DNA from: Persicirhabdus sediminis
GTDB lineage: Bacteria; Verrucomicrobiota; Verrucomicrobiia; Verrucomicrobiales; Akkermansiaceae
Assembly (NCBI RefSeq): GCF_016595495.1
Contig: NZ_JAENIM010000041.1
Span: 278,513 to 342,512 of the forward strand
DNA length: 64,000 nucleotides
Reading direction: 5' to 3'
Shown here one piece after another: positions 1-64,000 of the stretch. The position numbers and the translations under genes were made by a program. Below the pieces are notes generated by a model. That model ran no database searches. It was given only the letters and a program-made list of their open reading frames with translations, and was not told the origin of the DNA. The first letter of the stretch is position 1. Each line of letters opens with the position of its first letter.

Positions 1-1
1 A

Positions 2-352
2 CTCAGTGGCATAACAGCAAAAGCCAAAGCGGAGAAAACTGCTACAGCTGCCAATACTGGCTCACGCAAAGAGCAGCGACGCTTGGAAGCGGAGAAACGT
101 CAGAAGCGCAATAAAGTGCTTAAGCCATTACAGAGTGAGTTAGAGTCAGTCGAAGCTAGCATTGCTGAGTTCGAGGCAGCTCAGGCAAAGCTCACTGAGC
201 ATATGTCTAGCCCGCAGGTAGCTAATGATTCAGATAAAATGATGGAGGCAACACATGCCTACCAAAACCTTAGTGAGAAGTTAGAAAATGCATTTTCTAG
301 CTGGGGTGAGCTCAGTGATAAGATCGAGCAGCTGGAAGCAGAATTGGATTAG
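2..352 (+). CDS. ABC-F family ATPase, C-terminal fragment (left edge)
   Basis: The reading frame is open from the left edge to a TAG at 350-352, so only the last 116 residues are present. The fragment is highly charged and reads as an antiparallel coiled coil: a KEQRRLEAEKRQKRN segment, then LKPLQSELESVEASIAEFE, then a second helix ending SDKIEQLEAELD. This matches the C-terminal coiled-coil domain of ABC-F proteins (Uup/EttA/YheS type), which follows the second nucleotide-binding domain and contacts the ribosome or nucleic acid. Soluble ATPases of this group act on translation or ribosome rescue. The ATPase motifs lie outside the window, so the subfamily cannot be decided. An internal TTG at 83 is an unlikely start because the coiled coil continues upstream of it. 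Confidence 0.75.
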   Translation, partial: LSGITAKAKAEKTATAANTGSRKEQRRLEAEKRQKRNKVLKPLQSELESVEASIAEFEAAQAKLTEHMSSPQVANDSDKMMEATHAYQNLSEKLENAFSSWGELSDKIEQLEAELD

Positions 353-391
353 CTAGCGGAATAGTTAGTTGACGCCTGTAAGCTTCTATCC

Positions 392-397
392 ATAATT
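392..397 (+). promoter_or_regulatory. Candidate promoter for the small membrane protein gene
   Basis: TTGACG at 369-374 is followed after 16 bases by CATAAT at 391-396, each matching the sigma-70 hexamers in 5 of 6 positions. Transcription would then begin almost at the ATG at 403, so the mRNA would be leaderless or nearly so. There is no Shine-Dalgarno sequence before this ATG, which fits that reading. Confidence 0.35.
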
Positions 398-402
398 TAG
401 TT

Positions 403-720
403 ATGGATGAATACCCTGTAAGCCCATTTGTTGATGCCCTTCAATCAGTATTTGGGCGGGTCTTCTTATTGTTTGTATTAGTAGCGGGAGGCTGCGGTAT
501 TGGTTCTGCCTATGCTGATGCTAGCTGGGAGATGCTTGGTTACGGCGTGGCCAGTTTTCCATTTATTTTGCTAGGTTCAGTTTTCACCGCAGATGCTTTT
601 TTTGCTCTGCCCGTGATTGTAGTTTTTAGTTTTTTCTTTGTCCGCTTTGAGTGGCATTTGCTCAGTTTGCTAGTGCCATTTTTCCTCGCTACGTATGCCG
701 GTGCGGCGGTGCTGCTGTAG
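403..720 (+). CDS. Small hydrophobic membrane protein, unknown
   Basis: A 105-residue protein that I do not recognise. After a polar N-terminus (MDEYPVSPFVDALQS) it has three hydrophobic stretches: roughly residues 18-36 (VFLLFVLVAGGCGIGSAYA), 46-77 (covering FPFILLGSVF and ALPVIVVFSFFF) and 85-105 (LLSLLVPFFLATYAGAAVLL). It is therefore probably an integral inner-membrane protein with three or four helices. It starts with ATG and is followed by a hairpin at 735-757. It lies alone between the ABC-F gene and the ion-channel gene, and no function can be inferred from this context. Confidence 0.6.
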   Translation: MDEYPVSPFVDALQSVFGRVFLLFVLVAGGCGIGSAYADASWEMLGYGVASFPFILLGSVFTADAFFALPVIVVFSFFFVRFEWHLLSLLVPFFLATYAGAAVLL

Positions 721-734
721 CTTTATTCTGATAG

Positions 735-757
735 TTCCTCAGCTTCTTGCTGAGGAA
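735..757. terminator. Hairpin after the small membrane protein gene
   Basis: Perfect 9-bp stem TTCCTCAGC / GCTGAGGAA with loop TTCTT, 14 bases after the stop codon. There is no T-tract behind it, so it may be a weak or Rho-assisted terminator or an mRNA-stabilising hairpin. Confidence 0.45.
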
Positions 758-813
758 ACTTGCCAAATAGCCCAAATGGGTGTTAGCTGGTAGTTGGTTT
801 CAATGTATTCATC

Positions 814-1827
814 ATGAAGAAATTACCAACTATTCATCGATTGTGGATCGGGCTGTTATTTCTAGCTGTAGCGGCTTCCTTGCCGGCAGCTGTGGAGAGT
901 AATACTAGCCGACCTAACCCAGACGCTGGACCTACGGAGGTAGAAATGCAGTTCCTGTTGCTAGATATTGATAATGTTGATAGTGCCAACCAGACCTTCA
1001 CAATTAACTTTTTTTATGCCGCAAAGTGGCATGACCCTCGATTAGTTCACGATAACAAAGAGGCCTTGTTAGTCCAGCTGAAGGATATCTGGCATCCTTC
1101 ATTACAAATCACAAACCAACAGCGCTTGATTAGAACATTGCCTGAGATGGCAGAAGTTCATCCGGATGGCACTGTGAGCATGCGCCAGCGCGTATGGGGA
1201 AAGCTAGCTCAGCCATTTGATCTAGAGGACTTTCCTTTTGATCACCAGATTTTCACGATCACGATGATTGCGGTAGGTGAGAAAAAGGGCAGTGTGAAGT
1301 TAGTGAAAACCAAAGATGGAATAGCATCGATGTCGAATAAGTTTTCTCTGCCCGATTGGAAAATCATTTCATTAGATTCACAGGTTGAATACCGCTCTTT
1401 GTTTGAAGGATTTCCCGAGGCTGACCTGTTTGTCGTGCGCATCGAAGCAAGCCGCTATTATGAATACTATTTAGTGAAGGTGATTTTGCCACTAGTACTG
1501 ATTGTGATGATGTCGTGGATTGTTTTCTGGATAGACCCTTCTCAGGCTGGTCCACAGATTGGTGTGGCCACAACCTCGATGTTAACATTGATCGCCTATC
1601 GATTCGCCATAGCTAAAGATATGCCAGTGGTGCCCTACCTAACTAGAATTGATATTTTCATTCTGGGCTCAACTCTGGCAGTTTTTGTCACCCTTAATGA
1701 AGCGGTAATTACAGCCGCGTTGACACATAACAAAAAGTCTCAGCTGGCCCACCGGATTGACTATATTTTCCGCTTCATTATGCCGCCAGTGTTTGTCACT
1801 ATCATGTATATTGCTCTTGTTAGGTAG
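814..1827 (+). CDS. Pentameric ligand-gated ion channel homologue (GLIC/ELIC-like)
   Basis: A 337-residue protein with a signal peptide (residues 1-26), a beta-rich extracellular or periplasmic domain, and four membrane helices at about 214-240, 246-268, 278-303 and 314-336. This is the architecture of the Cys-loop receptor superfamily. The Cys-loop-equivalent motif FPFDHQ is at 140-145, preceded by QPFDLED. As in other prokaryotic members, the two loop cysteines are absent. The second helix (QIGVATTSMLTLIAYRFAIA) would line the pore and is followed by the MPVVPYLTRID linker typical of the family. Such channels open to small ligands or protons and conduct ions across the inner membrane. The ligand cannot be told from the sequence. 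The gene is monocistronic, and its start is the ATG that gives a complete signal peptide. Confidence 0.85.
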   Translation: MKKLPTIHRLWIGLLFLAVAASLPAAVESNTSRPNPDAGPTEVEMQFLLLDIDNVDSANQTFTINFFYAAKWHDPRLVHDNKEALLVQLKDIWHPSLQITNQQRLIRTLPEMAEVHPDGTVSMRQRVWGKLAQPFDLEDFPFDHQIFTITMIAVGEKKGSVKLVKTKDGIASMSNKFSLPDWKIISLDSQVEYRSLFEGFPEADLFVVRIEASRYYEYYLVKVILPLVLIVMMSWIVFWIDPSQAGPQIGVATTSMLTLIAYRFAIAKDMPVVPYLTRIDIFILGSTLAVFVTLNEAVITAALTHNKKSQLAHRIDYIFRFIMPPVFVTIMYIALVR

Positions 1828-2143
1828 TCATCTTGAGTTGACCGTAATCAGCCTCAGCTAGGAAAATAATATTTTTCTTATGTATTTTTAGAAGTTGGCG
1901 CGGCCTTTGCTGTAGTGGAGATGATTACACGATCTGAGCAGCAATTGGCAATGTCCCAGCTGAACAATGAGTGGCATCTTGTTGATGGCGAATCTGTCAC
2001 GCGAGTATGCTGTGTTTTGTTCTCAGCCAATGCTTAGCTCTAAGTGTGTATGAACTTAGTTAGTTGCCCCTTTTGTCGATGCCTATCGACTGAGTTACTA
2101 ACTAGGGTAAGCACTCAATTTACAACCACTAACAAATATAGCG
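1828..2143. other. Intergenic spacer with nested inverted repeats
   Basis: No convincing gene. The spacer holds a 38-codon open frame from ATG 1921, treated under rejected items. Close to the next gene it has nested inverted repeats: outer arms TTAGTTAG (2056-2063) and CTAACTA (2098-2104), and a perfect inner stem GTCGAT / ATCGAC (2075-2080 and 2085-2090) with a GCCT loop. The position about 40 bases upstream of the next start suggests a leader structure or a protein-binding site, which is inference. Confidence 0.4.
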
Positions 2144-2371
2144 ATGCTCTCTAAAACAGCCAAACTAGCACTTAGGGTAAACGAAGCGAATCCTAATCAC
2201 CATTTATGGAACAACCGTGGCATCTGGTGGTGTCACATCACTGTACATAAGGCGGATTCTACCTCAGAGAGATTACGTTTCTCTCTGAAGACGAGAGCTT
2301 TGGAAAAAGCTCGTGACCGTCGAGACAGAATCATCCGCGATATCTCCATGCATTATAGCGTAGCTGCCTAG
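2144..2371 (+). CDS. Small protein resembling an integrase Arm-type DNA-binding domain
   Basis: A 75-residue basic protein. Residues 21-65 (LWNNRGIWWCHITVHKADST, then ERLRFSLKTRALEKARDRRD) have the strand-strand-strand-helix pattern seen at the N-terminus of tyrosine recombinases: a Trp-rich first strand, a basic hairpin with a SLKT turn, then an EKARDRRD helix. No catalytic core follows: the frame stops at 2371 and no recombinase sequence is visible downstream on either strand. It may be a free-standing DNA-binding protein or the surviving head of a lost integrase. The sequence has no internal stops and opens with ATG, which favours a real short gene. The nested inverted repeat just upstream could be its own binding site. 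Confidence 0.5.
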   Translation: MLSKTAKLALRVNEANPNHHLWNNRGIWWCHITVHKADSTSERLRFSLKTRALEKARDRRDRIIRDISMHYSVAA

Positions 2372-2419
2372 CCAGTTAGGTCGCTTAGTGCGATCCAATA
2401 AATTCAATTTTTCATAGCT

Positions 2420-2470
2420 GATAGAATAGCATTCATGCACCCAAGGGTGCATGGATGATGGCTCCTTCTA
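2420..2470. terminator. Palindromic hairpin between convergent genes
   Basis: CATGCACCC (2434-2442) and GGGTGCATG (2445-2453) are perfect complements, and are enclosed by GATAGAA (2420-2426) and TTCTATC (2464-2470). It sits between a plus-strand gene ending at 2371 and a minus-strand gene ending at 2491, where a bidirectional terminator is expected. There is no clear T-tract on either side. Confidence 0.45.
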
Positions 2471-2490
2471 TCTAAAATGAGAGGTGTCTA

Positions 2491-2829
2491 TCAGGGTTCT
2501 ACTCTGAACACCTTACGGTGAACGGCTCGCAGCCATTCATCACTGCCATAGTCAGGTCCGTGGCCACCTGCATTGACGTAGGATTTCTCACCTACGGCTT
2601 TCATCCACTCTGGTGATGCTGGTGCTGGCCCTGTGCCGATAGATGGATTTACACCTGTGAGCAGGCCTACTTGTTGGAACCATTCAGTGGAGCTTAGGCT
2701 CGGGATAGCTGGTTTTACTTCGACGACTGGCGGCTGGCTGATTGGTTCAGATGGTGGCTCAACGCAGGCGGTTATCAGGCTACACAGTACAGCTGTGCTA
2801 GTGAGTATGGAAAGGCTCGTCGTTTTCAT
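2491..2829 (-). CDS. Lipoprotein with three SxEW repeats, unknown function
   Basis: A 112-residue protein with a lipoprotein signal peptide: a charged start, a hydrophobic core and a lipobox-like LITAC, placing the lipidated cysteine at residue 22. A proline-rich spacer follows (EPPSEPISQPPVVEVKPA). The rest is built from three units of about 23 residues, each opening with Ser-x-Glu-Trp and a hydrophobic residue: SSTEWFQQVG, ASPEWMKAVG and GSDEWLRAVH. The first two units also share a VN..(G)..GP tail. I do not recognise the family. The repeats suggest a small cell-envelope adaptor, possibly binding peptidoglycan or a partner protein, but that is speculation. It is monocistronic and divergent from the helicase gene. 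Confidence 0.65.
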   Translation of the reverse strand: MKTTSLSILTSTAVLCSLITACVEPPSEPISQPPVVEVKPAIPSLSSTEWFQQVGLLTGVNPSIGTGPAPASPEWMKAVGEKSYVNAGGHGPDYGSDEWLRAVHRKVFRVEP

Positions 2830-2993
2830 ATCATGTGTGGAATAATTTCCATGTTATACTACGAATCTAGATCTACGTTCCTTTCTAGCAATAAAGAAAT
2901 GCAGGTTAAGTTAGATTCTGCCGCATGCGGGTGAATGTGTCTCGCAAAAAAGCTGCGGCTTGACGAATTGCCCTAGGCAGATGAGTCTACGGC

Positions 2994-5021
2994 ATGGCGC
3001 GTGACTACCAAATGAACCGATCCACTCCGCTGGCAAATGCCTCAGGTATCAACTATGCCGCGGAGCTCAACGAGCAACAATTACTGGCTGTGACTTCTCG
3101 TCCTGGACCAGCATTGGTCATTGCTGGAGCTGGCTCGGGAAAAACGCGCACGCTGACTCACCGCGTGGCGTATCTGCTCGATCAAGGTGCTCAGCCAGGC
3201 AGTATTTTGCTGCTAACATTCACCAATAAAGCCGCCCGCGAGATGATGGAGCGCGTCAGCCAACTGGTTCCACAAGACTTGTCAGCCCTGTGGACGGGCA
3301 CCTTCCACTCGATAGGTAGTCGTATTCTGCGCCGTCATGCAGATGAGCTTGGGTTTACGCGTTCGTTTTCCATCCTCGATCGCGATGATCAAAAGGCGAT
3401 GCTGAAAACAGTATTGGCGGATCTAAAGATTGAGGTCAAAGGTAAGGGGTTTCCTAAACCTGATTTGTTGGCGACGATGTTTAGCATGGTGGTGAATACC
3501 GAGGTCTCGCTCGATGATATCATTGAGGAGAGTTATGAATACTTTGCCCACAAGCTGGAGGATATTCGGCAGGTGCAGCTTGGCTATGAGGCTAAAAAAT
3601 TGGCCACCAATTCGATGGATTTTGATGATCTATTGGTGCGAACTTTGAACTTACTTCAGGATAATGAAGAACTTCGTGGTCTCTATCAGCGAAAGTTTAA
3701 GCATGTGCTAGTGGATGAGTATCAGGATACCAATAGTGTGCAGAGCAAGTTAATTAACTTGTTAGTTTCTAAGCATAAGAGCCTGATGGTGGTCGGTGAT
3801 GATGCTCAATCTATCTATTCGTGGCGCGGGGCGGATATGCGCAACATCCTCGCTTTTGAGGAGCATTATCCAGATGCTAAAGTGTACAAAATTGAAACTA
3901 ATTACCGCTCAGTTCCAGAAATTCTAGAAATATCTAACGCCGCGATTAGAGCGAACACAGAACAGTACGAAAAAGAGCTGCGTGCCGTTCGTGAAGGCGG
4001 ACAAATGACACCAGCTCTTGTGCCGATTGAGAATACTTCGATGCAGGCGCAGTTTGTTTGCGAGCGCATTCAAGATCTAATCGATGGTGATGGAATTAAA
4101 CCGAACGAGATTGCCGTTCTTTATCGTGCACACTATCAGAGCATGGAGTTACAGATGGAGCTGGCCCACCGTGGGTTCCAATTTGAAATCACTAGCGGCT
4201 TGAGGTTCTTTGAACAAGCGCACGTCAAAGATGTAGCTGCCTATATTCGTTTTGTTTGTAACCTCAAAGATGAAGTTAGTTTTCAGCGCATGGTTCTCAT
4301 GTTGCCTGGTGTCGGCGCTAAAACTGCTGAGCGGCTATGGCGCGACTGGGCGGCTACCGAATTCGCCGTTCGTGATAAATTACCAGCCTCATTCTCCGAG
4401 CTTTTGCTGAAGTTTAAAGTTCCAGCAAAAGCCAAATCTGACTGGGAGCAGATGGCTTACATTTTGGATGAACTCGCACCTGCTGGAAAGTTAGCTAGCC
4501 CAAGTCAGATGATCTATGCTGTTTTCGAAGGGAGCTACGACGAATATCTTAAGGCGACATTTGATAATTACGATAGTCGCCGCAAAGACATTGAGACATT
4601 GATGGAGTATAGCGAGAAGTTCGAAGACGTTGTCGACTTCCTCTCACAGCTATCTCTGATGTCATCGGTGGATGGTGACCCGGCTCAGCAGAAACAACAA
4701 AATCAAAAAGATGAACCAGCGATCTTGCTTTCATCTATCCATCAGGCCAAAGGGCTCGAATGGAAAGTCGTTTTCCTCATTGGGCTAGCTGATGGCATGT
4801 TCCCAACTGGGCGCGTGCTCGATGCTGGGGATAATGAAAGTTTTGAAGAGGAAAGGCGGCTATTTTATGTCGCTCTAACGCGTGCTAAAGATCAAATTTA
4901 CATGGTCTATCCAATGACAAACCCGCGCAGCTACACTGGTGATTACGTGCTTAGTCCTTCACGATTTATTGATGACATTCCCGAAGAGATGTTGGAGGAA
5001 TGGAATGTCTCGGTTTGGTAA
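2994..5021 (+). CDS. UvrD/PcrA/Rep-family superfamily 1 DNA helicase
   Basis: A 675-residue ATP-dependent 3'-5' DNA helicase, close in length to Rep. The superfamily 1 motifs appear in order: NEQQLLAV (Q motif region, about 26-33), Walker A GAGSGKT (45-51), motif Ia LTFTNKAAREM, motif II DEYQD (about 241), motif III GDDAQSIYSWRG (about 267), motif IV NYRS, motif V SIHQAKGLEW, and motif VI VALTRAKDQIYM near residue 626. These enzymes unwind DNA in excision and mismatch repair or remove proteins ahead of forks. The C-terminus is short and lacks the long tail that binds RNA polymerase in PcrA/UvrD, so Rep-like and UvrD-like roles cannot be separated. ATG at 2994 and ATG at 3012 are both possible starts, and there is no clear Shine-Dalgarno sequence before either. 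Confidence 0.93.
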   Translation: MARDYQMNRSTPLANASGINYAAELNEQQLLAVTSRPGPALVIAGAGSGKTRTLTHRVAYLLDQGAQPGSILLLTFTNKAAREMMERVSQLVPQDLSALWTGTFHSIGSRILRRHADELGFTRSFSILDRDDQKAMLKTVLADLKIEVKGKGFPKPDLLATMFSMVVNTEVSLDDIIEESYEYFAHKLEDIRQVQLGYEAKKLATNSMDFDDLLVRTLNLLQDNEELRGLYQRKFKHVLVDEYQDTNSVQSKLINLLVSKHKSLMVVGDDAQSIYSWRGADMRNILAFEEHYPDAKVYKIETNYRSVPEILEISNAAIRANTEQYEKELRAVREGGQMTPALVPIENTSMQAQFVCERIQDLIDGDGIKPNEIAVLYRAHYQSMELQMELAHRGFQFEITSGLRFFEQAHVKDVAAYIRFVCNLKDEVSFQRMVLMLPGVGAKTAERLWRDWAATEFAVRDKLPASFSELLLKFKVPAKAKSDWEQMAYILDELAPAGKLASPSQMIYAVFEGSYDEYLKATFDNYDSRRKDIETLMEYSEKFEDVVDFLSQLSLMSSVDGDPAQQKQQNQKDEPAILLSSIHQAKGLEWKVVFLIGLADGMFPTGRVLDAGDNESFEEERRLFYVALTRAKDQIYMVYPMTNPRSYTGDYVLSPSRFIDDIPEEMLEEWNVSVW

Positions 5022-5093
5022 AGATCATCTGCCTAGCTGGATATCACGATGATGATTGCCCTAGCTGGCGGAATTTGCTTTGATGGTATAGTT

Positions 5094-5288
5094 ATGAATG
5101 AATTACAAAAGAAGTTAGTCGATCTAGGCCTGAGTGAAGAAATGAGCCAGCAGGCGATTGATACCGTGCTTGGTTATATCAAAACCAAAGTACCTGATAA
5201 TTTAGAGCCGCTGCTTGATGCCGCAGCTAAAGGGGAAATGCCTGAAGGGGACGACCTGCTAGGCGCTGTGAAAAACCTTTTTGGTTAG
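5094..5288 (+). CDS. Small acidic helical protein, unknown
   Basis: A 64-residue protein (MNELQKKLVDLGLSEEMS...) that appears all-helical, with an amphipathic pattern and a terminal LLGAVKNLFG helix. The frame stays open upstream to an ATG at 5049, but the extra 15 residues (rich in Gly, Ile and Cys) do not fit the charged helical start at 5094, so I chose 5094. The arrangement is reminiscent of small DUF2267/DUF2780-type helical proteins, but I cannot assign it. It lies about 70 bases behind the helicase gene on the same strand and is followed by a strong terminator, so it may be the last gene of that transcript. Confidence 0.55.
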   Translation: MNELQKKLVDLGLSEEMSQQAIDTVLGYIKTKVPDNLEPLLDAAAKGEMPEGDDLLGAVKNLFG

Positions 5289-5311
5289 CACATAAATACA
5301 AGATTCTAAAG

Positions 5312-5346
5312 ATGGGCGGATGATATTCTCATCCGCCCATTTTCTT
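5312..5346. terminator. Strong bidirectional intrinsic terminator
   Basis: A perfect 12-bp stem, ATGGGCGGATGA (5312-5323) and TCATCCGCCCAT (5329-5340), with loop TATTC, followed on the plus strand by TTTCTT. It lies between the convergent genes ending at 5288 and 5349. Confidence 0.85.
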
Positions 5347-5348
5347 AG

Positions 5349-6428
5349 TTAGAATGTGAAGTTAGCACTGAAGCCCACAAATGGATTGACCATGTAGGTT
5401 TGCTTTAGTTTGGCTGAGTTACCTGGATAACTGCTCGTATCATATATATTTTGTCCGTCACTTGAAGTCGGGTTATTAAATTCATACATGTCATTTCGAA
5501 CTCGAATACCTGCTTGGGCTCCGAGCTCAAATCGTTCATTGACCGCGTAGACCACACTCACTTTGTATTCTGCTAGAAATGCAAAATCATAAGTGCTGTC
5601 AGTAGTTGTGAAATTTTGCATGGTTCCAGCATCTTCATAACTATTCTGAGACGCCTTCATATCAGCACTGGTATACAAGGCAGCTAGGTTGATCGCCGAG
5701 TCAACAGCCCACTTATCATTGATCTCATAGTAATGTTTCCAGTTTAAACTCGGGCCAATTGAGTAACCGTCTAATGACTCATCTAAGGAGCTGCCATAGC
5801 CTTGAATTAATTCATGAGAGCCATTGATATTACTAGATAGCTTACTGTCGTAGCTTGATAAATATAGAGATAAGCCCCATTGGTGGTTATTTTCCGCTCT
5901 AGCAGATAGGCCAATCTCTCCGTAGAATCGTGAATAATCGGTTGTATATTTATGTGAAATTTCCTGACTTTCTTGATAGAGAATATCAACTGCGTAGCTT
6001 GGTGAGGAGCCATCAATAGGTTGAACGGCCACAAATCCCATATAGCCATTTAGTGTACTGTTATCAATTGTCTTTCTTGCACTACCCTTACTTGAAAATG
6101 ATTGGTAACCAGCATTTACGGTGAGCCAAGCAGGTGTTGTGAAGTAGCTATTATTTAGATTTACGGTCGCGTTGTGAAACTCCATATACACATTACCGTC
6201 AAATCCCCATCCTTCGGCTTCGCCTCCATCGTTAGTTGAGCCTAAATAGTTGCCGAGAGAATCGGTTATAGTTGTGCCAAAGTTGTTAGTTATGTTGTAA
6301 TTGAAATAGCCGCCGCCAATACCCGCCATAATAACGACATCTGGCTTTTCTGCTTGGTTAGTCTTTTCTTGAGCTTGCGCGGCACTGCACGCAGCTATGA
6401 GCCCTAGGGTGAAGAGTGTTTTTTGCAT
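5349..6428 (-). CDS. Outer-membrane beta-barrel protein
   Basis: A 359-residue exported protein. The chosen start gives a clean signal peptide (MQKTLFTLGLIAACSAAQAQ). An upstream in-frame start at 6464 would add 12 residues ahead of it. The mature protein alternates short beta-like strands with Gly/Asn/Ser/Asp turns and ends in an aromatic-terminated strand, FVGFSANFTF, as outer-membrane barrels do. Segments such as INDKWAVDSAINLAALY, YAVNERFELGAQAGIRVRN and WGLSLYLSSYDSK look like transmembrane hairpins. No substrate-specific family is recognised. It is the last of three minus-strand genes, after the RND exporter, and could supply an outer-membrane function for the pigment locus. That is inference from position only, since a 137-bp gap separates it from the exporter gene. 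Confidence 0.65.
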   Translation of the reverse strand: MQKTLFTLGLIAACSAAQAQEKTNQAEKPDVVIMAGIGGGYFNYNITNNFGTTITDSLGNYLGSTNDGGEAEGWGFDGNVYMEFHNATVNLNNSYFTTPAWLTVNAGYQSFSSKGSARKTIDNSTLNGYMGFVAVQPIDGSSPSYAVDILYQESQEISHKYTTDYSRFYGEIGLSARAENNHQWGLSLYLSSYDSKLSSNINGSHELIQGYGSSLDESLDGYSIGPSLNWKHYYEINDKWAVDSAINLAALYTSADMKASQNSYEDAGTMQNFTTTDSTYDFAFLAEYKVSVVYAVNERFELGAQAGIRVRNDMYEFNNPTSSDGQNIYDTSSYPGNSAKLKQTYMVNPFVGFSANFTF

Positions 6429-6565
6429 TGTGAAATAATGGTTTGCTAGTAACGCAGGCAACACTTAGGAAAGGCAAGACTCCTGATCAAGGTGTCATTT
6501 GATAGATGTAGCTAGTTTTTTTAAACGGTTGATTTGTTATCCGTGCAACCTATCAGTTTTGTGAT

Positions 6566-8965
6566 TCATAATTGCTTATGCAAAGATCTCCAAATACCTG
6601 GCAGGAAAAAAACAGCAAAGGCCATGCAAATGAGAATGCCAGCGGCACAGATGATACCCATGCTTTTTAGTGCTTCATTAGAAGCTAGGGATAAAGCACC
6701 GAACCCAATTGATGTTGTTAGGCTGCAGTAGATTAATGCTTTGCAGGTTCCATGCCACACTTTTTCTGGCTGGTGGCGGTAGCGGCGCAGCGAGAAAATC
6801 ATGTGAATACTGTAGTCCATGCCCATCCCTAGCAGTAGGGGAACGGCGATAACATTGAGAAAATTCCAGCTGAATGGTGTCAGTTGCATGAATACATTGA
6901 GCAGTAAGGGGGGCAGGCATAGGCAGAGCAAAGCTGCTAATACATCGCGCCAATCTCTAAACACAAAAACTAACATTGATATGAGTAATATTCCCATTGG
7001 GATGAAGACACGAAGGATGTCACGTTCTATCAAAGGTAGAATTACTGGCCGCAGAACCGTCCATCCAGTTACAGTGCTGTGCTCTGTATTGATGCTTTTC
7101 AGTGGAGTTAGATGATGTGGTTGAGCAACTAAAGGGAAATCATTTGGGCTGATTTGAGAAATGGCGGTGAAGGCGCCAGCTGTATCTCTACTGATTTGGT
7201 GATTAAGCATCGTTAGCGTTTCAGCCTGGCTCGGGTAATAGGGAGTTTTGCTGTTTGCTAGATTACTGAACTTACTTAGCTGAGAGAAAAATGATCGTGT
7301 CAAAACCAGAGCTTGATTGGTAAATCCTATTTCAAGCGCTTCCTCTTCGAGTCGCTTCTGGTTAGTTAGTAGCCACTTAATACTTTGTTGGTTTGTTTGC
7401 TGGTTCTCACGGTTGGGCCAAAATGCTAGAGGTGTTGACGATCGGTCAATCAGCCCATTTTCCTCCGCATTGTGTAGTTTTTTCTCGAGCATCTGCAGCT
7501 CGCTAACCATGGCCTCGTCGTCTAGACTCTGACTAACAATATTGACGGTTTTGTTGTCCCAATTAGGAAATGATTCACGGATTAAATCCAGCTGGGTTTT
7601 GGCTTCACTTTGTGATGGATGTAAGCTGTCTAGGTCGAAGTTGAGTTTTGGAACGCCAAATTGCACTAGTGGCCAGCTAGCTAGAACGAGTAGGATCGCC
7701 ATGCTACATGTCGCCATACGCGCTGGTAGGAATCTAGATTTTTTCTTGAGCTGAGCAGATTCTTTGGTGGATTTAACCACGATGGGCAAAAACCAACTAA
7801 GCATAACTGCTGCTCCGACGAGGATGCCAATGGCTACGAGTATGCCTAACTGGCGGATGCCAGGGAGACTGCTCAAGCTAAGCGCTCCAAAAACAGTAGC
7901 TGTTGTGAGAGCCGCCCAGATAATGGCTTTGCGCACGGCTATTTCTAGCTGCTTTCGGTTAGCTCCGGTAACTTGCACTTCTTGGCAAATGACCATGCCG
8001 TAGTCTACCGCGAGCCCAATTAGAATGGAGGCGAAACCTACGCTCATCATGCTGATTTCACCGAGCACGAGGCCGCCAATACCAAGGGTTAGAAAAAAGG
8101 TGATAGCTAGCATGGCGCCCAACCACATGAGTAGCCGCTTGCGGCGAAGCAAGATCCAAAAAAGGACAGTACATGCAATAATAGTTAGGCCAACCGTACC
8201 TCGCATATCGCGCTGGATACCTGCGCCAATTTCTGACGCGAACACTGGTCCGCCAGTCATGCCAATCTCTATCCAGCTTCGGTTGTCTAGCCGCCATAGC
8301 TCAGTTTGCTGGCGCACATTTTGTAGCCATTGGTCAGCTTCACGAAAACCTGAAAACTCTACCGCTGGCTTTAGAATTAACAGATGCATCTGACCGTCGG
8401 CGCTTTCATAGCCATTGTCGCTAGTATTAGCTGATGCAAAGTATTGCGTGAATGCACTGTGGTTGAATAGGTCAAATGGATCTCGAGAGGTAATCGCGAT
8501 GTCATAGGCATCCATGTTAGTCGCTAAAGTTTCTAGCGATTTGCTAAGCTGCTTGCTGCTATTTGATGTCGATAATTTCTCCTCTAGCTGCTGGAACTCA
8601 CCTGCACTTCCATTGACCCAAGCGTAGGCAACTAGCTCGCCAAGGGCTCCGGCTGATTGCTCCCATGCGGGACGATAACGGACTTCGCTAGCTAGCTTTT
8701 CGGTTTGATATAGCTCGGCTAGCAGTTCAGCTTGTTCGGCTAGTAACCCAGCATCTTCAGCTGAGCACCTTAGGGTAACAATGAGTTCACCACCGTCTTC
8801 TATCACGTCCTGATAGGATCTGAGGGCTTTGATCTCGGGTTCGCTGCTAGGAAAGACACCCAAGATATCAGTATCTAGCTTCAGCTGAGTAATGCCCCAG
8901 CTAGCTAGCAGAATAACAAGAATCCAACTAGCTGTGCTAGACAGTGTTTTGCGTGAGTTGGGCAT
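6566..8965 (-). CDS. MMPL/RND-superfamily lipid exporter
   Basis: A 799-residue inner-membrane protein with the duplicated RND layout: one N-terminal helix (about 11-27), a large periplasmic loop, a helix cluster (about 250-385, with MLAITFFLTLGIGGLVLG and SVGFASILIGLAVDYGMV), a second single helix near 400, another loop, and a final helix cluster (about 660-795, including GMGMDYSIHMIF). The GLAVDYGM and GMGMDYSI segments are the two matching helix-4 motifs with the conserved Asp-Tyr that relays protons. The size and lack of a third domain point to the MMPL/HpnN type, which moves lipids such as hopanoids or glycolipids, rather than drug pumps. It is 25 bases behind the DUF2892-like gene and is transcribed away from the carotenoid operon. 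Comparable MMPL and LolA proteins occur together in aryl-polyene pigment clusters, so carotenoid lipid export is a reasonable guess. Confidence 0.85.
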   Translation of the reverse strand: MPNSRKTLSSTASWILVILLASWGITQLKLDTDILGVFPSSEPEIKALRSYQDVIEDGGELIVTLRCSAEDAGLLAEQAELLAELYQTEKLASEVRYRPAWEQSAGALGELVAYAWVNGSAGEFQQLEEKLSTSNSSKQLSKSLETLATNMDAYDIAITSRDPFDLFNHSAFTQYFASANTSDNGYESADGQMHLLILKPAVEFSGFREADQWLQNVRQQTELWRLDNRSWIEIGMTGGPVFASEIGAGIQRDMRGTVGLTIIACTVLFWILLRRKRLLMWLGAMLAITFFLTLGIGGLVLGEISMMSVGFASILIGLAVDYGMVICQEVQVTGANRKQLEIAVRKAIIWAALTTATVFGALSLSSLPGIRQLGILVAIGILVGAAVMLSWFLPIVVKSTKESAQLKKKSRFLPARMATCSMAILLVLASWPLVQFGVPKLNFDLDSLHPSQSEAKTQLDLIRESFPNWDNKTVNIVSQSLDDEAMVSELQMLEKKLHNAEENGLIDRSSTPLAFWPNRENQQTNQQSIKWLLTNQKRLEEEALEIGFTNQALVLTRSFFSQLSKFSNLANSKTPYYPSQAETLTMLNHQISRDTAGAFTAISQISPNDFPLVAQPHHLTPLKSINTEHSTVTGWTVLRPVILPLIERDILRVFIPMGILLISMLVFVFRDWRDVLAALLCLCLPPLLLNVFMQLTPFSWNFLNVIAVPLLLGMGMDYSIHMIFSLRRYRHQPEKVWHGTCKALIYCSLTTSIGFGALSLASNEALKSMGIICAAGILICMAFAVFFLPGIWRSLHKQL

Positions 8966-8990
8966 GAGCTCAGAAGATGACTAGCTTAGG

Positions 8991-9209
8991 CTACCAAGGT
9001 GTTTTAATTTTCAGGGCGCGCAGTAGACACCATTTTCTAGCGGCTTCGATAAGGCAGAAGATGCCAGCGAGAAATAATGGTGTGCTAACTGGGTAGAATT
9101 CAAAAAAATGATGAACTAAGCCAGCTGAAAGCAGGCAGAGGGTGCCTATAAAGGCGCGGATTTTTTGTCCTCTACGGTCGATGTTGCAGGAAAAGAATGG
9201 CATTGTCAT
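8991..9209 (-). CDS. DUF2892-like small membrane protein
   Basis: A 72-residue protein with an N-terminal NIDRRGQKIRAFIG motif, two hydrophobic segments (about 18-35 and 41-55) and a C-terminal KWCLLRALKIKT. This resembles the DUF2892/YgaP membrane domain: N.gr.dr..R...G near the start, and C.ly.l.gi.T at the end. The family's function is unknown. The cysteine sits where the family often has CP. ATG at 9209 and ATG at 9203 are both possible starts. It heads the minus-strand unit that includes the RND exporter and shares the divergent control region with the carotenoid operon. Confidence 0.6.
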   Translation of the reverse strand: MTMPFFSCNIDRRGQKIRAFIGTLCLLSAGLVHHFFEFYPVSTPLFLAGIFCLIEAARKWCLLRALKIKTPW

Positions 9210-9255
9210 TGATTATTAAAAATGTTGGTCGACTTGTCTAGGTTTTGTGGGATAA

Positions 9256-9261
9256 ATTATA
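9256..9261 (-). promoter_or_regulatory. Candidate -10 element of the divergent (exporter) promoter
   Basis: On the minus strand this reads TATAAT, a perfect consensus -10, about 47 bases before the ATG of the DUF2892-like gene. No good -35 hexamer is visible at 16-18 bases, so it may depend on an activator or have only part-activity. Confidence 0.3.
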
Positions 9262-9307
9262 AACTGAAGCTGAGTGGATTATTGTATCTATTGAGCTAAA
9301 ATCAATC

Positions 9308-9351
9308 TTTATATTGACAAAATATAGACAAGTTGTAGACGTGTTGTAGTA
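9308..9351. promoter_or_regulatory. Four 11-bp direct repeats resembling a CarH operator
   Basis: Four contiguous 11-bp units: TTTATATTGAC (9308-9318), AAAATATAGAC (9319-9329), AAGTTGTAGAC (9330-9340) and GTGTTGTAGTA (9341-9351). Three share GAC at the end and the last two share TTGTAG. Read on the minus strand the units follow nTnTACAnnnn, which as I recall is the consensus of the 11-bp operator repeats bound head-to-tail by the B12-dependent photoreceptor CarH and related MerR-type regulators of carotenoid genes. The third unit fits fully. The others miss one or two positions. The array ends 12 bases before the crtN-like start and covers the candidate core promoter TAGACA (9325-9330), 16 bases, TAGTAT (9347-9352), as expected for a repressor. 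Confidence 0.7.
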
Positions 9352-9363
9352 TTTCGCAAAACC

Positions 9364-10941
9364 ATGAGTGCTCTAATGACAAGGAATAAGAAGAAAGCCG
9401 CCATCGTTGGTGCTGGTCCAGGCGGCTTAGCTACGGCTATGCTGCTGGCTCAGCGCGGTGTAAAAGTTGATGTATTTGAGCGGGCTGATGTAGTGGGGGG
9501 GCGAACTTCCATTCACAGTGGGGCGGGATTCAAATTCGACCTTGGACCAACTTTTTTTATGTATCCACGCGTTCTGCGTGAAATTTTTGATACCTGTGGA
9601 TTTGATTTAGACAAAGAGCTAGACATGGTCCGGTTAGATCCACAATACCGGATTATCTTTGGAGCCGGTGGTCAGATAGACGCGACATCTAACCTTGAGA
9701 AAATGAAGGAAGAAGTCGCTCGTATTAGCCCAACAGATGCAGATGCATTAGAGCATTTCTTCAATGATAATCGCGAAAAGTTAAAGGCGTTTGAGCCAAT
9801 TCTCCAGCGCCCATTTCACGGCTGGAAAGATCTAATGGATCCGGGTTTGCTTAAGCTGTTGCCACTGCTACGCCCGCAGCTCAGCTTGGATGGTGATCTG
9901 GGTCGATTTTTCAAAGATGAACGCATTCGTTTGGCTTTCAGTTTTCAGTCAAAATACCTTGGCATGTCGCCATTTAGATGTCCTAGCTTATTTTCAATCT
10001 TGTCATTCTTGGAATATGAATACGGCGTCTATCATCCCATTGGTGGCTGCGGCCAAGTAACTAAGGTGATGGCAAAACTGGCTGAGAAAATGGGGGTTAA
10101 CATACACCTCAACGACGAAGTTAAGGGGTTTGATTTTGATGGGAAACGCGTAACGAAAGTACGCAGTGCCAGCGGCATGCATGCTACTGATGCTACCGTG
10201 TTGAATGCTGACTTTGCACGTAGCATGACACGCTTGGTTCCTGATAGTTTACGCAACCGTTGGTCAGACAAACAGATAGATAAGAAGCAGTTTTCTTGTT
10301 CTACCTTCATGCTCTATTTGGGGATTAAGGGGAAATATGATGATCTCAAACATCATACGATTTATATTTCTAAAGACTATAGTGATAACTTGGATCAGAT
10401 AGAAAATAAGATGACTCTATCAGATGACCCGTCATTTTATGTGCAGAATGCCTGTGTCACGGATCCGAGCTTGTCGCCTGAGGGGATGAGCACTCTCTAC
10501 ATTCTATTGCCTGTTCCTCACCAAACTGAAAAAATCAACTGGGATGAAGAACAAGCTCGTTATCGTGAAATTGCGCTAGATCAACTTAAGAAAATTGGAC
10601 TCGATGATGTGCGCGAGCGTATCGAGTACGAGTATATGGTGACGCCAAAAAACTGGGACGAAGACTACCAGATTCACCTGGGAGCCACCTTTAATCTGGC
10701 GCACACATTCAAGCAGATGTTGCATCTACGTCCACGAAACCGTTTTGAAGACCTCGATGGTGTCTACCTAACTGGAGGAGGAACCCATCCCGGTAGCGGC
10801 TTGCCGGTCATCTTTGAATCTGCGCGTATGAGTTCTAAATTAGCCTTAGATGACCTCGGCCTGAGTGAACACTCAGCTGGCTCGAGGATTAAGAATTTGT
10901 TGAAGTCTGGCCCAGTGAGAGCATCCGCGCGAACAGCTTAA
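9364..10941 (+). CDS. crtN: CrtN-like carotenoid desaturase (4,4'-diapophytoene/diaponeurosporene type)
   Basis: A 525-residue FAD-dependent CrtI-family enzyme. The dinucleotide-binding motif GAGPGG is at 16-21, followed by the FERADVVGGRTS extension. Next comes FKFDLGPTFFMYP, and near the end the conserved TGGGTHPGSGLPVIFESARM, which closes the FAD site. Family members dehydrogenate squalene-derived or phytoene-type C30/C40 chains at the membrane. Assignment to the C30 branch rests on the neighbours: a second CrtI-family gene, an aldehyde dehydrogenase and a CrtQ-like glycosyltransferase are the set used for diapocarotenoic acids in staphylococci and planctomycetes. The gene opens a tight operon (12, 7 and 24 bases to the next genes, then an overlap). 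ATG 9364 has no Shine-Dalgarno sequence, and ATG 9376 is an alternative start. No hpnCDE or crtM homologue for precursor supply lies in the window. Confidence 0.8.
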   Translation: MSALMTRNKKKAAIVGAGPGGLATAMLLAQRGVKVDVFERADVVGGRTSIHSGAGFKFDLGPTFFMYPRVLREIFDTCGFDLDKELDMVRLDPQYRIIFGAGGQIDATSNLEKMKEEVARISPTDADALEHFFNDNREKLKAFEPILQRPFHGWKDLMDPGLLKLLPLLRPQLSLDGDLGRFFKDERIRLAFSFQSKYLGMSPFRCPSLFSILSFLEYEYGVYHPIGGCGQVTKVMAKLAEKMGVNIHLNDEVKGFDFDGKRVTKVRSASGMHATDATVLNADFARSMTRLVPDSLRNRWSDKQIDKKQFSCSTFMLYLGIKGKYDDLKHHTIYISKDYSDNLDQIENKMTLSDDPSFYVQNACVTDPSLSPEGMSTLYILLPVPHQTEKINWDEEQARYREIALDQLKKIGLDDVRERIEYEYMVTPKNWDEDYQIHLGATFNLAHTFKQMLHLRPRNRFEDLDGVYLTGGGTHPGSGLPVIFESARMSSKLALDDLGLSEHSAGSRIKNLLKSGPVRASARTA

Positions 10942-10953
10942 ATTTTCTATTGA

Positions 10954-12402
10954 ATGACGATGTCTAGCGAATTACAACATCAATGTGTTAGTGTGCACCG
11001 GCGTGCTATGATGGCTGCTCGATCGTGGCGTAATAACTCGGTGGGCGACCGCCTTGTATTGCTGAAAAAGTTGCGACGTGAAATGGCGTTACGGGCCAGT
11101 GATATTGCTGAGTTGATCCAGCGAGAGGACCTAGCTCTCAGTCTCAGTGCTGAGCTACTGCCGACTTTAGATGCAATGAAATTTCTCGAGAATGAAGGTG
11201 AGAAATTGCTGCGTCCTCGTAGACTTGGCGTTAGGGGGCGACCACTGTGGATGGGCACGGTGGACTCTGAAGTTCACTATGAACCGCATGGTACGATTCT
11301 AATCATTGCTCCTTCTAACTACCCGTTTCTATTGTCAGCCGCATTGGCATTTCAGGCTCTGGTCGCCGGCAATGCGGTGGTGATTAAACCTGCTGAAAAT
11401 GAATCTGCTAGTCTGGAGCTACTTCTGGAAATTATGGACGAGGTCGGTTTCCCGCCTGATATCATCCAGCTGCTAGCGACTAGTGTTGAGTCTAGCAAAG
11501 TGGCTGTTGAGCATGGTTTTGACAAAGTGATATTCACAGGTTCAGCTGAGACGGGGAGGAAGGTGTTAGCCTCGCAGGCGGCAAAGCTGAAACCTAGCGT
11601 GGTAGAACTTTCTGGAAATGATGCCGCGGTTATTCTTGAGGGCGCTGACATTGAACGAGTAGCTAAACTCATTGCTTACGGGCTGTGCCTGAATGATGGC
11701 TGTACCTGCATTTCTCCTCGTCGTCTTTTTGTCGCTAATTCTGTGCTGCATGATTTTGTCCATGCCCTGTCAGCTGAGCTGATAGGTGCGGAGGAAGTCA
11801 TGCTGGGCGAGGCTGCAAAGCAGCGAGTTAACTTGACTATCAATCAATCTCTATCAGCTGGAGCAAGTCTAGCTGTTGGAGGTTTCTCTGAAACTGGGGC
11901 TTTTTCGCCATGTGTGCTCACTGACATAGAAGTGGCAATGCCATTTTGTTCCGAGGATCTATTTGCTCCAGTATGTGGAGTGATTGGCTACGATGATGTT
12001 AGCCAGCTAGCTGAGCTGGTTAATGCGTCACCATATGCATTGGGAGCTAGCGTTTATGGCCCAAATGAGCAAGCTATCAGATTAGCCGGAAAGTTAGATG
12101 TTGGCTGCATTACGGTCAACGACCTGATAGTGCCCACAGCTGATCCACGGGTGCCATTTGGTGGTTACAAGCAGAGTGGATTTGGCACTACTCGTGGACG
12201 AGAGGGCCTGATGGAAATGGTGCGAGCTAAGACTGTATTGATTCGTCGGGGTAAGTTTTTAGGTCAGCTAGATACACCTATCACCTCACACACTTCACTG
12301 ATTGGTAATTACATTAAAATGAGCCATTGCTCCAGCTGGGCAGACCGTGTGCGCGCTAGTATGGAATTTATGAAGGCTTGGAAAAATCAAACTAAGAAAT
12401 AA
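10954..12402 (+). CDS. aldH: Aldehyde dehydrogenase of the carotenoid operon (AldH/CrtNc-type)
   Basis: A 482-residue NAD(P)-dependent aldehyde dehydrogenase. Visible motifs are APSNYPFLLS (cofactor domain start), KPAENES, the FTGSAETG turn of the NAD-binding fold (about 193-200), the general base Glu218 in VELSGND, and the catalytic Cys252 in NDGCTCISPRR. Where most relatives have GQxC this protein has GCTC, so Cys250 replaces the usual Gln. The C-terminal region has the PFGGYKQSGFGTTRG motif that completes the active site. In this context it would oxidise the terminal aldehydes made by the CrtP-like oxygenase to carboxylic acids, as AldH does for staphyloxanthin and for diapolycopenedioic acid. 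It is translated 12 bases after crtN; ATG 10954 and ATG 10960 are alternative starts. Confidence 0.82.
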   Translation: MTMSSELQHQCVSVHRRAMMAARSWRNNSVGDRLVLLKKLRREMALRASDIAELIQREDLALSLSAELLPTLDAMKFLENEGEKLLRPRRLGVRGRPLWMGTVDSEVHYEPHGTILIIAPSNYPFLLSAALAFQALVAGNAVVIKPAENESASLELLLEIMDEVGFPPDIIQLLATSVESSKVAVEHGFDKVIFTGSAETGRKVLASQAAKLKPSVVELSGNDAAVILEGADIERVAKLIAYGLCLNDGCTCISPRRLFVANSVLHDFVHALSAELIGAEEVMLGEAAKQRVNLTINQSLSAGASLAVGGFSETGAFSPCVLTDIEVAMPFCSEDLFAPVCGVIGYDDVSQLAELVNASPYALGASVYGPNEQAIRLAGKLDVGCITVNDLIVPTADPRVPFGGYKQSGFGTTRGREGLMEMVRAKTVLIRRGKFLGQLDTPITSHTSLIGNYIKMSHCSSWADRVRASMEFMKAWKNQTKK

Positions 12403-12409
12403 CAAAACG

Positions 12410-13942
12410 ATGAAATCAGAGACTAAAAATGTAGCTGTTATCGGCTCAGGGTTAGGAGGACTAACGGCGGCATGTACAGCTGCTGCGCGTGGCCACAAAG
12501 TAGTTGTCTATGACAAGAATTCCTGGGCGGGTGGTAAAGCTGCCGTATTAAATCAAGACGGCTACAGGTTTGATATGGGGCCAACCATCCTTACTTTACC
12601 TAAAGTGCTGAAGCGCGTTTTTGATGAAGCTAACAAAGAGATGAGCGACTATCTAGAGATGGTGCCGCTAGACCCTCAGTGGCGATGTTTCTATGAAGAC
12701 GGCGAAGTTCTCGACCTCGTTAGTGATGTGGCGGCGATGAAAAAAGAGCTGGACCGTTTCTCTAATGAGGCTGGTGAAGCCGAGCGATACGAGGAGTTCA
12801 TCAAGATTAGTGAGCAACTGCACGAGATCTCGAAGAAATTCTATTTCTGGAAGAGCGTTGGTGGTGTTGGCGATACCATGAACTTGAAAAAAATGGTCGA
12901 GGTGAAAGTACTCAAAGATCTGTTTGCCCTACGCATGGGTAAGAGTATGGCTGGTACCGTTAGAAAGTATGCCCACGATGAACGTGTGGCGCAGATGCTA
13001 GATCATTTCACCCAGTATGTTGGATCTAGCCCAATGGGCTCGCCAGCTGTGCTCTGCGGTATTGCGCACATGCAAGTAGAGGAAGGCATCTGGTACCCAA
13101 TGGGGGGAACCAGAGCTGTGCCAGAGGCATTGGTTAAGCTAGCTGGTGATTTAGGTGTAGAATTTAAGCTGAATGCTGAAGTCACCAAAATCAAAGCTAA
13201 AAACGGACGCGCTTACGCAGTCGTTAGTGAGGAGCACGGTGAGGAAGCCTACGACTCTATCATATCAAATAGCGATAGTGTGCGTACTTTCAACGAGCTA
13301 GTAGATGGTGGATTGAAGAAGCCGTTTGTTGCTGATAGATACGAGCCAGCTTGTAGCGGAGTCGTGCTCTATCTAGGCCTCAATAAACGCTACGAGCACA
13401 TCCAACATCATAACTTTGTTTTCTCTAGAAATGCTGAGGAAGAATTTGATGCTATCTACAAACAGGGAATTCCTGCGCCTGATCCTACTTGTTATCTTTG
13501 TGCTCCAGCAATGACTGAGCCAGCGGTGGCTCCTGATGGTGGAGAGGCGCTGTATGTGCTTGTGCACACTCCTTACTTACACGAGGGGCAAGACTGGAAC
13601 GAAATGTTACCAGGCTACCGTCAGGTGATCTTGGATAAACTCAAGCGCTGTGCAGGCATGGAGGATATTGAAGAGCGCATTGTTACGGAGGCGCACCTAA
13701 CTCCTCAAGATATTCACGATCGTTACCGTGTGCTTAATGGCGCGATTTATGGCCTTGCTAGTCATGGCCTGTTTGGCGGCGCATTTAAGCCAGCTAACCA
13801 ATGTCCGTGGTTAGACGGTCTCTACCTATGTGGTGGAGCTGCTCACCCTGGACCAGGCATGCCAATGGTAATGATGTCAGGATGGATTGCGGCTGATTGC
13901 CTCGACAAAGATGCGGCTCCTGCGGTAGCTGCTGTAGTCTAA
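12410..13942 (+). CDS. crtP: CrtP-like carotenoid oxygenase/desaturase (CrtI family)
   Basis: A 510-residue CrtI-family flavoprotein. The FAD motif GSGLGG is at 12-17, then the NSWAGGKAA loop and YRFDMGPTILTLP, with the closing motif LCGGAAHPGPGMPMVMMSGW near the end. It is clearly homologous to the first desaturase of the operon but divergent throughout, so the pair is not a recent duplication. In C30 pathways the second CrtI paralogue oxidises terminal methyl groups to aldehydes (CrtP), which the adjacent aldehyde dehydrogenase then takes to acids. That order is my reason for the CrtP label. Which paralogue desaturates and which oxidises cannot be proved from the sequence. The gene starts 7 bases after the aldehyde dehydrogenase stop and precedes the acyltransferase by 24 bases. 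Confidence 0.75.
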   Translation: MKSETKNVAVIGSGLGGLTAACTAAARGHKVVVYDKNSWAGGKAAVLNQDGYRFDMGPTILTLPKVLKRVFDEANKEMSDYLEMVPLDPQWRCFYEDGEVLDLVSDVAAMKKELDRFSNEAGEAERYEEFIKISEQLHEISKKFYFWKSVGGVGDTMNLKKMVEVKVLKDLFALRMGKSMAGTVRKYAHDERVAQMLDHFTQYVGSSPMGSPAVLCGIAHMQVEEGIWYPMGGTRAVPEALVKLAGDLGVEFKLNAEVTKIKAKNGRAYAVVSEEHGEEAYDSIISNSDSVRTFNELVDGGLKKPFVADRYEPACSGVVLYLGLNKRYEHIQHHNFVFSRNAEEEFDAIYKQGIPAPDPTCYLCAPAMTEPAVAPDGGEALYVLVHTPYLHEGQDWNEMLPGYRQVILDKLKRCAGMEDIEERIVTEAHLTPQDIHDRYRVLNGAIYGLASHGLFGGAFKPANQCPWLDGLYLCGGAAHPGPGMPMVMMSGWIAADCLDKDAAPAVAAVV

Positions 13943-13966
13943 CTCTAATTGTTTGGATTGTTAACA

Positions 13967-14749
13967 ATGGTTCCTTCATCGACAGACTTACCTAGCATCT
14001 CTGCATGGAAATGGCGTTTTTTTCAGGTGTATATTCATCGTTACCTGAAAAAAAACTTCCATGCCGTGCGGCTGAGTAAAAAGTCGATGAAGGATTTTAT
14101 TGATCAACCAGTGGTGATTTTTGCAAACCACCCGTCATGGTGGGATCCACTAGCATCCTTATTTCTAGCGAATAAATTGATGCCAAATCGTGGCCACTAT
14201 ACGCCAATGGATGGCGAAATGCTAGAGCGCTACAGCATCTTCAAAGGCTTGGGGTATTTTGGTCTGACTCATGGTAATCGTCAATCAGCACGCAAATTTC
14301 TAAAGATTTCTCATGCGGTGATAGAATCTGGTGGTGTCTTGTGGATGACTCCGCAAGGGCGATTTAGTGATGTGCGCGAGCGTCCAGCAGCTTTTATGTC
14401 GGGCATGGCTCATTTAGTAAAGTTACCCCAGGTGATTCGTTTCCAGCCACTGGCGATAGAATACGTTTATTGGAATGAAAAACACGCTGAAGTTTTACTG
14501 CATTTTGGCGAGGCAGTCGAACTCGCTGAAGCTCATGAGCTAGCTGAGAATCATGCGCGCATGGAAGCGGCACTCACCAAAGCGCAAGATGAGCTTGCTG
14601 TGTTAGCCAAGCAACGGTCAGCTGATCAGTTCGAGAATTTACTGTCGGGGCAAGCTGGCATGGGCGGACTTTATGGACGCTGGATGAAGTGGCGCGGCTA
14701 TCAAGATGATCATATGATAGACGGCCAAACTGAGGGGAGTCGGTCATGA
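13967..14749 (+). CDS. PlsC-like acyltransferase
   Basis: A 260-residue member of the lysophospholipid acyltransferase (PlsC) superfamily. The catalytic HX4D motif is NHPSWWD with His55 and Asp60. The second conserved block is TPQGRFSDVRERP, equivalent to the family's PEGTRS region. There is no strong multi-helix membrane region, so it is probably a peripheral membrane enzyme. The frame extends up to a TTG at 13949, but the ATG at 13967 gives a more natural start. In the operon it would attach a fatty acyl chain, most simply to the sugar placed on the carotenoic acid by the following glycosyltransferase. Its stop codon overlaps the next start (ATGA), indicating coupled translation. Confidence 0.8.
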   Translation: MVPSSTDLPSISAWKWRFFQVYIHRYLKKNFHAVRLSKKSMKDFIDQPVVIFANHPSWWDPLASLFLANKLMPNRGHYTPMDGEMLERYSIFKGLGYFGLTHGNRQSARKFLKISHAVIESGGVLWMTPQGRFSDVRERPAAFMSGMAHLVKLPQVIRFQPLAIEYVYWNEKHAEVLLHFGEAVELAEAHELAENHARMEAALTKAQDELAVLAKQRSADQFENLLSGQAGMGGLYGRWMKWRGYQDDHMIDGQTEGSRS

Positions 14750-15870
14750 GTTGGGATACCATAGCTTACGTCTGTCTGGCCTGTGCGGCTTTACCTGCTG
14801 TGCAGTGTTTGATTAATAGCTTTGTTTTTCTTCCTCCTCGCGGCGCGGAAAAACCTTTACCCGCTGTTTCAGTATTGATTCCAGCTAGAAATGAGGAGGC
14901 TAATATTGCGAAATTGATAGATTCTCTACTTTCTAGCAAACATGATGATTTTGAGCTGATTGTTGGAGATGATGACTCGAGTGATCGTACGGCTGAGATA
15001 GTGACACAGTTAGCAGCTGGAGATAGTCGAGTCAGCTTACTGCCTATCGAAGGGAAGCCAGCTGGCTGGGGTGGGAAAATGTATGCCTGTGAACAGTTAG
15101 CCAAAAACGCCAGCCACGAATACCTATTGTTTCTGGATGCAGATGTGGTTGTCACAGAAGATGCCTTGGGTGATATGTTAGCGTTTTTGCTACAAGGGAA
15201 AGAGCTTGGCATGATTTCTGGAATTCCCAAACAGATCACGGGAAGCTGGCTAGAGCGTCTGCTGATTCCGTTGGTCTATTTTATATTGTTAGGATTTTTA
15301 TCTATCATGCGCATGCGTTGGTTCAAGACACCAGCTTATGCTGCAGCTTGTGGGCAGGTGATATTTTGCCGCCGCAATGCCTACTTTGAAATTGGCGGGC
15401 ATGAGGCGATCAAGAGTTCAGTACACGACGGCTTAGATTTACCTCGTCTTATGCGCAGAGCTGGCTGGCGCACGGATCTATGTGATATTTCAAAGTTGTG
15501 CAGCTGCCGAATGTACCACAATGCCCGTGAGACTTGGAACGGCTTGGAGAAAAATGCTCATAGGGGAATAGGCAGCCCGATGTTGATAGGTTTCTTTACC
15601 GTTCTGCTACTTACTGGGCAGGTTCTACCAGTTTTGCTGCTACCATTTACTGAGCTATTTAGTTTTTACAGCTGGCTGGCGTTGTTCGTATCAGTAGTCA
15701 TTTCCTATGCTCAGCGGATCTATCAAGTGGTGGCGTTTGGCAATTGTTTAGCTGGAGCCATGCTGCATCCCTTAGGCATCGTGATATTTCTAGCTGTGCA
15801 GTGGACGTCTTTAGTTAGACGACTTCTCGGGGTGAAGTCGACTTGGAAGGGTCGTGTCATTGAAGCCTAA
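14746..15870 (+). CDS. crtQ: Family 2 glycosyltransferase, CrtQ-like
   Basis: A 374-residue membrane-anchored GT2 enzyme. An N-terminal helix (about 4-24) is followed by the GT-A fold: VSVLIPARNEEANI, then VGDDDSSDRTAEI, the metal-binding DAD at 131-133 (FLDADV), and later HEAIKSSVHDGLDLPRLMRRAGW, with the ED-like base region. The C-terminal third has about three or four hydrophobic helices (YFILLGFLSIM, LLLTGQVLPVLLLPF, SWLALFVSVVISYA, LHPLGIVIFLAVQW). This layout matches the CrtQ group, which esterifies diapocarotenoic acids with a sugar at the inner membrane. The sugar cannot be read from the sequence. Xylosyl esters of diapolycopenedioic acid are known from Rubritalea, which makes xylose a candidate. 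It overlaps the acyltransferase gene by 4 bases. Confidence 0.78.
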   Translation: MSWDTIAYVCLACAALPAVQCLINSFVFLPPRGAEKPLPAVSVLIPARNEEANIAKLIDSLLSSKHDDFELIVGDDDSSDRTAEIVTQLAAGDSRVSLLPIEGKPAGWGGKMYACEQLAKNASHEYLLFLDADVVVTEDALGDMLAFLLQGKELGMISGIPKQITGSWLERLLIPLVYFILLGFLSIMRMRWFKTPAYAAACGQVIFCRRNAYFEIGGHEAIKSSVHDGLDLPRLMRRAGWRTDLCDISKLCSCRMYHNARETWNGLEKNAHRGIGSPMLIGFFTVLLLTGQVLPVLLLPFTELFSFYSWLALFVSVVISYAQRIYQVVAFGNCLAGAMLHPLGIVIFLAVQWTSLVRRLLGVKSTWKGRVIEA

Positions 15871-15876
15871 TTACTT

Positions 15877-16530
15877 ATGAAAGATAAAATCAAAATCTAT
15901 CTAGCGTTAATTTTGCTAGTATCGTTGGTGCCAGCACGAGCGAGTGATCTAGCGCCATTAGAATCCTGGCTGGCAGCGCAGGCAAATTATAGATCTGTAC
16001 AGGCTGAGTTTATTCAGACTCGCCAGCTAGCAAGTGTGCGGGATCCGCTGACAGCAAAGGGTGAAATGTGGGCGAAACACCCAGGCTATTTTCTCTGGGA
16101 TATAGGTAGGCCTAGCAAAGTGCGGGTTGTACGAAATCCAGCGGGTTATACCTATTTTAATCTAGCTGAAATGAAGGCAGTTGTGATGGCCCCTGATAGT
16201 CGATATGCCAAACAGTTCGCCTTTCTCAATGCTGAGATGCCAGCTAGCCTAGCAGAGTTGCAGAAGCGCTTTAAGATTGAGAAGACCTCAATGGATGCTC
16301 AGAAGATCTTTTCGGTGACGATGTCACCAGTAGCTCGCAGGATGCGCAGCGAGCTACCGTGGGTGATGTTCCAAATTGACAGTCAAAAGAACCAGCTAGT
16401 GGCTTTTGAAATTCACCTCAAAGACAAAACAAAAATCCGCACGGTATTTACCAAATACCAATGGAATGTGAAGATTCCGGATAGTCGCTTCCAGCTGTCT
16501 ACCGCAGGCTTTGAGGTGATTAGAAAATAA
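15877..16530 (+). CDS. LolA-like periplasmic lipid carrier
   Basis: A 217-residue exported protein. The signal peptide ends at about ARA (residues 20-22). The mature part starts LAPLESWLAAQANYRSVQAEF and then shows the LolA-like pattern: FIQTRQLASVRDPLTAKGEM followed by KHPGYFLWDIGRPSK, with a beta-rich open half-barrel expected. Family members carry lipoproteins or other acylated molecules between the inner and outer membranes. LolA-like proteins without LolB also appear in aryl-polyene and similar pigment clusters next to MMPL exporters. As the last gene of the operon (6 bases after crtQ), and with an RND exporter divergent to it, it may ferry the acylated glyco-carotenoid. That role is inferred. 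Confidence 0.72.
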   Translation: MKDKIKIYLALILLVSLVPARASDLAPLESWLAAQANYRSVQAEFIQTRQLASVRDPLTAKGEMWAKHPGYFLWDIGRPSKVRVVRNPAGYTYFNLAEMKAVVMAPDSRYAKQFAFLNAEMPASLAELQKRFKIEKTSMDAQKIFSVTMSPVARRMRSELPWVMFQIDSQKNQLVAFEIHLKDKTKIRTVFTKYQWNVKIPDSRFQLSTAGFEVIRK

Positions 16531-16534
16531 CAGC

Positions 16535-16813
16535 TTAGTTTTCGAGCTTAATCAAGTGGCCTTTGGTAAGCCTACAGGTGATATCAGGACCTTTAACTGT
16601 TGGGTCCCAGCCCATTTCTGGGCCGTGCTCGATGATGTCTAATACCATGACTTCCTTGAAGAGGCGTGGCACTTTGGCGATGAGCATTTGGCCATCTGGA
16701 ATTTCGTTGAGTTGGACGTGTACTTCCGAGCCTTGTTTGGTGGTACGAGTCATCCAGCGGTACTGGTGATCTAGATAGCAGACAACGTTGCCTTTGTTTG
16801 TTGGAATTGGCAT
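16535..16813 (-). CDS. Hypothetical 92-residue soluble protein
   Basis: Not recognised. The protein is hydrophilic, without a signal peptide or membrane segment, and appears mostly beta (NVVCYLDHQYRWMTRTT, HVQLNEIPDGQMLIAKV, DITCRLTKGHLIKLEN). It starts 12 bases downstream of the MoxR gene stop, which suggests the same transcript, and its 3' end meets the carotenoid operon almost end to end (4 bases between stops). There is no obvious terminator in that gap. Possible roles in MoxR substrate handling are only positional. Confidence 0.6.
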   Translation of the reverse strand: MPIPTNKGNVVCYLDHQYRWMTRTTKQGSEVHVQLNEIPDGQMLIAKVPRLFKEVMVLDIIEHGPEMGWDPTVKGPDITCRLTKGHLIKLEN

Positions 16814-16825
16814 GGTTAGGATAGG

Positions 16826-17809
16826 TTAGGGGACGACAACGCCTGAGAGAATTTTTTCTACAATAGCGTCTGTAGTGATGTCTTCAGCCTCAGCTTCGTA
16901 GCTAGGCAGAATGCGGTGGCGTAGGATGTCTGGCGCAAGGTCCTTGATATCTTGCGGGGTGACGTAGGCTCGACCGAGAGTGAAGGCACGCGCTCTAGCA
17001 GCTAGAGCCATGTTGATGGTAGCACGCGGTGAGGCACCTGCACGGACGAGGTTAGCGAGCGCTGGGTCAATCGTCTCTGGCTGGCGAGTGGCCTGCACGA
17101 TGTCGACGATGTACTTACGCACTGCTGGGTCGATGTAGATTTGGTTTACCAGCTCGATACTACGGATCACTGATTTTGGATCCGCGACTTGTTTGGTTTT
17201 GTAGACTGGCGCCGAGGTGGCCATGCGGTCGAGGATGACGAGTTCTTGTTCCGCTGTTGGGTAGTCGAGTGTTACCTTGAACAAGAATCTATCTAGCTGA
17301 GCTTCTGGCAGCTGGTAGGTTCCTTCTTGGTCAATTGGGTTCTGGGTAGCGAGAACGAGAAATGGATCTGGCAGTTTGTAGGTTTTTTCGCCGAGTGTAA
17401 CTTGGCGTTCCTGCATGGCTTCTAGCAGTGCTGATTGAACCTTAGCTGGCGCACGGTTAATTTCGTCAGCTAGGATGATATTGGAAAATACTGGGCCTAG
17501 CTTGGATGAGAAATTACCTTCCTGCGGGTTGTAGATCATTGTGCCTATCAGGTCACTTGGCAGTAGATCTGGAGTGAACTGAATACGGGAGAAGTCGACG
17601 TGTAGACAGCCAGCCAGCGCATTGATTGTTAGCGTTTTGGCTAGGCCTGGCACACCTTCTAGCAAGATGTGGTGCTTGCACAAGAGGCCGATAATCAGCC
17701 TGTCTACAAGTTGAGCTTGGCCGACGAGGACCTTGCCCATTTCTTCCTTAACCGCTGGGATCCAGTTGCTCAGCGCGGTGATTTCTTTTTGCAGTTGCTC
17801 CGAGTCCAT
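16826..17809 (-). CDS. MoxR-family AAA+ ATPase
   Basis: A 327-residue MoxR-type ATPase. Walker A is GVPGLAKT (52-59), Walker B ends in LADE (Asp115-Glu116) followed by INRAPAKVQSALLEAMQERQ, the family signature, and then the sensor region LATQNPIDQEGTYQLPEAQLDRF. The C-terminal lid carries GASPRATINMALAARARAF, with the sensor-2 Arg. MoxR proteins are chaperone-like ATPases that usually partner with DUF58 and von Willebrand factor A proteins to activate enzymes or build envelope complexes. None of those partners is adjacent here, where its neighbours are fabH upstream and a small unknown gene downstream. Confidence 0.92.
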   Translation of the reverse strand: MDSEQLQKEITALSNWIPAVKEEMGKVLVGQAQLVDRLIIGLLCKHHILLEGVPGLAKTLTINALAGCLHVDFSRIQFTPDLLPSDLIGTMIYNPQEGNFSSKLGPVFSNIILADEINRAPAKVQSALLEAMQERQVTLGEKTYKLPDPFLVLATQNPIDQEGTYQLPEAQLDRFLFKVTLDYPTAEQELVILDRMATSAPVYKTKQVADPKSVIRSIELVNQIYIDPAVRKYIVDIVQATRQPETIDPALANLVRAGASPRATINMALAARARAFTLGRAYVTPQDIKDLAPDILRHRILPSYEAEAEDITTDAIVEKILSGVVVP

Positions 17810-17846
17810 AATCGTTGTGCAGAATTAGTGAGTGATAGAAATTAAT

Positions 17847-18848
17847 TTACCAACGAATAGCAGTGGCCGCCCAAGTAAATCCAGCTCCAAATACAACTAA
17901 GATGATATTGTCGCCACGCTTGAAGGCTCCTTCACGGTGAGCTTCATCCAGAGCAATCGCTACAGCCGCAGCTGAGGTATTGCCGTATTTTTGCAGGTTC
18001 ACGTAAACGCGATCGTTAGGTACTGAAAGTCGGTTAGCAATGGCATCGATGATGCGTAAGTTAGCTTGGTGTGGGATGATGAGCTGGATGTCATCGGTGT
18101 CTAAACCAGCGCGCTCGATGACTTTCTCAGCGGCATTTTTCATGGCATTGACGGCGACTTTGAAAACTTCACGTCCTTGCATTTCCATGCCGTGGAGGTT
18201 TTGGTCGACATTTTCAGGAGTGATAGGCAGAGCTGAACCGCCACCAGGAATGCGCAGCAGGCCTGTGTGAGCGCCATCGGATCCCATTTCCGTGGCGAGG
18301 ATTTCGCCATCATTTTCGCCAGAACGCTTGAGTACGGCGGCTCCGGCGCCATCGCCAAAGAGGATGCAAGTATTACGATCTTTCCAGTTCACAGCGCTGG
18401 AAAGTTTTTCGGCGCCGACGATGAGAGCATTTTTATAGGCGCCATCCGAGATCAGTCGTTTGGCTACTTTCATGGCGTAGAGGAAGCCAGAGCATGCGGC
18501 TGAGATATCAAAGGCCACGGCGCCTTTTGCCCCGAGCATTTCCTGCACGTAGCAGGCTGTCGCTGGAGTTGGCGTGTCTGGGGTGATAGTGGCGACAATG
18601 ATGAGCTCGATGTCTTGAGCGGCGATGCCAGATTGTTCTAACGCTTTGAGTGATGCCTTGTAAGCGAGGTGAGAGGTGAACTCGTCTTCAGCCGCGATGC
18701 GGCGCTCTTTGATGCCAGTGCGCGAGGCAATCCACTCGTCAGAGGTGTCTACGATCTTTTCCAGATCCGCATTGGTCATGACTCTTTCTGGCACGTAACT
18801 ACCTGTGCCAGCAATGCATACGGGAGATTCAGTCTTATACTCACTCAT
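17847..18848 (-). CDS. fabH: 3-oxoacyl-ACP synthase III
   Basis: A 333-residue FabH that condenses acetyl-CoA (or a branched acyl-CoA) with malonyl-ACP to start fatty acid synthesis. The catalytic triad is visible: Cys119 in DISAACSGFL, His260 in IIPHQANLR and Asn290 in YGNTSAA. Length and the typical N-terminal CIAGTGSYVPERVMTN support a complete enzyme. The frame also opens at an ATG at 18869, 7 residues upstream. I prefer 18848 (MSEYKTES) because the extension is not conserved in type. It precedes moxR by 37 bases. The usual plsX/rpmF partners are not next to it. Confidence 0.93.
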   Translation of the reverse strand: MSEYKTESPVCIAGTGSYVPERVMTNADLEKIVDTSDEWIASRTGIKERRIAAEDEFTSHLAYKASLKALEQSGIAAQDIELIIVATITPDTPTPATACYVQEMLGAKGAVAFDISAACSGFLYAMKVAKRLISDGAYKNALIVGAEKLSSAVNWKDRNTCILFGDGAGAAVLKRSGENDGEILATEMGSDGAHTGLLRIPGGGSALPITPENVDQNLHGMEMQGREVFKVAVNAMKNAAEKVIERAGLDTDDIQLIIPHQANLRIIDAIANRLSVPNDRVYVNLQKYGNTSAAAVAIALDEAHREGAFKRGDNIILVVFGAGFTWAATAIRW

Positions 18849-19069
18849 GATCTTATCAGAAATTTTCACCCATCGCTGCGACGGGCGAGCACAGACTAGT
18901 CATAAAATCAGATTCTGCAACCGCGAAACTCCCGATATCATCAAGCGGCTAAATCAAGTTGGCGGGGGCGAAACATACGCTGTAATTAGCCTAGCTGTAG
19001 TTGTTGAGGCTGCCGAGCACGAGCAGCCAACTAGCAGCCTGAATAGGTGCTCTAACTATGGCTAAATAT

Positions 19070-19816
19070 CTATCTAGAAGCGGGCTTTTGTTTTGGGCTC
19101 GCCTGCATGTCTTGGGGCATCGCTTTGTCGCGAAGGGCAGTTGTTCGTAGTTTGTTGCCACGTTTGACATCTTGGCGTGGCCAGATGAAGCAGAGCTCAC
19201 GACATTTTTTGTTTGGGAATAGGCGTGAGTTGAATATCAGCTCTAATTGCTTTTTGTTTTTGACCGCAGCTTTAATTGGTAGGTTGCCTTTGAAATCAGG
19301 GGCCATTTTATAGGCCACTGGCTGAGTTGGGTTCGCCGTGATCTTCTTGGTTTTGCCTTCTTGGCCAACAATGAGGAATAGTTTGTCTGAGGTTAGGTTG
19401 ATGAACTGTACAGTTCCGTTAGGGAACTTGTTGGTTGAATCGTCCAGAGTAATAACGCGGAAGCTTGGGTCGCTATCTTTGGTCTGCTTGATAGGCACAA
19501 AGACAAAGAGAAGCTGCGAACTCTTTTGCGGGATTTTTACTGATGCAATTGGGCGAGCATCTGCTGATTTGAGGTCTGTGCCCAGAGCGTAGAAATCTAT
19601 TTTTTGGGTAGCACGCAGAGCATAGTTTTCAGAGCGATTGTGGCAAGAGGCTTTGATGACCACGCTTTTCTTTAGATCTGAGTTAGCGATGGCTTCGATA
19701 GAGCCAGTAACGGTAACGCATTTGAAGTTGAGCTTCTGTGCTGGGGGAGCTGCTAGGGCAAAGCCTAGCTGGGCTAGTATGAGTAGGGGAACGATTAAGA
19801 GTTTGATGGGTGACAT
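19070..19816 (-). CDS. Secreted protein next to Verru_Chthon protein A, unknown
   Basis: A 248-residue exported protein with a signal peptide (LLIVPLLILAQLGFALAAPP). The mature protein looks beta-rich, has four cysteines (KCVTVTG, ASCHNRS, KKCRELCFIW) that could form disulfides, and ends in a basic, Lys/Arg-rich tail. I do not recognise a family. It starts 38 bases after the large pilin-like gene on the same strand, so the two are probably cotranscribed, and it may be an assembly or surface partner of that protein. No other pilus gene is nearby. Confidence 0.6.
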   Translation of the reverse strand: MSPIKLLIVPLLILAQLGFALAAPPAQKLNFKCVTVTGSIEAIANSDLKKSVVIKASCHNRSENYALRATQKIDFYALGTDLKSADARPIASVKIPQKSSQLLFVFVPIKQTKDSDPSFRVITLDDSTNKFPNGTVQFINLTSDKLFLIVGQEGKTKKITANPTQPVAYKMAPDFKGNLPIKAAVKNKKQLELIFNSRLFPNKKCRELCFIWPRQDVKRGNKLRTTALRDKAMPQDMQASPKQKPASR

Positions 19817-19854
19817 AATCTATGTGTTCGTTGTGAAGTGAGTGATGTAGCTAG

Positions 19855-22800
19855 TTAAATCTCGTTTTTATTTAACCAGCGGAAGCTGACCATTTCGAAA
19901 CGTCTGCCCCATTGGGTTGCCTTTGTATTAGTTAGTTCGTTAGGATCTACTTCCCATGGTTCCTGTGGGTCTGGGTTGATTGGCTGGGTAGTGCGTTGAA
20001 CTACGGCCTCACACCAAGCGGTAGCGAGTATTTTGCCCTTGCTATCAACCGAGTCGCCATAGGCGCGGATGACAAAGGTATCTGAACGTGCGCTGATAGA
20101 TGATCCAATGTTCTGCAGGACATCACTCTGCAGGATAAAGCTAGGCGATGAAGCCGCTATGGGAACCTCGAGGTCTGTTGGGCTGGCATCTGCTGAAGCC
20201 TCAGTATTGATTTTAATATTTTCATCTAGGCCGTTAAAGTCAGCGATTGTGAATGTGCCATAGCTTTCCAGAGCTTGGTTGATTTCTGATTTGTTAAGCG
20301 CGTGCTGGATGGTGCCAGCTAGCTGCATTTCTTTGTCGCCAGCTGGGTCACGGTTTACAAATTCGCCTAAGCCTAAGAATGGGGTGACTTCACCTTTTTT
20401 ATTCAGTGATTGGGCTCGGCGTCGTTTGATTTCTGTGACGATTTCTTCAGCTAATTTTTCTACCTGTGCGTCGTCGAGTTGGGCGAAGCCGCTCCATGAA
20501 CTATCAGATGATTCTGACGGTTCTTCGTAGCCTTCTCCAGCTGGGCGCGATGATCTCGAGAGTGTTGATAGGTCTTCGTTGTCAATTTCGGAGCCGGTAT
20601 TATCTAGCAGTGTTTTGTTGCGGTTTCCAGCTAGCATGGCTTTCCAAGCTTCAACTGACGTTGAGTTAATATTAAAGCCTCCCTTGATAGCCAGATGGGC
20701 GGCACTAGTTTTAAAGTCTAGCAGTTCATCTGCTATTGTCTCATTATCCTGTGAAGTAGTTCGTAGGGTGACTCTAGAATTCAATAATGGAACTTCACCT
20801 TCCATGAAGTCGCTGACGACCTCATCTAATGAGCTGATAGTCTGACTTTTTGATGAGCTATAGTCACTCTCTTTGGGTGAGATTGAGGAGAAATAATATC
20901 GATCCCATAGCTCTGCGTTAGCGTAGTATGAGAGGTCATAGAATGTTTGTTTATTAGGTTTGTGGAAGGTTTTGGAGAAATCGTCTAGATCAAGGCTGGG
21001 GAAGGAATTGCCTATAGCGAGAGCTGGCTGAGCTCCAGTCATTGTGATGTTGGCGTGTTGAAATGCACCAATGGAGCTCATTGGTGCTGTTGGCACCTCG
21101 ACGATACAGGTGAACTCTTCGCCTTCTGAGCCATTATCCCACCCCCAGGTGGAATGATCACCTCCGTTAGCATAAGATGATTCTAATACTGGGAATGAAT
21201 CGAAGGCGAAATTATAATGGCCGTGCATCATTGGTGACATTAGTGAACGGCCAGCTGTGCCGTTATTTTCACCGTATGCGCGGTTTGAATCTGATGGAGC
21301 TAATGGGTTACCTAAAACAAAGGATGGGAAACCTACAGTAGGAGAACCTTCACTGTAGGAGTAATCTGAACTACTATGACGCCGGTGCTTAGAGGGTTTG
21401 ACATAGAGATCCAATACGGAAATTGGCGTTGGTTCATCATAATAGGAGGGTGGGTGAATATTATCTGGCATGGAATCGAAGGGAGAGCTGCTACCGTGGC
21501 CTTCTATCAGCCCTGTTGTTCTTTGGTGTAACTGGCTGATGTCACCAGACCAGAGGAATGACCAATCGGAGTCAGCGGACTCTTTGATGTCTACACAGAT
21601 TTTAGAGTCATCGTTCCATGTCGTGAAAAACTTAACATTCTCGGAAGCCTCGGTTACGCCAACATCGAATTTATGATCAACCTCGATGCCGAACTCGTTA
21701 GGATCAGTCATGTCGGTGATCTGACTCATCGGCATTTGATGGCCCCATGTCAAATTACGCTCAGGAGCGAATACTTTAATTTGTCCTGGTGAGTAGGAAG
21801 TTGTATCGACGACAAATTGGGTAAATAAATATTTGTTCTCGGAATATAATTGATCTTTCTCTTCAACATCTTTTAGGTGGTTTATAAGCTTTTCGTCATC
21901 CGTTTCGTCATCTACTTCATAATGAAGCATAGCGTTTTTCACAAATAGGGTAACTCGCATTTGTGGAATTTCCATCGCTACATTATATGGGTTATGTATG
22001 TGGATAATGGGCAGAATACGCAATTTGAACTTGATGGGGATTGGGCTCTCTGGATCATCTACCTCTTCTGCTGAACCTTTGACTCCTTCGATAATAGAAT
22101 AGATAGTGATTCTGTTCAGGTAGGGACTGATGTTGTTTCGCAAAGCCCTTGTTGTTGGCCCCATGTGGATGGATTTGCCATTTCTAATTCGCATGGTCTC
22201 AGAGGTGGCAATATCAACTCTTCGATATTGGCTAAATGTGAGAGCTGATGGGCAACGGATCCAAGCTCCTTCTGGGTTGTCGATGAACTCCTGAAAGTTT
22301 GGTTTATTAGCTAGAGCTGTGAATTTTGGTGAGTCGAGTGAACCGATGTTATTTTTATACATTCGGTAATGATTTCTCAGAACATCGATGGTTGGGCCGT
22401 GGATATTATCTTGATGAAATAACAGCCCTTTAGGCTCTGTGGCTTCAGTGCTGACCGGTGTATCTAGATTCACATAAGCTGCGTAATCGGCAGGGGCGAT
22501 GGCTTCGAACTCAGCGTCGTTCATTTCAAATAACAAGCTGAGGTCGGTTTTTAGCCCGCCGTTTTTTGTATCAGTAGCTAGCGCATACGAGTGGCTAGTG
22601 ACACTGTGGAAATTCTTTTTGAAGGCATCTTTAGCCACCCCTGGGATGAGTCTGAGCGAGTTGGTGGTGATGGCGGTGTCGAGATTTTCTTCATCTTTGG
22701 CGACCTCTTCGAAGCCAGCCATGACTTCGATGGCTGCGCGTTCAGTTTGCTGGCCAGCTAGAGCGAGGTTTTCTTGAGTATTTTCTAGGTTAACGCGCGC

Positions 22801-23436
22801 TTTGACACCTTCATCGCCGACCCACCATGCGTAGTGACCGCTCGCTTCGTTAGTGGAAAATTCATCAGATTTATCGTAAAGAGGGACTTTTTCTGCGAGT
22901 ACCGCATTTTTCGGTTCGCTAGTCGTGTCGGCAGATCCAGCACCCACCATGCTAGCCCATGCGGGATCGCTTTCTTCAGGGGCGGGGGTAGAAATTTCGC
23001 TATAAAGTAGATTTTTACTCACCGTAGCTGAAGAGGCGAGCCAGCCGAGGAAGTCGCCATCAGCGAGACCGTCGTTATCATTGTCTTGGCTAGACCATAC
23101 GCCCACCCAGTGGTGTTTGCCGTAGCCTGCTGCCCCTGTGATGTCGGCTTCAGCGGTGACGCGCTGGTCTGCTCCAGCTGATTTTTGCAGCTCACCTAGA
23201 GCGATTGCTAGTGCCAAGCGCGCATTGGCTTGGGCTTCTAGTCGGGCATTGTTATGTTTAGCTGCTCTGGTTTCTACTGTGCCGAGGCTAAGCATGGCCA
23301 AGGCAACCAGAGCGAGTATTGCCATGATGGTGATGGTGGCTACCAAAGCAAAGCCCTTTTGCTTGCTAGATGGCTGGCGCATGAATGGTGCCGCTTTTCT
23401 AAGCAGCGTGTGAGGTGTCATTGGCTGTGGCTTCAT
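19855..23436 (-). CDS. Verru_Chthon cassette protein A-like giant pilin-like protein
   Basis: A 1193-residue protein whose N-terminus carries a prepilin-like leader: a basic stretch up to KQKG (Gly28), then a 25-residue hydrophobic helix FALVATITIMAILALVALAM and a charged continuation (ETRAAKHNNARLEAQANARLALAIALGELQ). This is the PilX-like start of the Verru_Chthon cassette protein A family, a very large protein found in Verrucomicrobia beside three smaller pilin-like proteins. The long C-terminal part is hydrophilic and contains many Asp/Glu/Ser patches, a HNPYNVAMEIP motif and a conserved-looking FLGLGEFVNRD near residue 1020. It should be anchored through the N-terminal helix with the bulk outside the inner membrane. 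The B, C and D cassette partners are not seen here. The adjacent gene is a different secreted protein. Confidence 0.8.
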   Translation of the reverse strand: MKPQPMTPHTLLRKAAPFMRQPSSKQKGFALVATITIMAILALVALAMLSLGTVETRAAKHNNARLEAQANARLALAIALGELQKSAGADQRVTAEADITGAAGYGKHHWVGVWSSQDNDNDGLADGDFLGWLASSATVSKNLLYSEISTPAPEESDPAWASMVGAGSADTTSEPKNAVLAEKVPLYDKSDEFSTNEASGHYAWWVGDEGVKARVNLENTQENLALAGQQTERAAIEVMAGFEEVAKDEENLDTAITTNSLRLIPGVAKDAFKKNFHSVTSHSYALATDTKNGGLKTDLSLLFEMNDAEFEAIAPADYAAYVNLDTPVSTEATEPKGLLFHQDNIHGPTIDVLRNHYRMYKNNIGSLDSPKFTALANKPNFQEFIDNPEGAWIRCPSALTFSQYRRVDIATSETMRIRNGKSIHMGPTTRALRNNISPYLNRITIYSIIEGVKGSAEEVDDPESPIPIKFKLRILPIIHIHNPYNVAMEIPQMRVTLFVKNAMLHYEVDDETDDEKLINHLKDVEEKDQLYSENKYLFTQFVVDTTSYSPGQIKVFAPERNLTWGHQMPMSQITDMTDPNEFGIEVDHKFDVGVTEASENVKFFTTWNDDSKICVDIKESADSDWSFLWSGDISQLHQRTTGLIEGHGSSSPFDSMPDNIHPPSYYDEPTPISVLDLYVKPSKHRRHSSSDYSYSEGSPTVGFPSFVLGNPLAPSDSNRAYGENNGTAGRSLMSPMMHGHYNFAFDSFPVLESSYANGGDHSTWGWDNGSEGEEFTCIVEVPTAPMSSIGAFQHANITMTGAQPALAIGNSFPSLDLDDFSKTFHKPNKQTFYDLSYYANAELWDRYYFSSISPKESDYSSSKSQTISSLDEVVSDFMEGEVPLLNSRVTLRTTSQDNETIADELLDFKTSAAHLAIKGGFNINSTSVEAWKAMLAGNRNKTLLDNTGSEIDNEDLSTLSRSSRPAGEGYEEPSESSDSSWSGFAQLDDAQVEKLAEEIVTEIKRRRAQSLNKKGEVTPFLGLGEFVNRDPAGDKEMQLAGTIQHALNKSEINQALESYGTFTIADFNGLDENIKINTEASADASPTDLEVPIAASSPSFILQSDVLQNIGSSISARSDTFVIRAYGDSVDSKGKILATAWCEAVVQRTTQPINPDPQEPWEVDPNELTNTKATQWGRRFEMVSFRWLNKNEI

Positions 23437-23979
23437 AGCGAGAGATCGGGTGAGTGGCTTATTGCAAGCTATCGTACTTAAGCATCCGTTGATATCAATG
23501 TGTCGTTTGCTTGATGATTTAGCAGGAGTGATTTAGATTTGTTATTTCAAGGAACTTGTTTCAAATGTGCTATATTCGGGCGCCCGATTTGGATAATTGG
23601 ACAGTCCCTACATGGGTTTACGTGGCTTGTGGATGACTATTTGCAAGCATAATAATAACAGATAAATAACTCTGTTTTCCCTTCATAGCGTGGATGTCGG
23701 TAGTATCTAATTGAGTCTGAATTATTTTAAGCATGTGCTGTGCCTAGTTAATAATATTTCATATTTTTATGTTTAGCGTGTATCAGTCCGCGGCTAAAGT
23801 TAAATGCTATCATGCCATTGTTTTTGTGGTGTCGATTAACTTTGTTAATGGTATTTTCTATAAATTTTGCACGGCTAATAAGTTTGCTTGGATGCGTTGA
23901 AATCTGAGTGATTTATGTATTTTTTTAGGTGAGAAATTCTGGGCTTTTCATTTGATGATAAAATGTTTCATTAACTGGC
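23437..23979. other. AT-rich divergent spacer without a recognisable gene
   Basis: About 540 bases between two divergent genes. It is AT-rich, with no convincing frame. A perfect 12-bp palindrome, TCGGGCGCCCGA, stands out at 23576-23587 as a GC island, and could be a regulator site. No clear -35/-10 pair was found. Confidence 0.4.
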
Positions 23980-25791
23980 GTGTTAGTCATTATTCGTAGA
24001 GAATCTGAAGCGGCGGCGATGGTGCGCTGGGGAGTGAGGTTTGCCGTTGGTCGTGGCAGCCGCTTGGATATTTTGTGGATAGAGGAAGGCAAGGGGCAGG
24101 CTGATGTAGAATGGCAGTCTTGGGGCAGTGAGCTATTGGAAGCTGAACCGTATTGGAATGTTATCGCCGATGCGCTGGCTGAAGCTGGCTCTACGCAGAT
24201 TCGTCTGGCGCGCCACAGTGTGGTGCGGCGTAGCAAGGCGGTCTTGCAGACAGTGAAAAAAATCCAGCCGAGTTTGTTAATTGTTGGTCGCCACGACTCA
24301 GCTAAGGACGGCAGCCCTTATGGTAAGTTAGCTAGAGATCTGCTGGAGGATGCTGACTGCGCAGTTTTGGTTTTGCGTCTTGGCTCGGAGAGCATGGAAA
24401 ACCAGAAAATTCTGGTTCCATGTGCAGGTGGTCAGCATTCTAAGTTAGGTTTGAGTTTGGCATCTAGCATAGCTGGTGCTGACGCGGTGGCGCTTTTTAT
24501 CGAGCCTAACGTGGATGAAGTTTCTCATGATGTTGGGTACGGCCACTTGATACGTTATGTAAATCGCGCTGGATTAAAGACGGAGGATGTTAGCAGCAAA
24601 GTGGTAGTTAGTGATTCAGTGAGCGAAGGCATTGCTGGGGAGATTAATTCTGGCGAGTACGGATTGTTATTAATTGGCGCGACTGGAGCAGGGACTATGC
24701 GCAAGAGCCTGTTTGGCACCGTGCAAGGGCGCTTGATGACTGGCGAGAGGGCAATGAGCATCGGAGTCGTTAGAGCGGCGCGCCCAGTGGGTCAGCGTGT
24801 GCGTTATTACTTTGAAGATTTTCTTAAACTGAGGATTCCTCAGCTGGGGCGAACTGAGAGGATTTCTTTGTTCAACGAAATGGAGAGCAAGTCGCGTTGG
24901 TCATTTGATTTTGCGGTATTGATGATCTTGGCGACTTCTATTGCTTCGTTAGGTTTGTTAGCTGATAGTGGCGCGGTGGTAATTGGGGCGATGTTAGTAG
25001 CGCCGCTAATGACGCCACTGCTCGGTGGTGGTCTGGCCTTGGTGCAGGGAAATATGCCGCTGTGGCAGAGGTGTCAGAAGGCTGTGGGCTTAGGATTTTT
25101 GAGCGCTTTGATCGTTGGTTTTATCTCGGGGTTATTTGCCCGCTTTGTGCAGATTGGTATCACTGGTGAGCTGGAAGCTCGCGGGGCACCAACATTGCTA
25201 GATCTTGGTGTCGCATTTATTTCAGGCATTGCGGCATCTTATTGCATGGCGCGACCGAAGCTCACTGGTGCTCTGGCAGGGGTGGCGATAGCCGCGGCTC
25301 TTGTACCGCCGATTAGCACGACTGGAATTGGGCTCGCGATGGGTGAGTTTGAGCTGGCTAAGGGGGCGGCGCTGTTATTTGGCACAAACGTGGTGGCGAT
25401 TGTTTTGGGTTCAGCGTGTAATTTCTATTCAGCTGGTGTGCGCGGTCGTTCAGCTACAGACCATCTATTAAGTCGGCGGATCTTCATTGGCTTCACATTA
25501 ATTGGTATTGGTTTGATGGTGCCGCTGACATCGATTTTAGCCAGCAAGGTAGCGCAGCCGCTGTCATCATCAACGATGCTGCACGATGTGCTTGATGATC
25601 ACGGTTATCATTTGGTTTCTGCCCGGCGCACACGTGAAAATGGTGATTTGATGGTGGTCATTGTGGTTGAGGGCGCACAGCCCGTCGATGCCACGGTGCT
25701 CAGCCAGCTGAAAGTGATTGCTCAGGAGTATTACAAGCAAGAGGTGAGGCTGAAAGTTTCCACACGTTTGGTTCTTGAGAGTGACGTTTGA
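23980..25791 (+). CDS. Universal-stress-protein tandem fused to DUF389 membrane domain
   Basis: A 603-residue fusion. Residues 1-270 contain two USP-like halves: one ending LLIVGRHDSAKDGSPYGKLA and AVLVLRL, the second starting KILVPCAGGQHSKLGLSLA and ending with the nucleotide-loop-like LLIGATGAGTMRKSLFGTV. From about 310 a DUF389 domain follows, with roughly six helices and the family motifs DSGAVVIGAMLVAPLMTPLLG and ALAGVAIAAALVPPIS. The C-terminal 80 residues form a soluble alpha/beta tail. DUF389 proteins are inner-membrane proteins of unknown activity; USP domains often bind ATP and sense stress. The start is a GTG, because an in-frame stop lies 27 bases upstream and no ATG opens the conserved first strand. 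Confidence 0.8.
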   Translation: MLVIIRRESEAAAMVRWGVRFAVGRGSRLDILWIEEGKGQADVEWQSWGSELLEAEPYWNVIADALAEAGSTQIRLARHSVVRRSKAVLQTVKKIQPSLLIVGRHDSAKDGSPYGKLARDLLEDADCAVLVLRLGSESMENQKILVPCAGGQHSKLGLSLASSIAGADAVALFIEPNVDEVSHDVGYGHLIRYVNRAGLKTEDVSSKVVVSDSVSEGIAGEINSGEYGLLLIGATGAGTMRKSLFGTVQGRLMTGERAMSIGVVRAARPVGQRVRYYFEDFLKLRIPQLGRTERISLFNEMESKSRWSFDFAVLMILATSIASLGLLADSGAVVIGAMLVAPLMTPLLGGGLALVQGNMPLWQRCQKAVGLGFLSALIVGFISGLFARFVQIGITGELEARGAPTLLDLGVAFISGIAASYCMARPKLTGALAGVAIAAALVPPISTTGIGLAMGEFELAKGAALLFGTNVVAIVLGSACNFYSAGVRGRSATDHLLSRRIFIGFTLIGIGLMVPLTSILASKVAQPLSSSTMLHDVLDDHGYHLVSARRTRENGDLMVVIVVEGAQPVDATVLSQLKVIAQEYYKQEVRLKVSTRLVLESDV

Positions 25792-25845
25792 ATAGCTGGT
25801 GCCGGCTGGTCGTTTGTTTTACGGGTATTTTCCCAGCATCAAAGC

Positions 25846-25868
25846 CCCCTAGCGCCTGTGGCTAGGGG
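25846..25868. terminator. Hairpin after the USP-DUF389 gene
   Basis: Perfect 8-bp stem CCCCTAGC (25846-25853) / GCTAGGGG (25861-25868) with a 7-base loop, 54 bases after the stop. It is followed by ATTTGG, a poor T-tract. Confidence 0.55.
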
Positions 25869-25937
25869 ATTTGGTGTCTCTTGAATTATTGATATCTGTC
25901 TGTTTGAAGTGATTCGTTTGTGTGACGAGTAAATCAA

Positions 25938-25968
25938 TTTACTGTCTGGTGATAAAAAGTACTATAAA
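25938..25968 (+). promoter_or_regulatory. Candidate promoter of the first HzsA-like/SUMF1 gene
   Basis: TTTACT (25938-25943) and TATAAA (25963-25968) are separated by 19 bases. The -10 lies inside the inverted repeat TACTA..TAGTA. The long spacer is typical of promoters that need DNA untwisting by an activator, but the match is modest. Confidence 0.3.
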
Positions 25969-26027
25969 TGTAGTATTTAATAAAGGCATCCAGTTTGAGA
26001 CTGCTTGCCATTGAGTGACCTTGCAAA

Positions 26028-29000
26028 ATGATGACGTTGAAAAAGAACACGGTGAAATGCTTTCTGGTATTGATGAGCATTTGTTTATGGAATTCCAGCT
26101 GGGGGCGTGGCCAGTGCGAACTGAGTGATTGGTACGTTGGCGCTGAGGGGAAAGTCACTGATTGGCTGGGTGATTTTGACAAAGCGTCTGAAAATCCTGA
26201 TTGCTGGCTGGAAACTAAAGGGCAGTTCAACCGGAGCCTACGTTTTACCAATAGAAAACATCCGCAGTTTCTCATCGCCAAGCTCACCGCTGACTCAGAT
26301 TACCTTCAGGGGCTGAGTGTTCCTACGTACAATACTGAAGTTCGCGTAAATGGTCAGATCATTCCTAAATACCGTGATTCAGGTTTGTTCTATCAGCTGC
26401 CGCTAAAAAAGGGCGAGAATACTTTTGAAATCAAAGTGCTGCCGATTCCGAAAAATCAAAAGCGTCCTGCTCATCAGCTGCATATGACGCGCATCGAGCT
26501 GGAATTTGTTTATCCAGAATATGAAAAATCATTAGAAGATCTGCAATTATCGATTGTCAATTTGGCCAAAGAATTCCCAAGCTACGATGCTAGCAAGTAT
26601 AGCGCGCGGTTTAAAAAACTATCCAAAGGTGAAGATTGGGACGCGCTCAAGGCGCTTCGCCACGAGGCCTTAGTAGCGGATAACCCAATGGTGGACTTTG
26701 AAGAAATCATCTTCCGCCGCAGTAAGTCGACTCGTATGCCAGCTAACTGGCGTGGCAACTCAGAGTTTCTACACCGTGCGAAGCAGAAGTTTAGCTTCAA
26801 CTTTAGCGACAGCATTGAAGCGATGAACGTTCGCTCAGGTGATTTGCGTGAGATCTATAAACCTAGCGATACCAAGGAAGCGTTGATGGACATCAACTTG
26901 CACTTTGACGCGGGCAAGTTCCTCTACTCAGGCATCAATACGGAGACGCAGACGTCTGAAGTTTATGAAATGAACGTCGACGGATCTGGGAAGCGCCAAA
27001 TCACTACTCACCGCGATGAAATTGATAACTACAACGCGGTTTATCTACCAAATGGCAAGCTCATCTACTGCTCAACAGCTAGTTTGAACTCCGTGCCATG
27101 TGTGGGCGGTAGTGATTATGTAGGCACACTTTTCGAAATGAATGCCGATGGCTCAGGCAAACGCCAGCTGACATTTGACCAAGAAAATGCCTGGTACCCG
27201 TGGGTTAAGGAAAATGGTAAAGTGCAATATTCTCGCTGGGAATATACTGACAACTCACACTATTTCACACGCATCTTGATGGAAATGAACCCAGACGGCA
27301 CCGACAACCGCTCGGTTTATGGTTCTAACTCATACTGGCCAAATACCTTATTCTACGCCAAACAAATCCCGGGCAATAGCTCGCAGTTTAGCGCAATTGT
27401 CTCTGGCCACCACGGGCCATCCCGTCAGGGTGAGCTGTGGGTCTTCGATCAATCAAAAGGATCTTTTGAGGGTGACGGCGCGATGTACCGCATCCCTGGC
27501 CGCGGTCGTACTTATGAGCCAGAAATTATCGACCAATACGTGGTAGGTAAGTGGCCAATGTTTGTGCACCCTTATCCGCTTGGAGATGGCTATTTCCTCG
27601 TCGCTGGTAAAATGACACCTGAAACTCCATGGGCTCTCTACATGGTAGATAAGTTTGATAACATGGTGCAGTTAGGCGAGAGCCGTGACCAGATGTTTGA
27701 GCCGATTCCGCTGAAGGCGCGGCCCACACCACGTGTGATTCCTGAACGTCGGAACCTCGAGGCCGATGACGCGAACCTTTACATTCAAAACATCTACGCA
27801 GGCCCAGGCCTAGAAGGAATTCCGCAAGGAGAAATCGGTGGACTGAGACTCTTCACTTACGGTTACGCATACCGCGATACTGGTAACCACGATGCGCTCG
27901 CTATCGAAGGTGGCTGGGACATGAAGCGTGTATTAGGCACCGTGCCAGTTGAGGAAGACGGCTCTGTGATGGTGAAAATTCCCCACAGCCAACCAATTTC
28001 TATCCAGCCATTAGATAAAGATGGCAATGCCATGCAGGTGATGCGTAGCTGGCTAGCAGCTCAGCCGGGCGAGACGGTTTCTTGTGTCGGCTGTCACGAA
28101 CCTAGCAATACCGCACCGCTGCCAAATGTCACTTTGGCATCCAAAAAATCACCGCAGGAACTCAAGCCGTGGAGCGAGCATCCGATTCATGGATTTGGCT
28201 TCAAACGTGAAATCCAGCCAGTGCTCGACCAATACTGCGCAGGCTGTCACGACGGCTCAGACGATAAACCTAACTTTGCTGATATCACTGAGCACAAATT
28301 CCGCCGCGCCAGCTTCAGTACTTCTTACATGGCGCTGCATCCATACGTTAGACGTCCGGGGCCCGAGAGTGATTTGCACATCCTCACGCCAATGGACTTC
28401 CACGTTTCTACCAGTGAGCTCTTCCAAATCCTTGATAAAGGTCACCACGGTGTGGAACTCAGTGATGAAGCGCGTGAGAAGTTAGTTACTTGGGTAGACC
28501 TCAACGTGCCATACCACGCTACGTGGACAGAGTTTGATAGTGATCCACTAACACTGAAGTGGGCCAAGCGTACCGTTGAGTACAAGAAGAAGTTTGTTGG
28601 TATCGACGACGACATCGAGTGGATGCCACCACTTCCTACCGAGCGCCCAGAATTTATCAAACCAGCAAAACTAGAGCGCCCAGAGGCAGTGACTCATTCC
28701 AGCTGGCCGATTGATTTTAGCAATCACAAGGTGGAGAAGAAAATGATCAAGTTTGGTGAGTCTGTGCTCGAGTTTGTACGCATTCCAGCTGGCGAGTTTG
28801 TTATGGGCTCCGTCGACGGCGAGCGCGATGAATTCCCGCAGTCAGTAGTGAAAATCGACCGTCCATTCTGGATGTCTACCACTGAGGTGACCAATGCTCA
28901 GATGCGTGAATTTAAGCCAGAGCACCACAGCCGCTTTATCAACCAACAGTGGAAAGATCACATTTTCCCTGGATACCCAGCCAATGATCCACAGATGCCA

Positions 29001-29564
29001 GCCATCCGTGTGAACTGGAATGATGCGATGGCATTTGCTAGCTGGCTCGGTGAGCAGAGCGGTCAGACCATTAACCTCCCAACTGAAGCACAGTGGGAGT
29101 GGGCTGCTAGAGCGGGTAGTGATCAACCATTCTTCTTTGGTACAACTGGTTTCGAAAACTATGCTAACCTAGCTGACACTAACATTGGTGATCTCGCTGT
29201 TCGCGGTGTCGATCCTCAGCCAGTGCCAAAACAACATCGCACACCATTGATCGACTTTGTGCCACGCGATGAATCATTCGACGACGGTAGAATGCTGCCA
29301 GATGGTACCGGACAATATAAGGCTAACGCATTTGGTCTTCACGACATGATTGGTAACGTGGCCGAGTGGACTCGCACCAGCTACAAACCTTATCCATACA
29401 ACGAGACTGACGGACGCAATGATCTATCAACAGATGATGCCAAAGTTGTTCGTGGTGGATCATGGCGCGATCGCCCGCATCGTGCGACTTCATCTTACCG
29501 CCTCAAATACGCACCATTCCAGCAGGTCTACAATGTTGGTTTCCGCGTGATTATCGAAGATTAA
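26028..29564 (+). CDS. Exported diheme HzsA-like beta-propeller protein with SUMF1-like C-terminus (copy 1)
   Basis: A 1178-residue exported protein. After a signal peptide (to about residue 26) comes a beta-rich N-domain, then from about 285 to 560 a TolB/PD40-like propeller with blades such as YEMNVDGSGKRQIT and FEMNADGSGKRQLT. Two c-type heme motifs follow, CVGCH at 686-690 and CAGCH at 737-741. This order is that of hydrazine synthase alpha-like proteins annotated in planctomycetes and verrucomicrobia. From about 905 to the end there is a formylglycine-generating-enzyme (SUMF1) fold: IPAGEFVMGS, TTEVTNAQ, LPTEAQWEWAARAG, GNVAEWT and VVRGGSWRDRPH...GFRV. The SUMF1 part has no cysteine at all, so oxygen- and copper-dependent sulfatase activation by the usual Cys pair is excluded. 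It is periplasmic or surface-exposed and probably a redox or binding protein. A close paralogue lies 0.8 kb downstream. Confidence 0.8.
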   Translation: MMTLKKNTVKCFLVLMSICLWNSSWGRGQCELSDWYVGAEGKVTDWLGDFDKASENPDCWLETKGQFNRSLRFTNRKHPQFLIAKLTADSDYLQGLSVPTYNTEVRVNGQIIPKYRDSGLFYQLPLKKGENTFEIKVLPIPKNQKRPAHQLHMTRIELEFVYPEYEKSLEDLQLSIVNLAKEFPSYDASKYSARFKKLSKGEDWDALKALRHEALVADNPMVDFEEIIFRRSKSTRMPANWRGNSEFLHRAKQKFSFNFSDSIEAMNVRSGDLREIYKPSDTKEALMDINLHFDAGKFLYSGINTETQTSEVYEMNVDGSGKRQITTHRDEIDNYNAVYLPNGKLIYCSTASLNSVPCVGGSDYVGTLFEMNADGSGKRQLTFDQENAWYPWVKENGKVQYSRWEYTDNSHYFTRILMEMNPDGTDNRSVYGSNSYWPNTLFYAKQIPGNSSQFSAIVSGHHGPSRQGELWVFDQSKGSFEGDGAMYRIPGRGRTYEPEIIDQYVVGKWPMFVHPYPLGDGYFLVAGKMTPETPWALYMVDKFDNMVQLGESRDQMFEPIPLKARPTPRVIPERRNLEADDANLYIQNIYAGPGLEGIPQGEIGGLRLFTYGYAYRDTGNHDALAIEGGWDMKRVLGTVPVEEDGSVMVKIPHSQPISIQPLDKDGNAMQVMRSWLAAQPGETVSCVGCHEPSNTAPLPNVTLASKKSPQELKPWSEHPIHGFGFKREIQPVLDQYCAGCHDGSDDKPNFADITEHKFRRASFSTSYMALHPYVRRPGPESDLHILTPMDFHVSTSELFQILDKGHHGVELSDEAREKLVTWVDLNVPYHATWTEFDSDPLTLKWAKRTVEYKKKFVGIDDDIEWMPPLPTERPEFIKPAKLERPEAVTHSSWPIDFSNHKVEKKMIKFGESVLEFVRIPAGEFVMGSVDGERDEFPQSVVKIDRPFWMSTTEVTNAQMREFKPEHHSRFINQQWKDHIFPGYPANDPQMPAIRVNWNDAMAFASWLGEQSGQTINLPTEAQWEWAARAGSDQPFFFGTTGFENYANLADTNIGDLAVRGVDPQPVPKQHRTPLIDFVPRDESFDDGRMLPDGTGQYKANAFGLHDMIGNVAEWTRTSYKPYPYNETDGRNDLSTDDAKVVRGGSWRDRPHRATSSYRLKYAPFQQVYNVGFRVIIED

Positions 29565-29583
29565 GCGACAGCTCTAAAACAAC

Positions 29584-29624
29584 TGGCCGGTTTGGGTGAT
29601 TAATTCCCAACCGGCCATTTTTTT
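29584..29624 (+). terminator. Strong intrinsic terminator after copy 1
   Basis: Stem TGGCCGGTT-T-GGG (29584-29596) with CCCAACCGGCCA (29606-29617), one bulged T and a 9-base loop, followed by seven T. It lies 20 bases after the stop codon of the first paralogue. Confidence 0.85.
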
Positions 29625-29668
29625 GCCCAAGAAAAAATCAGCTAGAACTAACGAGCTGGCTAGATTGA

Positions 29669-30154
29669 TTAGTTAGCCAGCGGGCTAATGATAGCTTGGC
29701 CACCTTGTGCGCCCTGTACTTGCCAGGTTCCGTAATAGCTGCCATTGCGGTAATCAGCTTTGACGGATAAGCCGTTAGGAAAGTAAAAGGTGCCACGCGG
29801 GCGGCTTTCTGGCTCGGGTGGTAGATAGGAAAAACCGCCGCTGGAATCTTTGCCGGTGGAGGTGAGTAGCCTTTGTCCTTCGAAATAAGGTAGGGCTGCC
29901 TGCATATCGATACTGGTGGTAAAACTGCCAGTGATAGGTCGCTCCGGCGACGGGGACTTTTCTCTGAAATGCATGCTGCCTGTGGCGAGCAAACTACCGC
30001 GCTCGCCAGCTTGATCGGCGGCGCTGAAAAATTGTGTTGAATATCTAGGGCCTTTGATGGGGGCGTCTGCTAGTTTTTCAGCTGGAGTTCTGGTATCCTC
30101 CTTCGGGGTACACGCGAGTAGTAGGCAGCTGGTTAGAAATAGGGTGGTTCGCAT
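29669..30154 (-). CDS. Lipoprotein between the two HzsA-like paralogues, unknown
   Basis: A 161-residue protein with a lipoprotein signal (MRTTLFLTSCLLLAC, lipidated Cys15). A short linker KEDTRTPAEKLADAPI precedes a mature domain that is beta-rich with many aromatic residues, including FSYLPPEPESRPRGTFYFPN and YYGTWQVQGAQGG. No family is recognised. It is transcribed against the flanking paralogues, so it is not part of their transcripts. Its place exactly between the copies could mean it was present before or inserted after the duplication. Confidence 0.6.
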   Translation of the reverse strand: MRTTLFLTSCLLLACTPKEDTRTPAEKLADAPIKGPRYSTQFFSAADQAGERGSLLATGSMHFREKSPSPERPITGSFTTSIDMQAALPYFEGQRLLTSTGKDSSGGFSYLPPEPESRPRGTFYFPNGLSVKADYRNGSYYGTWQVQGAQGGQAIISPLAN

Positions 30155-30363
30155 AACCTTGTTTATCAGTTTAGTATCTATGATGGCAAGCCTGCAGCAT
30201 TGTTTGTCCTAGTTGCTAGCTGGATGATATAATATGTGAATTATGATATTTTCATAAATGAATAGATAATTTGGCAGGCTTGTTGGCGCAAATTTTGTCA
30301 ACTTTGATAAAAAAAGTTTTCAGTACAGTACTAGTCAGCGGGATACACCCAAGCAGTCAAACA

Positions 30364-33300
30364 ATGATTGATAAGATGAAGAGTAATTACGGAAATAAAT
30401 GTATTAGATTCCTATTCCTGTTGCTGGGAATGTGTCTATTTGAGCCCTGTTGGGGGGATCAAGGGAAATGCGAGCTGAGTGATTGGTATGTTGGAAAAGA
30501 AGGGGTGATCACTGATTGGCCTGGGGATTTTGACAAAGCATCCAAATCCTCTAACTACTATTTAGAGCAAAATGGTCAATTTAACCGTGCTTTAAAGATT
30601 AAGAACCCAAAAGCGAATCAGTATCTAGTAGCCACATTAACAGCTGATAGAGATTATGATCAAGGCCTGAGCGTACCACAAGGTAATGTCAAACTGCGCC
30701 TTAACGGTAAAGTACTAACAAAGTACCAGGGATCAAAGATCTTCTACAAGATGCCTCTTAAGAAAGGTGTTAACACCTTTGAAATGATGGTGCCAGCGAT
30801 GAAAACCGCGCGTAAGCATCAAGGGGTTTTCATGACTCTGGTAGATCTGGAGTTTATTTATCCAGAATATGAAAAATCATTAGAAGACCTGCGTTTGTCT
30901 GTAGCGAATCTAGCGAAAGAGTATCCAGACTATAAGACCAGCAAGTACAGCGCTCGCATGAAGAAGCTGGAGCAAGGTGAAGATTGGGATGGACTTAAAG
31001 CTCTTCGTTATGAGGCATTGGTGACAGATAACCCAATGGTTGACTTCGACGAAATCATCTTCCGTCGCAGCCAATCAGATAGACTGCCAGCTAACTGGAG
31101 GGGGAACTCAGAGTTCACTCGCCGTGACAAGCAAGTCTATAGCTTTGATTTTGGTGATAGCATTGAGCGCCTGAATCTACGCACTGGTAAGACTAAAGAA
31201 GTTTACAAACCTAAGAGCAAAAAAGAATCTCTGATGGACATCAACCTCGATTATGAGGCTGGTAAATTCTTGTATTCTGCAATCAATACGGAGACGACTA
31301 CTTCTGAGATTTATGAAATGAATATCGACGGGTCAGGTAAGCGCCAGCTCACCACATTCCTCGACGAGGTCGATAACTACAATGCGGTGTATTTGCCGAG
31401 CGGCAAAATCATCTATTGCTCCACAGCCAGCTTGAACTCAGTACCATGTGTTCGCGGCAAAGATTATGTGGGCACACTCTTTGAAATGGAAGGCGACGGG
31501 TCTAAGCCGCGCATGCTAACATTTGACCAAGAAAACGTCTGGTACCCTTGGGTGAAGGAGAATGGTAAAGTGCAGTATTCTCGCTGGGAGTACACTGATA
31601 ACTCTCACTACTTCACTCGTATCCTCATGGAAATGAACCCTGACGGTACTGATAACCGCTCAGTTTACGGGTCTAACTCATACTGGCCAAATACTTTATT
31701 CTACGCCAAACAGATCCCAGGTAAGACATCACAGTTTAGTGCGATTGTTTCTGGCCACCACGGTGCTGCGCGCCAAGGTGAGCTATGGGTATTTGACCAA
31801 TCATTAGGTTCATTTGAAGCTGAAGGTGCGATGTACCGTATCCCTGGCCGTGGACGTACCTACGAGCCAAGAATCATCGACAAATACGTTGTTGGTAAGT
31901 GGCCAATGTTCCTGCACCCATATCCGCTAGGTGATGGTTACTTTGTGGTATCAGGAAAAATGAACCCAAATGCTAAATGGTCACTCTACTTGGTGGATAA
32001 GTTTGATAACATCATTCAGTTAGGCGAGAGCCGCGATCAGATGTTTGAGCCAATTCCTCTGAAGAAGCGCAACAAACCACCAGTGATTCCTAGCAGACGC
32101 GATCCAAATGCGGATGATGCTAACTTATACATTCAAAATATCTACGCAGGTCCAGGTCTGGAAGGTATTCCAGAAGGTGAAATCGGTGGACTGAGACTCT
32201 TTACTTACGGTTACGCCTACCGCGACACTGGTAATCACGATGCGCTGGCTATCGAAGGTGGCTGGGATATGAAGCGTGTATTAGGTACCGTTCCTGTTGA
32301 GAAAGATGGTTCTGTGATGGTGAAAATTCCTCACAGCATGCCAATTTCTATCCAGCCATTAGATAAAGATGGCAATGCTATGCAGGTGATGCGTAGCTGG
32401 CTAACTGCTCAACCAGGCGAGACAGTTTCTTGTGTCGGCTGTCACGAGCCAAGCAACACTGCGCCGCAGCCACACGCTACACTGGCATCTAAAAAAGCAC
32501 CAGTATCGCTCAAACCATGGAGCGATCAGCCAATTCACGGATTTGGCTTCAAACGTGAAATCCAGCCAGTGCTCGACCAATACTGTGTCGGCTGTCACGA
32601 TGGCTCAAGTGATACTCCTAACTTTGCGGACAATGTAGACCAGAAATTTGGTCGCGCATCATTCAGTGGAGCTTACATGGCGCTGCATCCATACGTTAGA
32701 CGTCCAGGACCAGAGAGTGATCTGCATATCCTCACTCCAATGGATGTACACACTTCTACCAGTGAGCTCTTCCAGATTCTGGAGAAAGGTCACCACGGTG
32801 TGGAACTCAGCGATGAAGCGCTTGAGAAGTTAGTCACATGGGCTGACCTCAACGTGCCATACCACGCTACTTGGACAGAGTTTGATAGTGATCCACTAAC
32901 ACTGAAGTGGGCTAAGCGTACTGTTGAGTATAAGAAGCGATTCGCTAACATTGACGATGACATCGAGTGGGTGCCTGCGCTTCCTACTGAGCGTCCATCA
33001 TTTGTTAAACCACCAAAACAAGAGCGTCCTGAGGCTTTGACTCATACTAACTGGCCAATCGACTTTGCTAATCACAAGGTTGAGAAGAAGACTATCAAGT
33101 TTGGTGACTCAGAGCTCGAGTTAGTTCGTGTACCAGCTGGTGAGTTTGTTATGGGATCCGTTGACGGTGAGCGTGATGAATTCCCGCAGTCTGTAGTGAA
33201 AGTGGACCGCGCATTCTGGATGTCTACTACTGAGGTAACTAACGCACAGCTGCGTGAGTTTAACCCAGAGCACAATAGCCGCCATATCAACCAGCAGTGG

Positions 33301-33912
33301 AAAGATCATATCTTCCCTGGCTATCCAGCTAATGATCCACAGATGCCAGCCATCCGTGTGACTTGGAATGATGCGATGGGATTTGCTAGCTGGCTCGGTG
33401 AGCAGAGCGGTCAGACAATCAACCTGCCAACAGAAGCACAGTGGGAGTGGGCTGCTAGAGCTGGTAATGATCAACCATTCTTCTTCGGTACGACTGGTTT
33501 TGAAAATTATGCCAACCTAGCTGATACTAACATTGGTGATCTAGCAGTATATGGTATTGATCCACAGCCGCTGCCAAAAGAAAGACGCACACCACTCAAT
33601 GACTTCGTTCCTCGCGACGAGTCATTTGATGACGGCAGAATGATACCTGACGGTACAGGCCAGTATAAGGCTAACGCCTTTGGTCTCTACGACATGATTG
33701 GTAACGTTGCTGAGTGGACACGTACTAGTTACAAGTCGTATCCATACAACGAGGCTGACGGCCGCAACGATCTATCAAAGGGTGACGCTAAAGTTGTTCG
33801 TGGTGGTTCATGGCGTGATCGTCCGCACCGCGCGACTTCATCTTACCGTCTGAAATACGCACCATACCAAAAAGTTTATAACGTTGGTTTCCGCGTAATC
33901 ATCGAAGATTAA
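30364..33912 (+). CDS. Exported diheme HzsA-like beta-propeller protein with SUMF1-like C-terminus (copy 2)
   Basis: An 1182-residue paralogue of the protein encoded from 26028, alignable over its whole length with long identical blocks. The signal peptide core is RFLFLLLGMCLFEPC. The frame opens upstream at 30271, but that extension (31 residues, rich in Leu/Ile/Val/Ser) would bury the signal peptide. ATG 30364, or ATG 30376 four codons on, fits the first copy. Heme motifs are CVGCH at 690-694 and CVGCH at 741-745. The C-terminal SUMF1-like domain again lacks cysteine. Differences concentrate in the N-terminal 120 residues and near the propeller ends, and many shared residues use different codons, so the duplication is old and both copies are under purifying selection. 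Both genes use codons like those of rpoA, suggesting strong expression. Confidence 0.8.
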   Translation: MIDKMKSNYGNKCIRFLFLLLGMCLFEPCWGDQGKCELSDWYVGKEGVITDWPGDFDKASKSSNYYLEQNGQFNRALKIKNPKANQYLVATLTADRDYDQGLSVPQGNVKLRLNGKVLTKYQGSKIFYKMPLKKGVNTFEMMVPAMKTARKHQGVFMTLVDLEFIYPEYEKSLEDLRLSVANLAKEYPDYKTSKYSARMKKLEQGEDWDGLKALRYEALVTDNPMVDFDEIIFRRSQSDRLPANWRGNSEFTRRDKQVYSFDFGDSIERLNLRTGKTKEVYKPKSKKESLMDINLDYEAGKFLYSAINTETTTSEIYEMNIDGSGKRQLTTFLDEVDNYNAVYLPSGKIIYCSTASLNSVPCVRGKDYVGTLFEMEGDGSKPRMLTFDQENVWYPWVKENGKVQYSRWEYTDNSHYFTRILMEMNPDGTDNRSVYGSNSYWPNTLFYAKQIPGKTSQFSAIVSGHHGAARQGELWVFDQSLGSFEAEGAMYRIPGRGRTYEPRIIDKYVVGKWPMFLHPYPLGDGYFVVSGKMNPNAKWSLYLVDKFDNIIQLGESRDQMFEPIPLKKRNKPPVIPSRRDPNADDANLYIQNIYAGPGLEGIPEGEIGGLRLFTYGYAYRDTGNHDALAIEGGWDMKRVLGTVPVEKDGSVMVKIPHSMPISIQPLDKDGNAMQVMRSWLTAQPGETVSCVGCHEPSNTAPQPHATLASKKAPVSLKPWSDQPIHGFGFKREIQPVLDQYCVGCHDGSSDTPNFADNVDQKFGRASFSGAYMALHPYVRRPGPESDLHILTPMDVHTSTSELFQILEKGHHGVELSDEALEKLVTWADLNVPYHATWTEFDSDPLTLKWAKRTVEYKKRFANIDDDIEWVPALPTERPSFVKPPKQERPEALTHTNWPIDFANHKVEKKTIKFGDSELELVRVPAGEFVMGSVDGERDEFPQSVVKVDRAFWMSTTEVTNAQLREFNPEHNSRHINQQWKDHIFPGYPANDPQMPAIRVTWNDAMGFASWLGEQSGQTINLPTEAQWEWAARAGNDQPFFFGTTGFENYANLADTNIGDLAVYGIDPQPLPKERRTPLNDFVPRDESFDDGRMIPDGTGQYKANAFGLYDMIGNVAEWTRTSYKSYPYNEADGRNDLSKGDAKVVRGGSWRDRPHRATSSYRLKYAPYQKVYNVGFRVIIED

Positions 33913-33932
33913 TTGTCGATTCTATATCGATA

Positions 33933-34002
33933 GACCAGCGGGGCGCATCGCGCGCCCGCTGGTCACTATCAGCCGCAGGGGTTTCCTGCAGCTGATTTTT
34001 TT
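33933..34002 (+). terminator. Double hairpin terminator after copy 2
   Basis: First hairpin: GACCAGCGGG (33933-33942) / CCCGCTGGTC (33955-33964), perfect. Second: ATCAGCCGCAGG (from 33968) with CCTGCAGCTGAT (to 33996), one mismatch, followed by seven T. The second is a classical intrinsic terminator. Confidence 0.85.
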
Positions 34003-34055
34003 GTTTGTTAGTTGAGGTTTTTTTTCAGCTAGCTGGCTGGAATGTGGCGCTAGGA

Positions 34056-34792
34056 CCGTTAGTTCCAGCTGAGTTGTGTGGTTTCAGGTACACGGTGGTC
34101 CATTCTGCCTTCGGCAGATGATTGTCTGCTGGGGGTGACCACGGGTTGCACTCGCTGGGCTCGTTGACCCGCGGCTAAAGTCTTTAAACCCTTCGGGTTT
34201 GGGTCGGCAGGTTTTGTAGCCGGTCTGAATTTGTGCCGGTGTGAATTTGTCTGTCTTGCTATTTACTATTTGTTGCTCTAGCGCCGTTAGTTCCAGCTGA
34301 GTTGTGTGGTTTCAGACGTACGGTGGTCCATTCTGCCTTCGGCAGATGGTTGTCTGCTTGGCTTGACCACGGGTTGCACTCGCTGGGCTCGTTGACCCGC
34401 GGCTAAAGTCTTTAAACCCTTCGGGTTTGGGTCGGCAGGTTTTGTAGCGGGTGTGAATTTGTCTGTCTGGCTGGGATGTTTAAACCCTTCGGGTTTGGCT
34501 CGGCAGGTTTTGTAGCCGGTGTGAATTTGTCTCTGTAGCCGGTGTGAATTTTTCGGTGTTAATTTGTCTGTCTTGCTATTTATTATTTGTTGCTCTAGCG
34601 TCGTTAGTTCCAGCTGAGTTGTGTGGTTTCAGACGCACGGTGGTCCATTCTGCCTTCGGCAGATGATTGTCTGCTTGGCTTGACCACGGGTTGCACTCGC
34701 TGGGCTCGTTGACCCGCGGCTAAAGTCTTTAAACCCTTCGGGTTTGGCTCGGCAGGTTTTGTAGCCGGTCTGAATTTGTCTGTCTTGCTATT
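34056..34792. repeat. Three-copy tandem repeat of about 228 bp with internal hairpins
   Basis: Copies start with CGTTAGTTCCAGCTGAG at 34057, 34285 and 34602, so the period is 228 and then 317; the longer second unit contains an extra partial copy of its own tail. Each unit holds two short palindromes with TTC loops, TCTGCC-TTC-GGCAGA and AAACCC-TTC-GGGTTT, and between them a CCACGGGT ... ACCCGCGG pair that can form a larger stem. A linker TGTCTGTCTTGCTATTT separates units. There is no coding potential that runs through the block. It lies between two transcription units and may be a REP-type element amplified in tandem. Confidence 0.85.
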
Positions 34793-34841
34793 CGGCTAAA
34801 GGGGAGAGAGCTAAACGTGACTGCGCTGAAATGTTCTGTCG

Positions 34842-34927
34842 CAAGTTGTCTGTCTAGCTGGCTGGGATGTTTTTAGCTGGCTGGAATGTTGTCTGTCTAG
34901 CTGGCTGTCTCTAGCTGGCTGGGATGT
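34842..34927. repeat. Low-complexity TAGCTGGCTGG motif cluster
   Basis: Five or so short copies of TCTAGCTGGCTG or TTAGCTGGCTGG, several followed by GATGT or AATGT, in 85 bases. The same motif recurs alone at 34026 and at 39432. Confidence 0.7.
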
Positions 34928-34941
34928 GGTGCGGTGAGGGC

Positions 34942-34973
34942 GCAAAAAAGCCGACTTATGAATAAGTCGGCTT
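34942..34973 (-). terminator. Intrinsic terminator of rho
   Basis: AAGCCGACTTAT (34948-34959) and ATAAGTCGGCTT (34962-34973) form a 12-bp stem. On the minus strand it is followed by a run of six T, so it terminates the rho transcript about 140 bases after the stop. Confidence 0.8.
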
Positions 34974-35114
34974 GGTAATGTGAAATGGTTTGATTGTCGT
35001 GGCTGGCTGTTTTGAGCTAGCTGGCAAAGCTTGTGAGTTAGTGGTTGGTGTCGTTAGGGTTTCATCGTATAGGAATTCACTCTTCTCTCTTCACCATTCA
35101 CTCTTCCCTCCCCG

Positions 35115-37049
35115 TTAGCCTTTGATTTCCATGAGCATTTGCGCGTTGTTGTTGAAGCGCTTGAGGAAGAAGATCAGGCGCTCCATGGCCTCCTCAGGAC
35201 GGTGACCTGATAGGCCGCGGCGGATGAGGTGGATTTTGTGCAGCAGGTGCTCGGGAAGAAGTAGCTCTTCGCGGCGGGTACCGGATTTGAAGATATCTAC
35301 AGCTGGGTAGATGTATTGCTCGGCGATGCGGCGGTCGAGCACGATTTCCATGTTGCCGGTGCCTTTGAATTCTTGGAAAATGGCTTCGTCTGCGCGTGAG
35401 TTGGTCTGCACGAGGGCGGTGGCTAGAATTGTTAGCGAGCCAGCACCACGAGTATTACGCGCGGCGGCAAATAGGCGGCGTGGCATTTCTAGCGCGCCGG
35501 CGACGATGCCTCCGCTTTGATATCCACGGTTTTGCTGTTGTTGGCGTCCGCGCTGGAATTTCCCTTTGCCTTGTTGTGGTTTGTTGCCTGAGCTGAGGTT
35601 ATTATTATATGCGCGGGCTAGGCGGGTGATGGAGTCCATCAGCACGAGTACGTCTTTATTTCCTTCAACGAGGCGCTTGGCGCGTTCGATGCAGAGTTCG
35701 GCTAGGCGGCAGTGGCTGCGTGCGCCGTCGTCATTGGAGCTGGCGTAGATTTCGGCATTTGGCAAGACACGGCGAAACTCGGTGACCTCTTCTGGGCGCT
35801 CGTCGATGAGCAGGATGATGAGGTGAATGGATTCGTCGTATTTTTCGCGAATCGCTTCTGCCATGTGTAAAAGCATGGTGGTTTTGCCTGAGCGAGGTGG
35901 CGAGACGATGAGTCCGCGCTGGCCTTTGCCGACGGGTGAGACGATGTCTAAGACGCGGGTGGTGAAGCGCTCAGCGGTGGTCTCAAATGGGATGCGTTTG
36001 TCTGGGTTGATTGCTTTGAGTTCATCAAAGTGAGGCAGCTTGAATGCGTCAGCTGGCTCGATGTCGTTGATGGAGTAGATCTCAGTGAGCTGAGGTCCGC
36101 GGTTGCCTTCTTGTGAGGCCCCCTTGATCCATGCGCCGAGACGTAGCCCGTGTTTGCGAATGGTTTCTGGAGTGACAAAGACGTCACCGCGATCTTGTGA
36201 GAAGTTCTTTTCTGGAACGCGCAGGAATCCAAATCCTTTAGGCGCAATTTCTAGCATGCCTTCGACATCGGTCTTTGGGCCGTCGAGTACTGGCTGTTTG
36301 CGTTCTCTGCGCTCGTGGTTGCGCTCGTTTCTGTCGTGGCGGCCTTTGCCGTCGCGTTTGTTGTGGCGCTGGTTTTTCTGCTGGCGGCCACCGCGGTTAC
36401 CATCTTGGCGGTCGTTGCCTTGCTGGCGGTCGTTGCCTTGCTGGTTGTTTTGGTTGCGGCGGTTTTGCACACGTCCACCACCTGGTACACGTCCTTTGCG
36501 TTGTTGTTGATTGGAGTCGCGTTGCGGTTGTTGATTTGAATCTGACGGTTTGCGGTTTTGCTCGCGTCTTGGTGATTCTTTTTGCGCCTGGCGATTCTCT
36601 TTTGCTGGCTCAGCTGGTTGAGCGGGTGATTCCTGTTGAGCTGGAGCTGGTTGGGCAGCTTGTTGCGCTGGCGCTGGTGCTTGAGCTGGCTCGTCGATGA
36701 CGGCTGTTTGTTTGGCCGCTGCGAGTGGGAGCTCAGTTTGTTCAGCTGGCGCTGGCTCGTTGGCGACTGGCGCTGGGCTAGCTGGCTGGACATCCTCTTT
36801 TACGGCGGCTTTTTTGGCAGCTTTTTTAGCGGTGGTCTTTTTAGCAGCTTTTTTCGCGGTCTTTTTGGCTGCCTTTTTCGCGGTTGCTTTTTTGGCAGTT
36901 TTTTTCGCGGTTGCCTTTTTAGCGGCTTTTTTGGCCGATTTCTTGGCAGCTTTTTTGGCCGTTTTTTTACTGGTCACTTTGGAAGTGGCAGGTTTTTCGG
37001 ATTCAGCTGGCTGATCACTCTCTAAACTAGTTGAGGAGTCTGTGCTCAT
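35115..37049 (-). CDS. rho: Transcription termination factor Rho with long low-complexity N-terminus
   Basis: A 644-residue Rho, about 220 residues longer than the E. coli protein. Residues 27-88 are AKK/TAKK repeats like those of histone H1 or HU tails, followed by a Pro/Ala/Gln part (to about 150) and an Asn/Gln/Arg-rich stretch (about 150-250). The RNA-binding cold-shock-like domain follows (GMLEIAPKGFGFLRVPEKN), then the RecA-like ATPase core with P-loop SPPRSGKTT (about 380-390), LIDERPEEVTEFRR, and LMDSITRLARAYN. An insertion of about 20 residues (GRQQQQNRGYQ) follows the AYN motif. The Q-loop and R-loop region, EEFKGTGNM-like FQEFKGTGNMEI, is intact. Rho is a hexameric RNA helicase that ends transcription. 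The gene is monocistronic with its own terminator. Confidence 0.95.
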   Translation of the reverse strand: MSTDSSTSLESDQPAESEKPATSKVTSKKTAKKAAKKSAKKAAKKATAKKTAKKATAKKAAKKTAKKAAKKTTAKKAAKKAAVKEDVQPASPAPVANEPAPAEQTELPLAAAKQTAVIDEPAQAPAPAQQAAQPAPAQQESPAQPAEPAKENRQAQKESPRREQNRKPSDSNQQPQRDSNQQQRKGRVPGGGRVQNRRNQNNQQGNDRQQGNDRQDGNRGGRQQKNQRHNKRDGKGRHDRNERNHERRERKQPVLDGPKTDVEGMLEIAPKGFGFLRVPEKNFSQDRGDVFVTPETIRKHGLRLGAWIKGASQEGNRGPQLTEIYSINDIEPADAFKLPHFDELKAINPDKRIPFETTAERFTTRVLDIVSPVGKGQRGLIVSPPRSGKTTMLLHMAEAIREKYDESIHLIILLIDERPEEVTEFRRVLPNAEIYASSNDDGARSHCRLAELCIERAKRLVEGNKDVLVLMDSITRLARAYNNNLSSGNKPQQGKGKFQRGRQQQQNRGYQSGGIVAGALEMPRRLFAAARNTRGAGSLTILATALVQTNSRADEAIFQEFKGTGNMEIVLDRRIAEQYIYPAVDIFKSGTRREELLLPEHLLHKIHLIRRGLSGHRPEEAMERLIFFLKRFNNNAQMLMEIKG

Positions 37050-37351
37050 AAAATATCAATTTTAGGAAAAATGGGAAAATTGTTGTGCGCTGGGTTTTTA
37101 GTCAGTCGCGGCCACGTCGATCTATATGTCTCTATAGTGTGAGTGGGTGATTTTTGTTTTTATTATAAATCGGTATGGGCGGTCTCGGCATCGCTGGCGC
37201 GGAGCGGCTGGCTCGGGCTGGATTGGTAAAGCTGACTATGGTCGGGCAATAGTGGCGCTGGGAGTACTGGCTGGATAGCAGGCATACGATGAGAGCGTGA
37301 TTTGATCGAACGGGCACTAGGTTGTGTGCATATCGCAAATAAAATAACCAC

Positions 37352-37534
37352 TCAATGGTCATGAGAGTCGCGATCGAAGTAGCCAAATTGCTCGATGCAG
37401 CTGAGCTGGTCGCAGCGAACCACTAGTTCTTTATTCACTAAGAATGTAATGAGAGGGTAGTGGTGGATACGAATGGGGCTAATTCCCGATGGCTGCAGCA
37501 AATTTGCTTGTGCAAAATCTGGCGGCCATGTCGT
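37352..37534 (-). pseudogene. Possible thioredoxin-fold remnant
   Basis: An open frame of 60 codons without an ATG. It reads WPPDFAQANLLQPSGISPIR, then HHYPLITFLVNKELVVRCDQ, and ends in FDRDSHDH. The 'P-hydrophobic-FLVN' turn resembles the C-terminal half of thioredoxin-like proteins, but the active-site half is missing because a stop precedes the frame. It could be the tail of a decayed gene or chance. Confidence 0.2.
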
Positions 37535-37582
37535 TCAGATAGGTTAAATATGCAGAGTGTGGAGCTCTCTGGCAATCACTTT

Positions 37583-37611
37583 TTTACATTAGTATGAATG
37601 AAAGCAATAAT
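37583..37611 (+). promoter_or_regulatory. Sigma-70 type promoter of rpoA-rplQ
   Basis: TTTACA (37583-37588), a 17-base spacer and AATAAT (37606-37611), each hexamer 5 of 6. Transcription would start near 37618 and leave a leader of about 135 bases, long enough for regulation. Another element, TTTGAC and GTCAAA (inverted), lies in the leader near 37701. Confidence 0.5.
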
Positions 37612-37752
37612 TGCCGCAAAAAAACGGTTGCAAACTGATGACAATTCGACTTAATTCGCCGCCCGCGAGTCCCGAAACCAGCCGTTGGTCCTCCTTATTT
37701 GACTTTGTCAAAGAGTGCTCGCAGGAGGGAAACCCGGCAAACAGAACATATT

Positions 37753-38877
37753 ATGTCTGAAGAAATCGAAAATAACGTAGAATCACAAGACGATTCAAAG
37801 TCATTCAAGCTTGACCGCTTTGAGCTGCCAAACCGCCTCACTAAGGTAGAGGAAACTGAAACCGACCTATTTACTCAGTTCATCGCTGAGCCATTTGAAG
37901 GCGGATACGGCCACACTATTGGTAACTCACTGCGCCGCGTTCTGCTGTCATCTCTCGAAGGTGCAGCCATCACATCTGTACGCATTGCTGGCGTACAACA
38001 CGAATTTTCTAGTCTTCCAGGAGTTGTGGAAGACGTTACTGACATCATCCTCAACCTCAAGAAGGTAAAGTTTAAGCACCACGGCAAAGAGTCACGTGTA
38101 CTTACTATCAAGGTTGAAAAAGAAGGTGCTGTCACAGCTGGCGACATTAACGAAGATAACCTCTACGAGGTCGTTAATAAGGACCAGATCATTTGCCACC
38201 TCGACCGCAAGGTTAAGTTCGATTGCGAACTTGAAATCAAAGTTGGTCGTGGATTTTCTACCGGTGACGAGAACAAGCGCCCTGACATGCCAATTGGTGT
38301 GATCGCGATTGATTCTATCTACTCACCAGTAGTTCGCGTAAAGTACGCGGTTGAGAATACCCGTGTGGGTCAGATGACTGATTACGACAAGCTCGTACTC
38401 GACATCAACACAGACGGCCGTGTTTCTCCATCAGACGCTCTTCTACAAGCCTCAGCTATCCTTCGTCACCACCTCGACGTATTCGTTAACTACGACGAAA
38501 ACCTCGTGGACTTTGAAGAAGCACCAGCTGAGCAAAGCGAAGAAAATGCTGCGCTTAAGAAGCTGCTCAACATGAGCGTTAACGAAATCGAGCTTTCCGT
38601 GCGTGCGGCAAACTGCCTCAACAACGCCAACATCACTACTGTTGGCCAGTTGGCAACAAAAACTGAAGCAGAAATGCTTAAGTATCGTAACTTCGGTAAG
38701 AAGTCACTCAATGAGATTAAGGATAAGCTCGTCGAGCTTGGCCTTGGCCTCGGCATGAATATCGATCCTTCACTTCTTACTGGTGCAATGCCGACCGTTG
38801 GTCGCCAAGGCATGATGGCAGAAGAGGAAGCACCAGTTGGCCTTGCTGACTTGATCGCACAGAACCTCAACGACTAA
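37753..38877 (+). CDS. rpoA: RNA polymerase alpha subunit
   Basis: A 374-residue alpha subunit. The N-terminal dimerisation domain contains FVAEPFEGGYGHT-like IAEPFEGGYGHTIGNSLRRV and LSSLEGAAITSVRI. The C-terminal domain (about 286-340), which contacts activators and UP elements, shows LSVRAANCLNNANITTVGQL and the YRNFGKKSLNEI signature. The frame opens upstream at 37699, but ATG 37753 gives the expected acidic start MSEEIEN. It is followed by rplQ after 32 bases, the universal order. Unusually no rpsM, rpsK or rpsD is upstream; the next gene that way is rho on the other strand. Confidence 0.97.
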   Translation: MSEEIENNVESQDDSKSFKLDRFELPNRLTKVEETETDLFTQFIAEPFEGGYGHTIGNSLRRVLLSSLEGAAITSVRIAGVQHEFSSLPGVVEDVTDIILNLKKVKFKHHGKESRVLTIKVEKEGAVTAGDINEDNLYEVVNKDQIICHLDRKVKFDCELEIKVGRGFSTGDENKRPDMPIGVIAIDSIYSPVVRVKYAVENTRVGQMTDYDKLVLDINTDGRVSPSDALLQASAILRHHLDVFVNYDENLVDFEEAPAEQSEENAALKKLLNMSVNEIELSVRAANCLNNANITTVGQLATKTEAEMLKYRNFGKKSLNEIKDKLVELGLGLGMNIDPSLLTGAMPTVGRQGMMAEEEAPVGLADLIAQNLND

Positions 38878-38909
38878 TCCTTTATTAACTCTTAAGAAAA
38901 TTATTTCCC

Positions 38910-39335
38910 ATGAGACACAGAAGTAAAACTGCTAAGCTCCAGCGTGACGCTGCACACCGTCGCTCACTTTTGGCAAACCTTACATGCAGCCTCATCGAGC
39001 ATGGCCGCATCCGCACTACTCTCGCAAAAGCTAAGGCACTTCGCCCAGTTGCAGAGAAGATGGTAACATTTGGTAAGCGTGGTGATCTTCACGCACGCCG
39101 TCAAGCAATCGCATTCCTTCGTCAGAAGGAGCACGTGAAGCACCTTTTTGGCGCTATCGCTGCTGCTAATGCTGACCGTCCAGGTGGCTACTGCCGCATC
39201 ACTAAGCTTGGCGCACGTACTAGCGACGCTGCACCTATGGCCTACATCGAGTGGGTTGAAGCTGAAGCGATTGCTGCTGCATCTGCTCCTCAGTCTGAAG
39301 AGCCAGTTGCTGAAGCTGCTGCTAGCGAAGAGTAA
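38910..39335 (+). CDS. rplQ: 50S ribosomal protein L17
   Basis: A 141-residue L17, beginning with MRHRSKTAKLQRDAAHRRSL and continuing LLANLTCSLIEHGRIRTT, the family signature, with the KALRPVAEKMVTFGKRGDLH block and GGYCRITKLGARTSDAAPMA near the end. The last 25 residues are an Ala/Glu-rich acidic tail (SEEPVAEAAASEE) not present in short homologues. It is cotranscribed with rpoA and closed by a terminator. Confidence 0.97.
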   Translation: MRHRSKTAKLQRDAAHRRSLLANLTCSLIEHGRIRTTLAKAKALRPVAEKMVTFGKRGDLHARRQAIAFLRQKEHVKHLFGAIAAANADRPGGYCRITKLGARTSDAAPMAYIEWVEAEAIAAASAPQSEEPVAEAAASEE

Positions 39336-39355
39336 TCTAAGCAATATTATCTTTC

Positions 39356-39390
39356 AAAAGCACGTCCCGTCACGGAGCGTGCTTTTTTTT
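39356..39390 (+). terminator. Intrinsic terminator of rpoA-rplQ
   Basis: AAAAGCACG (39356-39364) and CGTGCTTTT (39378-39386) with an inner CCGT/ACGG helix, followed by eight T in all. Confidence 0.9.
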
Positions 39391-39656
39391 GTTCCTAGAT
39401 ATTAGCCAGCCCGCATTTGCAGAGCTGGTAGCTAGCTGGCTGGAATCGTGTGCCTGAGCACGCTGGCAGCTTGTAGATGGGCGGTTAACTGGCGCGCTGA
39501 CGTAACTTGCGAGGGTTTGTATTAGCCTATTCACGAGTGGGTTGAGTACAAAGGATTGGCTGAAACGGTCGATTGACGCTCTTTATACTTGAGCTGGCGG
39601 CTTGCTTTGCTCAGCTTTTGATTTGTCGTTTCCAGAAAACGGCAAGATCCTTGATT

Positions 39657-41420
39657 ATGAATGCCATTGCCTCTCTACGCCGACTCTTTGCCTACTTAAT
39701 GATATTCCCGATGATGATAGGGGTGGCGACAGCTGGGGAGGAGCAGCCAGTTGGGTTTGCCGATAAGCTGGATGCACATCTAAGTACCTTTGTAACTTAC
39801 TTGTACGATGTGGTATTTGTTAAAGTACCTATCTGGGGTGAGCATAAGGTGCCTGTGGTTTTGATCTTTTTGGTCGTCACGGGTGTGTTTATGACGATCT
39901 ATTTCAAGTTTCTCAACGTGAGAGCTTTTGGTTTGGCCATCCGTACGGCGCGTGGAAAATACACACCAAAAGATGCTCCCGGTCAGATTACCCATTTCCA
40001 AGCGCTCACTGCAGCGCTCTCGGCTACTGTTGGTTTAGGTAATATTTCAGGTGTTGCGATTGCGGTCGGCATTGGTGGCCCCGGCGCTACTTTCTGGATG
40101 ATCATGATGGCTTTGTGCGGCATGACGACTAAGTTCTGTGAGTGTACGTTGGGTGTGAAATATCGCAAAATCGACGCGCAAGGAAAAGTACACGGTGGTG
40201 GTATGTACTACCTCAGCCAAGGACTTAAAGAGCGCGGATTAGGCAAGCTAGGTGCTGTTCTGGCTGTGTTCTTTGCCATCATGTGCATTGGTTCAGCAAT
40301 TGGTGCCGGCAACATGTATCAAGTCAACCAGGCAACTACGCAGATGTCGCAAGAGTTTGGTTTGTTTATCGAAGATATTCACTTCTTGGGCATGGATCTG
40401 CCTGGTTCCTTGGTTTTTGGTACCATCATCGCAGTGATTGCAGGTAGCGTGATTATTGGTGGTATTGTTTGGATTGCACGCGTGACTTCTATTCTGGTAC
40501 CGTTGATGTGTGGTGCTTACGTGATTGGCGCATTAATTATTATTTTCGGTAACCTAGAGATGGTGCCTGGCGCATTTAAGTCAATCTTAGTAGGCGCATT
40601 CAGTTCGGCAGCTTTGGGCGGTGGATTTATTGGTGCCTTAATTCAAGGGGTAACTCGTGGAGCCTTCTCCAACGAAGCTGGATTTGGTTCCGCTCCAATT
40701 GCTCACTCAGCAGTGAAAACTAAAAAACCAGCTAGTGAGGGGCTGGTAGCTTTGATTGAGCCATTTACCGATACGGTGGTTGTTTGTACCATGACGGCAT
40801 TGGTATTGGTGATCACTGGTGCGTGGAATGTAGACGCATTAACCAATAAAGATGAAGTCGCCTTATTTAAAGGTCCCGAAGCCAAGGTTATGGTTATCGA
40901 TGACCTTGAGCAGGGCTCTGAGCTGTCGTTTGTGAAAGCAAAGGTGAATGCCGATGGTAACTATTCGGAAGTCTATAAAGATAGTAATCCTGAAGAGACC
41001 TACTGGGTGGCCAACGCTGACATTGACGTTGTTGAAGGCATTCGCCGTACATCATATGCGTTCCAGCAGGAGCTTCCTTGGTTCCCTGGCCTACTTGGTG
41101 TTGCCGTTCTATTGTTTGCGTTCTCCACTATGATTTCGTGGTCGTACTACGGTGAACAGGCGGTGATTTACCTATGTGGCCGTCGTATTCCTGGGGTAGT
41201 TCTCGCTTATAAGCTTATGTTCTGTGTCTTCTCCGTCATTGGTGCGGTGGCTTCACTGACGAATGTTCTAGCCATTTCAGATGCCATGTTCTTTGCCATG
41301 ATGGTGCCAAACGTCTTTGCCTTATTCATTCTGCTGCCAGTAGTGAAGCGTGAACTGAAAGATTTCCAACAGCATGCAGCTGATATCGATTCCGGCGCTA
41401 AGTCAGTGGAAGACGATTAA
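39657..41420 (+). CDS. Alanine/glycine:cation symporter (AGCS family)
   Basis: A 587-residue sodium- or proton-coupled amino acid symporter of the AGCS family. The family motif ALTAALSATVGLGNISGVAI is intact, as are CGMTTKFCECTLGVKYR, the GAFSNEAGFGSAPIAHSAVK block and SWSYYGEQAVIYL near the end. About eleven membrane helices are expected. The N-terminus has a signal-like segment ending GVATAGEEQ before the first helix. A hydrophilic insertion of about 80 residues (roughly 405-485) separates two helices before ELPWFPGLLGVAVLLFAFST. The upstream extension of the frame to 39573 is unlikely to be translated, since ATG 39657 gives the better start. The gene is monocistronic, between rplQ and parE. 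Confidence 0.88.
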   Translation: MNAIASLRRLFAYLMIFPMMIGVATAGEEQPVGFADKLDAHLSTFVTYLYDVVFVKVPIWGEHKVPVVLIFLVVTGVFMTIYFKFLNVRAFGLAIRTARGKYTPKDAPGQITHFQALTAALSATVGLGNISGVAIAVGIGGPGATFWMIMMALCGMTTKFCECTLGVKYRKIDAQGKVHGGGMYYLSQGLKERGLGKLGAVLAVFFAIMCIGSAIGAGNMYQVNQATTQMSQEFGLFIEDIHFLGMDLPGSLVFGTIIAVIAGSVIIGGIVWIARVTSILVPLMCGAYVIGALIIIFGNLEMVPGAFKSILVGAFSSAALGGGFIGALIQGVTRGAFSNEAGFGSAPIAHSAVKTKKPASEGLVALIEPFTDTVVVCTMTALVLVITGAWNVDALTNKDEVALFKGPEAKVMVIDDLEQGSELSFVKAKVNADGNYSEVYKDSNPEETYWVANADIDVVEGIRRTSYAFQQELPWFPGLLGVAVLLFAFSTMISWSYYGEQAVIYLCGRRIPGVVLAYKLMFCVFSVIGAVASLTNVLAISDAMFFAMMVPNVFALFILLPVVKRELKDFQQHAADIDSGAKSVEDD

Positions 41421-41550
41421 TCGATTCTAGCTGAAACTTGGCATTGTCAGTTAGGTATATTTAAGCCAAGTTAATTATCTCTCTCGACCTGTTCGCGTCA
41501 CCCACGGTGAACAGGGCGAGATTTTTGTACCAAAATTTTTCACACTATCT

Positions 41551-43398
41551 ATGGCCGCAAAGTATACCGAAGACGACATTAAGAGCTTAGATTGGAAACA
41601 GCACATCCGCATGCGCCCTGGCATGTACATTGGCAAGCTGGGTGACGGGTCACACGCTGAAGATGGCATCTACATTTTGCTCAAAGAGGCGATGGACAAC
41701 TCGGTTGACGAGTTTGTCATGGGCCACGGCGTTCGCATTGAGGTCAATATCGATGAAGCTGGGCGCGTGGAAGTCCGTGACTACGGTCGTGGTATTCCGC
41801 TGGGCAAGCTGATGGACTGTGCCGCCAAGATCAATACCGGTGCCAAATACGATAGTGAAGCATTCAAAAAGTCAGTTGGCCTCAATGGGGTTGGTATCAA
41901 GGCGGTGAATGCGCTTTCACAGTTTTTTGAAATCCAAGCGTGGCGCGAAGGTAAAACCAAAGCCATCGAGTTTAGCAAAGGTGAAGTGGTCACTGAGATG
42001 AAACGCGCTCGCGCTGACGACGGCCCAGATGGCACGCGTCTCGCTTTCGACGTGGATACGTCAATTTTCCCTGAGCAGACACGCTTCCGTGCTGGGTTTG
42101 TGGAGAAAATGTGCCGTTATTATTCCTACCTGAATCCAGGATTGGAAATCGTCTTCAACGGTCGCAAGTTCAAATCAAAAAATGGCCTGCTCGACCTTCT
42201 CAAAGAAGAGATGGACGGCGGTGCGCTCTACGATCCTATCCACCTATCAGGCAAGGACATCGAGATTGCTTTCACCCACACAGCTGATAGCAGCGAAGAT
42301 TATTATTCATTTGTTAATGGCCAGAATACTCACCAAGGCGGTACGCATTTGGCGGCATTTCGTGAGGCCATTGTGCAAGCAGTACGTGGGTTTTATAAAA
42401 AACAATATAACCCGTCGGACATCCGCTCAGGCATCGCTTCGGCAATTCTAGTGCGCATCGAGGAACCAGTTTTTGAGAGCCAGACAAAAACCAAGCTGGG
42501 CAGCATGACGGTATCGCCTGAGGGCGAAACCATTCGCACATTTGTGGTCAATTTCCTCAAAGAACACCTCGATAACTACCTGCACAAAAACCCTAAAACG
42601 GCGGAAGCTCTGCAAAAGAGAATCCTTGCCGCTGAGCGCGAACGCAAAGAACTCACTGGCGTCAAAAAGCTGGCTAGAGAACGCGCCCGCAAAGCTAAAG
42701 TTCACAATAAAAAACTTCGAGATTGCCGCGTCCACTTCAGCTCGAAGAAAAAGCGCCGCGAGGAAACTACAGTTTTCATTACCGAGGGGAACTCAGCCAG
42801 TGGCTCAATCACCAAGAGCCGCGATGTAGAAACCCAAGCGGTATTCTCGCTGCGCGGAAAACCGCTCAATTCGTATGCCATGAAACGTAAAGTGGTTTAT
42901 GAAAATGAGGAATTTAACCTGCTTCAGCACGCGCTCGACATCGAAGAAGGATTGGAAAACCTGCGCTACAACAAAGTAGTGATCGCGACCGATGCCGACG
43001 TTGATGGCATGCACATCCGCCTGCTTCTGCTAACATTTTTCCTGCAGTTCTTCCCTGAGCTGATCCGCAATGGCCACCTGTATATCCTACAGACGCCATT
43101 GTTCCGTGTGCGTAATAAAAAGCAGACAATTTATTGTTACAGCGAAGACGAGCGTGTAGCTGCCATGAAAAAAATTGGCAAAAACCCAGAGATTACCCGA
43201 TTCAAAGGTCTCGGTGAAATCTCAGCTGACGAGTTTGCTTTCATGATCGGGCCAGACATGCGTCTCGACCCAGTTCTCATGGAAGAAGGCAAAGGTGTCA
43301 AAGAAATGCTCGCCTTCTACATGGGCCGCAATACGCCAGAACGCCAACAATACATCATCGAAAACCTACGCGTCGACATCGACGACGCCGAGGTTTAG
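41551..43398 (+). CDS. parE: Type IIA topoisomerase ATPase subunit, ParE/GyrB-like
   Basis: A 615-residue topoisomerase B subunit. The GHKL ATPase has RMRPGMYIG, the Bergerat motif EAMDNSVDE with Glu46 and Asn50, DYGRGIP, and [15 protein letters not shown]. The transducer follows, with QTKTKLG (the conserved ATP-contacting Lys). The TOPRIM domain has the catalytic Glu412 in TEGNSASGS (EGNSA instead of the usual EGDSA) and the metal site DADVDG (Asp481, 483, 485), then FKGLGE. The short length without the GyrB insertion favours ParE. The parC-like partner is not in the window: the sequence after the stop is repetitive DNA. It works as a heterotetramer with ParC/GyrA to decatenate or supercoil DNA. 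Confidence 0.85.
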
Positions 43399-43405
43399 GG
43401 GGGCG

Positions 43406-43454
43406 AGTGATCAGTGATCAGTGATCAGTGTTCAGTGTTCAGTGTTCAGTGTTC
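43406..43454. repeat. Heptamer tandem repeat
   Basis: Seven contiguous units: three AGTGATC followed by four AGTGTTC, a single-base switch between blocks. Confidence 0.9.
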
Positions 43455-43474
43455 GGGCTTCGCTATCAGTTAAG

Positions 43475-43715
43475 CCTTCATAGGCATAAGGCACTGACGG
43501 CGATGATTCTAGCTGGGCTTCATACGCTGGAGCACTGATGGTGGCAATTCTAGCTGGGCTTCATACGCTGGAGCACTGATGGTGGCAATTCTAGCTGGGC
43601 TTCATAGGCGCGGGGCTTTGACGGCGATAATCTAGCTGGGCTTCATAGGCACGGGGCACTGAAGGCGATAATTCTAGCTGGTCTTCATAGGTATGGGGCG
43701 CTGAAGGCGGCAAAG
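43475..43715. repeat. 41-bp minisatellite, about six copies
   Basis: CTAGCTGGGCTTCATA recurs at 43509, 43550 and 43591, and with slight changes at 43632 and 43674, giving periods of 41, 41, 41 and 42; a partial unit precedes them at about 43475. Two central copies are identical; the outer ones vary at the GGAGCACTGATGGTGGCAA part. There is no continuous reading frame. Confidence 0.9.
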
Positions 43716-43722
43716 AACAAAG

Positions 43723-43778
43723 CCCAGGGCTTCAGCCCTGGGGAAGGCAGGTGTCAGCCACGCGCCCTGAAAGGGCGC
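43723..43778. repeat. Pair of REP-like hairpins
   Basis: CCCAGGGC (43723-43730) / GCCCTGGG (43735-43742) with loop TTCA, and GCGCCCT (43762-43768) / AGGGCGC (43772-43778) with loop GAA. An outer GCCACGCGCC ... GGCGTGTGGC pairing (about 43757 and 43794) can enclose the second. They lie directly behind the minisatellite. Confidence 0.75.
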
Positions 43779-43975
43779 TAGAAAACTTCATTTGGCGTGT
43801 GGCAACATTTTCAGTTTTAACCACTAGCAAGCATTATTTTTTAGCTGGCTTTGGTTCCTAACTGGCTGTGCTTTCATCTGGCTCTGTTATGACAATTTCC
43901 AGCTGAAAATATATCTTGTTAGAAATTGCCTCACGCTGGCACCATATCATGCTAACCATCTAATCACCTGACCGG

Positions 43976-44995
43976 CTACTTGTTTTTCATGACTAACAAA
44001 AGCGGCCGGTGATCGCTGGCAAAATACCAACTCTTAGGAGAGAGAATCTGACTATGCTTACAGCTGAAATGTTTCTGCAGCTTGGCGCTGAGCAGGAAAT
44101 AATCCAGCCGCGAGTAGTGGTCCTGTAGTTTCCAATAATGTGTCCACCTCTGGCCGTCGGCATCGCTGATAGATAATGGTGTGAGCTGGCTGGATTTCTC
44201 CCCCGAACTGCACAAGGCATGCACGGCGGCTGAGTTTCTATGGTCGTTGAGGTCACCGTGAACGACTAACTGAATGTCTGGGTTTTGCTTAAATTGTGCG
44301 TCAATATAGGTTCTAGCGAGCTCGGCTTCATGGCGGCGCAGCGCAGCTTGATCTGCATAATCAACTGGGCGCATCGACTTCAGATGTAGGCCAAGAAAGT
44401 GCACCGGCCCGCTCTCAAAATGAATGGAGGCATGCAGTAGTCCACGCGACATTTCAAACCGTCGACCATCTAGCTGGAAACTGGTTTTCTGATCGTAATG
44501 GTGCGGGTGGATGGGAAATCTTGACAACATGGCGAGGTGGCGCACGGGATCGCGCCCGCAGTGCATGTGGCTAAATGGCATCGGCTGGCCACGTTTGGCT
44601 AGCTCCAGCTGCAGACGTTTGAGATCTTTCTCGCTCCCCATTTCACACACACTGAGAACATGCGGCTGGGCGCCGGCAATGATATCGGCAATCAGCTCAA
44701 TCTGTGCAGCGGATTTCACCGGAATCTCTTGCTCGCGGCTGGCATCACTTTCCTCGCACAGAAAGTGGCGCAAGTTGTAGCTGAGCACCCGTAGGCCATC
44801 GGCGGGAAATATTTCCTCACCGGCTATCTCAGCTGATTGCTGGGCATCATTTGTAGACGCTGGACCAGCTGGCGCGGGAGTTTCCTGCTCGGCGCTTGGC
44901 CAGCTCGGTGTGGATTTCTCCTCGCATGACGACTGGCTCAGGGTGAGCAAAAGCACTGCCAGTGGCCAAAAAAAGACCCCGAGCTGCAAATGCAT
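43976..44995 (-). CDS. Exported endonuclease/exonuclease/phosphatase-family protein
   Basis: A 339-residue EEP-fold protein. The visible active-site pattern is VLSYNLRHF (Asn), CEMGSEKDLK (catalytic metal Glu), HGDLNDHRNS (Asp and Asn) and the final SDHRPLLLV (Asp-His). EEP enzymes hydrolyse phosphodiesters in nucleic acids, lipids or small molecules; the substrate is unknown here. The preferred start gives a hydrophobic leader, FFWPLAVLLLTLSQSSC, with a weak lipobox at Cys24, so it is probably a secreted or lipidated protein. The frame opens further upstream at 45067, which would displace the leader. It is the last of three minus-strand genes, with tatA upstream by 96 bases. Confidence 0.8.
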   Translation of the reverse strand: MHLQLGVFFWPLAVLLLTLSQSSCEEKSTPSWPSAEQETPAPAGPASTNDAQQSAEIAGEEIFPADGLRVLSYNLRHFLCEESDASREQEIPVKSAAQIELIADIIAGAQPHVLSVCEMGSEKDLKRLQLELAKRGQPMPFSHMHCGRDPVRHLAMLSRFPIHPHHYDQKTSFQLDGRRFEMSRGLLHASIHFESGPVHFLGLHLKSMRPVDYADQAALRRHEAELARTYIDAQFKQNPDIQLVVHGDLNDHRNSAAVHALCSSGEKSSQLTPLSISDADGQRWTHYWKLQDHYSRLDYFLLSAKLQKHFSCKHSQILSPKSWYFASDHRPLLLVMKNK

Positions 44996-45091
44996 GACTC
45001 GAGGTATAATGGCGCCGCAATTACTGCGGCGGTTGGTGATGTTGAGCTTGGCGTGGGGAACTGCCATTGGCCAATTTATTTCAGCTGGTGA

Positions 45092-45343
45092 TTAAGCGTC
45101 TTCGCTATCAGATTTCTTAGCTGCAGGCTGCGCAGGTTTGGCAACCGGTGTTTTTTTTGTCTCAGTTTCAGCACTGGTGATTTCGTGCTCAAATTCTTCT
45201 TTAGCACGCTTGAATTCGCCCATGCTTTTGCCGATTCCGCGGGCAAGCTCAGGCAGCTTCTTCGCGCCAAAGAGAAGAAGAATGAGGATGAACAAGATGA
45301 CCATTTCTTGTCCGCCGAGAGGTCCGAATGCGAGAGTGTTCAT
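45092..45343 (-). CDS. tatA: TatA-family twin-arginine translocase subunit (copy 1)
   Basis: An 83-residue TatA/E-type protein: a short N-terminal FGPLGGQE, a single helix MVILFILILLLFGAKKLPEL containing the FGxKKLP hinge, an amphipathic helix (ARGIGKSMGEFKRAKEEFEHE) and an Ala/Lys/Pro-rich tail. TatA oligomers form the protein-conducting element for folded proteins with twin-arginine signals. The Pro-hinge and length favour TatA over TatB. The gene is 161 bases behind a second tatA-like gene. No tatC is in the window. Confidence 0.88.
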   Translation of the reverse strand: MNTLAFGPLGGQEMVILFILILLLFGAKKLPELARGIGKSMGEFKRAKEEFEHEITSAETETKKTPVAKPAQPAAKKSDSEDA

Positions 45344-45441
45344 AGCTTTGACCGCAAACTAAGGGCGCAAGGCGACTAATGCAAACGTTATCTTTGCGAA
45401 ATAAACCGCAATTTATGCAGAGATTCAGCCCTGCTTAGCTG

Positions 45442-45475
45442 GCTGGAGGTCTCATTTTAGCAATGAAACTCCAGC
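45442..45475 (-). terminator. Hairpin between the two tatA genes
   Basis: Imperfect long stem GCTGGAG-G-TCTCATT (from 45442) with AATGAAACTCCAGC (to 45475), loop TTTAGC-type. It would end or attenuate the transcript of the upstream tatA gene. There is no T-tract on the minus strand. Confidence 0.4.
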
Positions 45476-45504
45476 TAGAAGTCTCTTACTCAGCAGCTAA
45501 GGAG

Positions 45505-45801
45505 CTACGCTTTGTCCTCAGTTTCCACTGATGGATTAGCTGATGTAGTTTCCGCTGGAGCATCGGCGGATTTGGCTACCGGGCGGTGCGCAGGTTTTGC
45601 TGGCGCAGCTAGCTCAGCATCCTGAGAGCGTGTCATTTCGTGCTCAAATTCCTCCTTCGCACGGCGAAATTCGCCCATGCTCTTGCCAATGCTGCGCGCG
45701 AGGCTAGGCAGCTTTTTAGGCCCAAAAAAGAGCAAAACGATGAGAAAAATGACGACCATTTCTTGGGCGCCAAGTGAGCCGATAAATGCGAGTGAGTTCA
45801 T
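45505..45801 (-). CDS. tatA: TatA-family twin-arginine translocase subunit (copy 2)
   Basis: A 98-residue TatA-like protein: FIGSLGAQEMVVIFLIVLLF, then FFGPKKLPSLARSIGKSM and GEFRRAKEEFEHEMTRS, then a Pro/Ala-rich acidic tail. The helix, FGPKKLP hinge and amphipathic helix are nearly the same as in copy 1, so the two are tandem paralogues. The frame also opens at an ATG at 45822, giving an additional MNLFFII; both starts have no Shine-Dalgarno. The 45822 ATG lies within a stem of the hairpin at 45821-45841, which makes it less accessible, so 45801 is preferred. In organisms with two TatA-like proteins, one may act as TatB. Confidence 0.85.
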   Translation of the reverse strand: MNSLAFIGSLGAQEMVVIFLIVLLFFGPKKLPSLARSIGKSMGEFRRAKEEFEHEMTRSQDAELAAPAKPAHRPVAKSADAPAETTSANPSVETEDKA

Positions 45802-45806
45802 GATAA

Positions 45807-45841
45807 TAAAAAAAAGATTCATAAGGCCTACGTGGCCTTAT
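45807..45841 (-). promoter_or_regulatory. Hairpin plus T-run at the tatA start (possible attenuator)
   Basis: ATAAGGCC (45821-45828) and GGCCTTAT (45834-45841) form a perfect 8-bp stem with loop TACGT. On the minus strand it is followed, after GAATC, by eight T and then the preferred tatA start codon at 45801. It looks like an intrinsic terminator placed in the leader, so it may attenuate the transcript. Confidence 0.45.
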
Positions 45842-45916
45842 AAGTTTAAACGTTACGACGAGATGGAATTGTTCCAGAATTCTTGAATTCACCTTCTTTT
45901 TTTTGCTCACGATTAA

Positions 45917-46365
45917 CTCTCCATCTGTCAGCACACTATAGCTGAGTTTGCTAGCCCATTGTTAAACACAACTATTATTGGCCTGTTTGCCATTACCTTT
46001 GGTCTCAAAGTGACCGTATTTTATATAGCCATCTCCATGGGCTCATTGATCTACGGATTTATGCCAATCGGATTTGTTTCGCAGGTAGCCAATGAAGATA
46101 ACCTTTTTGCCATTCCGGTAGCGGCTGGATTGTCATCCCACTCTATATCCACGCTGAAGCGGTCAATCCATTGAGCTCAGCTCTAGCAGCTAAAGGCATG
46201 GGCTTAGGAGCGGTCATGGCATTGATTATTGGCAGCGCGGGAGCCAGCTTGACGGAAGTGATTCTGCTGCGCTCTATTTTCAAAAATACCATGATCATTG
46301 CCTTCCTTGTAGTGATACTTGGCATGGCTGTTAGTGCGGGCTACCTCTACTCCCTGTTATTTTAG
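45917..46365 (+). pseudogene. Frameshifted, N-truncated ArsP/YraQ-type permease remnant
   Basis: Two overlapping frames together encode the C-terminal half of a UPF0718/ArsP_1-type permease. The first (from 45917) has EFASPLLNTTIIGLFAITFG, GLKVTVFYIAISMGSLIYGF, and NEDNLFAIPVAAG. The second frame, one base out, resumes IVIPLYIHAEAVNPLSSALA, then AKGMGLGAVMALIIGSAGAS and a final helix, ending at 46365. Joining them at about 46127-46131 restores a natural IPVAAGIVIPLYIHAEAV, so a single-base deletion broke the gene. The N-terminal helices are missing and a stop lies just upstream at 45914. No IS element is nearby. A programmed frameshift is unlikely, as no slippery heptamer is seen. Confidence 0.7.
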
Positions 46366-46440
46366 GACAAAGCCTACAGCCATCGGCAAGGCCGCTAGTA
46401 GGGGACTGCGCAAAATATAGCAGCTGGAGAATCACGAAAT

Positions 46441-46473
46441 AGCCAGCTGGGAATCGTAGCTTTCCAGCTGGCT
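46441..46473 (+). terminator. Hairpin after the permease remnant
   Basis: AGCCAGCTGG (46441-46450) and CCAGCTGGCT (46464-46473) are perfect 10-base complements with a 13-base loop; TGTTATTTATTTT follows. Probably the terminator of the former permease gene. Confidence 0.55.
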
Positions 46474-46648
46474 TGTTATTTATTTTAAGTTGGTTACATG
46501 GAAGGTTTTCCTCGTGTAGTGTGATTCTTTTATATTCTGTTTTTTTATATTAGTCAGAGTCATTTGTTTCAGTGTAAAAATAATTTTACAAACATTGGTG
46601 GGTCATTTGACATCTGACTGCTAGTTTTGAGCTAGATTTCGATCAGCT

Positions 46649-48037
46649 ATGAAAATGACCTATTTAATAAGCCTTGTTCTCTTCACTGCCTCAGCAGCTG
46701 GGGCGTTCGCTCAAAATGAGAAAAATCCATTCAAAGAGAGGAACGCAAAAACCGCTGAGGAAGCAAAAAGTCGGCCAGTGAATATCATTAGTTTGTTTGA
46801 GTATATAGAGGTTCCCAAGCAGAAGTTAGATCATCTGTTGATCAACTCAGGAGAGCTTGAAATCACTAGAGAGCAGGCGCAAAAGTGGGTAGATGCAGGG
46901 GAATCCAAAGTGATTCGGTCGTCGTTGACGATCTCTTTAAACACAGAGAAGGGGCGTAACGAAAGTTTGGTAGAGGTGTATAGGCCCACTAAATACAACT
47001 CGGTGGGTGTCGGTGCATGGCCAGTACCAGCCTCGTTTGTGAAGCAGAATTTGGGATTCAGTGAGGATTTTGAGTTACATATCAATGAGGACGGCAAAGG
47101 GATCGAGTCACGTATTGTGGTGGACTATTCAGTTCTTAAAGAAGGGCCAGCCATTCACCCTTTGGTCACAAAGACGAGAGAACCAGAGGATGTATTGATG
47201 GCTTCATTGAGTCACTCATCGTTCACCTTCGCCAATCTATCGATGAAATTTGGGGAGAGCTATTTGATTGGTCGACTGGAGGATGTCCACTCAGAAGGAA
47301 TGTCGTGCCTCGTGTTTTACAAAGCTGCAAAGTGGCAGGTTCCCTTGCTCGATAGTGAATTAAGAAAAGGGGGGAGTGATGTTCAGCAATATACGATGCA
47401 TGCCCATTTTGTTACCGTTAATCAATATGGTTGGAGTGAGATTGTCAGCGATACTCCTCTGAGTGAATTAGCTGAAAGTAGCTGGGAGAAAGTATTGAGA
47501 TTGGCTAAGGTAGGAGAGGCTGAATTTGATGGTTCTCTGGTCATGCGTAGTGCCCACAATCATCGGGCTAAGGCGACGAATGTGACGCAAATACCTTTTT
47601 CTCTACAGTTTGCACAGTCGATTAATAAAGGGGGGGCGAGCATACCGCCTTTGAGTGTGGAATCTGCTCTGGTGACAGTTGGCCCAGGTGGTGAAATGAA
47701 TAATAAAGAGCTCACCTTGATGGCTAATCACCAGCAGGAGGAGGGGCTGAGTTTAGAGTTTTACTGTGATTTTGAGCAGGATGGGGCGTATCTTAAATAC
47801 TTTTCAGCTCCAAAAAAATCATCACTGGCTGGATATAGTGTGCACCATCGTGTTCGTGATGGAGAGACGTGGATCCCTGACGCTGAGACACCCCGTATTA
47901 AAAGCTCAACGATTCATTCTGCATTTATGCTCACTCCAAACCAGATGACGCTTGCTGGGGTACTGGGGGGAACAGATAAGGACGGTAAGCCGGATCCTAA
48001 AAAACTGACTCTGTTATTCGTTGAGGCGAAGTTATAA
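46649..48037 (+). CDS. Secreted protein upstream of a two-component system, unknown
   Basis: A 462-residue protein with a signal peptide (MKMTYLISLVLFTASAAGAFAQ) and a long, soluble, mostly beta-predicted mature part. Notable segments are the VNIISLFEYIEVPKQKLDHL start, a YRPTKYNSVGVGAWPVPAS segment and the C-terminal SAFMLTPNQMTLAGVLGGTD. Two regions share a general hydrophobic pattern (about 40-240 and 255-460), suggesting two similar halves. I do not recognise a family. Its stop overlaps the histidine kinase start (TAATG), so it belongs to the operon and may sense or relay an external signal to that kinase, or be its target in the periplasm. Confidence 0.65.
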   Translation: MKMTYLISLVLFTASAAGAFAQNEKNPFKERNAKTAEEAKSRPVNIISLFEYIEVPKQKLDHLLINSGELEITREQAQKWVDAGESKVIRSSLTISLNTEKGRNESLVEVYRPTKYNSVGVGAWPVPASFVKQNLGFSEDFELHINEDGKGIESRIVVDYSVLKEGPAIHPLVTKTREPEDVLMASLSHSSFTFANLSMKFGESYLIGRLEDVHSEGMSCLVFYKAAKWQVPLLDSELRKGGSDVQQYTMHAHFVTVNQYGWSEIVSDTPLSELAESSWEKVLRLAKVGEAEFDGSLVMRSAHNHRAKATNVTQIPFSLQFAQSINKGGASIPPLSVESALVTVGPGGEMNNKELTLMANHQQEEGLSLEFYCDFEQDGAYLKYFSAPKKSSLAGYSVHHRVRDGETWIPDAETPRIKSSTIHSAFMLTPNQMTLAGVLGGTDKDGKPDPKKLTLLFVEAKL

Positions 48038-49551
48038 TGGGTGGAGTGATTCAACAGAAGGCAGCCTCGCGACGAGTCTTGATCGTTGCGGTGGTTCTAG
48101 CGGGTATTGTGATTACTGTTGGTTTTGGTTTGGCTCGGAGGGTCGATCTAGTGAGCACTGATCAAGGTGAACAATGGCTTGAAGATGAGCACCGTTATTT
48201 GATTGCTCAGATCGACCTATTGGAAATCCAGTGGGAGCAGGCGCTTGAGGAGGCGGCTGACTTTGAGCTTGAAGCGAGTAAACGCGAGAGAGGTGAGGCG
48301 GCTAGAGAGGTGCTCGGTCTCAGGCAGGTGAGTTATTTTGGAAAAAGGGGGGAAGCTCACGAGTTGGTTGAGTTTCCGCTACAAGGCCCCGCACCTTTGG
48401 AGCCGTCGTTGTTGTCTGGTGAGTTGGTTTTAACAAACGAAGAAGTGTTTTCTTCACATAACCCTATCTGGATAGATGACGCTGGACGTCCCTTGATGTA
48501 TCGAAAGGCGGATGCTCACGGCTCTGCTGTGGTTTTTATTTTGAATAAAAAGATCGCACGGGGTGTTGTGTTAGGAGAGTTGAAGTCCTTGATGAGAACC
48601 GTGCCGCGGGTGGTACCTGCTGGTGGTTTACTGGAGTTTTCTGGTGATTCAGGGAAGGTGTGGTTGTCGAGAGGTGATGCTGATTGCAAGTCTCGCCCAG
48701 CTGATGAGACCTTGCGTCATTACTCTCGTTTTGGCGAATGGCCGATTCGCTATTGGCGGCCACGTAAGGAGGTCGTTAGCTATGAAGCCAGCGTGCTAGG
48801 AGGCATGAGTTTGGTCGCGTTATTGATTCTAGTTGGCGGCTACTGGGCCGACCGAGAGCAGGCACGAGCACTGAAGCTAGCCGCTCAGCGGGTGAGCTTT
48901 GTTAATTCGGTCTCACATGAGTTCCGAACGCCATTGACCAATATCTTGCTCACGACTGAGCTGGCTCAAGAGGATAGTCGTGAGCCAAAGGCAGAGCGTC
49001 GACTGGCCTTAATTTTGGATGAGGGGCGCCGACTATCACGGATGGTTGATAATGTGCTGAGCTATGCGCGAGCGGAGCGGGGGAAGCTGCAGCTAGGGCA
49101 AGTCCGAGAAGTAAAGTTGGCGGAATTTTTGGAGAGTTGCTTGCAGCAATTTGAGATATTGTTTGCTCGCAAAGGGATCACCTGTGAGTTGGATGTTTCA
49201 GGCGACGAGCGAGTTGAAATTGAGGTCGATTTTCTTTCCCAGATTGTACTGAATCTTCTTTCAAACATTGAGAAGTACGCTGGGGATGGAGCCGTCGCAA
49301 AAGTAGAGGCGGTGGCAGGGAAAACCCTCCGAATTACAGTTTCGGATAATGGAGTTGGAATTCCAGCTGAATTAAAATTCCGCATTTTCGATGCCTTTGA
49401 GCGCGGAGGAGATTCTGTGACATCGACCTCATCGGGTACAGGCTTAGGCTTAGCGATCAGTAGAGAGCTCGCAAGATCGATGGGCGGAGATTTGCAGCTG
49501 AAGAATTCAACAAATGGTGCTGTCTTCCTCTTGGAGATCCCCTTATTTTAA
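48037..49551 (+). CDS. Membrane-bound sensor histidine kinase
   Basis: A 504-residue kinase with one helix near residues 13-32, a periplasmic region (about 35-240), a second helix (about 250-268), then the catalytic core. The H-box is SHEFRTPL with phospho-accepting His294. The N-box is QIVLNLLSNIEKYA, followed by SDNGVGIP (G1) and GTGLGLAISRELA (G2). The periplasmic part is not a recognised sensor family and carries a coiled-coil-like LLEIQWEQALEEAADFELEA near its start. The start codon overlaps the upstream gene's stop, and the response regulator follows after 11 bases. It should autophosphorylate in response to an envelope or external signal that cannot be deduced. Confidence 0.92.
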   Translation: MGGVIQQKAASRRVLIVAVVLAGIVITVGFGLARRVDLVSTDQGEQWLEDEHRYLIAQIDLLEIQWEQALEEAADFELEASKRERGEAAREVLGLRQVSYFGKRGEAHELVEFPLQGPAPLEPSLLSGELVLTNEEVFSSHNPIWIDDAGRPLMYRKADAHGSAVVFILNKKIARGVVLGELKSLMRTVPRVVPAGGLLEFSGDSGKVWLSRGDADCKSRPADETLRHYSRFGEWPIRYWRPRKEVVSYEASVLGGMSLVALLILVGGYWADREQARALKLAAQRVSFVNSVSHEFRTPLTNILLTTELAQEDSREPKAERRLALILDEGRRLSRMVDNVLSYARAERGKLQLGQVREVKLAEFLESCLQQFEILFARKGITCELDVSGDERVEIEVDFLSQIVLNLLSNIEKYAGDGAVAKVEAVAGKTLRITVSDNGVGIPAELKFRIFDAFERGGDSVTSTSSGTGLGLAISRELARSMGGDLQLKNSTNGAVFLLEIPLF

Positions 49552-49562
49552 AACAAATATTG

Positions 49563-50231
49563 ATGATGAGAATATTGTTAGCCGAAGATGACCCTGTGAC
49601 GCGTGAGAATGTCAGTGAAATCATGAGCAGTGAAGGCTATGAGGTCTTAGCTGCTGAGAATGGCGCAGAGGCTGTTGAACTCTGGAATAGTAACGCGGTG
49701 GACTTGGTCTTGTTGGACATCATGATGCCCAACAAATCTGGCTACGACGTGTGTCGCCACATCCGTAAAACGGATCCGGCAGTGTCCGTGATGTTTGTGT
49801 CTGCAAAAACCGAGGAGCTTGATGTGGTGTTGGGTCTTGAACTAGGGGCTGATGATTTTCTCCGCAAGCCATTTGGCAAACATGAGCTGTTGGCTAGGGT
49901 GCGCGCATTGTTACGTCGTGGCTCGTCAGAATCAGAATCGCTGAAGTTCCATTTCGCGGGCTGGACGGTCTGGGTGAAAGAACTGCGAGCTAGGCGAGGT
50001 GAGGTTGAAATCGATTTAACCCCTAGGGAGGTTAGAATTTTGGATTTGCTACTAAAGCGTGCCGGCGAGGTAATCAGTCGTGATGAACTACTTAATCAAT
50101 GCTGGGGGATGGATTATTTTCCTGAATCAAGAACGCTTGACCAGCACATTTCCAACTTACGTAAAAAGGTCGGCATCGAAACGATTGAGACGGTAAGAGG
50201 TGCTGGTTATCGTATTTTAGGCTCTCGGTAG
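49563..50231 (+). CDS. OmpR/PhoB-family response regulator
   Basis: A 222-residue regulator. The receiver domain has the acidic pair AEDD (8-10), phospho-acceptor Asp52 in LVLLDIMMP, FVSAKT and RKPFGKHELLARV with the conserved Lys. The C-terminal winged helix shows the OmpR pattern: VEIDLTPREVRILDLLLKR, ISRDELLNQCW, then RTLDQHISNLRKKVGI and the wing TVRGAGYRI. It is a DNA-binding transcription factor paired with the histidine kinase upstream. Candidate starts are ATG 49563 and ATG 49566; a TTG at 49560 is less likely. A hairpin and T-rich region end the operon. Confidence 0.93.
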   Translation: MMRILLAEDDPVTRENVSEIMSSEGYEVLAAENGAEAVELWNSNAVDLVLLDIMMPNKSGYDVCRHIRKTDPAVSVMFVSAKTEELDVVLGLELGADDFLRKPFGKHELLARVRALLRRGSSESESLKFHFAGWTVWVKELRARRGEVEIDLTPREVRILDLLLKRAGEVISRDELLNQCWGMDYFPESRTLDQHISNLRKKVGIETIETVRGAGYRILGSR

Positions 50232-50254
50232 CTAGGCGGTATTTGTATAAAAAC

Positions 50255-50297
50255 AAAGGAGGCTCAGAGGAGATTGCTCTGTGCTTCTTTAATTTTT
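50255..50297 (+). terminator. Terminator of the two-component operon
   Basis: AAAGGAGGC-T-CAGAG paired imperfectly with CTCTG-T-GCTTCTTT (the CAGAG/CTCTG core at 50265-50269 and 50277-50281 is perfect), followed by AATTTTT. Convergent with the next gene. Confidence 0.55.
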
Positions 50298-50327
50298 AAG
50301 CACGAGCTGTCCAGCTGTCCTGTTAGC

Positions 50328-50609
50328 TCACTGGTAGTTCCAGCCGCAATTCGAGCACTTCGACTGTTCAGCCTTCATCACGGTGCCACAGGATAGGCAA
50401 TCAGTATCAGCTCCTGAGCCATCACCCTCGTTGAGGAACCATTCGATTCGCCCACAGGCCAGACATTGATAGGTGTCAGCTGAGCGATTCAGCCAGTCGA
50501 CGCCCATGAAGCTCGCCATCGCGGTATTCAGTTGGGCGGAGCTTTTCGTGAATTCTAAACTCTGACAGTGAGGGCAGGTAAGTTGTTTTCCCGCGATGGT
50601 AAAATTCAT
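50328..50609 (-). CDS. Small double zinc-ribbon protein
   Basis: A 93-residue soluble protein with four cysteine pairs: CPHC (12-15), CLAC (about 49), CLSC (about 72) and CSNC (about 85). They are spaced as two zinc-ribbon folds, the first split by an insertion TKSSAQLNTAMASFMGVDW. Zinc-ribbon proteins of this size bind nucleic acid or protein partners, and the function here is unknown. No partner gene is adjacent on this strand. It is convergent with the response regulator operon. Confidence 0.65.
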   Translation of the reverse strand: MNFTIAGKQLTCPHCQSLEFTKSSAQLNTAMASFMGVDWLNRSADTYQCLACGRIEWFLNEGDGSGADTDCLSCGTVMKAEQSKCSNCGWNYQ

Positions 50610-50822
50610 AAAGTGATAATCTAACTAACAATCTAGGCATGCAAGCGCATTTATGAGTATAAAATGACTGACTTTTATTTTCTATTTGTGTTGTCAGTAC
50701 TAGCTAGAGCTTCTTCAGCAAATCACATTTCAACTACTATAGCTTACTAGATTTCGCAAAATTGTTATTAGTTTTAGCTATGAGCTGATAAGTAAACCTT
50801 ACGCCTGTTAGTTGTGCGCTGT

Positions 50823-51389
50823 TTAGCGACGGCTATATGTTGTGATGCGGAGTGGACCTATACGCATGAGGGTTTGTTTCTTTGTGAGGTTCGATAAGAT
50901 AGAGCCTATATTCGTGTACCACAGGAGGAGAATAAATAGAGAGCCAACACCAGAAAATACTAGGCCGAAGCACAGTACGGACCAAGTAGACTGTTGAACA
51001 CCTGGCTCTAAGATCGCGTCATCGGCGTTGTCTGGATCGTAGTACACTGCCACAGTCATACCGTATGGGTAGCGGCTGAGATTTTTACGTGCATCAGTTA
51101 GATCACTGCCGCTCACACTTACGAAGCTCACCGCATCACAAGATCTACGCACGCCATCAACACTATACTCATAGACAATATTGGCGCTGTACATCGTAGT
51201 CTTCTGACCAGTTTCACTATCATAACTGTCATCTCGACTCAGTTCGGATGTGATGATAGTTCCTTGCGTACTTGGCCAAGATTCACTATCTTTAGCTTTC
51301 AGCAATGTCCATAGTCCGAGAATCATAATCATAATTCCCGTTACTAAAAATACAGAACAGAAGGCTATAGAATATTTTTTTGCGCTCAT
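50823..51389 (-). CDS. DUF3592-domain membrane protein
   Basis: A 188-residue protein with an N-terminal helix (about 7-29, AFCSVFLVTGIMIMILGLWT) and a C-terminal helix (about 134-157). Between them is the DUF3592 pattern: SWPSTQGTIITSELSRD, the YSANIVYEYSVDGVRRSC strand, and YPYGMTVAVYYDPDNADDAI with the conserved YDP, then LEPG. The central domain should lie outside the inner membrane. The function of DUF3592 proteins is unknown. Monocistronic. Confidence 0.8.
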   Translation of the reverse strand: MSAKKYSIAFCSVFLVTGIMIMILGLWTLLKAKDSESWPSTQGTIITSELSRDDSYDSETGQKTTMYSANIVYEYSVDGVRRSCDAVSFVSVSGSDLTDARKNLSRYPYGMTVAVYYDPDNADDAILEPGVQQSTWSVLCFGLVFSGVGSLFILLLWYTNIGSILSNLTKKQTLMRIGPLRITTYSRR

Positions 51390-52052
51390 TTGGTGAATTA
51401 AATATTATGTCTAGCTGTAAATGTTAGTTTTTTCTGTTTGATTAGACTTAACTCATCTGCTGTGATTTTAGTCGGGCCAAGCAATCATAGTTAGGGGTGA
51501 TGTAACTGAGATGCTCTTTACATATTATGATCTATCACTATTTATGGATTGACATGTAGTTGTTATGTTAGGATGGCTACCATGCCCTAAAGTGAGAGAA
51601 GTGCGGCGGCTGACTAAGATAATTAGTCTGTGAATTTGTGTAACCAGTCAACGAAATAGATGTCAAATGTAGCAGTGGTCACTAGCTGCACTTTCACATG
51701 TTAAATGATGATATGCGCTTTATTGTTTATAGTTAAGTAAGTGACTCGAAGAGATAGTTTTTCTAACATTTGAGGTAGATAGCAGCTAGCTGATAGCTAT
51801 ACCCTAGTCTGAATAGATTCATATCAGCTTGAACTGCAAGCGAAACGCCCTAACGCTTGCAGCATCAAGAGCAATACAATGATACTCCTAGTCTGGCGCA
51901 GAGGTCCACCAGAACAAAGCCTGATAGATTGAGCCTAGGATGGCAATAAATGTAGCTAACCAAAGGCTGAGCTGAAACACAAATTTCAGCCAGCACTGAC
52001 GGCCCCAGTATCAAGTTACTAGAAGAAAACCAAGGATCCCATTAACATTTGG
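51390..52052. other. AT-rich spacer with little content
   Basis: About 660 bases. It holds an inverted repeat, TGCAAGCG (51835-51842) / CGCTTGCA (51854-51861), and a short minus-strand frame at 51888-52010 described separately. I see no other gene, RNA or repeat. Confidence 0.4.
51888..52010 (-). pseudogene. Possible membrane-helix fragment downstream of the beta-helix gene
   Basis: A 40-codon open frame without an ATG, just after a stop: YWGRQCWLKFVFQLSLWLAT, then FIAILGSIYQALFWWTSAPD and a TAG. It reads as a single hydrophobic helix with an aromatic-rich border. A GTG gives a 31-residue start. It may be a small membrane peptide or the tail of a lost gene. Confidence 0.2.
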
Positions 52053-55000
52053 TTATTCAGCAGGCGACAGTGTGGAGCGTCGATAGAAGCATCTCCCATT
52101 AGAAGAGGTGTCTTCTAGCAAGATAACTTTTACCGCCTTTTGATTTCCAATATTTTCGGAGCTCACTACGTCATAATCCACCCCCTCAACCATCTCCGTC
52201 CAAGTCTGCAAATCTGTTGATTTCTGCAGAATCGTTTGTGCATCAGTCGCCAAATCACCATCAAGCACATGGTATTCTATTTCATTTGAATCAATTTTAA
52301 GCGCTTGAGCATAAGTTGAGTAGATTGCGACTGGGTCAATACCGAGAAGGTAATCAGCATAATTAGACTGGCCATTACCATTATCATCTTCGTCGGCTAT
52401 CAGATTTGGATATACGAGTGAGAAACTCGACTTAACGCCCCCCTCATAGGCGCCTATATCAATCACGCTATCAAAACGATTATTCCCGATCAGATCTACA
52501 TTCGTATCGTTCAAGCTATGCCCAGCAACATTGTCACCTTGATCTATAGCCGGAGATCCAGCTAACAGCCTGTAGTCACCCCACAAACTTGGCTCTGTTG
52601 GGTACTCAATAGATCTCACAAACATCGGATTAGCGGCGACCGAATCTAATAACTCTAAATAACCTAAAGAGTAGCCATAGCCCGAACTGTTCGTATACAC
52701 ACAATTAGTTAGAATGCTTTCATAGTCCTCGGTCCCATCAATGTGGAAGTCATAGGGGCCATAGTAATTGGCAAAATTATGAGCCAAGATACTGTTAGCT
52801 ACGCTCATGTTATTGAATAATTTGTATATGGCTCCTCCAAAATAACCACAGCTATTACCCGCCAGAGTACAATTTACCAAATTAGCTTTTTCTCCTCTCT
52901 CAATAAATAGTGCTCCGCCATATTCTAGCGAGTGGTTTCCTGACAATAAACAATTAACCAAAGTAAGCCTAGAGTATGATGAGGAAATTGCCCCTCCAGT
53001 ATATGCAGAATTCCCCTGAAATGAAGAATTGGTGAATACTAGGTTTGCCTTATTAGATAAAACAGCGCCACCAAACTTCTCTATTCGGTTTACTCCATTA
53101 GCATGCCCTGATTGTAAATGGACCCCATCGACAATGACATCTTCGGATAAGTCTAGTCCCTGCATGATATGATAGGTATTTTCCTCTCGACCTGTAGTCC
53201 CAACATCGTCGTCCAAGAGGTCACCTGATAGAATTGATGAGTAAGTAGATAGATCTCGTGCAGAAAAAGAGCCATCTCCACCTCCAGTAGGAAAACCTCC
53301 ATATATCGATATCCCTGATACTAACTTATAGCTTGCGGAGCGAGCATCAACCTGTCTCGTTCTGACACTAGGCCGGTAGGTGCCCTCAGCTAGCCAGATT
53401 TCGTCTCCTGAACGCGCCAGATCAATCGCATATTGTAGATATGGGGTGGCCGACGCCCATGAATCATACGGGTACCCAGTTGAGGTAGCATTTACATCCA
53501 CATAGATAATACGAGTTTGATAAAATGGTACGGAGAGCTCAATTGGATTCAGTCCAGCATCGATAGGCGTTCCAGCTATGTCTATAATGTCAGCGTCATC
53601 TGAGATCGATATAGACATCTTGCCAATACCTGAGATTCCGCTAATCACGGCTTCGTATAGGGCTCCTTCGCCAGATATTGCCACTGATTGATAACTCAAT
53701 TCAGCTCCAGTTTTGATAGACAGGTCATGAGCTGAATCAAACTGACTAATTTCATCCTCAAAGGTGAACTGGACGGTCAACTCATCGGCATTTGCGATAC
53801 TGCCTTCAGCCAACTCAATGGAGCGAATTGTAGGGCCTATATATTCATGTGCTCCTAGGTCTAATGTACCAGGGTTATTGACTACATGAGTTGCATCATA
53901 TTCTCTACCGGCTATTTGGAGTTCTGGCGCATGAGCGTAGTCTGTATATGAAGTCATCAACGCGCGGTCAATGGCTGCGGAGTCGCTAGCTAACTTAAGG
54001 TTGCCTGCAAGTGAAGGCACTGAATCTAGTTCGATGGCAGCGATAAAACCTGGATCGGTGTCCAGATTTCCCCCCTTGTCTTCACCTAAGCTTAGATTCC
54101 AGGAAGTCGATCCGCCAGAGTAAGCAACAATAGAATCGGAAAACGAAGTTGTAGAATTAACATTCAGGCAGCATAATGTTGGATGAGTATCAATAATTTC
54201 GCTTTCATTATTCCAAAGAACCGAATTTAAAATCTCACAATCTGAACTGTTATTATCGATCATTGACCTTCTAACACTATTGCCGGAGAAGGTACAATTA
54301 ACCACCTTGCTGGAAGCTTCTGAATGGAGAATGAAACTAGATGAATAATCATTTCCAGAAAACTCACAATTAATCATCTCTGCAGAACTATCATAGATTA
54401 AGATCGCCCCCAAGGAGCTCGTTCCACGGTTTCCTCTGAAGTTCGAGTTATATATTTGGCAAGTACCACCACTCGCATATACCAGTGCCATGTTTCCACT
54501 TTCCGTGTAAGAAACATCTTGATAGGGGATAACTGACTTCGCTGCATTCGACAAAAAATCACACCTATCTATCATTAAATCGGAATCCACAGATCTTATT
54601 ACAGAGCTAATTCCCTTTAAGCCATAGTTTTCAGCCATTATACAATTACTGATTTTTAACTCCGATCCGATGACATGGATAATAGGACTACCAATTGCGT
54701 CTTTAAATTGAATTCCATCTAACTGCGTAGACGATGTATTGCCGAAACTTGTTAATAAGGTGCTTATATTATCGTCAACATGAGCCAACGCCTCCTCATT
54801 ATTCTGTGGGTAATAATTAACTCCAATAACATCATTTTGTTCAAGATCACCCGAGATAACGGATGGATAAAGAACTGGATCACGAAGCGCTGCATCATCT
54901 GAAGCATTTTTCGGATAACCACCAAAAATCTTCACCCCTGATTTCATCTCAAATGGTTTTGCATCATATCCACCTGCTTCATCAAAAGCGATAGGTAAGT

Positions 55001-56822
55001 AAATACCCTCAGCAACATGAATTTCATCTCCAGCCCGCGCTATCTCTATAGCCTGATGTAAAGACTGAGTTGCTGTCTGCCAGCTAGAATAGGGCGCTTC
55101 AGGATCGTGAGCATGTGCACTCACCTTAATCACCTTAGGTACAAAAATGTCAGACGTGAAAATTGGCTCAGCAAGCAGGTGCTCCATTGATCTTCCCCAT
55201 GAATCAACTATATCTAATGGAGTCGCAAATTTCAGAACAATTGATCCATCTATATCTCCCGGACTCACTGCAAAAGAAATTCTATAGCGACCATTCTCTT
55301 CATCTAAAGTTATGGGGCTAACAATGGAACCGTCATTAAGCTCTAGCGAAAGGTCAGACTCACTATCAAAGCCCTGTATTTCATCAGAAAACGTAAGCTC
55401 CAGAACATAACTTTGCAAATCATCTGATAGAACTCTAGTCAGCGAATTGATTTCAGTTAATCTCACCGGAGTATTTTGATACTCATAAGCGCCTCGGTCT
55501 AGGTAATCGATATTACTTCCAGAGTCATCTACACCTGTATTACTGACCTCCAACACGTCAGAAAGACGTAAATCACCACGCACATCATTCGGCTGGTTCG
55601 AATTTGTTATAAACTCAGAATAGTCTGCAGAATCGACCGCCGGAGACTGCTGCTGCAAACTCAAATTTGAATGCAGAAAACGATGTGTACTATCTGTGAT
55701 TGGAGCCACAAACATGGGATCAACATCCACATTTCCCCCAATATCAATGCCAAGCGTAGATTCCCATGCGCCACTACCTCCGGAATTTTCTACAATGCAA
55801 TTCCTGTATGAGGCAGATGAAGAAGTCGCACCGTATTCAAGGAATTCAATAGAACCATTTGACCAAAATATGCTATTTGAGAAAATCACGTCTCCACTTG
55901 TATCAAGCTCCAGTACCGGACGATCTGGAGACTTATAGCCATTACCGCTTACAGTGACGTTTGTAGCAGTTAGATTAGCTTCGCCGGCTAGCAAAATCGC
56001 ACTACTATTTCCTGCTAACACACTGTTTACCATTGTGGCTGCTGTGTCATAAGCGCGGAATGCCCGGCCATCATTATCGGAGCATATTGTTGATGAGATA
56101 GAAACTTCTCCACCTGTGCAATAGATAGAGGCGCCGTTATTTTCACTGAAATTATTGCTAATATTACTATTTTCGATCTGCAAGATAGAATCAACAGCAT
56201 AAATAGCTGAACCATAAATGGCACCGTTCCCCTCAAGAGTACAATTATGCAGACTCAAGTTAGATCCGCTGACGTAAACAGGTCCCGCACTTGGGCTTAT
56301 CAGATAATACAATGGGTTAGCTGGGTTATAATCCGCGTAGGAATTACTAAAAAAGATACCATCTAACACACTTGGTGATTGCCCATCAATGAAAGCTATC
56401 AGAGAATACGTATTCTCTTCTTTTCCAGTATAGTCAGTATCATTTTGAGCTAAATCTCCAGAAATTAAAGTTTTGTACAACTTTGGAGAGCGAGCATCAG
56501 CGGTTCCATCACCACCACCTTGTGGAAAACCACCCAAAATGGTAATTCCCTCAGGCAGCATAAAAACAACCGATCTAGGGTCAGGATAATGATTATCGCG
56601 AGGTAGTTCACTCGGCAAATAGATCCCCTCAGCGACCCAAATTTCATCTCCAGCAGAACTATCATCTAATGCGTCCTGAAGATCTTTATAGGCTTCCTGC
56701 CAGCTCGTACCATCAACTCCAGCAGCCACTGAAGCGTCAACATAGATCGTCTTAGCCTGGCTAGCGCCTAAAGCTACAAATAAGAAGGAAATAATAATGT
56801 AAGGCAGATAGCTAGGTTTCAT
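52053..56822 (-). CDS. Giant secreted parallel beta-helix protein with three repeated modules
   Basis: A 1589-residue exported protein with a signal peptide (YIIISFLFVALGASQA). Three homologous modules follow, starting at about residues 25, 565 and 1110. Each begins with a strand such as IYVDASVAAGVDGTSW, followed by LQDAL or LQYAIDLARSGDEIWLAEGTY, an ISIYGGFP motif, SGDLxxND, and a long ladder of short strands (NCTLEGNG, SNSYAD, NSILAHN). This is typical of right-handed beta-helix proteins with choice-of-anchor-Q-type repeats. The first two modules end in an immunoglobulin-like stretch (LTEINSLTRVLSD...; IRSIELAEGSIANAD...). The C-terminus has an Asp/Asn-rich ADEDDNGNGQSNYADY calcium-type loop and a final STDLQTWTEM...FYRR domain common in Verrucomicrobia. 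Surface attachment, adhesion or polysaccharide binding are plausible. Confidence 0.8.
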   Translation of the reverse strand: MKPSYLPYIIISFLFVALGASQAKTIYVDASVAAGVDGTSWQEAYKDLQDALDDSSAGDEIWVAEGIYLPSELPRDNHYPDPRSVVFMLPEGITILGGFPQGGGDGTADARSPKLYKTLISGDLAQNDTDYTGKEENTYSLIAFIDGQSPSVLDGIFFSNSYADYNPANPLYYLISPSAGPVYVSGSNLSLHNCTLEGNGAIYGSAIYAVDSILQIENSNISNNFSENNGASIYCTGGEVSISSTICSDNDGRAFRAYDTAATMVNSVLAGNSSAILLAGEANLTATNVTVSGNGYKSPDRPVLELDTSGDVIFSNSIFWSNGSIEFLEYGATSSSASYRNCIVENSGGSGAWESTLGIDIGGNVDVDPMFVAPITDSTHRFLHSNLSLQQQSPAVDSADYSEFITNSNQPNDVRGDLRLSDVLEVSNTGVDDSGSNIDYLDRGAYEYQNTPVRLTEINSLTRVLSDDLQSYVLELTFSDEIQGFDSESDLSLELNDGSIVSPITLDEENGRYRISFAVSPGDIDGSIVLKFATPLDIVDSWGRSMEHLLAEPIFTSDIFVPKVIKVSAHAHDPEAPYSSWQTATQSLHQAIEIARAGDEIHVAEGIYLPIAFDEAGGYDAKPFEMKSGVKIFGGYPKNASDDAALRDPVLYPSVISGDLEQNDVIGVNYYPQNNEEALAHVDDNISTLLTSFGNTSSTQLDGIQFKDAIGSPIIHVIGSELKISNCIMAENYGLKGISSVIRSVDSDLMIDRCDFLSNAAKSVIPYQDVSYTESGNMALVYASGGTCQIYNSNFRGNRGTSSLGAILIYDSSAEMINCEFSGNDYSSSFILHSEASSKVVNCTFSGNSVRRSMIDNNSSDCEILNSVLWNNESEIIDTHPTLCCLNVNSTTSFSDSIVAYSGGSTSWNLSLGEDKGGNLDTDPGFIAAIELDSVPSLAGNLKLASDSAAIDRALMTSYTDYAHAPELQIAGREYDATHVVNNPGTLDLGAHEYIGPTIRSIELAEGSIANADELTVQFTFEDEISQFDSAHDLSIKTGAELSYQSVAISGEGALYEAVISGISGIGKMSISISDDADIIDIAGTPIDAGLNPIELSVPFYQTRIIYVDVNATSTGYPYDSWASATPYLQYAIDLARSGDEIWLAEGTYRPSVRTRQVDARSASYKLVSGISIYGGFPTGGGDGSFSARDLSTYSSILSGDLLDDDVGTTGREENTYHIMQGLDLSEDVIVDGVHLQSGHANGVNRIEKFGGAVLSNKANLVFTNSSFQGNSAYTGGAISSSYSRLTLVNCLLSGNHSLEYGGALFIERGEKANLVNCTLAGNSCGYFGGAIYKLFNNMSVANSILAHNFANYYGPYDFHIDGTEDYESILTNCVYTNSSGYGYSLGYLELLDSVAANPMFVRSIEYPTEPSLWGDYRLLAGSPAIDQGDNVAGHSLNDTNVDLIGNNRFDSVIDIGAYEGGVKSSFSLVYPNLIADEDDNGNGQSNYADYLLGIDPVAIYSTYAQALKIDSNEIEYHVLDGDLATDAQTILQKSTDLQTWTEMVEGVDYDVVSSENIGNQKAVKVILLEDTSSNGRCFYRRSTLSPAE

Positions 56823-57504
56823 ATTTAAACGTTGATTTCTGGCAGAGACAACCCAGTACAGATGTTTAACTTTTCTGGCAAGTTAGAAATTAACTAGTTT
56901 CCTAAGCAGATCATTGATTTCGTTACCATTGCTTATGCATGATAGATAGTTTTAACGCTACACGACAAAGAGTGCGCTTTGTCATAGCCCAAGCTATGTC
57001 GCGAATGACTCAGGATATTAGTTGAGCTGAGTCAGCTGAAATTTTTCTAGCTGGATTTCTCTAGTCCTATCTGGTCGGCGATTTTCTCGCTAACTACTCT
57101 GTTCCTGACGATCTGCATCGCATTGCAATATCTGGCTGACGATGGATCAGCTAGTGATGATGTTACCGCGGTCGACTGGCTTTCTTACCGCCTAAGATGT
57201 CACTGATTTTATGATTTTGACCAATTTTCAGCTAAGATAAGTCAATGAAGTTAAGTCAATGGGGGCTTATTTTTATCATAAATTTTGCACGAGCTAATAC
57301 GCTGAAAGTCAGATGTCTAGGGGGGGGATTGATACGAGGCTAACGATTGTGTTTGTTGAATTGAAAATACGTTTAACTGTTATGTTTGTGATGATGTGTA
57401 TTACATATTTAACCTGAGGTTAAGTTTATGTGCCACAATCCTAGTGTGACAGACACTTAGAGAGTTATGGGCATAGGACTTACCATAATGAAAAACCCAA
57501 TAAT
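56823..57504. other. Spacer before the PEP-CTERM gene
   Basis: About 680 bases, divergent promoters expected. It has a perfect inverted repeat, TTAACCT-G-AGGTTAA, at 57409-57423, and a six-codon leader frame at 57488-57508 (see that entry). No other gene is visible. Confidence 0.4.
57409..57423. promoter_or_regulatory. 15-bp inverted repeat upstream of the PEP-CTERM gene
   Basis: TTAACCT and AGGTTAA flank a single G, about 80 bases before the start of the PEP-CTERM protein, a common spacing for a dimeric regulator's site. Confidence 0.35.
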
Positions 57505-57508
57505 ATGA
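57488..57508 (+). other. Mini leader frame overlapping the PEP-CTERM start
   Basis: ATG AAA AAC CCA ATA ATA TGA encodes MKNPII, and its TGA overlaps the next gene's ATG in the form ATGA. A possible translational-coupling leader peptide, or chance. Confidence 0.2.
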
Positions 57509-58203
57509 GAATTAGACAAACTATTCTATGCTCTGCATTCATTTGCACTGCCCCGCTATTGCAGGCCGCTACAGTTACATTTGATAGTGATTTATTTTTG
57601 GCTCAGTTAGCTGCCGACGACAGAGCCGATTTCGCCAGCTATTCGTTCACACAAACTACAGCAGACGCCACCTTCGAGCTCACCGCCACCGCTCTAGATT
57701 CAGTGGAAAGCAACGCCTATGTCGGCAGGATGAATGGCGGTGCGCTATCTGTCTCGACAGAATTAGGGCTAAACGATGGACGCATTCGAGTGAACCAAGG
57801 ATTCCTGATAGAGATCGCCATCACAGATGGCGCAGAAAATATCGAATCCATCAGCTTCGCGTCAGCTGGATTGTTATGGACCTCTAGCTCGTCCGACGTC
57901 AGAGCCTATAGCTTTACGGATCACAACGCTGAAAGTTCAGGGACCTTAACGGGGCCCTATACGGGAAACCTAGTCACTGCTGCGATGCTCACCTCTGTCA
58001 ATGCTAGTATTGACTTAACATCCACCACATCTGATTTAGCTAGCTGGAGTCTAACCATTGATAACGAGAACACTAGTGTGTCTGCGCTGGATTCGGTGAA
58101 TTTCGAATACACGTTAGCTGCACCCATCCCAGAACCCTCTACTGCAGGCCTCGCTGCTCTAGCGTTGATTGGTGGGGTATCACTGAGAAGAAGGAAAATG
58201 TAA
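57505..58203 (+). CDS. PEP-CTERM sorting-signal protein
   Basis: A 232-residue exported protein. Residues 1-21 form a signal peptide (ILCSAFICTAPLLQAA). The middle part is Ser/Thr/Ala-rich and beta-like. The C-terminus has the canonical PEP-CTERM signal: IPEPSTAGLAALALIGGVSL, followed by RRRKM. Such proteins are processed and attached by exosortase at the envelope, typically in organisms making extracellular polymer. No exosortase gene is in the window. The coding part uses few AGCT words compared with the region around it. A terminator follows. Confidence 0.85.
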   Translation: MRIRQTILCSAFICTAPLLQAATVTFDSDLFLAQLAADDRADFASYSFTQTTADATFELTATALDSVESNAYVGRMNGGALSVSTELGLNDGRIRVNQGFLIEIAITDGAENIESISFASAGLLWTSSSSDVRAYSFTDHNAESSGTLTGPYTGNLVTAAMLTSVNASIDLTSTTSDLASWSLTIDNENTSVSALDSVNFEYTLAAPIPEPSTAGLAALALIGGVSLRRRKM

Positions 58204-58592
58204 CTGTCTAACTTTCATTGTTACTAGCAAAGGCTGCCCAAAGGGCAGCTTTTATTAGCTCCCCAATACTTCCTCAATACGAATAGGCAAAGAAACTGAT
58301 GTGGCCAAGATGTTGAGAGAAATCACAGCCGGGAGGGCGTTAATGATCTCTGATGTTAAACCTGCCTGATCATATCGGCTGGCTCAAATTCCTACTGGCT
58401 GCTTGCTGATAGACCACTTTCATTTGCTGTGGTCTGAATGGAACCGATCATATTATCATATATGGTCCAGCTGGCAATGCCTTCACCTTGAATTGCGCTC
58501 ATGGCTAGGATGTGTCAGATAGATGTTTTGGTTGGCGGATTTGGCATGCTAGCTGCTTGATCCTTAGTTGAATCAAACCCAATTGATTAAAC
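58204..58592. other. Spacer after the PEP-CTERM gene, with a possible gene tail
   Basis: Besides the terminator, the minus strand has an open frame at 58255-58383 ending ISLNILATSVSLPIRIEEVL and stopping directly before the same terminator. It has no start codon and is bounded upstream by a stop. It could be the 3' end of a deleted gene. Nothing else was seen. Confidence 0.25.
58230..58254. terminator. Terminator after the PEP-CTERM gene
   Basis: GCTGCCC (58233-58239) and GGGCAGC (58243-58249) with an AAA loop, preceded by AAAG and followed by TTTTA; readable from both strands. Confidence 0.75.
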
Positions 58593-58997
58593 ATGAAAAT
58601 CCACTTTGATAAAGTTGTATCGTTTCCTAACCACAGTCTGTCTCACAAGCGCATTAAGCTGCTTTTATCGGTCTTGCCGAGTGAACTGAAGGCGCAATTT
58701 AACGAAATTCATGTAGGCAACCAGCTGGCGGAAAAGAGCAAATTTGATAGACCTGCCGTGCTCATGCCAGCTGCGCGCAAGCTGAAGGTGCTAGACCGTG
58801 GGGTGAATGAATTCCAGCTGGTTGAAGAGATTTTAGTTGAACTTGTGCAGGCGGCTGCCGAGTTAGATGGTGAACAACATCATGTGCTCAAGGCGCATGC
58901 CGACCACCACCTAGACCTCAAGCAGGTCAAACAAATCCATTCCATCATCGAGCCCTATCTGCAGGCCTATGCGCTCAAGCGCATTAGCGCAGCTTGA
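58593..58997 (+). CDS. Hypothetical soluble protein, 134 residues
   Basis: Not recognised. The protein has no signal peptide and seems alpha-helical with a basic first half (HKRIKLLLSVLPSELKAQF) and a His-rich region (GEQHHVLKAHADHHLDLKQV, about 94-113) that could bind a metal. A terminal helix VKQIHSIIEPYLQAYALKRI follows. It is the only plus-strand gene between the PEP-CTERM gene and the right edge. A strong terminator lies 37 bases after its stop. Confidence 0.55.
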   Translation: MKIHFDKVVSFPNHSLSHKRIKLLLSVLPSELKAQFNEIHVGNQLAEKSKFDRPAVLMPAARKLKVLDRGVNEFQLVEEILVELVQAAAELDGEQHHVLKAHADHHLDLKQVKQIHSIIEPYLQAYALKRISAA

Positions 58998-59016
58998 TGA
59001 TTAGATCATTTCTCTG

Positions 59017-59066
59017 TAAACTCATGGTACAAAAAAAGCCCGACGAGTGAATCGTCGGGCTTTTCT
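59017..59066. terminator. Bidirectional terminator, copy 1 of a 50-bp repeat
   Basis: Stem AAAAGCCCGACGA (59034-59046) and TCGTCGGGCTTTT (59052-59064) with loop GTGAA. On the minus strand it is followed by a seven-T run, so it ends the gene at 59127; on the plus strand TTTTCT ends the gene at 58997. The whole 50-bp block is repeated perfectly at 60837-60886. Confidence 0.9.
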
Positions 59067-59126
59067 GTGATTTTGCTTAGTTGATTTGTTAGCTGGCAGC
59101 TAGCTATAGGCACAGTCGTAGACCGT

Positions 59127-60578
59127 TTAGTCGCTACCGCTGCGCCAATAGATCACTTGGGCTTCGACTCCAAATTGTTCCGTTTGGTAGCTCGCCCAGA
59201 GGTCAATTTTTGAGAGTTGTGAGAATGCTTGTTTGTAGCTGATTTGAGGTCCATTTTCGGTGAGTTGATAGAGCCAATTATCATCAGCTGGCATCGAGGG
59301 CGCTGGCACATTAGCATCCATTATTGAAAACTTCGTTAGTTCGTTAGGATAAGCTCCATTTCGTATTCTGTATAGCTCTAGCGAAATGACAGTTCTTAGT
59401 AGTTTGTTCTGGTTCTTGATGTTGATGAGCTGGTAAATGCGATGTTTACATAGATCGCAGCTTACAAAGTAGGGCTTATCTTCCTCGTCACATGGCTGGA
59501 GCAAATGCTGGTTGTTAGCCAAATCCAGCAATGGTTCATCATTTTCTATGGCATGGATAATTTTTTCTAACTTACCAACTTTGATAATTTTATCTATTGG
59601 TTGGTCATCGCTTTTTTTGAAGTAGTCCATCCAGCTGCGATGCTGGTAGAACTTGTCAATGCGCGTAGCTAGCAGCATTTGCTCTCTCCTGAGTGCTCCG
59701 GTGACGCCTACGTGAATTTCATGATCAGTAAAAACTTGAGAACTGAGAGTATCTAATGACTCAGCTGATAGCGGTACTAGATTACTAGCATTGAGACGAT
59801 GCCAAAATAAATCTAGCCGGCTGTCCTGACAGTTTCTAGCTAGGAGCAGCGCTACTCGGGAACTATCCTCAATGAGGATTTTGTTTAATTGGTGAAGACG
59901 GTGCATGGCATTGAGAAAACCAGCTTCGTTATCAACCTCTAGAGCTAGCAGGCCAGTGAGTTTGAAATAGAGGATGATTGAGTTGATGCCATATATTTTA
60001 CCACGGGAGTACTTCGTTCCAGCGCTGGCTAAGTGGTCAGTGGTCTCTCCATTGATAAGATTTCCTGCTGCTAGGTCTTTAATGAAATTATCTCTAGATT
60101 GATATTCAGCTCGCAAGCTTTGCTCAGTTGGCGGGAGCTGATCTAATTTTTTGCTAATCGCAGCTATAGCCTCAGCTGAAGATGAATTCATTGCCGCTGG
60201 TCGATAACTCTTGAACGGCAAAATCGCTCCCTGTACTGCATGTTGGTAGCTAGGAAATTGAACTTTAATGAGGCTCGATGATCCTGAAGCCATGTAGACT
60301 TCGAGGCTTTGGCTACTACATTTTTTGTAATTCCAGCTAGTAATTTTTCTAGGCCATGAGCCTGTGTTGATAAGCTGAGGTGTCGGTTTTCTATCAATAT
60401 AACTCGCAGTAGGAATCTTTTTTTTGATTTCTAACCATTGATTGCGCGTTTGCCTGATTTCATATTGGTGGTAGCCGACGTAGCTTAATAATGCGACTAA
60501 AGAAGAAAAGTAGGCAGCTAAGACTAACTTGAATACAAAACGAATTGGTGGCTGCGAAGCTGTATGTTTAACTGTCAT
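59127..60578 (-). CDS. Membrane-anchored hypothetical protein
   Basis: A 483-residue protein with one N-terminal helix (about 13-35, FVFKLVLAAYFSSLVALLSY), the rest soluble. Near the C-terminus it has LLRTVISLELYRIRNGAYPNELT, a pattern (a helix then RxxNGxYPxxL) found at the end of many planctomycete and verrucomicrobial membrane-anchored proteins, and three cysteines in SCDLCKHR. No enzymatic family is recognised. It lies between two copies of the same 50-bp terminator block, and has a lower GC content and more AT-rich codons than cysS next to it. It may be a mobile or horizontally moved gene, but no mobility function is present. Confidence 0.6.
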   Translation of the reverse strand: MTVKHTASQPPIRFVFKLVLAAYFSSLVALLSYVGYHQYEIRQTRNQWLEIKKKIPTASYIDRKPTPQLINTGSWPRKITSWNYKKCSSQSLEVYMASGSSSLIKVQFPSYQHAVQGAILPFKSYRPAAMNSSSAEAIAAISKKLDQLPPTEQSLRAEYQSRDNFIKDLAAGNLINGETTDHLASAGTKYSRGKIYGINSIILYFKLTGLLALEVDNEAGFLNAMHRLHQLNKILIEDSSRVALLLARNCQDSRLDLFWHRLNASNLVPLSAESLDTLSSQVFTDHEIHVGVTGALRREQMLLATRIDKFYQHRSWMDYFKKSDDQPIDKIIKVGKLEKIIHAIENDEPLLDLANNQHLLQPCDEEDKPYFVSCDLCKHRIYQLINIKNQNKLLRTVISLELYRIRNGAYPNELTKFSIMDANVPAPSMPADDNWLYQLTENGPQISYKQAFSQLSKIDLWASYQTEQFGVEAQVIYWRSGSD

Positions 60579-60920
60579 TATGCTTGTTTAATCAGTTTTA
60601 GCTGTGATCTAACTTTTATAGATTGATGGGGACTGCCCAGTTGTTCAATGAGTAATTTCATTGAGCTCAGCGAGTTCGTTTGGATATATGATGAGATAAA
60701 TGGCTAGCAGGGATTGTTTTACATGGCTCATGGCCTATTTGGGGTTAGGTGTTGTGCGGGGCAGCTAGCTCTGCATGTCATGGCTTATTGATAGAACTTA
60801 TCTGAATGGAATTATCTTAGATCGCGAATTTTTCTATAAACTCATGGTACAAAAAAAGCCCGACGAGTGAATCGTCGGGCTTTTCTTTGATTTTTTTTAG
60901 TTAGCTTGTTAGCTGGATGT
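60579..60920. other. Spacer upstream of the membrane-anchored protein
   Basis: About 340 bases. It contains the second copy of the 50-bp terminator repeat and no gene. Confidence 0.5.
60837..60886. terminator. Terminator of cysS, copy 2 of the 50-bp repeat
   Basis: Identical over 50 bases to the block at 59017-59066, and similar for another 20 or so bases on the cysS side. On the minus strand the T-run follows the stem, about 35 bases after the cysS stop. Confidence 0.9.
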
Positions 60921-62315
60921 TTATTTCTGCTCTAGCTCGTAGCCGTCTGGTGCATCTTTGATGATCCAGCCGAGGGCGGCGAGTTCGTCGCGCAGGCGGT
61001 CGGCGTCGCCCCAGTTTTTGTTTACTTTGGCTTGGTAGCGTTGCTCGGCGAGCTCGCGGATGTCAGCTGGCACGTCGGCGGCAGCTTCTTCCTCGATCTC
61101 TGGTAGAGCGAGGCCGAGTGCGTTGATGAGTTTGTTAAAGGCAGCTAGCTGGCTGGCAGCTTGTTGACCGTCTAACTTCTGCGCTTGCTTGAGGCCAGTG
61201 AAGATGTGACCGAGAGCGGCAGGGGTGTTGAGGTCTTTATTGAGTGCGTCCCATGCTGGCTGGAATAGGGCGAAGTCGTTAGTTTCTTCTGGCTGGTTAG
61301 ATCCAGCTGATTCAGCGAGTGCAGCGGCTCCTTTAGCGAGTTTTTGCAATGCCTCGCGCGCGGCGTGCAGTGAGTCGAGGGTGAAGTTGAGCTGCTTGCG
61401 GTAGTGTCCGGAGATGAGCACGTAGCGTACTTCTGCGGCGCTGTAGCCTTTTTCTTCGAGGTCAGTTAGGGTGTACAGGTTGCCGAGTGATTTAGACATT
61501 TTTCCACCATCTACCATGAGGTGGGTGATGTGGAACCAATGAGCGGCGAAGTCACCACCGCATGAGCATTTGCTTTGGGCGATTTCGTTTTCGTGGTGAG
61601 GGAAGACGAGGTCGACGCCACCTGAGTGGAGGTCAAAATTTTCGCCGAGGTATTCTTTGATCATGGCTGAGCACTCGAGGTGCCAGCCTGGGCGTCCTTG
61701 TCCCCATGGTGATTCCCAGTAGTTGTCGCCGTCTTCGTCTTTGCGGGCTTTCCACAGGACAAAATCCGCCACGCTGTCTTTTTCGTATTCGTCGGAGTCG
61801 GCGCGTTGGTTTTGTGTTTTGCCGAGCTCGAGCTCACGGGTATCGAGGTGGCTGAGTTTGCCGTACTCAGGGTATGAGGCGACACGGAAATAGACAGACC
61901 CATCATCGGATGCGTAGGCGTGGCCTTTTTCTATCAGCTGCTCAATCATGGCCACTTGATGGGGGATGTGCTCAACGGCGCTAGGCTCGATGTGCGGTGT
62001 TTGGCAGTTGAGCGCGGTGCAGTCGGCGTGGAATTTTTCCAGCCAGAAATCGGTGAATTCTTTGAGTGATTTGCCAGCGGCGATGGAGTCGCGGATGGTT
62101 TTGTCGTCGACGTCGGTGATGTTGCGCACGTGCAGAGTTTTCATGCCACCGGCTTCGAGAGTGCGGCGGAAAACGTCGTGCAGCACGAATGTGCGGAAGT
62201 TGCCGATGTGTGCTGGGCCATAGACGGTAGGGCCGCAGCAGTAAAATCGATAGCTTTCACCATCGAGTGGTTGAAGTTCGCGAACTTGGCGGGATTGCGT
62301 ATCGAATAAATTCAT
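60921..62315 (-). CDS. cysS: Cysteinyl-tRNA synthetase
   Basis: A 464-residue class I synthetase. The HIGH motif is HIGN (36-39 in [16 protein letters not shown]), the zinc site includes CCGP, CSAM and HHENEIAQS, and the KMSKS loop is [10 protein letters not shown] at about 270. The C-terminal anticodon-binding helical bundle ends in a domain with [15 protein letters not shown]. It attaches Cys to tRNA-Cys. It seems monocistronic, 169 bases behind the GH89 gene stop with a terminator between them. It uses G/C-ending codons, differing from the AT-richer neighbours. Confidence 0.97.
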
Positions 62316-62407
62316 GCAGCAGGTGTGTCAGGGCGGCTGAAAAATGCAAGCATGGAGTGGCGCAGATGCTGCGACTGGCGTTCAAGTTTGGCGGACGGAG
62401 GAAAAAC

Positions 62408-62439
62408 AAAAGACAGCTGGAAATGAGTCCAGCTGTCTT
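62408..62439 (-). terminator. Terminator of the GH89 gene
   Basis: AAAGACAGCTGGA (62408-62420) and TCCAGCTGTCTTT (62427-62439) form a perfect 13-bp stem; on the minus strand it is followed by a T-rich run (TTTTGTTTTT). It separates the GH89 gene from cysS. Confidence 0.85.
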
Positions 62440-62484
62440 TAGCATTACCTGCTCACGATGGAGCTGAGGTGTGATAGATGATGA

Positions 62485-64000
62485 CTACTTCTTTCTGTTC
62501 TTTCTGTTTTTTGGGTCGTTGTCAAATTTCTGACCGAAGACTTTTCTGTATTTTTCTGTCTTACTACGGTAGCTTGGGTCGGTGTATACTTTTTCGATAA
62601 CTGGCCAGTACTTAGCTAACATGGCAGCTGATGCCTCGGCTCCGTTGTCGAATCGACCATCATATTTGTAGTCTTCGGTATTGGTACGGGTGATCCAGTT
62701 TACTTCCCACTCAGTCAAATCAGCCAAGAACGAAGTCGCGCGTAGCGCTTGTCTGCCTTGGGAAATCTCGATATTGGTGTCGTAGTAAACTTCGTCGGTT
62801 TTGAGTGTTTCTGCTAGGTAGTTATGCAGTTTTTCCCAACGACCATGGTAGTAGGTGCCAAGAAGTCCCTGCCACTCACGCCATGCGTAATCCCATGCAC
62901 GTTCCATTTCTAATGGCCCCCAGCGAGTGAGCAGCATACGGGCATTTTCCTCAAATTTGTCAGACTCAGCTTGGTTGGTGCCCCAGCTGCGAGCGTCAGT
63001 GATCCAGTCTTCCAGTCGATGATCTGGCATGGTGTCAGAAACGGCATCCATGTCTTTGATACACTGAAGGAATTGCGCTGAGGCTTTGTTGAATGCATCG
63101 ATGTCACGCGCGTCGTATGCTTCTCTAACTTGAATGTGGAGTTCGATCATTAGGTTAGAAAGCACCTGACGGCACATGTCGGCGACATCAATTTGATAGG
63201 CATCGACGCCCTTAAATGTATCGACTGGCTCAAGCAGTTTTTTCCAACCCTGAGCGAATAGATAGGGATCGTAAAGAACCTGGATCATGCACTGAGGAGT
63301 GGTCTTACGCACATCCAAGGCTGGACGAGCAGCGGCTAGGGAATCACGCTCTAGGCCAACTGAGGTGGATGAATAAATGGTGTCGATAAAGATTTTCCAA
63401 GCGTCCAGAGTGGCTGCATTTTCTTTGCCGTAGCGGGCGGTGATAGATTTTTCTAGCCATTTGGAAACTGGCACAGGCTCAGTTTTCCACATCATGTCGA
63501 AGTAGTAGTTATAGTAGACTGGGTTGTGCTGTGATCCTTCGTTGAAGAACCCCATACCAGCTGAGCCAGCCTCACCTTTGATGACTCGTTCATGTTTGCC
63601 TTCTAACTTTTCGATGGAACCGTGCAGTGATGTGCGGCCACCAAAGCTATGCAGCACACCTGTAACTACTTCCCATGGTTTGTCTGTCTGGTAGTTTCCT
63701 CTTAGGTCGAGAAGAACAAATTTTTCAGCTGGGACATCTTCTAGCAGGTCAGTTTTTAGCCCCCATGATTGTTTGGCCCAGATGGCATTGGGCACAACGC
63801 TTTCAATAAGTTTGTAGATGGCTACACCAGTAGCATTCATATAAGCTGACCCCTTAACAGGAGGTGCGCCTTCGTGGAATGGATCTGCGCCGTAGTATTT
63901 ACCTTCGCCAAATAGACGGGTCATTTCTTGCATGAAATCGGTACCCATTTCGACGAACAAGGGGTCTAGCGGGTCGAGTTCACTGGTGAAGCTTTTGCGT
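62485..64000 (-). CDS. GH89 alpha-N-acetylglucosaminidase, partial at right edge
   Basis: The frame runs without a start to the right edge, so about 505 C-terminal residues are visible. This is the catalytic and C-terminal part of GH89 (NAGLU-type) enzymes. It begins LDPLDPLFVEMG, then carries the acid/base region KYYGADPFHEGAPP (Glu in FHEG), AIWAKQSWGLKTD, WEVVTGVLHSFGGRTSLHGS and the nucleophile region GEAGSAGMGFFNEGSQHNPV (Glu in FNEG). A long helical C-terminal domain follows, with LTRWGPLEMERAWDYAWREW and GLLGTYYHGRWEKLHNYL. These enzymes remove terminal alpha-linked GlcNAc from glycosaminoglycans or glycans. The final basic tail (KNRKNRKK) is unusual. Any signal peptide would be outside the window. 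Confidence 0.9.
   Translation of the reverse strand, partial: RKSFTSELDPLDPLFVEMGTDFMQEMTRLFGEGKYYGADPFHEGAPPVKGSAYMNATGVAIYKLIESVVPNAIWAKQSWGLKTDLLEDVPAEKFVLLDLRGNYQTDKPWEVVTGVLHSFGGRTSLHGSIEKLEGKHERVIKGEAGSAGMGFFNEGSQHNPVYYNYYFDMMWKTEPVPVSKWLEKSITARYGKENAATLDAWKIFIDTIYSSTSVGLERDSLAAARPALDVRKTTPQCMIQVLYDPYLFAQGWKKLLEPVDTFKGVDAYQIDVADMCRQVLSNLMIELHIQVREAYDARDIDAFNKASAQFLQCIKDMDAVSDTMPDHRLEDWITDARSWGTNQAESDKFEENARMLLTRWGPLEMERAWDYAWREWQGLLGTYYHGRWEKLHNYLAETLKTDEVYYDTNIEISQGRQALRATSFLADLTEWEVNWITRTNTEDYKYDGRFDNGAEASAAMLAKYWPVIEKVYTDPSYRSKTEKYRKVFGQKFDNDPKNRKNRKK

Follow-up and report, generated by a model that had tools for sequence, protein, structure and literature searches.

What reads the short tandem repeat in front of the carotenoid (crt) operon of Persicirhabdus sediminis, and does it place pigment synthesis under the control of light? 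The repeat lies in a stretch of 64,000 nucleotides (the window, to which all bare coordinates refer) and had been picked out by a first-pass annotation, made from the letters alone, as an operator of four 11-bp direct repeats for the B12-dependent photoreceptor CarH. We find that the tandem repeat is very probably a CarH docking site, and give a probability of roughly 0.87 to the fuller reading that the array is the operator of an adenosylcobalamin (AdoCbl)-dependent, light-sensing CarH repressor controlling the crt operon. A CarH encoded in the genome and the conservation of the 11-bp spacing among relatives both support this reading.

The repeat array and the operon behind it

The stretch from 9308 to 9351 is as first described, including its end 12 bases before the first gene, whose ATG stands at 9364. 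On the plus (coding) strand it resolves into two full repeats, one single-mismatch repeat and one pseudo-repeat, in exact 11-bp steps. Unit 1 (TATATTGACAA, 9310-9320) is a full TnnACA and includes a -35-like TTGACA at 9314-9319; unit 2 (AATATAGACAA, 9321-9331, with its TAGACA at 9325-9330) matches the consensus perfectly; unit 3 (GTTGTAGACGT, 9332-9342) reads TnnACG, with one mismatch; and the fourth unit (GTTGTAGTATT, 9343-9353) is a degenerate pseudo-repeat that agrees with TAGACA at three of six positions. The earlier description is right about the tandem 11-bp repetition and wrong about its strand and register. CarH repeats have been published as nnnnTnnACAn (PMC9304148) and as nAnnTnnACAn (PMC8156234), the latter of which the array matches at exact 11-bp steps, and CarH does bind published operators in which two repeats are full and two are pseudo-repeats (PMC9304148).

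The register first assigned to the repeat, nTnTACAnnnn on the minus strand, is fully matched in only one of the four units (GTCTACAACTT); with this motif the array is the best three-unit (13/15) and four-unit (16/20) site among about 128,000 positions in the window. We rejected the minus-strand register because TAGACA/TnnACA, the form that the conserved units take in front of carH genes elsewhere, is found on the plus strand here. A PWM built from 193 units in the upstream regions of 100 other carH genes, with the P. sediminis genome left out, has the consensus AAnnTAGACAA and places the units on the plus strand, in a register offset by 2 bp from the earlier one. Scored alone, units 1 and 2 reach 11.6 and 15.9 bits. 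Together they reach 27.6 bits, against 10.9 for the next best two-unit site elsewhere in the window, and units 1-3 reach 31.9 bits, against 7.7 for the runner-up three-unit site; the fourth unit pulls the four-unit score down to 20.3 bits.

The best sigma-70-type promoter candidate, TAGACA-16-TAGTAT (9325-9352, plus strand), lies wholly within the array; its hexamers are only fair (9/12) and its assignment is uncertain. The array had also been placed between divergent pigment genes, which is true of the crt operon on one side; on the other side lie a 72-aa membrane-protein-like ORF (8991-9209) and an MMPL transporter (6566-8965), both on the minus strand and diverging from the operon, and no homologue of the transporter was seen near carH in relatives. 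A single good unit on this divergent side (AACCTAGACAA, 9234-9244, minus strand, 14.1 bits by the PWM) has no partner at 11 bp, and the best promoter candidate on the minus strand, TAGACA-17-AATAAT, takes its -35-like hexamer from the TAGACA of this unit, whose function is uncertain.

The apparent operon, all on the plus strand, opens with a crtN-like diapophytoene desaturase of the crtI family (9364-10941; TIGR02734, 531.9 bits), followed by an aldehyde dehydrogenase (10954-12402; PF00171) that may oxidize a carotenoid aldehyde, a second crtI-family oxidoreductase resembling crtP/crtNb (12410-13942; TIGR02734, 376.8 bits), an acyltransferase (13949-14749; PF01553), an HpnB/CruG-like family 2 glycosyltransferase (14746-15870; PF00535) and, last, a LolA-like carrier protein (15877-16530; PF03548, and flexirubin LolA2-like by NF053544). 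The aldehyde dehydrogenase, acyltransferase and glycosyltransferase all have orthologues in carH-linked clusters. Because the operon holds the matching enzymes, and the genome holds two SQS/PSY-family genes outside it, one HpnD-like and one squalene-synthase-like, a C30 acyl-glycosyl diapolycopenoate is the probable product, as in Rubritalea squalenifaciens (PMC9598406).

One CarH and its unlinked candidate targets

The first-pass annotation had expected a regulator combining MerR and B12-binding domains elsewhere in the genome, and one is present, full-length and with all signature residues kept. A search for B12-binding domains returned MetH and one other protein, of 305 aa and encoded on contig C45, in which a MerR HTH (PF13411), a four-helix B12 cap (PF02607) and a Rossmann B12 domain (PF02310) all score above cut-off. 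It is the one CarH of the genome, and its gene is unlinked to the crt operon, which lies on another contig. Among solved structures in the PDB its best relative is Thermus CarH (E ~2e-23), and this match across both domains settles the CarH fold at the level of sequence. The light-response signature of GxxW, EH, GxxH and GxxxP (PMC11796333) is represented by G143/W146, E156/H157, G190/H193 and G215/P219, all eight of which are invariant in 16 orthologues. As for the CarH motifs Wx9EH and an ExHxxG-type lower ligand (PMC8156234), the protein has W146-x9-E156-H157 and the lower ligand H193-x-x-G196, the first residue of ExHxxG being Q191 here and in nearly all orthologues. The NCBIfam model for CarH, NF052513, is the best family by far (118.6 bits, 2.9e-34) and falls below its equivalog cut-off of 400, which is an annotation threshold, not a biological definition, and appears to suit a narrow set. 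Besides MetH, the genome encodes a PduO-type cobalamin adenosyltransferase (PF01923), so AdoCbl can be made from B12; a BtuR/CobO-type adenosyltransferase is absent from it.

Strong arrays stand at three unlinked loci in this genome: the crt operon (27.6 bits), a CIA30-domain gene (25.1 bits) and carH itself (24.1 bits). The carH array (TATATAGACGA AAGCTAGACAA) directly precedes the start codon. The CIA30-domain gene lies on contig C39 (PF08547, E 6.6e-44), with its array (AATGTAGACAA ATTATTGACAT) at L224:7396-7484, equivalent to G000:C39:75395 onward, and orthologues 42-53% identical to it sit beside carH in at least nine relatives, including Rubritalea marina and R. profundi. Genes that neighbour carH elsewhere and are separated here have thus kept their operators, and it is difficult to see what other than control by CarH would conserve them on genes so scattered. 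We regard this as the strongest single argument for CarH reading the array at 9310-9353.

Two further sets of loci had been proposed to carry such arrays, the hpnC/D-like and photolyase loci, and none was found there (best two-unit scores of 6.9, 5.4, 11.3 and 10.6). Elsewhere in the genome, an exact TAGACA-N5-TAGACA pair of 23.3 bits occurs at G000:C42:116354 (L007/L095, about position 1500), only bases ahead of the probable start codon (ATGAAGCGC) in a gene for a beta-barrel-like protein with no carH-linked orthologue of note. This pair is possibly a fourth CarH target, and possibly chance.

Could the 11-bp periodicity before the crt operon likewise be an accident of A+T-rich promoter DNA around a -35 TTGACA? 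The hexamer pattern by itself is not rare in 4.17 Mb: its counts over whole genomes are not enriched relative to those of the reversed pattern, and a genome-wide search for three units with three mismatches gave one site, compared with two for the reversed control, so that arrays are told apart only by their position near genes and by the full matrix. By those measures a chance origin is very improbable, as the array stands before an operon of the type linked to carH, scores far above the rest of the window with a PWM trained elsewhere, and has counterparts at carH and the CIA30 gene, neither of them linked to it.

Spacing, gene order and a second regulator among relatives

Conservation of the spacing was read from the upstream regions of carH and from the crtN arrays of relatives, no close congener being among them. 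The named carH loci come from GTDB genomes, mostly of Verrucomicrobiota, with some from Latescibacterota, KSB1, Abditibacteriales and Gemmatimonadetes. In a motif-free test, which counted hexamers repeated at a fixed lag in the 300 bp upstream of 102 carH genes, 99 pairs of any hexamer fell at lag 11, against 4-26 at each of lags 7-10 and 12-23. The recurring unit is TGTCTA/TAGACA in 11-bp steps: pairs of TAGACA occur 11 bp apart in 21 regions, and at any other lag from 7 to 23 in three at most. Across 27.6 kb of upstream DNA, the PWM found 79 two-unit sites scoring 20 bits or more at lag 11, compared with 1, 1, 1 and 0 at lags 9, 10, 12 and 13; the flanks, at 746 kb, yielded 8. The de novo hexamer test is the cleaner of the two because the PWM was trained on lag-11 pairs. 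At a threshold of 16 bits, 65 of 79 carH loci have a site, as does 1 of 1580 shuffled upstream regions. The lag test, the PWM and the shuffles thus agree with the earlier expectation that related species would keep the spacing, which is found upstream of carH in the majority.

Some carH loci do without it. In the PWM scan, more than half of the first 30 carH loci had no such array, none being recognisable at, for example, L035, L036, L038, L050-L052 and L056, and the upstream region of the gene for the most similar CarH (57%, in G009) likewise lacks a recognisable array (-4.5 bits). Other operator variants must therefore exist, or CarH acts elsewhere in these genomes. Strong extra arrays were also seen 0.7-1 kb from carH in MAGs of Latescibacterota and KSB1 (L183:2213-2267, L161:3791-3846 and L190:1739), indicating that the putative TAGACA code reaches beyond Verrucomicrobiota.

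Homologues of crtN and crtP lie within a few kb of carH at 17 or more named loci, and most are orthologues of the operon in the window (57-64% identical for crtN near carH, about 53-64% for crtP in carH-linked clusters). One example of carH adjoining crtN is Rubritalea marina DSM 17716 (L153). The gene order crtN, aldehyde dehydrogenase, crtP, acyltransferase, glycosyltransferase recurs at several loci. Most crt orthologues diverge from carH, and many relatives have arrays in the intervening DNA. At L192, L201 and G061 (L066), crtN is preceded at a distance of 70-270 bp by an array whose TAGACA reads along the coding strand of crtN, just as it does in the window; at many other loci an extra gene separates carH from crtN and the array precedes that gene, which in L177 and L202 encodes a sigma-70-like protein. 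G079, which has the operon and no CarH, has no such array.

Genes of the sigma-70 type are divergent from carH in three loci (at -1497 to -2471 in L177, -219 to -1202 in L202 and -304 to -1158 in L204, relative to carH), and in L177 and L202 arrays lie between carH and the sigma-factor gene cluster; some Verrucomicrobiota may therefore place an alternative sigma factor under CarH control as well. In an Akkermansiaceae MAG, a DNA photolyase gene (L136:3197-4642, minus strand; PF03441, PF00875) is found less than 3 kb from carH and its arrays.

A different regulator accompanies the operon in three relatives (G068, G077 and G083), where the protein encoded at the operon is of the MerR family without a B12 domain. 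In such proteins an unannotated domain takes the place of the B12-binding part, and the C-terminal half contains a CECPQHL motif that is invariant among them; the five examples lie at L214:6282-7259, L215:4205-5188, L216 from about 7660 down to 6690 (minus strand), L217:9758-10687 and L218:5421-6512 (minus strand). The promoters of these B12-less regulators of crt clusters carry arrays in three of five cases, those of G068, G077 and G083 having 11-bp TAGACA arrays of 20-25 bits and those of the similar proteins in G015 and G053 having none. The P. sediminis array might thus be an operator of the CarH family whose reader is a B12-independent MerR protein (CarA-like, class II LitR-like or of the CECPQHL type), with no direct control by AdoCbl or light, as the operons of these three relatives, headed by or adjacent to such a protein, would allow. 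We consider this unlikely: the CarH query, which detects the HTH of the B12-less type elsewhere at E 1e-12 to 1e-18, returned only CarH and MetH from the whole P. sediminis genome, with no second CarH-like HTH protein, and the genome's own CarH keeps all of its AdoCbl residues.

There is about an even chance that Verrucomicrobiota use one TAGACA/11-bp code before the same operon for two MerR-headed sensors, CarH in most and the CECPQHL type in G068, G077 and G083. The pattern points to an exchangeable sensor acting on an unchanged operator and target; if so, these genomes would form a natural series for studying how a photoreceptor is replaced by another signal.

Proposed mechanism and comparison with known systems

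By analogy with the CarH proteins of Thermus, Bacillus and myxobacteria (PMC8156234, PMC9304148), from which we infer binding, oligomer state, dependence on light and B12, and the direction of repression, we propose the following mechanism. In the dark, an oligomer of AdoCbl-loaded CarH would sit head to tail on the units at 9310-9342, or as far as 9353, covering the putative -35/-10 region of the crtN-aldh-crtP-acyltransferase-GT2-lolA operon and blocking RNA polymerase. Green, blue or UV light would break the Co-C bond, upon which the oligomer would disassemble and leave the DNA, allowing the carotenoid operon to be transcribed. The carH gene itself and the CIA30-domain gene would be repressed by the same CarH, each through its own array. 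Most likely, then, P. sediminis makes its carotenoid only under light.

CarH could instead bind as an activator or as a sensor of B12 level, given that other MerR proteins activate transcription and that light dependence is inferred here. We think this quite improbable, since the array overlaps the putative -35/-10 region, not an extended spacer, the light signature is intact, W-x9-EH included, and the characterised CarH proteins are repressors (PMC8156234, PMC9304148).

The locus had been put forward as an undescribed light-controlled C30 carotenoid cluster in a verrucomicrobium. C30 carotenoids have been described before in a verrucomicrobium, Rubritalea (PMC9598406, PMC3967232), and CarH and the form of its operator are known as well, so that only the regulation is apparently undescribed in the phylum; no description of CarH control of carotenoids in Verrucomicrobiota was found in the open literature searched. 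The analysis predicts that light controls carotenoid synthesis in Verrucomicrobiota in a B12-dependent way, and it gives an operator consensus with which CarH regulons can be sought throughout the phylum. The proposed regulon of three unlinked loci (carH, the crt operon and the CIA30 gene) can be tested together, and new natural CarH proteins and operators would be useful as green-light optogenetic parts.

The system is similar to that of Thermus thermophilus, whose CarH operator (three 11-bp direct repeats; PDB 5C8E) also has TnnACA units, there over the promoter and here over the best promoter candidate, and whose CarH likewise joins a MerR part to AdoCbl binding and has Wx9EH along with the remaining signature residues. 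It differs in its phylum, in the TAGACA core with an A-rich flank seen here and in relatives, in its crtN/crtP-type operon and in having carH unlinked. The Bacillus megaterium CarH operator has four repeats, or three and a pseudo-repeat (PMC9304148). The predicted operator described here resembles it in placing three units and a degenerate fourth over the putative -35/-10 region. LitR/CarH clusters elsewhere include genes for photolyase and a sigma factor, and relatives of P. sediminis likewise have photolyase, SRPBCC and sigma-70 genes adjoining carH, whereas its own photolyase loci are without an array. The carotenoid pathways of Myxococcales are C40. Their CarH/CarA operators mix full and pseudo-repeats (PMC9304148), as the P. 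sediminis array does, and in Sorangiineae the arrays lie between divergent carH and crt genes (PMC9304148), as in many of the relatives examined here. Myxococcales sometimes have a B12-independent paralogue, CarA, in addition to CarH, whereas P. sediminis has one CarH only.
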